This document shows, one piece after another, positions 1 through 33,321 of a stretch of 33,321 nucleotides of DNA. The position numbers and the translations under genes were made by a program. How positions within the stretch are numbered: position 1 is the stretch's first letter; every line of letters begins with the position of its first letter. Origin of the DNA: Thermoplasmata archaeon (GTDB lineage Archaea > Thermoplasmatota > E2 > UBA202 > JdFR-43); NCBI GenBank assembly GCA_008297865.1, contig VBQI01000008.1, forward strand, positions 1-33,321, read 5' to 3'. The notes under the pieces were generated by a model. The model was not told the DNA's origin. It saw only the letters and a program-made list of their open reading frames with translations, and ran no database searches.

Positions 1-73
1 AAGCCATCATTTCTACACCTTCAATTAAAGTTCTTTTTAGTCTCGCTTCTTTTCCGCATATTTCACATTTCAT
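1..73 (-). CDS. MBF1-like transcription factor, N-terminal fragment cut by window edge
   Basis: The ORF track misses this because it runs off the left edge. Read from the ATG at 73 down to base 1, the frame gives about 24 residues beginning MKCEICGKEARLKRT, with a CxxC pair followed by a basic stretch. This resembles the N-terminal zinc ribbon of archaeal multiprotein bridging factor 1, which continues into a Cro-type helix-turn-helix in the family; that part is outside the window. A TATA-like stretch (reverse complement ttcatattg, around 93-101) lies about 24 nt upstream and there is no Shine-Dalgarno sequence, fitting a leaderless transcript. It is divergent from sepF. Another zinc-ribbon protein remains possible because so little is visible. 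Confidence 0.6.
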   Translation of the reverse strand, partial: MKCEICGKEARLKRTLIEGVEMMA

Positions 74-147
74 GTAGCGATATCTTTTTGCACAATATGA
101 ATTTTTGCAAATTTTTGAAAAGTTTTTAAAACAAAATGTATTTCTAA

Positions 148-489
148 ATGATTAAAATGATATTTGGAAAAGGAAGGAAAGAGGAATATATAGATTTGGA
201 GGAATATGGTGGAGAGGCGCAACCAGAAGCAAAGATGTTTGTAAAAGTTGTAGAAATCCAAAAATACGATGATTTAAAGGAATTTATAAGTTATATATAT
301 GAAGGAAATCTCCTTATTTTAGATATTACTCCAATTTCAGTAGATGACATTGAAGTTGAGCGAATAACAAATGAGCTTAAGAGAGTTGTTAAAGATATAA
401 ATGGGGACATTGCTGGCTTAGATAGAAATCATTTTATTGTCACACCATCTGGAGTAAAAATAGATAGGAGAAAAATTAGAAAATTCTAA
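148..489 (+). CDS. sepF: SepF-like cell division protein (FtsZ membrane anchor)
   Basis: This 113-residue protein belongs to the archaeal SepF/DUF552 family. In archaea with FtsZ, SepF tethers FtsZ filaments to the membrane through an N-terminal amphipathic segment. That layout is visible: a short basic and hydrophobic start (MIKMIFGKGRKEE), an acidic linker to about residue 30, then the compact alpha/beta core with VKVVEIQKYDDLKEF and the conserved LLILDITPIS strand, ending in GVKIDRRKIRKF. The ATG at 148 is preferred because a TATA-like tttttaaaa (123-131) lies about 21 nt upstream with no Shine-Dalgarno sequence, fitting a leaderless mRNA. A second in-frame ATG at 157 is possible. Its 3' end overlaps the convergent radical SAM gene by 4 nt. 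Confidence 0.9.
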   Translation: MIKMIFGKGRKEEYIDLEEYGGEAQPEAKMFVKVVEIQKYDDLKEFISYIYEGNLLILDITPISVDDIEVERITNELKRVVKDINGDIAGLDRNHFIVTPSGVKIDRRKIRKF

Positions 490-1454
490 CCCACAAAAAA
501 TTCTTCTATTTCAAGCATATCCCTCCACTCTTCCTTGCAATAACAGTATGTCTCTTTTACCTCTTGCATTAATGAGAAATTTTTGATTATATCAAGCAAA
601 TTTTTATCACATTTTCCACAATTATGAGCCCCTCTTTCCTTTCCTCCTGCAACAACATCACATTTTATTAGTCCATTATATATTTCTCTACTTTCCTTCA
701 AAATTTCAATAACACTCCATAACCAGGGAGGGCGATATAGTCCATGCTTCCATAAAAATTCTACAACTGTCTTTCCATGTATTGCAACAGGATTAAATGA
801 AATTGTATTTGCCATATCCTTCACTTTTTCAACTGTATAGATTGCATCATCAATTGCTTCTTTTTCTGTTAGAAAAGGGGATTTAATCAAAATATAAACT
901 TTTAGCTCTTTTCCGAGCTCTATGACTCTTTCTGCAGATTTTTTCCATTGTTGAAAAGTGAAACCTTTATTTATTGCATATTTCAAAACTTTATCATTTG
1001 CAGATTCAAGACCCATTGCTATTTCAAGTCTTGTCTTTGTTTTTAATTCCTCTAATGCATTGACAAATTCTGGTCTGCTTTCTACAATTATCTTTTTTGC
1101 TTTTTCAAATTTTTTTAGAATAAGAGATTGCAAATCCCGTGGAATCTCCTTTTCATCAAAAAAACTTCCAGATGTAAAAATTTTGACAATAGTTTCATTG
1201 TTATATTCCCTTATTGCTTGGGCTATCTGTTTCTTTATTTCTTCTCTTCCTGCATCATAGCTTTCCTTAAAATACCCACACATTGTGCATCCGCTTTGCT
1301 TTGCCCATCTACAGCCAGAAGTGCGCAGGATGAACACAAAAGCATCTACAATTTTTCCATCAAGAACATCCTTTTCTTTCCATATTCTCGGCTTTTTTAC
1401 TTTTTTTACCTTACCTTTTTTAAAATCTTTAATGAGTTTGTGGAATTCTTTCAT
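486..1454 (-). CDS. Archaeosine biosynthesis radical SAM protein (RaSEA family)
   Basis: A 322-residue radical SAM enzyme. The cluster-binding cysteines are C48, C56 and C59 in GCRWAKQSGCTMCGY, a CX7CX2C arrangement typical of RaSEA rather than the classic CX3CX2C. A C-terminal Cys-rich segment (RGAHNCGKCD) is also characteristic. RaSEA works with ArcS in archaea to convert the preQ0-lysine adduct at tRNA position 15 to archaeosine. The chain is slightly short for the family. The gene follows the DUF47/PiT pair on the same strand with a 4-nt overlap, so it is probably co-transcribed, although no functional link to phosphate uptake is apparent. Family placement is confident; the reaction is inferred from the family. 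Confidence 0.82.
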   Translation of the reverse strand: MKEFHKLIKDFKKGKVKKVKKPRIWKEKDVLDGKIVDAFVFILRTSGCRWAKQSGCTMCGYFKESYDAGREEIKKQIAQAIREYNNETIVKIFTSGSFFDEKEIPRDLQSLILKKFEKAKKIIVESRPEFVNALEELKTKTRLEIAMGLESANDKVLKYAINKGFTFQQWKKSAERVIELGKELKVYILIKSPFLTEKEAIDDAIYTVEKVKDMANTISFNPVAIHGKTVVEFLWKHGLYRPPWLWSVIEILKESREIYNGLIKCDVVAGGKERGAHNCGKCDKNLLDIIKNFSLMQEVKETYCYCKEEWRDMLEIEEFFVG

Positions 1455-2134
1455 TTTGCAATTATAGCGCGGAGCCAGTCGGCAACATTTTCCGCATGGT
1501 CTGCAATGTCATCAATCCAATCAACTATCTTGAGTAAGTGGTATTCATCCATTGGAGAGAGTTTTTCTTCGAGCTTGTAAATTTTTTCAGTTATTCTATA
1601 ACGAATTTGGTCTGCTTCCCATTCTTTTTTATGCACATTATGAATATATCTTTTTGATTCTTCCCTTTCTTTTCCTGCAAAACTTGTTTCTATTAAGTCG
1701 CGAACATTCTCAACAGCTTTTTCCATTTCCTCTACTGTTTCTGCAACTTTATTCATATGTCGTTTAAAATCTTCTTTTAACTCATCTGGTATAGGGGTGT
1801 GGCGCAAATCCAAAAGCTGGGCAAGATTTTCTGCATGGTCGAGTATTGCATCTTCTTCACGCAACACCCATAGGAAATATCTTTTGTCTACAGGCATAAG
1901 AATCGAGCGGGGCAAATGAGCTCGAATATTTCCTTTTATTAAATCAGCTTCATGCTCCAATTCTGAAACTTTTTCTGTAATCTTATGGAAGTTCTCATAA
2001 TCACCATCTATATACCTTAGCACGCCATCCCTAAGTAATGAAATGCACTCCCTAACTTTACTCATATGCTCAAATAGCCCAGCAAATGGCGACTTTTTCC
2101 TGTATGTATCTCCAACTGGTGCTCTAAATGGCAT
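1451..2134 (-). CDS. DUF47 / PhoU-like phosphate transport regulator
   Basis: This 227-residue, almost entirely helical protein belongs to the DUF47 family of distant PhoU homologues. Repeated acidic-rich helices are visible (SELEHEADLIKG, REEDAILDHAENLAQLL, VDWIDDIADHAENVADWL), matching the metal-binding E/DxxxD-type motifs of PhoU three-helix bundles. It ends in a short hydrophobic tail. Such proteins are typically encoded next to PiT transporters and are thought to control their activity. Here its start overlaps the stop of the upstream PiT gene by one base (2134), so the two form a translationally coupled pair. Length is normal for the family. Confidence 0.88.
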   Translation of the reverse strand: MPFRAPVGDTYRKKSPFAGLFEHMSKVRECISLLRDGVLRYIDGDYENFHKITEKVSELEHEADLIKGNIRAHLPRSILMPVDKRYFLWVLREEDAILDHAENLAQLLDLRHTPIPDELKEDFKRHMNKVAETVEEMEKAVENVRDLIETSFAGKEREESKRYIHNVHKKEWEADQIRYRITEKIYKLEEKLSPMDEYHLLKIVDWIDDIADHAENVADWLRAIIAK

Positions 2135-3354
2135 TAAAATAATATTGTCAACCCCCTATAAATCAATATCGATAAAATTGCAGTTGCAGGTAGGGTGAGA
2201 AGCCATGAATAAACTATCTTTTTAATAATGGATAAATCAACAGCATCCAAACCTCTAGCGAGTCCAACACCTATGACAGCTCCCACTACAGTATGCGTCG
2301 TTGAGATAGGCATTCCAAGTTTGGAGGCAACAAGCACTACAGTTGCAGCTGAAAAATCTATTGCAAATCCCCTTGTGTTAGTCAAAGCAGTTATTTTTCC
2401 CCCTACAGTCCTTATAACTTTGTATCCCCATGTCACAATACCTATTGCTATTCCCATGCCTCCTAAGGCAAGCAGATACATAGGGTCAATGTTCATTTGG
2501 AGGGCAATAACTAAAACGACAGCTACTGGGGCAATTGCATTTGCAACATCATTTGCTCCATGAGAAAATGCAACATAGCACGAGGTCATTACTTGTAAAC
2601 GGCGAAAAAGCCCTTCTACAATATCATAGCCTCTTCCTGCCACCTTGCGTAGAAGGAGGAATCCAAAAATTGATGCGATAAAGGCTATGAGAAGAGAAAG
2701 AAGAATATATTCTTTCAAATCATATTCAAGTAGTTCCCCAACCCTTGTTTTCATAAAAATTGAAAGAAAAATGATAAAGATGGTTAAGCCAATGAATAAT
2801 GGTCCGACTTTCTTTGCACTTTTTACTGGCTCTTTTTTTGCAAGAACAAAATAAGCAATTATCTTAAACATTATAAAAGCCATAATTCCACCAACGATGG
2901 GTGAAAGAACCCATGATGAAGCTATTTGACCAACGGTACCCCATTTTACGAATGATAATCCTCCTTGAATAAGTCCAAAACCTATAACCCCGCCTATTAC
3001 ACCATGGGTTGTAGAAACTGGCAATTCCTTCCATGTAGCGATAGTTACGAAAATTCCAGCAGCAAGCAAGGCAGACAAAAAGCCGAGCGCAACCAAATGT
3101 TCATCCATAATTAAATTTCCTCCTGCATCGTAAGCCTTTACAATTCCTCCTTTTATTGTATCTGTAACATGCTTTCCAACGAGCACCGCCCCCAAAAAGT
3201 TAAGGACAGAAGCAATGATTAAAGCCTGTCTTAATGTTATTGCCTTCGCTCCTACAGCAGTTGACATTGAATTTGCAACGTCATTTGCCCCTATGCTCCA
3301 TGCCATATATAAGCCAGCAAAGATGGCAATAGCAACAAGTAAAATAGCAAGCAT
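2134..3354 (-). CDS. pit: PiT-family inorganic phosphate transporter
   Basis: A 406-residue integral membrane protein of the PiT family, which imports phosphate using an H+ or Na+ gradient. Both family signature repeats are present: GANDVANSMSTAVGA near the N-terminus and HGANDVANAIAPVA in the second half, each paired with a PxSTTH motif (PVSTTHGVIGG and PISTTHTVVGA). This reflects the internal duplication of the family. About ten hydrophobic segments flank a short cytoplasmic KKEPVKSAKK loop. It is the first gene of a minus-strand group with the DUF47 regulator and RaSEA. The divergent RAM-domain gene starts 51 nt away, and the two share an AT-rich promoter core. Confidence 0.93.
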   Translation of the reverse strand: MLAILLVAIAIFAGLYMAWSIGANDVANSMSTAVGAKAITLRQALIIASVLNFLGAVLVGKHVTDTIKGGIVKAYDAGGNLIMDEHLVALGFLSALLAAGIFVTIATWKELPVSTTHGVIGGVIGFGLIQGGLSFVKWGTVGQIASSWVLSPIVGGIMAFIMFKIIAYFVLAKKEPVKSAKKVGPLFIGLTIFIIFLSIFMKTRVGELLEYDLKEYILLSLLIAFIASIFGFLLLRKVAGRGYDIVEGLFRRLQVMTSCYVAFSHGANDVANAIAPVAVVLVIALQMNIDPMYLLALGGMGIAIGIVTWGYKVIRTVGGKITALTNTRGFAIDFSAATVVLVASKLGMPISTTHTVVGAVIGVGLARGLDAVDLSIIKKIVYSWLLTLPATAILSILIYRGLTILF

Positions 3355-3376
3355 GGTAGGTAAATATTCATAAAAA

Positions 3377-3385
3377 TTTATATTT
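3377..3385. promoter_or_regulatory. Shared TATA-like core between divergent pit and RAM-domain genes
   Basis: The AT-only stretch tttatattt lies about 25 nt before the plus-strand ATG at 3406 and about 27 nt before the minus-strand ATG at 3354. Neither start has a Shine-Dalgarno sequence, so both transcripts are probably leaderless. One core could serve both directions; this is inferred from spacing only. Confidence 0.45.
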
Positions 3386-3405
3386 TCCTGCCAAATTCTT
3401 TTATA

Positions 3406-3645
3406 ATGATTAAAGCATACATTCTCATTCTTACATATGTTGGAAATTTGAAAGCTGTGCTTGAGGAAATGAGGAAGCTTAGCAACATAGAAAGCATTGC
3501 AGTCGTTGCCGGTGACTATGACATAATTGTAAAAGCAAGTGTAAACAGCTTAGAAGAGCTTATGGAACTAACAGATAAAATACATGCAATTAAAGGGGTT
3601 AAAAGAACGAATACACAGGTTATAGAAAAAGAGATAGAGACATGA
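3406..3645 (+). CDS. Stand-alone Lrp/AsnC ligand-binding (RAM) domain protein
   Basis: A 79-residue protein consisting only of the Lrp/AsnC C-terminal effector and dimerisation fold (RAM or ACT-like, beta-alpha-beta-beta-alpha-beta). The diagnostic core is VVAGDYDIIVKASVNSLEEL followed by IKGVKRTNTQVIEK. There is no helix-turn-helix, so it cannot bind DNA in the usual Lrp way. Stand-alone RAM proteins are common in archaea, assemble into ring-like oligomers and bind amino acids. The stop codon overlaps the start of the next gene (ATGA at 3642), which carries a related RAM domain at the end of a membrane transporter, so the two domains may associate. Leaderless start: TATA-like core about 25 nt upstream. 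Confidence 0.88.
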   Translation: MIKAYILILTYVGNLKAVLEEMRKLSNIESIAVVAGDYDIIVKASVNSLEELMELTDKIHAIKGVKRTNTQVIEKEIET

Positions 3646-4862
3646 GGATAAGAAAAAAGAGTTTATTCTATCTACTTGCAATTTTGTCCTCATTGATAGC
3701 CGCGGGTGTAACTTCAATAGACACATATATATCTATAAAATATAAAATAAATCCATGGACATTATGTCTTGCTATTTTCATAGCTGGGATGATAATAACT
3801 CTTTTATTATGCATTTTTTTATCCATTCCTATAGGAAAGAAAGCAATAGGGACAAGAATAGATCCTTCTTTTTATAGGATAAGGTTGCTAAGGAAAGAAG
3901 AATTACCATATCATATATTGGCTGGTATAGGAAATGCTGTTGCAACCATAGCCTATTTCTTCATAATATCAATTTATAAAGATCCGTCTGCCACCATTTC
4001 CTTTTTCCAGGTTGTTATCTTATATTTACTCCTCACTGAATCAATAGCAGAGAAAAATGCTCCCACGCTTGCGGAGGTAGAGTCTTCAGTGATAGTAACA
4101 TTTGGTGCAATAATGGCTTCTTTTTCCCTACAAGGGGAAATTAATTTTTTGGGCTTGCTTATTGTTTTTGCTATCCTAAACCCTGCATGGGTTCTGTTTT
4201 CAATATATCAAAGAAGGCTTAAATTGATGAAAATAAATGGAAGACATAATGACGCAATCAATATTAGATTCTGGAATCTCTTATTTACGACTCTCTTTAC
4301 ATCGCTTCTTGTTTATTTCATTGATGCAAAAAGATTTTTTGAAGTGGCTGTAGTAATGAAATATTGGCAAATATTTTTCCTTTCAATGGGAGTAACGTTC
4401 TTTTCATACATCCTTTATATCAGAGCTTTGGGGCTGGGCAAAGCAAGCGTTACCCAAGCAGTAAAATCCTCTACCATAATATTTTCAATTCCCTTCTCCA
4501 TTCTTCTTTCTAAATTTGTCCACATATCCTTATATGAATCTCCACAACAGCTTGTGATAAAAACAATGGGCATAATACTTGTTGTTATGGGGGTAATATC
4601 TTTTGCACTTACAGAAGTAAAGGCATATATTTTTATGAAGGCAAGCACTGGCTATTCAATAGATGAGTTAATGAGAAAGATATGGAAAATAAAGGGTATA
4701 ACAAGCGTTGCTACTGTTGCTGGAAAATATGATATAATTGCAAAAGCCAGAATAAGAACCTTAGGCAAGGGATATGAGCGAATTATAAGAGAATTAGAGG
4801 GGATAAAAGGAATAGAAAGATTTGAATGGCAATCCATATTAAAAGAATGGGAGGAAGTATAA
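3642..4862 (+). CDS. EamA/DMT-type membrane transporter fused to a C-terminal RAM domain
   Basis: Residues 1 to about 325 form a polytopic membrane protein with roughly ten hydrophobic segments in the manner of the drug/metabolite transporter (EamA) superfamily, many members of which export amino acids or metabolites. Typical features are SPDxSAT-like KDPSATISFFQ in the first half and GLGKASVTQAVKSST in the second. From about residue 332 the chain becomes soluble and matches a Lrp-type RAM domain: SIDELMRKIWKIKGI, then TVAGKYDIIAKARIRTLGKG and GIKGIERFEWQ. This parallels the gene immediately upstream. A plausible reading is a transporter gated by a bound amino acid through its cytosolic domain. 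That is inference; the substrate is unknown. ATGA overlap upstream and a one-base overlap downstream show tight co-translation. Confidence 0.78.
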   Translation: MRIRKKSLFYLLAILSSLIAAGVTSIDTYISIKYKINPWTLCLAIFIAGMIITLLLCIFLSIPIGKKAIGTRIDPSFYRIRLLRKEELPYHILAGIGNAVATIAYFFIISIYKDPSATISFFQVVILYLLLTESIAEKNAPTLAEVESSVIVTFGAIMASFSLQGEINFLGLLIVFAILNPAWVLFSIYQRRLKLMKINGRHNDAINIRFWNLLFTTLFTSLLVYFIDAKRFFEVAVVMKYWQIFFLSMGVTFFSYILYIRALGLGKASVTQAVKSSTIIFSIPFSILLSKFVHISLYESPQQLVIKTMGIILVVMGVISFALTEVKAYIFMKASTGYSIDELMRKIWKIKGITSVATVAGKYDIIAKARIRTLGKGYERIIRELEGIKGIERFEWQSILKEWEEV

Positions 4863-5605
4863 TGAAAGTTGGAATTATCGGGGGCACAGGTTTATATGAA
4901 ATGGAAGGAGAGGCAATTGTTGTTGAAACTAATTATGGCGACGTTGAAATGATATTTTTTGAAAAACACGACAGGCAAATCTTTTTCATTCCAAGACATG
5001 GGAAGAAGCATAAGCCTGCCCATAGCGTAAATTATTTTGCTAATATAGAGGCAATGAAAAATGCTGGTGTGGAAGCGATAATTGCAACAAGCACAGTTGG
5101 TTCAATGAAGAAAGAAATAAAGCCTGGAAGCATCTTCATTCCAAATGATTTTATTGATTTTACAAGGCGTAAAACAACTTTTTTTGATGATGAAGCAGTC
5201 CATATTGACATGAGTCAGCCTTTCTGTCCTATCATAAGAAAAATTTTGTTTGAAGAAGCAAGGAAGCAGAGCATTGCTCATGAAGGGGTTTATGTTGTAA
5301 CTCAGGGACCAAGATTAGAAACAAAAGCAGAAATCTCCATGCTCAGAAATTTTGCAGACGTCGTTGGGATGACCTTATTTCCAGAGATAGTGCTGGCGAG
5401 AGAAAAAGGAATTTGCTATGCCTCCTTATGCATTGTTTCAAATTTTGCTGCAGGATTGCAGGAAAAACTGGATATAGAAGAAATTAAAAGAATATATGAA
5501 AATAAGAAACGTGTGGTGCTCTCAATTATTGATGGATGTATAAAAAGATTGCCAGAAGAAAGGAAATGTGATTGTAAAAATGCAGCTGATAAAGGGAGAA
5601 TATAA
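4862..5605 (+). CDS. mtnP: S-methyl-5'-thioadenosine / thioinosine phosphorylase family
   Basis: A 247-residue trimeric-type purine nucleoside phosphorylase. The start at 4862 is chosen over the track's 4826 because GIIGGTGLYEME is the family N-terminus, GGGAGG lies 7 nt upstream, and the upstream stop overlaps by one base. Phosphate-site elements are visible: GGTG, FIPRHGKKHKPAHSVNY and ATSTVGS. The base-recognition segment reads SNFAAG with Asn at position 194. True MTA phosphorylases have Asp here (TDYDCW in the human enzyme), whereas 6-oxopurine phosphorylases have Asn. The enzyme may therefore prefer methylthioinosine or guanosine/inosine, as in Methanocaldococcus, where MTA is first deaminated. 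This is inference. The Cys-containing tail overlaps the next gene by 38 nt. Confidence 0.88.
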   Translation: MKVGIIGGTGLYEMEGEAIVVETNYGDVEMIFFEKHDRQIFFIPRHGKKHKPAHSVNYFANIEAMKNAGVEAIIATSTVGSMKKEIKPGSIFIPNDFIDFTRRKTTFFDDEAVHIDMSQPFCPIIRKILFEEARKQSIAHEGVYVVTQGPRLETKAEISMLRNFADVVGMTLFPEIVLAREKGICYASLCIVSNFAAGLQEKLDIEEIKRIYENKKRVVLSIIDGCIKRLPEERKCDCKNAADKGRI

Positions 5606-6107
5606 TATTGAAGAGCTCATTAAATTTGTTCATTCTATCTACTTAGCTACAAACGGAGCCTATCCTCTTCTTGAATGGGTTGATGAAAAACCATCGCCAA
5701 ATGACTTTAAAACTTTTGAAAAAATCTATGCTCCTTTTCTAAAGGAAAGGCTAGAAAAAGAATTTGATGAAATCTATATATGGAGAAGTAAAGAAATTAT
5801 AGGAACAGGAGCCTTAGTTTATAAATTTGAAGGAAAGGATATTCCATGGATTCCTTCATTGCCAAGTAAAGCCGGTTTCATAGAATTTTTAATGGTTTCT
5901 CCACAGCATCAAGGAAAAGGATATGGAAAAAAATTCTTGTTCTTTTTGATTCACCGTCTTCATCAATTAGCAAAAGATGCATATGTCGTAACATCTCCTT
6001 TTATAGATGCATACTTCTTTTATAAAAAAAATGGATTTAAAGATGTTTTAAGATATGAAAAATTTGTTTTAATGAAATATGAAGGCTTACATACTCAAAA
6101 CTTTTAA
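5568..6107 (+). CDS. GNAT-family N-acetyltransferase
   Basis: A 179-residue GNAT acetyltransferase. The acetyl-CoA pyrophosphate loop is clear in EFLMVSPQHQGKGYGKKFL (a V-x3-Q-x-G-x-G/Y-G pattern), followed by the C-terminal YFFYKKNGFKDV segment that packs against CoA in the family. The track start at 5568 is a GTG overlapping the preceding gene by 38 nt. The ATG at 5580 (MQLIKGEYN) is an alternative and would shorten the overlap. The acceptor substrate cannot be deduced. It sits in the same co-directional run as the phosphorylase and the thiamine-binding protein. Confidence 0.85.
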   Translation: MIVKMQLIKGEYNIEELIKFVHSIYLATNGAYPLLEWVDEKPSPNDFKTFEKIYAPFLKERLEKEFDEIYIWRSKEIIGTGALVYKFEGKDIPWIPSLPSKAGFIEFLMVSPQHQGKGYGKKFLFFLIHRLHQLAKDAYVVTSPFIDAYFFYKKNGFKDVLRYEKFVLMKYEGLHTQNF

Positions 6108-6129
6108 AGGCTGTGATATTTTACTTCAT

Positions 6130-6417
6130 ATGATTATTGCTGAACTGGCTATATTTCCTACATCTGAAGGAGTATCTGTAAGCAAATATGTTAAGAAAGC
6201 ATTGGAAGAGATAGAGAAATCTGGACTAAAGCATGAAACAGGAGCTATGTCTACAACCATAGAAGCAAAAAGCCTAAATGAAATTTTTGAGGTGATTAAA
6301 AGGGCACATGAAGCAATTGTTGGCATGGGAGCAAAGCGAATTCACATTGATTTGCGCATCGACCATAGGCTTGATAAAGAAGCGACAATTGAATCAAAGA
6401 AGAGGGCGGTTCAATGA
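6130..6417 (+). CDS. MTH1187-family thiamine-binding protein
   Basis: A 95-residue member of the MTH1187/YkoF family (Thiamine_BP), small ferredoxin-like-fold proteins that bind thiamine and related ligands. The core is visible: IIAELAIFPTSEG at the start, HETGAMSTTIEA in the middle and the acidic RIHIDLRIDHR strand near the end. The track ORF begins at 6079, but the extra 17 residues lie outside the family and overlap the previous gene. MIIAEL at 6130 matches the conserved N-terminus, so I place the start there. Its stop overlaps the rfcS start in an ATGA. The physiological role in thiamine handling is uncertain for the whole family. Confidence 0.87.
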   Translation: MIIAELAIFPTSEGVSVSKYVKKALEEIEKSGLKHETGAMSTTIEAKSLNEIFEVIKRAHEAIVGMGAKRIHIDLRIDHRLDKEATIESKKRAVQ

Positions 6418-7364
6418 TTGAGATATGGACAGAAAAATATCGTCCATCGAAGCTTGATGAGGTTATAGGACAAGAGCATATTGTAAAAAGTCTTAAGGCT
6501 TATGTAAAATCTGGGAATATACCTCATTTGCTTTTCGCCGGCCCCGCTGGAACAGGGAAAACAACTTGTGCCATCGCTTTGGCTAAGGAATTCTATGGTG
6601 ATGCATGGAGGGAAAATTTTGAAGAGTTGAATGCAAGCGATGAACGTGGCTTAGACGTTGTTAGAGGGAGAATAAAAAATTTTGCAAGAACAGCTCCTCT
6701 TGGGAGGGCACCCTTCAAAATCATATTTCTTGATGAGGCAGATGCTCTTACTCCAGATGCACAGGCAGCTTTAAGAAGAACAATGGAAAGATATACTGCA
6801 ACATGTAGATTTATTTTATCATGTAATTATAGTAGTAAAATTATAGAGCCGATTCAATCAAGATGCGTCGTTTTTCGTTTCTCGTCAATAAACGATAGGG
6901 ATATGGAAAAGTATTTGCAAAAAATAGCAGAGAAGGAGGGAATTGAAATAACGGAGGAAGGAATGAAATCACTGATATATGTGGCACGTGGTGACATGCG
7001 CAGGGCAATTAATTCATTGCAGGTGGCTGCGAGCATTTCAAATCGCATAGACGCAGACACTGTATATAGAGTTGCTTCTGTAGCACGTCCTGAATTGGCC
7101 AAAGCATTACTTGAAACAGCTTTGAGAGGAGATTTCTTGAAGGCGAGAGAAATGCTTGATAAAATGTTTATTGAAGAAGGACTTTCTGGAGAAGATATTA
7201 TTAAAGGATTGCACGGTGCAATTTTCGACGTTTCATTGCATGAAAGGAAGAAAGCAGAAATAATAGATAGAATGGGAGAAGTGGAATTTAGAATAGTTGA
7301 AGGAAGCAATGAACGCATACAGCTTGAAGCTTTATTGGCATATTTAGCATCGATAGAAAAATAA
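6414..7364 (+). CDS. rfcS: Replication factor C small subunit (clamp loader)
   Basis: A 316-residue AAA+ clamp-loader subunit that, with RfcL, opens and loads the PCNA ring at primer-template junctions. Landmarks are the N-terminal WTEKYRP motif, Walker A GPAGTGKT (43-50), Walker B IFLDEADAL (about 104-112), sensor 1 in FILSCNYSSKI and the SRC arginine-finger motif at 149-151. The C-terminal collar helices follow. Length fits an intein-free archaeal RfcS. The start is coupled to the preceding gene by ATGA. No adjacent rfcL is seen in the window. Confidence 0.96.
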   Translation: MIEIWTEKYRPSKLDEVIGQEHIVKSLKAYVKSGNIPHLLFAGPAGTGKTTCAIALAKEFYGDAWRENFEELNASDERGLDVVRGRIKNFARTAPLGRAPFKIIFLDEADALTPDAQAALRRTMERYTATCRFILSCNYSSKIIEPIQSRCVVFRFSSINDRDMEKYLQKIAEKEGIEITEEGMKSLIYVARGDMRRAINSLQVAASISNRIDADTVYRVASVARPELAKALLETALRGDFLKAREMLDKMFIEEGLSGEDIIKGLHGAIFDVSLHERKKAEIIDRMGEVEFRIVEGSNERIQLEALLAYLASIEK

Positions 7365-7384
7365 TAAATCCAGCTATTTATAAC

Positions 7385-7849
7385 ATGGAAGATGAAACAG
7401 TTTGTGTTTATGAAGAGGAGTATGAATATGGAAGCATAACTTGTCCTTTGCATCTTTCATCAACTTTTCTGTTAAATGATGAGAAATATAAAAAAATGAA
7501 GGAGGGCAAAGCAAGAGAGGATTTCATTTACTCTCGCCTTTCTAATCCAACTGTAAAAGCCTTGAAAAAGAAATTTGCAATACTTGAAAAAGCCGATGAT
7601 TCACTCGCTTTTTCTTCAGGAATGTCAGCTATAGCAACGACTCTTCTTACCTTTCTTCGTCCAAAAGATGAATTGATTACTTCCATAGATTTATACGGTG
7701 GAACTTACAGATTCATAGAGGATGAGTTGAAAATGCTCGGTATAAAAGTTAGATACGTAGACTGTACGTCCCTGGAAGAAATAAGAAATGCTATAACAGA
7801 AAGAACGAAAATGATATTTTTTGAAACAATAACAAAATCCAATGCTTAA
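7385..7849 (+). CDS. Cystathionine gamma-synthase/lyase-family PLP enzyme, N-terminal part (frameshifted)
   Basis: This is the first part of a Cys/Met-metabolism PLP enzyme (fold type I). Recognisable pieces are GSITCPLHLSSTF, FIYSRLSNPTVKALKKK, and LAFSSGMSAIATTL, where the family binds the PLP phosphate, then SIDLYGGTYR. The frame closes after FFETITKSNA. The downstream frame resumes with NPMLKVVD, so the normal ET-x-TNPMLKVVD motif is restored by removing one A from the AAAA run at 7834-7837. With the indels corrected, the gene spans 7385-8527, giving 380 residues, the normal size. The enzyme would interconvert cystathionine, homocysteine, cysteine or methionine; the precise reaction is not resolvable. 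It starts 20 nt after rfcS. Confidence 0.85.
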   Translation: MEDETVCVYEEEYEYGSITCPLHLSSTFLLNDEKYKKMKEGKAREDFIYSRLSNPTVKALKKKFAILEKADDSLAFSSGMSAIATTLLTFLRPKDELITSIDLYGGTYRFIEDELKMLGIKVRYVDCTSLEEIRNAITERTKMIFFETITKSNA

Positions 7850-8447
7850 GGTTGTTGATGTGCCTTCAATTGCAGAATTGGCAAATGAAAATGATATAAT
7901 ATTCTGTGTAGATGCAACATTTTCAACGCCTATAAATCAACATGCATTAGAGCAAGGAGCTGACATTGTTATTCACAGCACTTCAAAATATCTTAGTGGA
8001 CATTCTGATTTAATCGGGGGAATAGTTGCTTCAAATAAACAAAATATTGAAAAAATCTGGCAGAGAATGACAAAATATGGAGGTTGCATGAACCCATTTC
8101 AAGCTTATATGCTTTTAAGGAGTATGAAAACATTGCATATAAGGATGAAAACACATAATGAGAATGCAATGGGAATTGCAGAATTTCTTGAGAAAAAAGT
8201 TAAAAAAGTTATTTATCCTGGCTTAGAAAGTCACGAACAATATGAAATAGCAAAAAGACTATTAAAAGGATATGGAGGGATGGTAAGTTTCGTTTTAGGA
8301 AAAAACGAATATGGACTAAAATTTATGAGGAGGCTTAAAATAATCAAGGAAGCTTCAAGTTTAGGAGGGATTGAAAGCTTAATGAGTATGCCTTTCAATA
8401 CATCTCACAGCTATTTAAGCAATGAGGAAAGAAAAAAATGGGAATAG
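7842..8447 (+). CDS. Cystathionine gamma-synthase/lyase-family PLP enzyme, C-terminal part (frameshifted)
   Basis: Continuation of the same gene in another frame. It contains the catalytic lysine in IHSTSKYLSGHSDLIGG, the Schiff-base Lys for PLP, preceded by FCVDATFSTPINQ (the Asp that contacts the pyridine nitrogen), and the C-terminal domain landmarks EASSLGGIESL and MPFNTSHSYLSNEER. The apparent ATG at 7842 is the Met of NPMLK, not a true start. The frame ends early at 8447. Adding one A to the A7 run at 8432-8438 restores MGIEDGFIRLSVGIEH, the usual end of this family. All catalytic elements are intact, which argues for sequence error rather than a dead gene. Confidence 0.85.
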   Translation: MLKVVDVPSIAELANENDIIFCVDATFSTPINQHALEQGADIVIHSTSKYLSGHSDLIGGIVASNKQNIEKIWQRMTKYGGCMNPFQAYMLLRSMKTLHIRMKTHNENAMGIAEFLEKKVKKVIYPGLESHEQYEIAKRLLKGYGGMVSFVLGKNEYGLKFMRRLKIIKEASSLGGIESLMSMPFNTSHSYLSNEERKKWE

Positions 8448-8527
8448 AGGATGGTTTTATCCGACTTTCTGTTGGAATAGAACATATTAATGATTTGATA
8501 GGTGATATAGAAAAAGCACTTAGTTAA
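8439..8527 (+). pseudogene. Last codons of the PLP enzyme in a third frame
   Basis: Read from 8438, the frame gives MGIEDGFIRLSVGIEHINDL and ends with TAA at 8525-8527. The LSVGIE motif is the hallmark of the C-terminus of Cys/Met PLP enzymes. It abuts the stop of the convergent transglutaminase-like gene with no gap. Confidence 0.75.
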
Positions 8528-9475
8528 TCATTCAAAAATTATGCTTTTCTGTTCAAGTTCTATTTCTGGCATTTTATAGCCTTTTCTCGCCTTTTTATCA
8601 TACTCTTCCTCGCCCATCTCCTGGAGTATTTTACGCCCTTTCTCATACATTTTCAGAACATTGTTATTCATTTTTGCAACGCTTCCAGGTGAGATTTTTT
8701 TCATGAGCAATTTTGAAGCTATTGTTAGGCCAAGAGGGAGAGATTCTGTTCTCATTATGCTACCAGGAATAGCCTGAAACCATATGCCTATTGAATCTTC
8801 TCCAAATTTTGTTATTGGTATACCCGCGGCAGCCTGCCTTTCTGGCGTTGGGCCGACGTCTGCAACAATCCATTTCCCATCTATGTATGCTTCACCTTCA
8901 CCATGAAGCATGAAATAGCCCATTGCATCATACCACTCCTGCATGAGAGGATCTGCCATAAATGTGTCAAACCATTGTTGAATCATTGTAAGTGCATATA
9001 GCTTGTATCTTGCTTTTATTCCAGCCACCCTACATAGAGCAATGAAAAGGGAAATTTTATGGAGGCAGGTGCCATAACCTCTTCTTAAAGTTGCTTCCAC
9101 ACTGTCCAAGGGCACTATTTGAAGAATAATTTTCCTTTTGGTAAACTCAAAAGCATCCTTTGCATATTCATAAGGTTCTTTTTCAAATGCTCCAAGATGA
9201 TTTGCCAAAGCTATTACTTCTTTTGAATATGGATTACAATGCAAAGTGGGGCGGAGGTATTTCTCATCAGATTTCACGAATTTCATTCCTGGCCTATATT
9301 CCGGCAATTCATACATTCTTTCTGGAGGCTTATATCCAACTTTTTCCTTTCTTACTTCCTTAAGGCTCCCCAAATTTTTAAGCAGAACTTTGCTAAGGGC
9401 AAACCCCCCTCTAATGAAGAGTTTGAGCATTTGCTTCGGTGGGATATATTCCTTTTCTTTCCACTCTCTAAACAT
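8528..9475 (-). CDS. Transglutaminase-like superfamily protein
   Basis: A 315-residue cytosolic protein with a transglutaminase-like (papain-fold) core. The probable catalytic triad is visible: C137 in RRGYGTCLHKISLF, with the family LCRVAGIKARY strand, then H191 in HGEGEAYIDGKW and D206 in IVADVGPTPER. The N-terminal 60 residues are basic and include a hydrophobic patch (LKLFIRGGFALSKVLLKNLG). There is no signal peptide. The start codon lies just after the TAG of the LuxE-like gene (9477), so the two are probably translated together. Archaeal members act as hydrolases, proteases or acyltransferases, and I cannot choose. The pairing with an acyl-adenylating enzyme suggests acyl or peptide transfer through a Cys thioester, which is inference. 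Confidence 0.78.
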   Translation of the reverse strand: MFREWKEKEYIPPKQMLKLFIRGGFALSKVLLKNLGSLKEVRKEKVGYKPPERMYELPEYRPGMKFVKSDEKYLRPTLHCNPYSKEVIALANHLGAFEKEPYEYAKDAFEFTKRKIILQIVPLDSVEATLRRGYGTCLHKISLFIALCRVAGIKARYKLYALTMIQQWFDTFMADPLMQEWYDAMGYFMLHGEGEAYIDGKWIVADVGPTPERQAAAGIPITKFGEDSIGIWFQAIPGSIMRTESLPLGLTIASKLLMKKISPGSVAKMNNNVLKMYEKGRKILQEMGEEEYDKKARKGYKMPEIELEQKSIIFE

Positions 9476-9476
9476 A

Positions 9477-10508
9477 CTATCTTCCTAAATCCATTGAAAG
9501 AACTCTCCTCATTTCTTCAGCACAGCCCCTCATTTCATCTCCTTTAGCTCTTTTTACTTCGGGCTCAAGAACAGGCGTCTCTCTCTCACAAGCAGGACAA
9601 TGTTCGAGCATTCTAACTTCATCTCCAGAAATAATGAAGCTGGGATAACTTGTAGCGAGTCCATCAAGGAAGGCAAACCTCCCTTTTTCTCCATAGCTTA
9701 CTTGCTCACCATTCTCATCTAAAACCATTGCATGATAGTATGTTGTTGGAACATGCAAATAATGTCCTTCTGGGCAATGAACCATCCAACCATTTCCTTC
9801 GACCATTCCATATAAATCGAGGCAATTCTCAGGGGGTATGCCCAATAGTTTCTCCACCTTCTCTCTAAATTCCTTGACTGGTAGCCTTTTATCTTCATAA
9901 ATTTTCCATCCACCGCCTGTTCCAACGGCTCCTCTTTCTCCAAAATCAAAAGATTCACCATTTCTTTCTAATTCTTCCATTACAAAATATAATATGAAAG
10001 GAGCACCAACCATTCCTACCTTGTTTCCCTCTTTATAATTTTTTCTTATCCAATTTATGATGCGGTTAATCATCTTCTTGTTTTCTCTTTGCATTGCGTA
10101 TCTGATTATTCTTCCTTTTAAATTATTTTGCATTGCTGCCTGAATCAAATCTGCAGTAAGCTCTCTGTCTAAAGCAACTTGCACATCTTTTATTACATCA
10201 AAATAAACACTGCATACCTTGCCGGCAAAAACGTTTGTTTTAAATGGATTTGGCATAAATAGGTAGCCATTTATATCTGGCTCCCAAAAAGGATACAACA
10301 TTGTAATTAAAGATTTTGCAATTCCATATTCAGCAGAATTAAAAGTCCTTTGATCTCTTGGGATAAACGTATGTATACCGCTTGTCCCACTGCTATATGA
10401 TATAACCAAGCCAGCGTCATTAAACTTATTGATTATTTCATCATGGCTATCATTTTTTTTCACAACTATGTTAGGTAATTCCCCTGTATAGACGGTAGCA
10501 AGCCACAT
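9477..10508 (-). CDS. LuxE/PaaK-like acyl-adenylating enzyme (main part; gene is frameshifted)
   Basis: This ORF holds most of an AMP-forming acyl-protein synthetase or phenylacetate-CoA-ligase-like enzyme. The ATP-binding loop is SYSSGTSGIHTF. The LuxE-type GAVGTGGGWKIYED follows, then DLYGMVEGNGWMVHCPEGHY and the FIISGDEVRML segment. A Cys pair near the end (EHCPACERE) may bind metal. The listed start (MWLATV) is internal: the same frame runs open upstream for about 65 more codons (ending ...YKNYPSGKEFA). The true N-terminus sits in another frame up to 10836. Reconstructed, the gene spans 9477-10836, about 453 codons. LuxE-type enzymes activate fatty acids as acyl-AMP and pass them to a protein cysteine. 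The substrate here is unknown. Confidence 0.8.
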   Translation of the reverse strand: MWLATVYTGELPNIVVKKNDSHDEIINKFNDAGLVISYSSGTSGIHTFIPRDQRTFNSAEYGIAKSLITMLYPFWEPDINGYLFMPNPFKTNVFAGKVCSVYFDVIKDVQVALDRELTADLIQAAMQNNLKGRIIRYAMQRENKKMINRIINWIRKNYKEGNKVGMVGAPFILYFVMEELERNGESFDFGERGAVGTGGGWKIYEDKRLPVKEFREKVEKLLGIPPENCLDLYGMVEGNGWMVHCPEGHYLHVPTTYYHAMVLDENGEQVSYGEKGRFAFLDGLATSYPSFIISGDEVRMLEHCPACERETPVLEPEVKRAKGDEMRGCAEEMRRVLSMDLGR

Positions 10509-10686
10509 TGCAAATTCTTTTCCAGAGGGATAATTCTTATAAAATTTGTCTGGAATGAGAGGTATTTTGCTAAAATCGTCAATACTTTTTATATCATCTG
10601 GTGTTACACAGTTCTCCTTACAGAATTTTTTATAAAAAGAATTATTTTCGTAATGATGTTTGAATGCATATTTAATCGCCCTAAAT

Positions 10687-10836
10687 TTATATTCCTCCGC
10701 TTCTTTCTTTGGCCTTTGGCACGTTAAATAAGTCTAATGGTTTATACAGAGCCTCTTCTGCGGGGGTCATAGGATTAGGTATGTATTTGTGAAGCTTTTT
10801 ATTCAGGTTTTTTATATAATCTTCAAATTTTATCAT
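10687..10836 (-). CDS. N-terminal fragment of the LuxE/PaaK-like gene, before the frameshift
   Basis: An ATG at 10836 opens a 49-codon frame (MIKFEDYIKNLNKKL...) that stops at 10687. The main frame is already open here and reads AEEYKFRAIKYAFKHHYENN, which is the conserved N-terminal helix of this family. Removing one base from 10701-10718 (for example G of the GG/CC pair) joins them as ...VPKPKKEAEEYKF. The total span of 1360 nt is 3n+1, as expected for a single inserted base. It has no independent function. Confidence 0.7.
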   Translation of the reverse strand: MIKFEDYIKNLNKKLHKYIPNPMTPAEEALYKPLDLFNVPKAKERSGGI

Positions 10837-10912
10837 TGTTTGAAATTTCCTGCTTTATTATATCATTTATTTAAATCATATTTTAATTTGGTTAAAAACT
10901 TTTTGAATGCAT

Positions 10913-10941
10913 TTTGGGACATATAACTTTGGGATATATAA
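10913..10941. repeat. Tandem 14-bp repeat upstream of orc1/cdc6, overlapping a TATA-like sequence
   Basis: Two copies of a 14-mer occur 15 bp apart: tttgggacatataa at 10913-10926 and tttgggatatataa at 10928-10941, with one mismatch. They sit in an AT-rich spacer 38 nt before the GTG start of the initiator gene. The second copy includes a TATA-like atatataat. They could be operator sites for self-regulation or part of an origin. No known origin-recognition box is recognised. Confidence 0.5.
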
Positions 10942-10978
10942 TATAGAAAATAATAAAAGAAGGAATTAAATTATTATT

Positions 10979-12004
10979 GTGATTTTGAGAGACATTAGAA
11001 AGCTCGAGCTTTCATATATTCCAGAAAAAATTTTATGCAGAAACGAAGAACTGCAGAGATTAAAACTGCTTGTAGAAAGTGGTAGAGCTTTGATAAGCGG
11101 GGGTGTAGGAACAGGAAAAACACTTCTTGCCCGTTATATTGGAGGAGATGCATATGTAAATTGTTACATAAACAAAACAGAGCATAGGGTTTTAGAAGAA
11201 ATTTTAAAACAGATTAAACCAAGATTTAATCCAGCTGGGTTGCCGACGCAAAAATTGTGGAATGAGATAGAAGAAGGAAAACAACTAATTTTAGATGAAA
11301 TAGATGGAATGCACACCAATGAGCTAAGACACTTTGCTTATGCAATATCTAGGCAACATGAGATAGGCAAAAAAATAAAATATATTGCGATTACAAGAAG
11401 CTCTACAATTTTAAGACAAATAATAAATGATGATGCAACATGGAGCACCTTTGCGAACAATGCTATAGTTGAACTAAGACCATACACATGGGAACAAATT
11501 AAAGAAATTTTGGAATATAGGGCAAGCCAGAGTCTGCGCTCGGATAGCTATGATGATGAAATTATTTCATTAATTGCGGATATTGCATTACAATCACATG
11601 GTCATATGAGAACTGGTATAGATTTACTCAGAAATTCTGCTATGATAGCAGATAGCAGGGGAAAAGATAAGATAGAGCCAGAAGATGTAAGAGAAGCCAA
11701 TAGAGAGGATATGATAAGTGATATAGAAAGTATGGAAGTGAATGATGCCATTCTTTTACTTGCTGTTGCCACCGCCTGCAGGAATAGAGCTTATGTTAGT
11801 TTGGAGGAGATGAAGGATTATTTGCAGGTTAAAGGAGAAGAATATGGGATAATAATGGGTGACAGAAAATTTGAAGCAACTTTACAAAGCTTACTACAGC
11901 AAGGATTTATCTATGAAGGGAAATATGGTTATACAATTCTTCAATGCCCAACAAGCGTGCTTATAAAAGAAATTGAGGAGAAAATGAAAAAGATTACTTC
12001 TTGA
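10979..12004 (+). CDS. cdc6: Orc1/Cdc6-family replication initiator AAA+ ATPase
   Basis: A 341-residue AAA+ protein of the archaeal Orc1/Cdc6 family, which binds origins and recruits the MCM helicase. Features are an N-terminal YIPEKILCRNEEL box, Walker A GGVGTGKT (41-48), Walker B LILDEIDG (103-110), sensor 1 in YIAITRSST, and a lid region with HGHMRTGIDLLRNSA, the typical sensor 2 (G-x2-R-x-A/G-x-D-L) motif. A C-terminal winged helix from about 260 (LLLAVATACRN, GDRKFEATLQSLLQQGFI) provides DNA binding. The chain is somewhat short and lacks the usual long N-terminal arm. The start is GTG because an in-frame TAA lies just upstream, with an agaagga motif about 14 nt before it. It could be a secondary initiator paralogue. 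Confidence 0.86.
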   Translation: MILRDIRKLELSYIPEKILCRNEELQRLKLLVESGRALISGGVGTGKTLLARYIGGDAYVNCYINKTEHRVLEEILKQIKPRFNPAGLPTQKLWNEIEEGKQLILDEIDGMHTNELRHFAYAISRQHEIGKKIKYIAITRSSTILRQIINDDATWSTFANNAIVELRPYTWEQIKEILEYRASQSLRSDSYDDEIISLIADIALQSHGHMRTGIDLLRNSAMIADSRGKDKIEPEDVREANREDMISDIESMEVNDAILLLAVATACRNRAYVSLEEMKDYLQVKGEEYGIIMGDRKFEATLQSLLQQGFIYEGKYGYTILQCPTSVLIKEIEEKMKKITS

Positions 12005-12224
12005 TTAATCTACTTATTATTTCTTTGTCTATTTTTTCTTTCTCTTTCTTTTCTTCTTTATAAATTCTCCATGGTAGTTTATGGCTTTCCATAGTAAGCA
12101 CATATATAATGCTTCCAATTCCAATCCAAGTTATGAGGAAAATAAAACCAGACATTGCATCTTCAAGCCTTAAAATAATAACCAAAGAAAAGAGCCGAGG
12201 AAAGCATGCCAAATAGAGCGACAA
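11994..12224 (-). CDS. APC-family amino-acid permease, C-terminal fragment (frameshifted)
   Basis: This frame carries the end of the permease from about VIILRLEDAMSGFIFL, including the last transmembrane helix (SGFIFLITWIGIGSIIYVL) and a lysine/glutamate-rich cytoplasmic tail (EEKKEKEKIDKEIISRLIKK). The first residues of the ORF (MSLYLACFPRLFS) are out-of-frame noise. The junction with the preceding fragment falls near the A4 run at 12188-12191 on the plus strand, where removing one base restores a continuous frame. It overlaps the 3' end of the orc1/cdc6 gene by 11 nt. Confidence 0.75.
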   Translation of the reverse strand: MSLYLACFPRLFSLVIILRLEDAMSGFIFLITWIGIGSIIYVLTMESHKLPWRIYKEEKKEKEKIDKEIISRLIKK

Positions 12225-12480
12225 TCCACAATCCTTTAAATTTGAATTTTGCTTTCTTATAAATTTCTGGGCGTTTATACGGCAGTATTAAGGTAGATAT
12301 TGATATGGAAATGTAAATTAACAAGACCGCCATATTTATCATCATAACTGCTGTCATAAACTGCTTGGCAAGAAGAATTATGATTATTGCCATAACTGTA
12401 TTTATTATTAAAGTCCACTTTGGCACCCCAAATTTATTCAGTTGCGCAAGCTTCTCCGGAACAATTCTATCCTTAGCCAT
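12163..12480 (-). CDS. APC-family amino-acid permease, middle fragment (frameshifted)
   Basis: This frame begins MAKDRIVPEKLAQLNKFGVPKW, the conserved cytoplasmic loop of APC permeases that follows ATSRLSFA, so the ATG at 12480 is an internal Met. Two or three transmembrane helices follow (TLIINTVMAIIIILLA, MMINMAVLLIYISISIS), then the typical LPYKRPEIYKKAKFKFKG loop and LWIVALFGMLSSALFF. It joins the upstream fragment if one base is added at 12480/12481. Confidence 0.8.
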   Translation of the reverse strand: MAKDRIVPEKLAQLNKFGVPKWTLIINTVMAIIIILLAKQFMTAVMMINMAVLLIYISISISTLILPYKRPEIYKKAKFKFKGLWIVALFGMLSSALFFGYYFKA

Positions 12481-13406
12481 GCAAAGGAAAGGCGGGAGGT
12501 AGCAAGCATCATTGGATTTATATCAGAGATTATTGCAATAGAGCCCGCAAAAGCGACATAAACTGCTATTAAAGATGGTAAAAAGTGCTTTGCCACATCC
12601 GGAACTGAGCCAGCTGAAAAATCGTATGAAGCATAGAAAGATGGACTCATGGAACCATATGTTATTAAAGCTACCATAACGTAAATGATTGCTATAAAAA
12701 GCATTGAAATAATTATTCCTCTCGGAAGCACTCTCTCTGGATTTTTAATTTCATCTCCTGCATTTGCAATTGCTGCAAATCCTATATAGCTAAAGAAAAT
12801 TAGACTGCTTGCCTTTGCAATGGAAGATAGATTTATTCTAAAAGAATATTCTAAATTACTCATGCTAATATTTGGAAGCCCAAATAAGATAAATAATGAA
12901 ATTCCCATCATTAAAAGAATAAACATTGCTGTCTGGATTCTCCCATATATTTTTACTCCCATATAATTTACCAATAAAAATATGATGACAAGAAGAATTG
13001 CCACCACTTGTATATTTCTTGAGATGAAAAAAGATATGGAGTGCAGATTTATTATATCAAAGAAATTATTTATAAGAATAATATCGCCAACTGCCATTGC
13101 CGCTATGGTGGCAATCATTGCAAACCATCTGGCCCATGTGGAAATGAAACCAACGAAAGGATCAATAATTCTGCTGACAAAAACATATTCTCCACCTGAT
13201 GAAGGCAAAGCCGAGGATAAAACAGCGTAGCAAAGAGCCATAAAAAATGCAGGAATTGCTGCAATCACATATGAAATGATTATGGAAGAACCAATACTAA
13301 CTTTACTCTGAATCTGAATCGTTGATATAAAAAGTCCACCCCCAATAACTGCTGTAACTACAGTTGCAACGACTTCCTTTAATCCAAGTTCTCTTCTCAG
13401 TTCCAT
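12438..13406 (-). CDS. APC-family amino-acid permease, N-terminal fragment (frameshifted)
   Basis: Residues 1 to about 310 are the first nine or so transmembrane helices of an amino acid-polyamine-organocation permease. TM1 carries the unwound glycine motif (VTAVIGGGLFIS), typical of the substrate site. GFAAIANAGDEIKNPERVLPRGI is the TM6 and loop signature with the conserved E-x-K-N-P. The frame stays correct to MLATSRLSFA and then goes off into WLRIELFRRS. With both indels corrected the gene spans 11994-13406, exactly 471 codons, a normal APC size. The transported amino acid is not predictable. The start lies just upstream of the pyrophosphatase stop (13410), on the same strand. Confidence 0.85.
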   Translation of the reverse strand: MELRRELGLKEVVATVVTAVIGGGLFISTIQIQSKVSIGSSIIISYVIAAIPAFFMALCYAVLSSALPSSGGEYVFVSRIIDPFVGFISTWARWFAMIATIAAMAVGDIILINNFFDIINLHSISFFISRNIQVVAILLVIIFLLVNYMGVKIYGRIQTAMFILLMMGISLFILFGLPNISMSNLEYSFRINLSSIAKASSLIFFSYIGFAAIANAGDEIKNPERVLPRGIIISMLFIAIIYVMVALITYGSMSPSFYASYDFSAGSVPDVAKHFLPSLIAVYVAFAGSIAIISDINPMMLATSRLSFAWLRIELFRRSLRN

Positions 13407-13409
13407 TTC

Positions 13410-15389
13410 TCACCCGAAAAGAGGAAGAAAAACAAGGCTTACTATTGACATCAATTTTATAAGTATGTTCAGAGATGGTCCAGCTGTATCCTTGCATGGG
13501 TCGCCGACCGTATCGCCAACCACCGCCGCTTTATGGGCGAAGCTTCCTTTGCCCCCAAGATTGCCTGCTTCAATATATTTCTTTGCGTTGTCCCATGCCC
13601 CGCCAGCGTTTGCAAGAAATATGGCTAAAAGAAAGCCAGAAGCCGTTGCTCCAGCAAGCAAGCCAATTAACGCTTCCACCCTCCATACTCCGATTATAAT
13701 GGGAACAATAACCGCCAAGCTTGATGGAAGAATCATTTCTCTTAATGCTCCTCTTGTAGCTATTTTAACACATCTCTCATAATCTGGTTTTCCTTTGCCT
13801 TCTAAAATGCCGAACTCTCTGAATTGCCTTCTCACTTCATTTACCATTTTTCCAGCTGCCCTACCAACTGCACCTATGGTGAGAGAAGAAAAAAGAAAAG
13901 GAAGCATTGCCCCTACAAAAATGCCAGTCATTAAATAGGGGGATGTTAACTTTACGTTAATTACTCCAACCACCTCTTCTGCTTTTTTAACAAAAGTAAA
14001 GAGAAGTGCTAAAGCAGTTATAGCAGCTGAGCCAATGGCAAAACCTTTTCCCATTGCAGCAGTTGTATTGCCTACAGCATCTAAACTTTCTGTTCTTTTC
14101 CTTATTTCCTCTCCAAGTCCAGCCATCTCTGCTATGCCAGCAGCATTGTCAGCGACGGGACCATAACAATCTGTTGCAAGAGTAATGCCAAGCGTTGAAA
14201 GCATACCAACTGCTGCCAAAGCTATGCCGTAAAATCCAGCAAATTCATAGGCAACAACCATTGCTATGCATGTTGAAACAATTGGTATGGCTGTGCTGAT
14301 CATGCCTATTGACATTCCTTGCAATATGTCTGTTGCTGCTCCTGTCTGAGCCGCTTTTGCAATTTTTTGTGCTGGTTTTCGCTGTTCAGAAGTAAAATAT
14401 TCTGTTGACAAGCCTATTACTATACCATCTATTAAGCCAACAAGAACTGCAAAAAACGGATTATAGTCGGATAGCAAAATATGTGTTATAACAAATGCAA
14501 TTACGGCAAATATGATAGCAGAGCCAAATAATCCATTTCTTAATGCTGAGTATACATTTTTCCCTCTAACAAAAATCATTGCTGAAATAGAAGCAAGGAT
14601 TCCCAAGCCTGCTATAATCAATGGATAAACTTTTGCATATGCATAAGTTACAAGGAAGGCAAGAGATATAGCAGAGATTATGGAATCAACATATGACTCA
14701 AATAAATCTGCTCCCATTCCCGCAACGTCGCCAACATTATCACCAACATTATCAGCTATAACTGCAGGGTTTCGAGGGTCATCTTCAGGTATGCCCTCTT
14801 CAACTTTTCCAACTAAATCCGCTCCTATATCAGCGGATTTGGTGTATATGCCTCCTCCTACTCTTGCAAACAATGCAATGCTACTTGCTCCAAAACCAAA
14901 GCCAAAAAGAATGCTTGAAAGAATGCTCGAGTCTTCCCCAAAAGTCAAATAGAATACACTCACTCCAATTATTCCAAGTCCAACAACAGCAAGCCCCATG
15001 ACGGCGCCAGAAGAAAAAGCAACGAGCAAGCCATTTCTCACCGATTTTTTTGATGCCTCAGCTGTTCTCGCATTTGCTTTTGTTGCAACTCTCATACCAA
15101 TGTTTCCAGCTAAGCCCGAGAAAAAAGCTCCCGTTAGAAAAGCTATTGCAGTCTGCCAGGGCAAGTTTGTGAAGTAGCTTGCTACAAACAGAAAAAGCAT
15201 TACTATTATTACAAAAATTGCTATAATTTTGTATTCTTCATTCAAGAAAGTGATGGCCCCCTTTTGTATAGCCTTAGAAATTTCTACCATTTTTTCATTC
15301 CCTGCTGGCTTTTTTAGGATATATACTATTAAGGCAAAAGCTGAGAAAATTGAAACGAGTCCCGTAAATAGAGGAAAGAGTTCTAACAT
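13410..15389 (-). CDS. hppA: Membrane-bound ion-pumping pyrophosphatase
   Basis: A 659-residue, roughly 16-helix M-PPase that couples hydrolysis of pyrophosphate to cation export. Catalytic loops are clear: [22 protein letters not shown] with the following DNVGDNVGD, and the C-terminal [14 protein letters not shown]. The sequence [16 protein letters not shown] has Ala where K+-independent enzymes have Lys, so the enzyme should need K+. The ion-gate glutamate sits in DLFESYVDS, the position seen in Na+-transporting members such as that of Thermotoga, rather than the DLFGSYAES layout of plant H+ pumps. A Na+ (or Na+/H+) pump is therefore more likely, which is inference from motif position. The start has no Shine-Dalgarno sequence; an aattttatc stretch lies about 30 nt upstream. 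Confidence 0.94.
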   Translation of the reverse strand: [659 protein letters not shown]

Positions 15390-15886
15390 GGGAAGGAAAA
15401 TGATTTCCCTACTTAATTTTATCGCAATAATTTCGCCTTTTGATAGTCTATCAGCGCGACCATGATAAAAGCTTCACTACTTTCTGAATCCTCCCATGTC
15501 AATGCCTATTCCAAAATAGCCTTGTGTCCATAGCGACCAATCTTTTCCTTTGTTTGAATAATCATCGACGCCAAATATATTTATTAGGAAGGCAAAACAC
15601 CACCTGCATAAGCCGTAAATCTGCATTGAGAATTCATTTATTAAATGAAATAGATTTTCATGCAGATTAAACTGTAAAAATATTCTTGTTCATATAACTA
15701 TCTACACTATAAGTTGATGAAAAAATGAGTAAAGGAAGAATAAAGCAGACTAACTTTTTCATGGAATTAATTTATGTAGTATCTATATGTTTTTCGCAAA
15801 CATCATGGGAAAGTTTTCTCTCAAAAAATTTGTTGGGTATGGAGATGATAGAGGGGTAAAATGAAGGAAAAGGAGCAATAATTTTG
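15390..15886. other. Gene-poor spacer with short degenerate ORFs
   Basis: About 500 bp without a convincing gene. On the minus strand, an open frame ending in TAG at 15477-15479 reads ...FGVDDYSNKGKDWSLWTQG and has a possible ATG at 15626 (49 codons); it has coding-like composition but no family I recognise. On the plus strand there are a 44-codon ORF at 15725-15859 and a 19-codon ORF at 15805-15864. The region also holds the promoter side of hppA and a palindromic element. A decayed gene or insertion-sequence remnant is possible but unproven. Confidence 0.4.
15618..15668. repeat. Nested inverted repeat (hairpin or cruciform)
   Basis: Outer arms aatctgcat (15618-15626) and atgcagatt (15660-15668) are perfect 9-bp complements. 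Inside them, ttcattta (15633-15640) and taaatgaa (15642-15649) form a second perfect 8-bp stem around a single T. Function is unknown; it could be a protein-binding site, a mobile-element end or a structured transcript. Confidence 0.55.
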
Positions 15887-17314
15887 TTAACTTTGTATTA
15901 AAGGTATGTAAATTGGAGGAATTGCTGGAGGGAAATTGGCGTTAACTTTTTCAGTATTAAAGCCTGGCTTTATTTCCGTTAATGACCATGGAAAGAAAGT
16001 TATTCTTCCTCCTCCAACCCACCATATTCCATCACCAAATAATCCAAATGTTAAAGGACCGAATATGCTTCCCCAATAATTATAGCGGGCATCCGAAATA
16101 CTTGAATTTGCAAATAAGCCCCATCCATTTCCAAAAATATTGTTGTGATTGATTGTATTATCCTGAGTCTTATATAAGTATACTCCACATACTTTGTTGC
16201 CAATTATGTTGCAATATTCTACGACATTATTTCCTTCCTCATATATCTCTATGCCGAGATTTTCATTTTCAATTAAACTACAATTTTTTACCTTATTGGC
16301 AGAGGAGAAATATATTACCATGCCTGGATATCCATTCCTTTGAGAAACAGTATTTTTTATAATATTATTTTTAGAATACAAAATAGTCACTCCATTGTAT
16401 ATACTATCTGAAATGCTACAATTATCTATTTTGCTACCCTCAGCCATATAAAGAGCTATACCAGCTAAATTGTTTGATAAACTACAATTGGATATATGAG
16501 AATTATTACTATATGTTATTGCCAAACCGGTATTTTCACTATAAGATATATTGCATTTCTGGATTATTGTATTATCTGAATAGGAGACTATCATTCCAAC
16601 ATTTTCTTCACTCCCACAAAAATTAATTGTGGAGCCAATAATCTTATTATTTGGAGATTCCCTAATGTAAATTGCGGTGGAGCATCTATAAAAATTTGAA
16701 TTAATTGTATTTTCCTTTGACTTATATACATATACACCCGTCCAGTTTGCGAGGGTAAAATTACAGTTCATCACATCATTGTAATTTGAATCAATGGTTA
16801 GCAAGATAGATTGTCCTTGGAGCCCTTCGAAAATGCAATCTTTAAATTTGTTATGAACGGATTTATAGACTATTGCCCCATGAAAATCATTTATAAATTT
16901 ACATTTAGTGATTTCGCAATAGCTATCATTGTTCATATATATGCCTTCATGATAATAATGTTGTTTGCTATTCATTATTGTAAAGTTAGATATTTTAATA
17001 GCCTTGCAACTATAAATGTTAATTACATTACCCTCTAAATTGCCATCTATTATTGTATTATTTATATCCTCTCCGATGATTGTTATATTTCGCTTATTGT
17101 AAATATAAAGAATTTCCTTATACGTCCCAGCATATACGAAGATGGTATCTCCTGCAGAAGCATGATTGATTGCATCCTGAATTTTAGTATAATTGCCTTC
17201 GCCAGAACCTCCAACAAACAATCTGTTGCCAGATATCTTATCCATCGGTGTATCTGCTAACAGAGTGGGCAAAAATAAAACAAATCCTATGGCGATAGCA
17301 ATAACCTTACTCAT
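15887..17314 (-). CDS. Secreted right-handed beta-helix (NosD-like) repeat protein
   Basis: A 475-residue protein with a signal peptide (MSKVIAIAIGFVLFLPTLLA, cleavage near residue 20). It starts with the NosD-type motif YTKIQDAINHASAGDTIFVY-AGTY, then AITIIGEDINNTIIDGN-like strands. Many about 23-residue turns follow, rich in Asn and built on patterns such as N-x-I-x-x-C-x-I/F-x-x-S, typical of parallel beta-helix (PbH1) repeats. It ends with NYWGSIFGPLTFGLFGDG and a short proline-rich tail. Such proteins are extracellular carbohydrate-binding or surface proteins in Euryarchaeota. No catalytic residues can be assigned. GGGGGT lies about 5 nt before the ATG, so this transcript has a leader, unlike many neighbours. 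Confidence 0.85.
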   Translation of the reverse strand: MSKVIAIAIGFVLFLPTLLADTPMDKISGNRLFVGGSGEGNYTKIQDAINHASAGDTIFVYAGTYKEILYIYNKRNITIIGEDINNTIIDGNLEGNVINIYSCKAIKISNFTIMNSKQHYYHEGIYMNNDSYCEITKCKFINDFHGAIVYKSVHNKFKDCIFEGLQGQSILLTIDSNYNDVMNCNFTLANWTGVYVYKSKENTINSNFYRCSTAIYIRESPNNKIIGSTINFCGSEENVGMIVSYSDNTIIQKCNISYSENTGLAITYSNNSHISNCSLSNNLAGIALYMAEGSKIDNCSISDSIYNGVTILYSKNNIIKNTVSQRNGYPGMVIYFSSANKVKNCSLIENENLGIEIYEEGNNVVEYCNIIGNKVCGVYLYKTQDNTINHNNIFGNGWGLFANSSISDARYNYWGSIFGPLTFGLFGDGIWWVGGGRITFFPWSLTEIKPGFNTEKVNANFPPAIPPIYIPLIQS

Positions 17315-17382
17315 TTTACCCCCGAGACATGAAATATTTGCAATTTTATTAAGCTTTCTGTTTTTGATATAAAGACAGTTAA

Positions 17383-17390
17383 TTTAAATA
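17383..17390 (+). promoter_or_regulatory. TATA-like promoter of the isoprenoid operon
   Basis: The box tttaaata centres about 24 nt upstream of the ATG at 17410, and there is no Shine-Dalgarno sequence in between. This is the spacing expected of a leaderless archaeal transcript for the three-gene operon that follows. Confidence 0.5.
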
Positions 17391-17409
17391 TTCTTCAACT
17401 ATTTCTCTC

Positions 17410-18579
17410 ATGCACCTTACTCCAGAGCAGGAAAAAATGCTTGAAGGTGAGCATGGAGAGATGATTGCGAAGATGATGCGCCTGCTTGTGAGGCTTGGCG
17501 ATGTATACAATGCCAGCAAAATGATTCCTGTTGCTTCTGTGCAGGTGGCGGGTGTATCATATAAAAGTATAGGAGATGCTGGCTTGGAATTTTTGCAGGA
17601 TATTGCAAGAGAAGCTAGAGTGAAAGTTCTAACTTTCTTAAATCCTGCTGGCATGGATTTAGAAAACTGGCGGGAAATGGGTATAGACGAGGGATTTGCA
17701 AAAAAGCAGGCTGCAATTATTGAAGCATTTAAGAAGATGGGCATTGTTATTTCAGCAACATGCACCCCTTACTTAGCTGGAAATTTGCCTCGTTATCGTC
17801 AACACATAGCATGGAGTGAATCATCTGCAGTTTCTTTTGCTAACTCAGTTATAGGAGCCCGGACTAACAGGGAGGGAGGACCTTCTGCCTTAGCTGCCGC
17901 CATAACTGGCTTCACACCTTATTATGGATTGCATTTAGATGAAAACAGACAGTCCAATGTAATTGTGGAAGTAAAGGCGGAGCTTAAAACCAGCACAGAC
18001 TTTGCAGCAATGGGACATTATGTTGGTAGAGAAGTTAAGAAAGGCATCCCTTACTTTAAAGGTATAAAGAATGCAGATGTTGATGATTTAAAGGGACTGG
18101 GAGCAGCAATAGCAGCTTCTGGAGCCATAGCATTATATCATGCTGAAGGTATTACTCCTGAGGCAAAAGAAGTTAACATTGAAGGCTTAGAAAAGATTGA
18201 ATTTGGAGAGGAAGAAAAAAGAGAAACTTATGAGAGGCTTAATACAGGAGAAGAAGAGGATATAATAATTTTTGGCTGTCCCCATGCATCGCTGAAGGAA
18301 ATAATTAAAATTTCAAAACTTGTTGAAGGAAGAAAAGCAAGAAAGCCATTCTGGATATGTACTTCAAGGGCTGTGAAGGAGATTGCAGAAAGGATGGAAC
18401 TAGATGAAAAGATAAGCAAGGCAGGAGGAAAAATTGTTGCTGATACCTGCATGGTTGTATCACCTATAGAAAAGTTATTCAGCACGACCGCAGTCAACTC
18501 TGCTAAAGCAGCTCATTATTTGCCAGGCTTCTGTAAGCAAAAGGTAATTTTTAAAAGTATGGAGGAATTATTACTATGA
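17410..18579 (+). CDS. Phosphomevalonate dehydratase large subunit (aconitase X type)
   Basis: A 389-residue AcnX large subunit. In archaea this subunit, with the small subunit encoded next, dehydrates mevalonate 5-phosphate to trans-anhydromevalonate 5-phosphate, the first special step of the archaeal mevalonate pathway. Three cysteines placed as the Fe-S ligands of the family are C118 (ATCTPYLAG), C290 (FGCPHAS) and C347 (DTCMVVSP). Other signatures are IAWSESSAVSFANSVIGAR, the TNREGGPSAL segment and TGFTPYYGLHLDENR. Its stop overlaps the small-subunit start in ATGA. Identification as phosphomevalonate dehydratase rather than hydroxyproline-type AcnX rests on the adjacent isopentenyl phosphate kinase. 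Confidence 0.93.
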   Translation: MHLTPEQEKMLEGEHGEMIAKMMRLLVRLGDVYNASKMIPVASVQVAGVSYKSIGDAGLEFLQDIAREARVKVLTFLNPAGMDLENWREMGIDEGFAKKQAAIIEAFKKMGIVISATCTPYLAGNLPRYRQHIAWSESSAVSFANSVIGARTNREGGPSALAAAITGFTPYYGLHLDENRQSNVIVEVKAELKTSTDFAAMGHYVGREVKKGIPYFKGIKNADVDDLKGLGAAIAASGAIALYHAEGITPEAKEVNIEGLEKIEFGEEEKRETYERLNTGEEEDIIIFGCPHASLKEIIKISKLVEGRKARKPFWICTSRAVKEIAERMELDEKISKAGGKIVADTCMVVSPIEKLFSTTAVNSAKAAHYLPGFCKQKVIFKSMEELLL

Positions 18580-18965
18580 AGGCTCGAACTATATATCCTG
18601 GAAAGGCCGAAGGACAAGCCATCGTAAGCCATGAGCCTATTGGTTTTTATGGTGGAATTGACATGAAAACAGGCATTGTTATAGAAAAGGGACATGAACT
18701 TGAAGGGCAATGTGTTAAAGATAAAATACTTATATTTCCATATGGGAAGGGCTCCACAGTCGGGAGCTACGTTATATACGGCTTAAAGAAAAATGGCGTC
18801 GCACCGAAAGCCATAGTGAACAAGGAAACGGAGATTATTGTTGCTACTGGAGCAATTTTAGCTGGCATAGTTTGCGTAGATAGTATAGACATTGAGAAAA
18901 TAAAAAGTGGAGATTATGTTATAATTGAAGCTGGAGAAAAAGAAGCGGAAGTTACAGTAAAATGA
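18576..18965 (+). CDS. Phosphomevalonate dehydratase small subunit (aconitase X swivel domain)
   Basis: A 129-residue DUF126/AcnX small subunit, corresponding to the swivelling domain of aconitases. The substrate-contacting loop FPYGKGSTVGSYVIYGL includes the catalytic Ser expected in the family. Further matches are the N-terminal PGKAEGQAIVSHEPIGFYGG and IVATGAILAGIVCVD. It is coupled at both ends by ATGA overlaps (18576 and 18962), consistent with a fixed stoichiometry with the large subunit. Confidence 0.94.
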   Translation: MKARTIYPGKAEGQAIVSHEPIGFYGGIDMKTGIVIEKGHELEGQCVKDKILIFPYGKGSTVGSYVIYGLKKNGVAPKAIVNKETEIIVATGAILAGIVCVDSIDIEKIKSGDYVIIEAGEKEAEVTVK

Positions 18966-19714
18966 TCATTGTTAAGCTGGGAGGAAGTGTCATAAGCAAT
19001 AAGAATAAACCTTTTTCATTTAATGAAAATGTGGTTGAAAACCTTGCAGAAGAAATATCACAATTTTATCCAGAGAAAAAGTTTTTGGTTGTTCATGGGG
19101 GAGGTAGCTTCGGCCATCCTCTAGCAAAGAAATATGAGTTGAGGAAAGGATTGAATGAGGAAAGGAAAGTTGGATTCAGTTATACGCATGAAGCAATGCT
19201 CGAGTTGAATAAGAAAATTATTAATATATTTCTTGAAAAGAATCTGCCTGCATTTTCTGTAAGCCCTTCTTCCATTTTTTTAATTGAGAAGGGAGAAATT
19301 GTGGAGGGATGGCTAAAGATAATAGAGGAACTTCTGGATAAGGATTTTATTCCAGTTTTGTTTGGAGATGTTGCCATAGCAAAAGATAAGGGCATAGATA
19401 TACTCTCTGGCGATCAAATTATCTCTTTCTTAGCAAATAAAATGAAGCCAGAGAAAGTAATTTTTCTCATGGATGTTGATGGCATCTACACTAAAAGCCC
19501 AGAAGAGAAGGATGCAGAATTAATTGAAGTTATAGATGAAAAGCTAAAACCGGAGGGAAAAGCTGGCGTGTATGATGTTACGGGAGGGATAAAAAATAAA
19601 ATAGAGCAGGCATTGAAAATGCCATGCCAAGTTTATTTCATAAATGGAATGATAAAAGGAAATTTAACTAAGGCAATAAAAGGAGAGAAAATAGGAACAA
19701 GAAAGAAGTTATAA
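18962..19714 (+). CDS. ipk: Isopentenyl phosphate kinase
   Basis: A 250-residue amino-acid-kinase-fold enzyme that phosphorylates isopentenyl phosphate to IPP, the last step of the archaeal mevalonate branch. Diagnostic motifs are VKLGGSVISNKNKP at the N-terminus, VVHGGGSFGHPLAKKY with the IPK-specific His at position 52, FGDVAIAKDKGIDILSGDQI and DVTGGIKNKIEQAL for ATP and Mg binding. Length is typical. It is the third gene of the operon, with an ATGA overlap to the dehydratase small subunit. The enzyme between them in the pathway (UbiD-type decarboxylase) is not in this window. Confidence 0.94.
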   Translation: MIIVKLGGSVISNKNKPFSFNENVVENLAEEISQFYPEKKFLVVHGGGSFGHPLAKKYELRKGLNEERKVGFSYTHEAMLELNKKIINIFLEKNLPAFSVSPSSIFLIEKGEIVEGWLKIIEELLDKDFIPVLFGDVAIAKDKGIDILSGDQIISFLANKMKPEKVIFLMDVDGIYTKSPEEKDAELIEVIDEKLKPEGKAGVYDVTGGIKNKIEQALKMPCQVYFINGMIKGNLTKAIKGEKIGTRKKL

Positions 19715-19716
19715 CA

Positions 19717-20004
19717 TTAACTATTTTTTACTGCTTTCATCACAACTGCAAGAAAATCATCTTTATTTACACCTATAACTTGAATCTTTTTAAAGAAACT
19801 TTTTAAAATATTCTGCAAATCATCAATTTTAACCCCTTTCAGTTTCTCTTCCAATTCTTCTATTTTTTCTTCGGGATGCATGAAAAAATCCCCACTAAAC
19901 TTAATTTTTTCTATAATTCCATCTTTAATTTTAACTTCGCATTTAATCAATTTTCCTCCTTTAACTTTCAATTCACCTTTTAAAATTCCATTCCTTACTT
20001 TCAT
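19717..20004 (-). CDS. lplB: Lipoate-protein ligase, separate C-terminal domain subunit (LplB)
   Basis: A 95-residue protein that matches the stand-alone C-terminal domain of lipoate ligase, as found in Thermoplasma where LplA activity needs this second polypeptide. The pattern is a short beta-rich start (RNGILKGELKVKGGKLIKCE-type strands), IKFSGDFFMHPEEKIEELEEKL, and a C-terminal helical half with GVNKDDFLAVVMKA. It begins 32 nt inside the end of lplA in another frame, so the two are translated as a pair. It is convergent with ipk, separated by only 2 nt. Confidence 0.86.
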   Translation of the reverse strand: MKVRNGILKGELKVKGGKLIKCEVKIKDGIIEKIKFSGDFFMHPEEKIEELEEKLKGVKIDDLQNILKSFFKKIQVIGVNKDDFLAVVMKAVKNS

Positions 20005-20710
20005 ACTTCACCCTCAACTTCTCTGCCAGTTCCTTTTCCTTCTCATCCATTTTCCCTTCAAAAAATTTTATTTTCATTTTTTCTCTGAAACCCCTCATTA
20101 TCGCGTTAATAACTTCTTCCTTGCTAATTTCTCCAATTTCATTCTCTATGGACGTAACCCTCTCCTCAGCCCTTTTTATTTGTTTATCACTAATTTTTTC
20201 TTTGCTAACTTTAAGCAATGAAAACATTTTTTTCACATTTACTTTAAGCAATATAGTTCCATGTTGCAATACATTTCCATATCTCCTTGTCTGAGCACTT
20301 CCAGAAATTTTCTTGTCATTTACTATAATATCATTTATTCCTGCATGCTCTGCTTTTATTCCTACATACTTTAAACCATGAGCAATTGATGAGCATATAA
20401 TAGAGTAAGAGTCCATAATGTTTTGAGGCAACATATTTTGAGGGCATACTATGGAGTAAGTTATCTCTCCATTTTCATCATGGTAAACTGCTCCCCCACC
20501 AGTTATGCGACGCACAACGTCTACCCTTTGTCTCTTGCATTCTTCTAAATTTACTTCATCCTCAATGCATTGGAAATAGCCTATTGAAATAGCTGATGGC
20601 TTCCATGTATAAAAGCGCAAGGTTGGTATACCCTTTCTAAGCAATGCCTCATCAATTGCCATATTTGAAAAAGCATCGTTTGCTGGATGCAATATAAGGC
20701 GCCATTGCAT
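19973..20710 (-). CDS. lplA: Lipoate-protein ligase A, catalytic subunit
   Basis: A 245-residue catalytic domain of the BPL/LplA fold, which activates lipoate as lipoyl-AMP and attaches it to lysine on E2 or GcvH domains. Signatures are NMAIDEALL, PSAISIGYFQ, RRITGGGAVYHDENGEITYS (about 68-87) and the lysine loop INDIIVNDKKISGSAQTRRYGNVLQHGTILL. The usual C-terminal domain is missing because it is encoded by the overlapping downstream gene. A TAATAATTTA box centres about 25 nt before the ATG, so the mRNA is probably leaderless. It is divergent from the XRE regulator. Confidence 0.93.
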   Translation of the reverse strand: MQWRLILHPANDAFSNMAIDEALLRKGIPTLRFYTWKPSAISIGYFQCIEDEVNLEECKRQRVDVVRRITGGGAVYHDENGEITYSIVCPQNMLPQNIMDSYSIICSSIAHGLKYVGIKAEHAGINDIIVNDKKISGSAQTRRYGNVLQHGTILLKVNVKKMFSLLKVSKEKISDKQIKRAEERVTSIENEIGEISKEEVINAIMRGFREKMKIKFFEGKMDEKEKELAEKLRVKYESKEWNFKR

Positions 20711-20779
20711 ATGTGTAAATATAATTAGCCTAAATTATTATCGGCGAAATGAATATATGGTGGTGGAGAATATTCATGT

Positions 20780-21091
20780 ATGAAAAAAACTCCGTGCGAA
20801 GTCATTGTATGGAATGTAATTCCATGCATAAGAAAAAGATTGGCAGAAAATCTTTTAAAATATGGATTAAGCCAGAAAGCAATTGCAGAAAAAATTGGGG
20901 TGAGTGATGCGGCCATTTCTCAATATCTTTCAAACAAAAGAGGAAGCAACGATACTTTCGATGAAAACATTGGAAAAGAAATAGAAAAATCTGCAAAGAA
21001 AATTTTGGATGGAGGAGACGTTATAAAAGAAATTTGCAGAATATGCAATATTGTCAAAAAAGAAATGAAAATAGAGGATACTATCTGCTGA
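20780..21091 (+). CDS. XRE/Cro-type transcriptional regulator with conserved cysteines (COG2522-like)
   Basis: A 103-residue archaeal regulator. Residues 1-20 match the family start (PCEVIVWNVIPCIRKRLAENL). The helix-turn-helix is at about 30-54 (LSQKAIAEKIGVSDAAISQYL). The C-terminal part is helical and carries C86-x2-C89 plus a terminal C103, with C6 and C16 near the N-terminus. These cysteines suggest metal or Fe-S binding and redox sensing, as has been proposed for related proteins; this is inference. It is divergent from lplA, with a TATA-like gaatatatgg about 25 nt upstream. Its target genes are unknown; lplA is the obvious candidate. Confidence 0.85.
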   Translation: MKKTPCEVIVWNVIPCIRKRLAENLLKYGLSQKAIAEKIGVSDAAISQYLSNKRGSNDTFDENIGKEIEKSAKKILDGGDVIKEICRICNIVKKEMKIEDTIC

Positions 21092-21601
21092 TTACCACTT
21101 ATTGTAGTGTATTATGTCTTCCCTCAGCCATTTTTCAGATGGTACTTCATCAGCATAGCCAACAGGAACTATTGCAATTGGTTTCACATATGGTGGAAGA
21201 CGTAGAATTTCTCTTACTTTTTCCTCATCAAAAGCTCCCACCCAACATGTAGCAAGTCCTTCATCAAATGCGGCAAGCAAAAAATTTTCTATAGCGGCAG
21301 AAGTATCTTCTATACAATACAATTTTCCTCTCTGCCCATATGGCGATATTCTTTTCTCATTTGCACAAAAAACTATAACAATTGGTGCTTCCGAAACAAA
21401 TTCCTGATTATAAGAAGCTTCTGCAAGTTCTTCCTTCTTTTTTTGGTCATCTACTATTATAAAATCTCTCGCTTGCAAATTACCAGCAGAAGGAGCATAA
21501 TTTGCGAGAAGAAGGAGATTCTCAACAATATCTCTGGCAACTGGTTTATTTGTAAATTTTCGTATAGATCTCCTTTTCTTTATCGCCTCTTTTAATTCCA
21601 T
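21092..21601 (-). CDS. Nitroreductase-family FMN oxidoreductase
   Basis: The 169-residue protein starts at MELKEAIKKRRSIRKF (21601). The track start at 21721 adds 40 residues of the antisense-like frame of the preceding membrane gene. RRSIRKF binds FMN phosphate in this family. NYAPSAGNLQARDFIIV, the middle AIENFLLAAFDEGLATCWVGAF and the C-terminal IAIVPVGYADEVP are standard nitroreductase motifs. These enzymes use NAD(P)H to reduce quinones, nitro groups or flavins; the physiological substrate is not deducible. The start overlaps the upstream stop by one base (TAATG), so the two are co-translated. The chain is convergent with the XRE gene, and the stop codons abut. Confidence 0.88.
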   Translation of the reverse strand: MELKEAIKKRRSIRKFTNKPVARDIVENLLLLANYAPSAGNLQARDFIIVDDQKKKEELAEASYNQEFVSEAPIVIVFCANEKRISPYGQRGKLYCIEDTSAAIENFLLAAFDEGLATCWVGAFDEEKVREILRLPPYVKPIAIVPVGYADEVPSEKWLREDIIHYNKW

Positions 21602-21885
21602 TACGCCTTCATGATGCCCGCCAAGAAGGCACCTAAAGCAATCAATGCACCTATTACGCCGCCAATTATTGAAGCAATTCCATCTCTTACTGTATTCCAG
21701 TCCCATGCAGGACTTCCCCACAGTGCGCCACCGCTATAATTGTAGAATATGATAGCAACTATTATACCGATTATGAACAGCACGCTTCCTATAGCTCTGC
21801 TTTTTCCAGAGCCAAAATACATTGTAAATATTCCAGCAATTATCGTTCCTATAGCAAACACCAAAAGAAGCATACTCAAAAACAA
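21601..21885 (-). CDS. Small membrane protein of unknown function
   Basis: A 94-residue protein with about three hydrophobic segments: MLLLVFAIGTIIAGIFTMYF, AIGSVLFIIGIIVAIIFY and the Gly/Ala-rich SIIGGVIGALIALGAFLAGI. A conserved-looking GSPAWDWNTVRDG loop lies before the last one. I do not recognise the family. The track start at 21885 is TTG. A perfect GGAGGTGAT (21901-21909) sits 15 nt before it but 8 nt before an out-of-frame ATG at 21892. Removing one base from the A5 run (21878-21882) would join that ATG in frame as MGIVLSMLLL, so the true start is probably 21892 and the window may carry another indel. It is co-transcribed with the nitroreductase. Confidence 0.7.
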   Translation of the reverse strand: MFLSMLLLVFAIGTIIAGIFTMYFGSGKSRAIGSVLFIIGIIVAIIFYNYSGGALWGSPAWDWNTVRDGIASIIGGVIGALIALGAFLAGIMKA

Positions 21886-21900
21886 TTCCCATGCTATTTT

Positions 21901-21909
21901 ATCACCTCC
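21901..21909 (-). promoter_or_regulatory. Perfect Shine-Dalgarno sequence
   Basis: Read on the minus strand, GGAGGTGAT directly follows the stop of the RAM-domain gene and precedes the small membrane protein. It is the strongest ribosome-binding site in the window, and its 8-nt spacing to an ATG at 21892 decides the likely start. Confidence 0.75.
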
Positions 21910-22193
21910 TAAAATTTAGTTCCAGTTAAAGTTTTTGTATCAGCTACGCCATCTATGGAGCGTATTCTTTCAACCACTATCTTTCCAAGCTCTTCCAAGT
22001 CTTTCGCTTCTACTTTTGCAATCAAGTCGTATTCTCCAAATAAGGGATGTAGTTCGATAATTTCTTTTATCTTCAATAGTTCATTATAAACTTGATGTTC
22101 TTTTGCAGGTGCCGTCGATATTAAGATAAAGCCTATTGGCATGTCTATCAGCTCGTAATATAATTTATCCTTATTAACCTTTCTATTTTCCAT
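21909..22193 (-). CDS. Stand-alone Lrp/AsnC ligand-binding (RAM) domain protein
   Basis: About 94 residues, with a RAM fold in the C-terminal 75: GFILISTAPAKEHQVYNELL, then HPLFGEYDLIAKVEAKDLEEL and IDGVADTKTLTGTKF. The GEYDLIAKV core aligns with GDYDIIVKA and GKYDIIAKA of the two RAM domains at 3.4-4.9 kb. There is no helix-turn-helix, but residues 1-18 (MENRKVNKDKLYYELIDM) are a charged extension that may be helical. The start is taken as the ATG at 22193 instead of the track's TTG. A TATA-like core about 24 nt away supports this. It heads an operon with the small membrane protein and nitroreductase. The ligand is unknown. Confidence 0.85.
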   Translation of the reverse strand: MENRKVNKDKLYYELIDMPIGFILISTAPAKEHQVYNELLKIKEIIELHPLFGEYDLIAKVEAKDLEELGKIVVERIRSIDGVADTKTLTGTKF

Positions 22194-22211
22194 CAAGCAA
22201 TTTTTAGAAAA

Positions 22212-22221
22212 TTTTTTATTA
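22212..22221. promoter_or_regulatory. Shared TATA-like core between divergent genes
   Basis: The stretch ttttttatta lies midway between the minus-strand ATG at 22193 and the plus-strand ATG at 22240, about 24 nt from each. Neither has a Shine-Dalgarno sequence. A single core could direct leaderless transcripts both ways, an inference from spacing. Confidence 0.45.
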
Positions 22222-22239
22222 GGTAGAGTTAATACACAA

Positions 22240-22527
22240 ATGGTAGAAATTCAGCTTGTATCTATTATCTTTCTAATAGCCTGTATAGTTACTATATTAA
22301 TCTGGATATTTATCTATAAATGGGTATGTAAAAATAAGGAAAAAGTGCCAGGTAGATTTTTTGAATACATTTTTTTCTTATTCCTATTTTTTGCAAGTTA
22401 TTATTTAACTTGGGCATCTTCCTTTAGAGGGGCAAAAGCATTGTTTAGACTATCTCTTATGGCATCATTTCTTATAAGTGCAATTTTTTCTGGCTATCTC
22501 CATTACGTAAAAAAGATATATAATTGA
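22240..22527 (+). CDS. Small three-helix membrane protein of unknown function
   Basis: A 95-residue protein with three predicted membrane helices: about 6-27 (VSIIFLIACIVTILIWIFIY), 42-60 (YIFFLFLFFASYYLTW) and 68-88 (LSLMASFLISAIFSGYLHY). The first loop is basic (KNKEKVPGR). I do not recognise the family. It stands alone between a divergent RAM-domain gene and the convergent caspase-like gene, and has a leaderless-type promoter. Confidence 0.65.
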   Translation: MVEIQLVSIIFLIACIVTILIWIFIYKWVCKNKEKVPGRFFEYIFFLFLFFASYYLTWASSFRGAKALFRLSLMASFLISAIFSGYLHYVKKIYN

Positions 22528-22533
22528 GTAATT

Positions 22534-24171
22534 TTAGCCATAGGTAACGAAGCATGCATCCAGCATGCTTTCTCTCTCCCAACTAACCCCTGCATCCCCT
22601 GAGTGATAAAAACTTCCGTAAGGATATGGGTTTTTAATACCTACAACCCATACTACGCCCCAATCTGCATTGTTGCTTCTGCACACAATATAGTATTCTT
22701 TCCTAGGAACAACTTTTATATCCGGAAAATCAAACATTATCCACTCTGTTTCCCATTCTTTGCTGACAGGTATTGTGAGAGAGAAGGTCATCAAATCACT
22801 TCCATTAAGACTTTCTCTGAGCGAAATGGTTACTTCAAAATTTTCTTTCCAAGCAATCAAGCCGAGTTCAATTTTAGATAAATTGCTAATGCTTGGAATA
22901 AATGATTGGGCAAGCCATCTTGTATTGTTTATGATATATGCATAATATCCATTTACCTGTCTTTGATCAACTATTTTTTCTGCCATGCTAACTGTGAAAC
23001 TTGCTGTATCACTTTCAGCCCCTTTTTCATCTTCTGCAATCACTTTTATTACATATGTGCCTTCTTTATTCCATGAGTGAGACACGCTAATAACTTCTCC
23101 AGATTCATATAGCTTGCTCCATTCTGTAGATCCATCTCCCCAATCAATGAAGTATCTTATTCTATCCTCCTCTGGATCTTCTGAATAAAGCTGGTATGTT
23201 TGCAAAACATTTATTTTTCCCGTTTCATTTCCCGAAATTGTTGGCTCTGAAGGAGGTAGTTCAACTTCCGTTAGATACAACTCGCCTGGGTAGTCATCAA
23301 ATATTTGGGGATACATTCCATAATACTTTTCTATAATTGGCTGGGCGTACCAAAAGGCCTCTTCTGCTGAACATATTCCATCTCCATTTTTATCTCCATA
23401 CCCCTTCAGGCCCTCTACTAAATAATGTGTAAAAAATGAACCGTAAGAAGTATCTTCTTCTCTCACTGAAGTCATTACCACTCTATTTTTCCCCCTCAAT
23501 TCTACACTCAATTCTTTTGCAAATTTCTTTGCATAACTCCAGTTATCATTGAATCCGCCACTATGACAGCTATCTACAATTAAGCATATTCCTTTCGATT
23601 CCAGCCTGTTTAAAAAATAGTTAATTTCATCATCTGTTAAAATTGCAAATGGATTTGCCAACGGCTCCCAGCTCCATGGATTTTCAAAAGGCAGAAAGCC
23701 ACGATAGGTAGCGAGAGCTTCATCCATTTCGTCTTTTTCATCAAAAGGGGGTAAATCAAAGATTATTGGAAAACCATGTGTTGTGAGATAAATAAGACAA
23801 ATATCATTTTCATCTTCCATCTTATCGAGCCATCTGAAACCCTTTATTATATTGAGTAAAGTTGCATTCTCAGCAGTAATAACTTTTATATGATTCTCAT
23901 CCCACCATTCGGAAACAAGCAATGTTTTGTATAAATTCTCCACTTCTTTAAGCATGGACGGGCGGTTCATCTCTGGAACATTTGCATACACGCCAACAGC
24001 AACAAGCAAAGCCCAGTATTCTGTATCTGCAGAACTTTCCTCAAAGGAAATAACTGGTAATCTCATCTGCTCCTTTTCCTGAAAAACAGGTGCATTTGAT
24101 TCTGTCAACATTGAACTCAACATTAAACAAATTATAAGGAAAGGACCAAGTTCCTTTATAACGAGGGACAT
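22534..24171 (-). CDS. Secreted caspase-like (clan CD) peptidase with PKD and C-terminal beta domains
   Basis: A 545-residue protein starting at MSLVIKELG (24171). The track start at 24234 is less likely because the new start gives a signal peptide and has a TATA-like TTTTATATGG about 23 nt upstream. The peptidase core holds H132 (IYLTTHGFP) and C202 (LIVDSCHSGGFND), the clan CD catalytic dyad, preceded by ALLVAVGVYANVPEM. DKNGDGICSAEEA (about 260-272) is an EF-hand-like calcium loop. A PKD domain at about 305-400 carries FIDWGDGST and SHSWNKEGTY. A beta-sandwich at about 410-545 has QSFIPSISNLSKIELG. It is probably a surface or secreted calcium-dependent cysteine protease. Its target is unknown. 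It diverges from the phospholipase-D-like gene. Confidence 0.85.
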   Translation of the reverse strand: MSLVIKELGPFLIICLMLSSMLTESNAPVFQEKEQMRLPVISFEESSADTEYWALLVAVGVYANVPEMNRPSMLKEVENLYKTLLVSEWWDENHIKVITAENATLLNIIKGFRWLDKMEDENDICLIYLTTHGFPIIFDLPPFDEKDEMDEALATYRGFLPFENPWSWEPLANPFAILTDDEINYFLNRLESKGICLIVDSCHSGGFNDNWSYAKKFAKELSVELRGKNRVVMTSVREEDTSYGSFFTHYLVEGLKGYGDKNGDGICSAEEAFWYAQPIIEKYYGMYPQIFDDYPGELYLTEVELPPSEPTISGNETGKINVLQTYQLYSEDPEEDRIRYFIDWGDGSTEWSKLYESGEVISVSHSWNKEGTYVIKVIAEDEKGAESDTASFTVSMAEKIVDQRQVNGYYAYIINNTRWLAQSFIPSISNLSKIELGLIAWKENFEVTISLRESLNGSDLMTFSLTIPVSKEWETEWIMFDFPDIKVVPRKEYYIVCRSNNADWGVVWVVGIKNPYPYGSFYHSGDAGVSWERESMLDACFVTYG

Positions 24172-24188
24172 GAAATTAAAATCAATTT

Positions 24189-24240
24189 CCATATAAAAGA
24201 GTTTGTTCTCCCAAAAATGATATTCAAAATCCATTTATAC
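24189..24240. promoter_or_regulatory. Divergent promoters of the caspase-like and PLD-like genes
   Basis: Two separate TATA-like boxes face opposite ways: ccatataaaa at 24189-24198 for the minus-strand start at 24171, and catttatac at 24232-24240 for the plus-strand ATG at 24260. Each centres about 24 nt from its start codon, and neither gene has a Shine-Dalgarno sequence. Confidence 0.5.
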
Positions 24241-24259
24241 ATTCACTATTTTTTCCTCG

Positions 24260-26320
24260 ATGAAAAAGATAATAGTATTGTTGCTAACTCTACTCTTAAC
24301 CATTTCATTATCTCATGCAAAAATTGACTTGGCTATTGAATGGATTAAAGCAGAAAGAATTGTAGGAGAGGGGGAAATTGTAGAAATAAAAGCTAAGGTT
24401 TTGAATTTAGGGGAAAGCACTTCCTTCACTATATCCTTCTATTATGATTCTATCGATCCAGAGCATCTAATAGCAAGGAAACATTATGATTCAATTAACG
24501 TGTACAGAATCCCATCTGTAAAGTGGGATACAAAGGATTTGATAGGCGACCATACAATTATTGCATATGTTGAGGATGGATACAAAGAAAACAATTATGC
24601 CTTCTACAATATTTCTATTGTTGAGACAAAACCAGATGAAAATGAAAGGAAAATAATGATTTGTGAAGTATATTATTATGCTCGTCCCAACAGGAATAAT
24701 GAATATATTTGCATAGCTAATAGTGGAGAGAGAAAAGTAAATATGGAAGGATGGTATCTCACTACTGAGCCGTGGGAAAGAGCAGATGAGCAGAATAAGA
24801 TCATTCTCCCTGATGTAGAACTAAATTGTAGTGAAAAAATTTACATTACCCAAAATGGGAGTAGCTTTAAAATAGAAACTGGATTTGAAGCAGATTTTGA
24901 ATGGTACAACTGCTCTCATGTGCCAGATATAGAAAGGGAAGGAAGGTTTGTTTTGCCGAATCATGGAGGAATTGTATGCCTTAAAGATAAATACAATCAT
25001 TCAATTGATGTTGTAGTTTACGGAGATGTTTCGTATAGCGATGGATGGATTGGAGAAGCAGTAAAAAATGTTGATAAAGGAGTTGTGTTAAAAAGAAAGG
25101 ATTTTGTCGATACAAATACAAGCAAGGATTGGGAGCGGAGTATTATTGGACAATCCGAATTCCCTTCTTTTAGGGGAAAAGCCTATAGAGCTATTGCTTT
25201 TTGCTCTCCCGATTGCTCTTATGATGTTATTTCTAAAGAGTTAGTAAATATAAGCGAGATAAAGCTAAACCTGTATATGTTTACCGATCCTTTTCTTGCG
25301 GATTTGTTAAATAAAACAAATGCAGAAATGAAAATTCTTTTAGATGGAAATGTAATCGGTGGCTTACCCATGGAAGAAAGATATATTGCATGGATGCTTA
25401 GCAAAAAAGGAGAAGTGAGATATATGATGGCAAATGAGGAAGAGGGTGTATACAAGAGATATAAGTATAATCATGCAAAATATGCGATTATAGACGGCAA
25501 AAAGTGCATTATAGAATCTGCAAATTGGGTGAAAAACGGCGTGCCCATCGATAATTCGTATGGAAATAGAGAATGGGGGGTTTTAATTGAGAATGAAAGC
25601 TTGGCAGACTATCTCTCAACTGTTTTTCTTTACGACTGGAACCCTTCTTTTCAAGATAGCATACCTTTCGATGAAAAAAGCTTCACACATGGCAGGCCAC
25701 CCGAAGATTTCTCTATGAATTATTTTATTCCAAAAGGTGACTATGTAGCAAAATTTTCACCTTTGTATTTAAATTCCTCTTTCAATTTTACAGTTATAGT
25801 TGCCCCAGACAATGCCGAAGAAGAAATATTACATCTTCTTGATACAGCTGAAAAAGAAATATTGGTTGAGCAGGCATATATTGAGAAAGATTGGGAAGAT
25901 GGAATTAATCCTTTGCTTGAAAAACTAATCGAGAAAAATGAGAGTGGGGTAAGGGTCAAGATTATACTTAACTACAATCCTGCATATTATTCAACAAATA
26001 AAATGAATGAGGAAACTTGCGATTTTTTGAAAAATATTGATGTTAAACTCCAAAAGGAATTGAATATACACAATAAAGGTGTAATTGTAGATGGAGAGAA
26101 AGTACTTATATCTTCTATTAATTGGGGAGAAAATTCAATAAGGAGAAATAGAGAGGTGGGAATAATAATAGAAAGTGAAGAGATGGCAGAATATTTTGAA
26201 AAAATTTTTTGGTATGACTGGAACTATAAATTTGAAGAAAAGGCAGGATATGAAAAAATATTTGTTTTCGCTATCTTTATAATAACCTTTCTCTTAATCT
26301 ACCTACATTGGAGGAAATGA
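24260..26320 (+). CDS. Membrane-anchored double phospholipase D-like protein with lamin-tail domain
   Basis: A 686-residue exported protein. It has a signal peptide (MKKIIVLLLTLLLTISLSHA), then a CARDB-like beta domain (about 25-120, RIVGEGEIVEIKAKVLNLGES), then a lamin-tail-like domain (about 130-290, ICEVYYYARPNRNNEYICIAN, GWYLTTEPW). Two PLD catalytic repeats follow, with HxK-x4-D: H405/K407/D412 in NHAKYAIIDG and H604/K606/D611 in HNKGVIVDG, each followed by the family Asn (SANW, SINW). A single C-terminal helix (664-683, IFVFAIFIITFLLIYLHW) with a basic end anchors it outside the cell. The PLD superfamily includes nucleases and lipases; lamin-tail plus PLD architectures suggest nuclease activity, but this is inference. 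It forms an operon with the rhomboid gene one base downstream. Confidence 0.87.
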   Translation: MKKIIVLLLTLLLTISLSHAKIDLAIEWIKAERIVGEGEIVEIKAKVLNLGESTSFTISFYYDSIDPEHLIARKHYDSINVYRIPSVKWDTKDLIGDHTIIAYVEDGYKENNYAFYNISIVETKPDENERKIMICEVYYYARPNRNNEYICIANSGERKVNMEGWYLTTEPWERADEQNKIILPDVELNCSEKIYITQNGSSFKIETGFEADFEWYNCSHVPDIEREGRFVLPNHGGIVCLKDKYNHSIDVVVYGDVSYSDGWIGEAVKNVDKGVVLKRKDFVDTNTSKDWERSIIGQSEFPSFRGKAYRAIAFCSPDCSYDVISKELVNISEIKLNLYMFTDPFLADLLNKTNAEMKILLDGNVIGGLPMEERYIAWMLSKKGEVRYMMANEEEGVYKRYKYNHAKYAIIDGKKCIIESANWVKNGVPIDNSYGNREWGVLIENESLADYLSTVFLYDWNPSFQDSIPFDEKSFTHGRPPEDFSMNYFIPKGDYVAKFSPLYLNSSFNFTVIVAPDNAEEEILHLLDTAEKEILVEQAYIEKDWEDGINPLLEKLIEKNESGVRVKIILNYNPAYYSTNKMNEETCDFLKNIDVKLQKELNIHNKGVIVDGEKVLISSINWGENSIRRNREVGIIIESEEMAEYFEKIFWYDWNYKFEEKAGYEKIFVFAIFIITFLLIYLHWRK

Positions 26321-26321
26321 A

Positions 26322-27185
26322 ATGCTTGCAAAAATAATTTCAATAGCTGTTCCTCTTGCCATCGTTCTTCCTATTGTATATGGATTTATCAGAAAAATTC
26401 CCTTATCGCTTATGCTAATCTTATCAAATTTTATCGTATTTTTTATAACATTTCCTTTTCTTAAGCTCGCAATAAATGAATTTGCATTCAATCCCTTATA
26501 TCTTAGCAGTTTAACTAAAATATATACTATTTTCACTTCAATGTTTTTGCATGGTGGTTTTGATCACATACTCTTCAATATGATTGGACTATTTTTTATT
26601 GGTTTACCATTTGAAAATGAAGTAGGGACAAAAAAATTCATCACCATATATTTCATTTCTGGAATTTCTGCTGCCTTGCTATTTTCCTTTTACAATTTTG
26701 GTGAAACTTATCTTATAGGGGCATCTGGAGCAATTTTTGGGATACTTGGCGCGTTTGCAGCATGTTGCCCATTTAAAAGAGTTTTTGTTCCTGTGCCAAT
26801 GTTCATAATGTTTTTTATGAGAATTCCCGTTATTGTTCTCGCCTTGCTATATGCTGGACTTGAAACATTCTATACATTGCTCGGTGCGCCTGATGGCGTT
26901 GCACATTCAGCTCATCTTGGGGGGTTCATAGCGGGCGTGTTTATGTATCCATTTATAAAAAGAAAGGTGGAAGCAAGGACTGACATCAACATTAATGATT
27001 TAGAGGAACTGATAGTTAACGATAAACAAAGAGAGATTTTTGATAAAGTGAAGCAGGCTGATGAAGCAGATGTAAGAGATGCATGGCTTTCCTATCTTTT
27101 AAAACATGTTAAATGTCCAAAATGTGGGGGAGAGATTTCTGTTAAAGAAGGAATAAAATGCAAAAAATGCGGTTATAAAAAATGA
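26322..27185 (+). CDS. Rhomboid-family intramembrane serine protease with C-terminal zinc ribbon
   Basis: A 287-residue rhomboid. The membrane core has about seven helices. HGGFDHILFNMIGL supplies the His/Asn oxyanion pair (H82, N86), S135 lies in the catalytic GASGAIFG motif, and H198 in HSAHLGGFIAG completes the dyad. After the last helix a charged cytosolic linker (about 212-262) leads to a four-Cys zinc ribbon (CPKCGGEISVKEGIKCKKCGYKK) at the very end, which is uncommon. A GGAGG lies inside the end of the PLD-like gene and supports the start at 26322. The 3' end overlaps the convergent presenilin-type gene by 13 nt. Substrates are likely single-span membrane proteins such as the anchored PLD-like protein next door; that is speculative. 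Confidence 0.92.
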   Translation: MLAKIISIAVPLAIVLPIVYGFIRKIPLSLMLILSNFIVFFITFPFLKLAINEFAFNPLYLSSLTKIYTIFTSMFLHGGFDHILFNMIGLFFIGLPFENEVGTKKFITIYFISGISAALLFSFYNFGETYLIGASGAIFGILGAFAACCPFKRVFVPVPMFIMFFMRIPVIVLALLYAGLETFYTLLGAPDGVAHSAHLGGFIAGVFMYPFIKRKVEARTDININDLEELIVNDKQREIFDKVKQADEADVRDAWLSYLLKHVKCPKCGGEISVKEGIKCKKCGYKK

Positions 27186-28288
27186 AGAATTACATATGCT
27201 ACAATCACTCCTCCATTTAAATATGGCAACCCTGGCTGTGGGCCTTTCGAAATAAGCGTCATGAGGAGAATATAGCCAATTAATGCTCCTAGTAATGTTA
27301 AAATAAAGCCCGTCAGTCCATATTCAAGATAGGATGCAGTAATCAGAATCCCTGGAATTACAACGTCTCCGAGCCCCATATAAACTGCATCCCTCTCATC
27401 TCGCCATTTATCCCTTAAATATGAATAAGAAGCTTTTTTTGGGAAAATCATGAGCAATGGAAGATGAGACGATACCGCTGTTTCTGCAAGTTTTACCATA
27501 TGTTTTGTTTTGTAAACAGAAACCGCATCATAAATTGCTAAAGCAATGAGAAATAGTAGTATTAGCTCAATTGAAAGTGATATGGCAAAAATGGCAGATA
27601 TACCTCCAGCAAGAAAAATTCCGAAAGTGTCAATAACATACCACTCTGGATATTTTACTAAAAGAAACAACATTACCACTGATATTATAAAAGCAGACAA
27701 AATGGCAAAAGTAGATTCATATGCAAATGAAACATCAGTTTCTATTGGCGGAACATTATTTCCTTTTCTCTCTCCCTTGATATAAATGACTTTACTTTCT
27801 CCCCCTCTAATTTCAGTAAGTGTCCATCTATTGTTGAATCCGGTATCATTTGCGGGCTGGGAAGAAATGAAAGTAAAATTTTCATGGTAAAGCGTAGATA
27901 CAACAACATTTTTTACAGGTTTATTTCCTGTATTGTTCACCCATATGGTATATATTAATTTGCCTCCTTGAAAATCCACTTTCTCCTCGATAGTTAAAGA
28001 AGGACTATCTACGGAATAGAAGAAAGCCTGAAAAATGGTGAATGCTGTAAGAAAGAAAAATAACAATATTATATATTTCACCAAATTTTTTCTATACTTT
28101 GCTATAAGCAAAATAATCAGGGTAAAAATGAGGATAATAAAAAAGATGTAAACAATGTTAAGTGGATCATTAGGATTTTCAAATGTTTCAAATCCCGCTT
28201 CTTTAAAAGATGGAGCAACAAAAATTGCTATAAGCTGGCTCACAACAAAAAGCACTGCCATGCCAGCAGGTGCACCAAATTTTTTCAT
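27173..28288 (-). CDS. Presenilin/signal-peptide-peptidase-like GxGD protease with inserted Ig-like domain
   Basis: A 371-residue aspartyl intramembrane protease of the archaeal presenilin family. Both catalytic aspartates are visible: D254 in ALAIYDAVSVYKTKHM (the YD motif) and D308 in MGLGDVVIPGIL (GxGD). The PAL-like motif GLPYLNGG is at 353-360. Helices lie around 10-25, 44-64 and 70-90, and then from 192 on. Between residues about 92 and 190 there is a hydrophilic beta-rich domain (KLIYTIWVNNTGNKPVKNVVV, GGESKVIYIKGER) resembling DUF11/CARDB Ig-like domains, probably outside the membrane. This insertion is unusual. The family cleaves transmembrane peptides. The gene is convergent with the rhomboid gene. 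Confidence 0.87.
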   Translation of the reverse strand: MKKFGAPAGMAVLFVVSQLIAIFVAPSFKEAGFETFENPNDPLNIVYIFFIILIFTLIILLIAKYRKNLVKYIILLFFFLTAFTIFQAFFYSVDSPSLTIEEKVDFQGGKLIYTIWVNNTGNKPVKNVVVSTLYHENFTFISSQPANDTGFNNRWTLTEIRGGESKVIYIKGERKGNNVPPIETDVSFAYESTFAILSAFIISVVMLFLLVKYPEWYVIDTFGIFLAGGISAIFAISLSIELILLFLIALAIYDAVSVYKTKHMVKLAETAVSSHLPLLMIFPKKASYSYLRDKWRDERDAVYMGLGDVVIPGILITASYLEYGLTGFILTLLGALIGYILLMTLISKGPQPGLPYLNGGVIVAYVILHFL

Positions 28289-28320
28289 ACAAGTAAAAGA
28301 TTTAGGATAAATTAATTTTG

Positions 28321-28454
28321 GTTCATATCAATGTTTTTATCAGATGGACTATAAATGCTTCGTGAAAGTAAAAATATTCCTGCCTGAGTTCATATCAATG
28401 TTTTTATCAGACGTGCTACTGCCTCTGCTTCTTTCACAAAGAAAATGTATTCTT
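28321..28454. repeat. Tandem partial gene duplication (67-bp unit)
   Basis: A 24-bp sequence at 28321-28344 is repeated exactly at 28388-28411, 67 bp away. The second copy contains the end of the downstream PH/GRAM-like gene. The first copy lies beyond its stop, yet its minus-strand translation EYFYFHEAFIVHLIKTLI followed by TGA aligns with the gene's true end EYIFFVKEAEAVARLIKTLI. The last 19 or so codons have therefore been duplicated in tandem and the upstream part has since diverged. Confidence 0.8.
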
Positions 28455-28671
28455 TTTCCGAAATAATTTTGATTTTTTTGGTTAGCCCTTTCATTACCTC
28501 GCTTTTTCTTATTTCTTTGAACCTTATAATGATTTCATTTTTTGTGAGCATAGGTTTAAAAACTATTTTTTTGTTAGTGACAAAAAGAGTGCCAGGTATT
28601 TTCACACTCTTTACTTTCATATTCGCTTTCTTTTTCCACAAAATTAGCTCATTTTTCTCTAAATTAATCAC
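28390..28671 (-). CDS. Small PH/GRAM-like domain protein
   Basis: A 93-residue protein with the pattern of bacterial and archaeal PH/GRAM-like domains: an opening NELILWKKKANMKVKSVK strand pair, the typical GTLFVTNKKIVFKP strand, then IIIRFKEIRKSEVM and a C-terminal helix (EAEAVARLIKTLI). Such domains bind membranes or proteins and have no catalytic role. The start is GTG at 28671, with a TATA-like cttttatttt about 26 nt upstream. The gene's 3' end has a tandem duplicate just downstream. It lies between the presenilin-type gene and the small membrane protein, all on the minus strand. Confidence 0.65.
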   Translation of the reverse strand: MINLEKNELILWKKKANMKVKSVKIPGTLFVTNKKIVFKPMLTKNEIIIRFKEIRKSEVMKGLTKKIKIISEKEYIFFVKEAEAVARLIKTLI

Positions 28672-28703
28672 AGTAAAAAAGGCGGATGAAAATAAAAGTT
28701 TTG

Positions 28704-29150
28704 TTAATCAAAAACGATTCCTATTACAACGCCAGAAAATCCGGCAATAGCAAAAATTGCCGGAAGCATTACGTACATAGAGAAACCTACAAAAGGGATA
28801 AATATTGCTACATGAACAGCATGTGCCCAATGCCCCTGCAAACCTTGAGTATCGAGAAAGGTAATAGGAAAGGCAATAAGTGCTGGAGTCAATGGAATGA
28901 ATGGAGGAAATATTATTCCACCTCCTATTCCAACTACTTTGCACATAGTATTAACATATATGCTATCCTCTCCGAATTTTTCCTGCAAAATTTCAATAAA
29001 AACTTCTATTTCTTCTTCAGTAAATCCTCCTTCCCGTATGCTTTTAAGTTCATCTATCACAAAATCAATTTCGTTTTTTTCTTTTTTATTCGGGCTTACA
29101 CACGGTAAGCAAATTGAGAAAATTATAAGGAAAGCAATAAATTTTCTCAT
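28704..29150 (-). CDS. Exported or membrane protein of unknown function
   Basis: A 148-residue protein with a signal peptide (MRKFIAFLIIFSICLPCVSP, possibly lipoprotein-like around the Cys). An acidic helical stretch follows (EIDFVIDELKSIREGGFTEEEIEVFIEILQEKFGE), then hydrophobic segments VGIGGGIIFPPFIPLTPALIAFPIT, HAVHVAIFIPFVGFSMYVML and AIFAIAGFSGVVIGIVF. I do not recognise the family. A strong TATA-like tatatata (29171-29178) centres about 24 nt before the ATG. It is divergent from the BsuPI-like gene. Confidence 0.65.
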   Translation of the reverse strand: MRKFIAFLIIFSICLPCVSPNKKEKNEIDFVIDELKSIREGGFTEEEIEVFIEILQEKFGEDSIYVNTMCKVVGIGGGIIFPPFIPLTPALIAFPITFLDTQGLQGHWAHAVHVAIFIPFVGFSMYVMLPAIFAIAGFSGVVIGIVFD

Positions 29151-29170
29151 TGTAATAATTTCTCTACCCC

Positions 29171-29178
29171 TATATATA
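29171..29178 (-). promoter_or_regulatory. TATA-like box upstream of the 28704-29150 gene
   Basis: The octamer tatatata, self-complementary, centres about 24 nt before the minus-strand ATG at 29150, and no Shine-Dalgarno sequence follows. For the divergent plus-strand gene at 29236 a separate, weaker cttatttact lies at 29211-29220. Confidence 0.5.
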
Positions 29179-29235
29179 GTTCACCTTTTGATTAACAATT
29201 TCGCAAGCATCTTATTTACTTTCTGTTTTATGAAT

Positions 29236-29670
29236 ATGAAAGGTATACTACTTGGGATAGTGATAATCGGAATAATTGCATCTGCATATTTTATGATGGC
29301 AAATGGAGATTATGCCATTGTGGTGAAAACAGATAAGCATACCTATTCTCTAAATGAAGAAATACATATCTGGATCGAAATTAAAGATTATGACAGTAAG
29401 AATATAAAATTTCCTTCATCAAAAATTGCTGACTTCTGCATTTATAAAGGAGAAGAAAAATTGTATCAGTGGTCGGAAAATAGAAGTTTTTTACAGGTTA
29501 TTACCTCGATAAATCTCTCGAAAGGAATGATATTATTAGAAACAACTATTCCTGCAAATATGTTGGGCATCGGAACTTTTGAAATAAGAGCGTGGATGGA
29601 AAAATTTTATGAAAATGGAGAAATCCATCCTGAAGTATATGCAAAGTCAATTAGCTTTTCTATATCATGA
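29236..29670 (+). CDS. Membrane-tethered BsuPI-like proteinase inhibitor domain protein
   Basis: A 144-residue protein starting at MKGILLGIVIIGIIASAYFMM, a signal anchor. The track start at 28897 is antisense to the neighbouring gene and should be dropped; ATG 29230 is a near alternative. The rest is an Ig-like beta domain. Residues 38-101 follow the BsuPI (intracellular proteinase inhibitor) pattern: YSLNEEIHIWIEIKD, IKFPSSKIADFCIYKGEEKL, YQWSENRSFLQVITSINLSKG, matching the family's YDF-x-I, V-y-x-WS and F-tQ elements. It ends in FEIRAWMEKF and KSISFSIS strands. In Bacillus the inhibitor blocks a subtilisin. Here it would lie outside the membrane. Inhibition is inferred from fold similarity only. 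Confidence 0.68.
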   Translation: MKGILLGIVIIGIIASAYFMMANGDYAIVVKTDKHTYSLNEEIHIWIEIKDYDSKNIKFPSSKIADFCIYKGEEKLYQWSENRSFLQVITSINLSKGMILLETTIPANMLGIGTFEIRAWMEKFYENGEIHPEVYAKSISFSIS

Positions 29671-29818
29671 ACATTGCGTCTATTCAAATACTTTTCTGAG
29701 ATTCTTATATTCTTTGGGAGCATTCAAGACTGCATTCATGCAATTGATGCGGGCGTTAATATATTAGCAGAAGTCCACAGAAACAAAAATTTTAATAATA
29801 GCTCTCCATACAATACCA

Positions 29819-30037
29819 ATGAAACCCCTGGAAGTGATTCATGCAAGCTTAGAAAAGCGCATACTTGTTGAATTGAAAGGGGGAAGAGAATATCGTGGCA
29901 TATTAGAAGGATATGATCATCCTCATCTCAATCTCATATTAAGGAATGCGGAAGAGATTATAGAAGGAGAAAAGAAACGGGAATTAGAAAAAGTTATTGT
30001 AAGGGGAGACAATATAGTATATATATTACCGCCGTGA
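29819..30037 (+). CDS. LSm / Sm-like archaeal RNA-binding protein
   Basis: A 72-residue Sm-fold protein. Sm1 is [28 protein letters not shown] and Sm2 is [13 protein letters not shown]. Archaeal Sm proteins form heptameric rings that bind U-rich RNA and act as RNA chaperones. It is followed 4 nt later by the L37e gene, the near-universal archaeal pairing. A TATA-like tttaataata (29791-29800) lies about 24 nt before the ATG, suggesting a leaderless transcript for the LSm-L37e-purF-lipase run. The overlapping TTG-start ORF at 29674 is not considered real. Confidence 0.96.
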
Positions 30038-30041
30038 TAAA

Positions 30042-30197
30042 ATGAGTAAAGGTACGCCATCAAAAGAAGGAGGAGGAAAAACCCACATTGTTTGCAGAAG
30101 ATGCGGGAAGCATGCATATAATGCGAGAAAGAAATATTGTGCCTCCTGCGGCTTTGGAAGGTCCAGGAGGAGAAGAAAATTCAGCTGGAAAAAATGA
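30042..30197 (+). CDS. rpl37e: 50S ribosomal protein L37e
   Basis: A 51-residue ribosomal protein too short for the ORF track. It reads [20 protein letters not shown]..., with a zinc finger made of [10 protein letters not shown] and CASCGFG, and the highly basic end [12 protein letters not shown]. The TGA stop overlaps the ATG of purF (ATGA, 30194-30197). It is preceded by the LSm gene in the typical archaeal order. Confidence 0.96.
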
Positions 30198-31582
30198 AAG
30201 AAAGTTGTGGAGTAGTTGCCATTGCTTCTCGCAATAATGTAGCAGAAAGCCTATACATTTCTCTAATGGCGTTGCAACATCGTGGGCAGGAGGCGGCGGG
30301 CATAGCCTTGTATAATGGAAAAATAGAGACATATAAGGGACTTGGGCTTGTGGAAGAGGCATTTCGCAAATTTGATTTGAAAGAACTTAAAGGTAATGTT
30401 GGCATTGGTCATACTTATTATTCAGTAAAAATTTCTTCTCCTGAAAATGCTCAGCCTACTTTACTTCACACATCTGCAGGAGATATTGCAATTGCCCATA
30501 ATGGTATAATAGTAAATTCTTCAGAGCTTAAAGAAGAGCTTATGAAAAGCGGACATAGTTTCATGTACGGAAGTGAGGAAGAGGCAATTGTCTATCTTCT
30601 TGCAGACTATTTGAAAGAGAAAAGCATACAAAAGGCAACAAAACTGCTTATGAAGAAAATAAATGGCTCATATTCATTTACATTTATGCTAAATGAAAGA
30701 ACATTTGGACTCAGAGATGCGCATGGAATAAAGCCTTTATGTATTGGAAAAATAGATAATGGCTACATTATCACCTCTGAATCCGTAGCAATAGATGCGC
30801 TTGGAGGGGAATTTATAAGAGATGTTGAGCCTGGCGAGCTTATTGAAATTACAGCAGATGGCTATAAATCATATAAGCTTATAAATGAGAGATATAAGGC
30901 GCATTGCTTCTTTGAATATGTATACTTTGCAAGAGCAGATTCATTTATAGATGGAATAGAAGTGTACAAAGTTAGGGAGAAGCTTGGAGAAATTCTTGCA
31001 AGAGAACATCCTGTAGATGCAGATTATGTTATTCCCATTCCCGATTCAGGAAGAGCTCATGCTTATGGCTATTCAAAAGCATCTGGAATCCCTCTGGCAG
31101 AGGGATTAATGAAAAATCGCTATATTGCAAGAACCTTTATTCTACCAACTCAAAAAATAAGAGAGAAACTCGTACAATTAAAGCTTAATCCGGTTAAAAG
31201 CATTGTAAATGGGAAGAGGATAGTTATTGTAGATGATTCCATAGTAAGAGGGACAACAATGAGGAAAATAGTTAGCTTACTCCGCCGTTATGGGGCGAAG
31301 CAAGTGCATGTTCGTATTGCCTCACCGCCAATTATAGCTCCATGCTATTTTGGAATTGATATGACAACGAGGGAGCAACTTATTGCTTCGGGGAGAAGTA
31401 TAGAAGAAATAAGGGAAGAAATTGGAGCAGATTCCCTCGGATACATTTCTATAGATGGGCTTGTGGAAGCAATGGGGATTGAAAAAGATAATCTCTGTCT
31501 TGGATGCGTAACAGCAGAATATCCTGTTCCCGTAAAAGGAGAGAAGCTTCGATTCCAAAAAGAGTTGGAAAAATGGGAATGA
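30194..31582 (+). CDS. purF: Amidophosphoribosyltransferase (de novo purine synthesis)
   Basis: A 462-residue PurF, which uses glutamine to convert PRPP to phosphoribosylamine. The start is set at 30194 ([12 protein letters not shown]): ATGA overlap with L37e, and the Ntn nucleophile C5 follows only four residues, which implies a short leader removed on maturation. [14 protein letters not shown] and the phosphoribosyltransferase PRPP loop [17 protein letters not shown] are clear. Cysteines C238, C384, C435 and C438 fall exactly in the pattern of the [4Fe-4S] ligands of the Bacillus-type enzyme (the last two as LCLGC). The usual track start at 30137 is too early. Confidence 0.96.
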
Positions 31583-33153
31583 AATACTATGCAATAATAA
31601 TTGCTACTATAGCAATCCTTTCCTTTATATTTGTATACAGTTTTAAGAAGGAAAACGAGCAGGAGACAATAATCATTTCAATCTATCCAGAAAATTTTTC
31701 CATTGAAGAAGGAAAAAGCATGGAAATCATTCTCTCTGTAAGTAAAAATGGAGAGCCATATGAAACAAATGTAAGCTGGAGTGTTAAGGCAAGTGGAGAT
31801 ACGGGAAGGGTGGAAAATGGCTCATTTACTGATATATATGGAAAGGCAAAAGCAAGATATGTTGCGCCAAAAGATGTGGATGAAATGGAGCATGGGGTAG
31901 AGATAATTGCTTCTGTAAAAATTGATGGAAAGGAGTGGAAGGCTTATGCAAATGCAACAGTTTATCCAAGGTTATATGAAACAGAATTATATTTAGAAAG
32001 CAATAGAAGAGAAATGATTGCGGGAGAAACCTGCATTTTTAAAGCTTATTTAGTTGCAAAAGAACAACAATGGCATCCATTAGAAAATGCAACAATAATA
32101 TGGAAATTTTATGCAAATGGAATATTGTTCATGGAGAAAAAGAGCGAAACAGATGAAAATGGAATCACAGAGATGCCTTTATTCTATTCTAATGCAATAG
32201 AAAATACGAGCATAGTGGCGATGGCGAAATTTGAGAGAAATTTATCAGGAGAAAAAGATTATGAGGGAAGTGCTGCAGATAAAAGCATTTCCGTTATTCC
32301 AGAGAGGCCCGGCGACTTTCCTATTGTTTTGATTCATGGATGGTCTGGAAGTATATCTAATGCATTAATAAACTATACATGGTGGAATTTAACAAAGAAG
32401 CTGGAGGCAAGAGGTTTTAAAGTTCTTGATTTTGATGTTACCAAACCCGGCATACAATGGCTAACTTATGAGCCAGACTGGTTTGAAGAACATCATATTC
32501 CATGGGTTGCAGCAAGAGTATGTGAAAAAATAAGAGATGCACTGGTATTAAATGGCTATTCTCCAAATCAGACGATAGATATTGTTACTCATAGTATGGG
32601 TGGACTTGTAGCCCGATTCATGGCTGAGCATTATATGGCAGATGTTGACTACTGGAATAAAAGCTGGAATGGCAAAGGATATCCTTGGTATGGTGATGGG
32701 TATCCAGATATAACTATTGGACCATTCCAAATTGATGATTTAATAGTTGTTGGCACCCCCTGCCATGGTGTGCCTCCTAACATAAATGTAAGTTTGCTTA
32801 GAGAAATAATAAAACGTGCATATCTTCCATGGTGGATGGGGCCTGTGCCAGATATGATTTACAACTCACCTTTTTTACAGGCTATGGGGTATGAAGGAAC
32901 TGATTTAGTTGACTATTATGCTGTGGGAGGAGATATTGGATTTATTATTGGTGATTATCCGAGAGATTTTGATGGAGATGGCATACCACATACTTCAGAT
33001 GGTCTCTGTCCAACAGAAAGTCCTTACTTAGAGGGTAAACCACTTTACATTTTAGAAGGCTCAGCTTGGCCTCTTGGAAAAGAAGACCATATTTCTTTGA
33101 TTGCCATTAACGAGAAAGTGCATGAATATATTATACAGCATTTAATTAATTAA
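31579..33153 (+). CDS. Membrane-anchored alpha/beta-hydrolase (lipase/esterase) with N-terminal Ig-like domains
   Basis: A 524-residue exported protein beginning [24 protein letters not shown], a signal anchor. The ATG at 31579 overlaps the purF stop. Residues about 30-140 and 145-245 form two Ig-like (Big_1-type) beta domains (IEEGKSMEIILSVSKNGEPY; MIAGETCIFKAYLVAK). From about 250 an alpha/beta hydrolase follows: FPIVLIHGWSGS (oxyanion loop), S339 in DIVTHSMGGLVARF (GxSxG) and H504 in EDHISLIA. The GDYPRDFDGDGIPHTSDG segment has a calcium-loop-like DxDGDG. The PGAP1/lipase-type core suggests an esterase acting on surface lipids or imported esters. Substrate is unknown. Co-transcription with purF is odd. 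Confidence 0.86.
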   Translation: MKYYAIIIATIAILSFIFVYSFKKENEQETIIISIYPENFSIEEGKSMEIILSVSKNGEPYETNVSWSVKASGDTGRVENGSFTDIYGKAKARYVAPKDVDEMEHGVEIIASVKIDGKEWKAYANATVYPRLYETELYLESNRREMIAGETCIFKAYLVAKEQQWHPLENATIIWKFYANGILFMEKKSETDENGITEMPLFYSNAIENTSIVAMAKFERNLSGEKDYEGSAADKSISVIPERPGDFPIVLIHGWSGSISNALINYTWWNLTKKLEARGFKVLDFDVTKPGIQWLTYEPDWFEEHHIPWVAARVCEKIRDALVLNGYSPNQTIDIVTHSMGGLVARFMAEHYMADVDYWNKSWNGKGYPWYGDGYPDITIGPFQIDDLIVVGTPCHGVPPNINVSLLREIIKRAYLPWWMGPVPDMIYNSPFLQAMGYEGTDLVDYYAVGGDIGFIIGDYPRDFDGDGIPHTSDGLCPTESPYLEGKPLYILEGSAWPLGKEDHISLIAINEKVHEYIIQHLIN

Positions 33154-33273
33154 CATATAGCATTAAATTTGATCGTTTAACTTATTTGTAAAAGACTTCC
33201 TTCATGGTTTACAACTATTTCCGCTATGAGCTGCTGTGTTGCATAACTGGTTCTCTTTCCCTTTATAATTCAC

Positions 33274-33302
33274 GAATTCCTATTTCTTCCAAATAGGAAT
33301 TC
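33274..33302. terminator. Perfect 12-bp inverted repeat, possible terminator or hairpin
   Basis: Arms gaattcctattt (33274-33285) and aaataggaattc (33291-33302) are fully complementary around a five-base cttcc loop. The hairpin lies about 120 nt after the lipase stop. A minus-strand frame entering from the window edge (…YDETGIPIWKK) ends inside it with TAG at 33280-33282, so it may be the transcript end of that gene. The protein fragment is too short to identify. Confidence 0.55.
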
Positions 33303-33321
33303 CTGTTTCGTCATAAAATAT

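Follow-up and report, generated by a model that had tools for sequence, protein, structure and literature searches.

How does an archaeal presenilin homologue come to carry an Ig-like domain in the middle of its membrane core, and what might the domain do there? The question is raised by a gene of 371 codons with an ATG start, transcribed on the minus strand (28288..27173) of the window, the 33,321-nucleotide stretch of Thermoplasmata archaeon DNA that was analysed. The original prediction was of a presenilin-type GxGD protease with a functional-looking core, interrupted by an extracytoplasmic domain set between membrane helices 3 and 4 that could recruit substrates, much as nicastrin does for gamma-secretase but within one chain.

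The protease core and the inserted domain

From its sequence, the 371-residue product is recognizable as an archaeal presenilin homologue (PSH; peptidase family A22) in which all catalytic and family-invariant residues are kept. It matches both the Pfam signal-peptide-peptidase/presenilin family PF06550 (1.4e-57, 195.8 bits, cut-off 23.9) and the NCBIfam PSH model IMP_arch_presen (NF041679; 1.3e-68, 231.5 bits, cut-off 125), and each match is split in two by the insert. The gene, its parts and its neighbours have the following window coordinates:

27173..28288, minus strand, PSH with an inserted DUF11 domain, 371 aa (PF06550 1.4e-57, NF041679 1.3e-68, AlphaFold/Foldseek)
28007..28288, minus strand, N-terminal part of the PSH core, residues 1–94, helices 1–3 (51–70% identity to same-family PSHs)
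27716..28006, minus strand, inserted DUF11/CLIPPER Ig-like unit, residues 95–191 (PF01345 2.1e-8)
27176..27715, minus strand, C-terminal part of the PSH core, residues 192–371, helices 4–9 and active site (59–74% identity to same-family PSHs)
27527..27532, minus strand, YD motif with catalytic D254 (invariant in 47 aligned PSHs)
27365..27376, minus strand, GLGD motif with catalytic D308 (G305, G307 and D308 invariant in 47 aligned PSHs)
27215..27232, minus strand, GLPYLN, the PAL-equivalent motif, residues 353–358 (G353, L354 and P355 invariant in 47 PSHs)
26322..27185, plus strand, rhomboid protease with a zinc-ribbon-like C-terminal end (PF01694 1.8e-31)
24260..26320, plus strand, protein with an LTD and two PLD domains, anchored to the membrane at its C-terminus and probably exported (PLDc_2 4.5e-33)

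The three motifs expected of a functional core, YD (Y253-D254), GLGD (G305-L306-G307-D308) and GLPYLN (G353-L354-P355 and the three residues that follow), are all present with their key positions invariant across the alignment of 47 PSHs, and the protease core is intact and predicted to be working. In the AlphaFold model the helical core mostly has pLDDT values of 90–98, with the N-terminal helices at residues 2–30, 43–65 and 67–94, and the modelled protein has the nine-helix PSH/presenilin fold. Foldseek searches with this model return the PSH structures 4hyg, 4y6k and 4hyc as best matches, followed by SPPL2a and PSEN1. These PSH structures are of MCMJR1 from Methanoculleus marisnigri (4HYC, 4HYG, 4Y6K; NF041679), which has a homologous core (sequence E 8e-39), a matching fold (probability 1.00, TM-score about 0.8 by target) and the YD, GxGD and xGLP motifs in common with our protein, but which has a short TM3-TM4 turn with no ectodomain.

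The segment between helices 3 and 4 scores above the gathering cut-off of Pfam DUF11 (PF01345) when searched alone (34.9 bits, cut-off 24.6, 2.1e-8), which bears out the DUF11-type assignment, and its limits at about residues 95–191 lie close to the 92–190 first proposed. Hydropathy stays below 0.43 in 19-residue windows, so the insert holds no membrane helix, and the segment modelled alone from its single sequence has six strands and no helix, at low confidence (mean pLDDT 53.8). The reading of this segment as transmembrane helices, named in advance as one that would overturn the prediction, thus finds no support. In the full AlphaFold model the insert has pLDDT values of 32–69, the underlying alignment being without relatives for this part. 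The best Foldseek matches of the separate insert model are largely FN3/Ig-like sandwiches, including CARDB 3idu, none of them with E<0.001. Profile searches with the insert match DUF11-type domains only, and no nicastrin-type ectodomain was found among them. A match to EcoT38I (E 0.12) was disregarded, and designed armadillo proteins matched by the DUF11 profile in the PDB were rejected as chance matches summed over repeats.

DUF11/CLIPPER domains are Ig-like, extracellular stalk units with a covalent isopeptide cross-link (PMC12617251). The insert resembles those of fibrillar adhesins (PF01345, PMC12617251) in its above-cut-off family score and whole-unit boundaries, but the adhesin domains are tandem units in a stalk, whereas here a single unit lies within a membrane protease. 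In the isopeptide-catalyst region of the alignment the relatives' acidic ETYD is replaced by TLYH, so this place is without the acidic residue of cross-linking DUF11/CLIPPER domains and a covalent cross-link of that type is not expected. The Lys-Asp-Asn isopeptide triad is not universal among DUF11/CLIPPER domains.

Lysine and arginine counts are 2 for the N-terminus, 4 for loop 2, 1 for loop 4, 9 for loop 6 and 1 for loop 8, and 1, 0 and 0 for loops 1, 5 and 7. The protein has three N-glycosylation sequons (NNT118, NFT137 and NDT147), all in the insert. This positive-inside pattern together with the sequons places the insert outside the cell, in agreement with the extracytoplasmic side originally predicted, and by the positive-inside rule the helix 3-4 loop is predicted to be outside, as in presenilin.

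Origin of the insert

The insertion is clean. When residues 1–94 and 192–371 are joined as a query, close family members align over all 274 of 274 columns without a gap, and the helix 3-4 stretch spans 113 residues here versus 9–42 in 100 other PSHs, most of which have 14–20. Across the class (80 genomes, 75 with a PSH) no further helix 3-4 insert is present, and no DUF11 insert was found in the PSHs of 16 genomes of the same family; the scan of presenilin homologues suggested earlier thus leaves the DUF11 insert without a counterpart in the class. Two-piece PSH matches in two further genomes (G014 and G047) are not insertions, the splits falling at contig ends. In a tree of 104 cores the insert-bearing PSH is nested among uninserted members of its family, whose clade is fully supported, and its core has an ordinary tip length of 0.30 changes per column (about 0.29–0.50 in uninserted relatives). 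The gap-free alignment, the class-wide absence and the tree placement together indicate that the insert was gained in the present lineage, with the core neither losing residues nor visibly decaying.

The insert is most similar to DUF11 repeats from sister genera, at up to 49% identity. Matches to it occur in 11 of the 17 family genomes, one of which is its own; in the other ten the related units occur as repeats of surface-type proteins whose open frames are approximately 580–1640 aa long. The insert starts with SPSLTI and ends with SFAYE, and the sister-genus repeat units start with PSLTI and end with SFTYE (SF.YE); this coincidence of the insert ends with the repeat ends indicates capture of one whole repeat unit. 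No further DUF11 of this kind is found in its own genome (81% complete) at E<=1, and no DUF11 relatives were confirmed in viral contigs. The junctions show no target-site duplication, the longest word common to both being 7 bases, and the base composition of the insert is that of its host gene, both in GC and in GC3 (0.258, versus 0.261–0.287 in the flanking gene parts).

The rhomboid ORF is convergent with the PSH ORF and overlaps it by 13 bp. The same tail-to-tail arrangement is present in 19 related loci (L003, L004, L006, L007, L008, L015, L016, L019, L023, L027, L029, L036, L041, L045, L059, L062, L069, L074 and L077) with spacings of −21 to +62 bp, mostly 3–15. The LTD/double-PLD protein gene follows the rhomboid gene, and homologues of it accompany the PSH/rhomboid pair in 13 loci. 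This recurrence of the rhomboid and PLD/LTD neighbourhood establishes the PSH locus as the orthologous one.

Other domains at the same site

A phylum-wide search of 323 genomes turned up many PSHs whose model match breaks at this position. When 40 of these were re-examined, 30 had both halves in a single open frame of 534–902 codons, giving at least 30 genomes with large TM3-TM4 insertions, all in other classes of the phylum; phyla beyond the window's own were represented through 80 loci. Twenty-four such proteins were extracted:

L144, L146-L148 and L151-L170, large-insert PSHs from other classes, insertions of 221–408 aa

In these the TM3-TM4 insertion falls in the same column as the DUF11 insert, YD, GxGD and xGLP are kept in 24 of 24, and the inserts are acidic with 3–9 sequons. 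They thus share with the DUF11-bearing protein the insertion column, an intact catalytic apparatus and an extracytoplasmic character, but at 221–408 aa they have no sequence relation to DUF11, and many carry weak beta-propeller signatures. The earlier statement that archaeal PSHs are generally compact holds for the organism's own class and for methanogens, but not for these other classes. A literature search, with subscription papers mostly outside its reach, returned no account of archaeal PSHs with inserted ectodomains.

One homologous group of large inserts covers four genome families (f16, f24, f26 and f34), and the inserts of f19, f35 and f39 have no detectable relation to this group, one weak match excepted. 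Three members of the group match the BBS7 beta-propeller below the cut-off (best 5e-4), as does one protein from f39 (1.5e-4), and the group profile matches designed 'Cake' beta-propellers with scores that sum over repeats. These matches hint that many of the large TM3-TM4 inserts could be propeller-like. In the tree of 104 cores the insert bearers fall in three separate places, and the deep branches are weak, so the number of insertion gains is not settled by the tree. The DUF11 insert is nonetheless an independent event, since it is unrelated to the other inserts and lies in an insertion-free clade.

We suggest tentatively, as a possibility rather below even likelihood, that the TM3-TM4 turn is a phylum-wide 'ectodomain port' in Thermoplasmatota-type archaea, which would have given rise to several independent single-chain presenilins with a receptor-like, substrate-selecting ectodomain (propeller- or Ig-like), each a one-protein counterpart of gamma-secretase. 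The DUF11-bearing PSH would then be the smallest and most lineage-restricted example.

Some PSHs also have extra residues in another loop. Two genomes have PSH matches in three pieces (G161:C38:846-3122 and G302:C115:4355-6541), the TM6-TM7 loop being lengthened in addition to the TM3-TM4 insertion, and in two Methanimicrococcus loci (L064 and L056) the TM6-TM7 loop, between the catalytic aspartates, is approximately 35–50 residues longer.

Possible roles of the inserted domain

In the explanation that we put forward, a PSH took up a complete DUF11 Ig-like unit from the repeats of a surface protein belonging to the same lineage. The unit entered the very short extracytoplasmic helix 3-4 turn, the single place in this protease that has been used repeatedly for outside domains. 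The domain would lie over the membrane beside helices 3 and 4, where it may limit or favour the membrane proteins that reach the active site, either as a size gate or as a docking surface, and catalysis at D254 and D308 would be unchanged. We regard the anatomical and evolutionary part of this account as close to certain, whereas the account as a whole, with the captured unit acting as a gating or docking ectodomain, has about equal chances of being right and wrong. Taken alone, a gating or docking function, proposed by analogy, is the likeliest role for the insert, though we give it somewhat less than even weight.

Such a domain would act as the PA domains of SPPL2 proteases do, and roughly in the manner of nicastrin, yet in a single chain. 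Human SPPL2a/b (PMC12043953; 9k92/9k93) are related nine-helix GxGD proteases in which a glycosylated lumenal/extracellular portion of the same chain, the PA domain, tunes substrate choice (PMC12043953). This domain differs from the DUF11 insert in being N-terminal and of a different fold, whereas the Ig-like unit lies between TM3 and TM4, and SPPL2 cleaves type II substrates; no match to an N-terminal PA domain is found in the 371-residue PSH, in which only about 8 residues precede helix 1. Gamma-secretase similarly has a presenilin core under a large ectodomain that excludes bulky substrates, but nicastrin is a separate aminopeptidase-like subunit, and since TM3 and TM4 of human presenilin (PS1) contact PEN-2 (PMC7248309, PMC4326451) the position of the insert is not that of nicastrin. 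No nicastrin homology was found in the DUF11-bearing PSH. The nicastrin comparison thus seems apt only as a functional analogy, and the SPPL2 PA domain would be the better one.

Several points count against gating. In human presenilin, TM3 and TM4 lie at a distance from where substrates are proposed to enter (TM2/TM6 and loop 1), DUF11 units mostly serve as passive modules of stalks (PMC12617251), and the insert is modelled with low confidence. The generic stalk character of DUF11 also favours a reading in which a permissive loop has simply tolerated the unit as a passenger, neutral or purely stabilizing, with substrates unaffected. The insert is seen in a single genome, an 81% complete draft of 83 contigs, such that there is no conservation to show selection on it, and the core has evolved at a rate like that of its uninserted relatives; for the first of these reasons a passenger is nearly as likely as a gating or docking domain, although the intact frame, the host-like base composition of the insert and the long-term retention of ectodomains at the same site in other lineages speak against it, and we consider it a doubtful but serious contender. 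It is unlikely that the unit is instead a surface tether, binding DUF11-rich adhesin or S-layer-like proteins and thereby holding the protease at the envelope, where it might for instance help to turn over what is left of surface proteins. The sequences most similar to the insert are indeed repeats of 580–1640 aa surface-type proteins in sister genera, but its own genome (81% complete) has no other such DUF11 at E<=1, and lateral DUF11-DUF11 binding is not established.

Two further readings concern topology and assembly. The SPP/SPPL proteases of eukaryotes lie in the membrane the other way round from presenilin (PMC2947513), and an SPP-type orientation here would leave the insert in the cytoplasm; this is very improbable, as the N-terminus and the TM2-TM3 and TM6-TM7 loops are K/R-rich and the odd loops K/R-poor, DUF11 is an exported domain and here contains all three sequons, and the inserts that occupy this position in other lineages are acidic and have 3–9 sequons apiece. 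Least credible of all is that the insert is an artefact of a chimeric assembly or a mis-binned fragment, as its occurrence in one draft genome might invite. The conserved place of the gene beside the rhomboid gene and a GC3 equal to that of the gene argue against an assembly error, as do two junctions that are both in frame at a domain boundary, the absence of a second copy of the insert from the genome, a gene order that is preserved on the side of the C-terminus and the use of the same insertion column by other lineages.

Ectodomain control over presenilin-type cleavage is an open question for both gamma-secretase and SPPL2, and these related archaeal PSHs, in which one fixed site is occupied by an Ig-like unit, by a propeller-like domain or not at all, and which have no known partner subunits, constitute a natural experiment on it. 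They also identify a part of the presenilin fold shown to tolerate domains of 100–400 residues, and the gap-free pairing of the DUF11-bearing PSH with its family members provides a precise deletion boundary.

The side-by-side position of two intramembrane proteases, the PSH and the rhomboid (window 26322-28288), suggests a functional link between them. The window also encodes an archaeal caspase-like (Peptidase_C14) protein that has a PKD domain and is probably exported (22534-24234, minus strand). Close upstream of the PSH gene, a further ORF encodes a domain of the BsuPI (intracellular proteinase inhibitor) type (28897-29670, plus strand).
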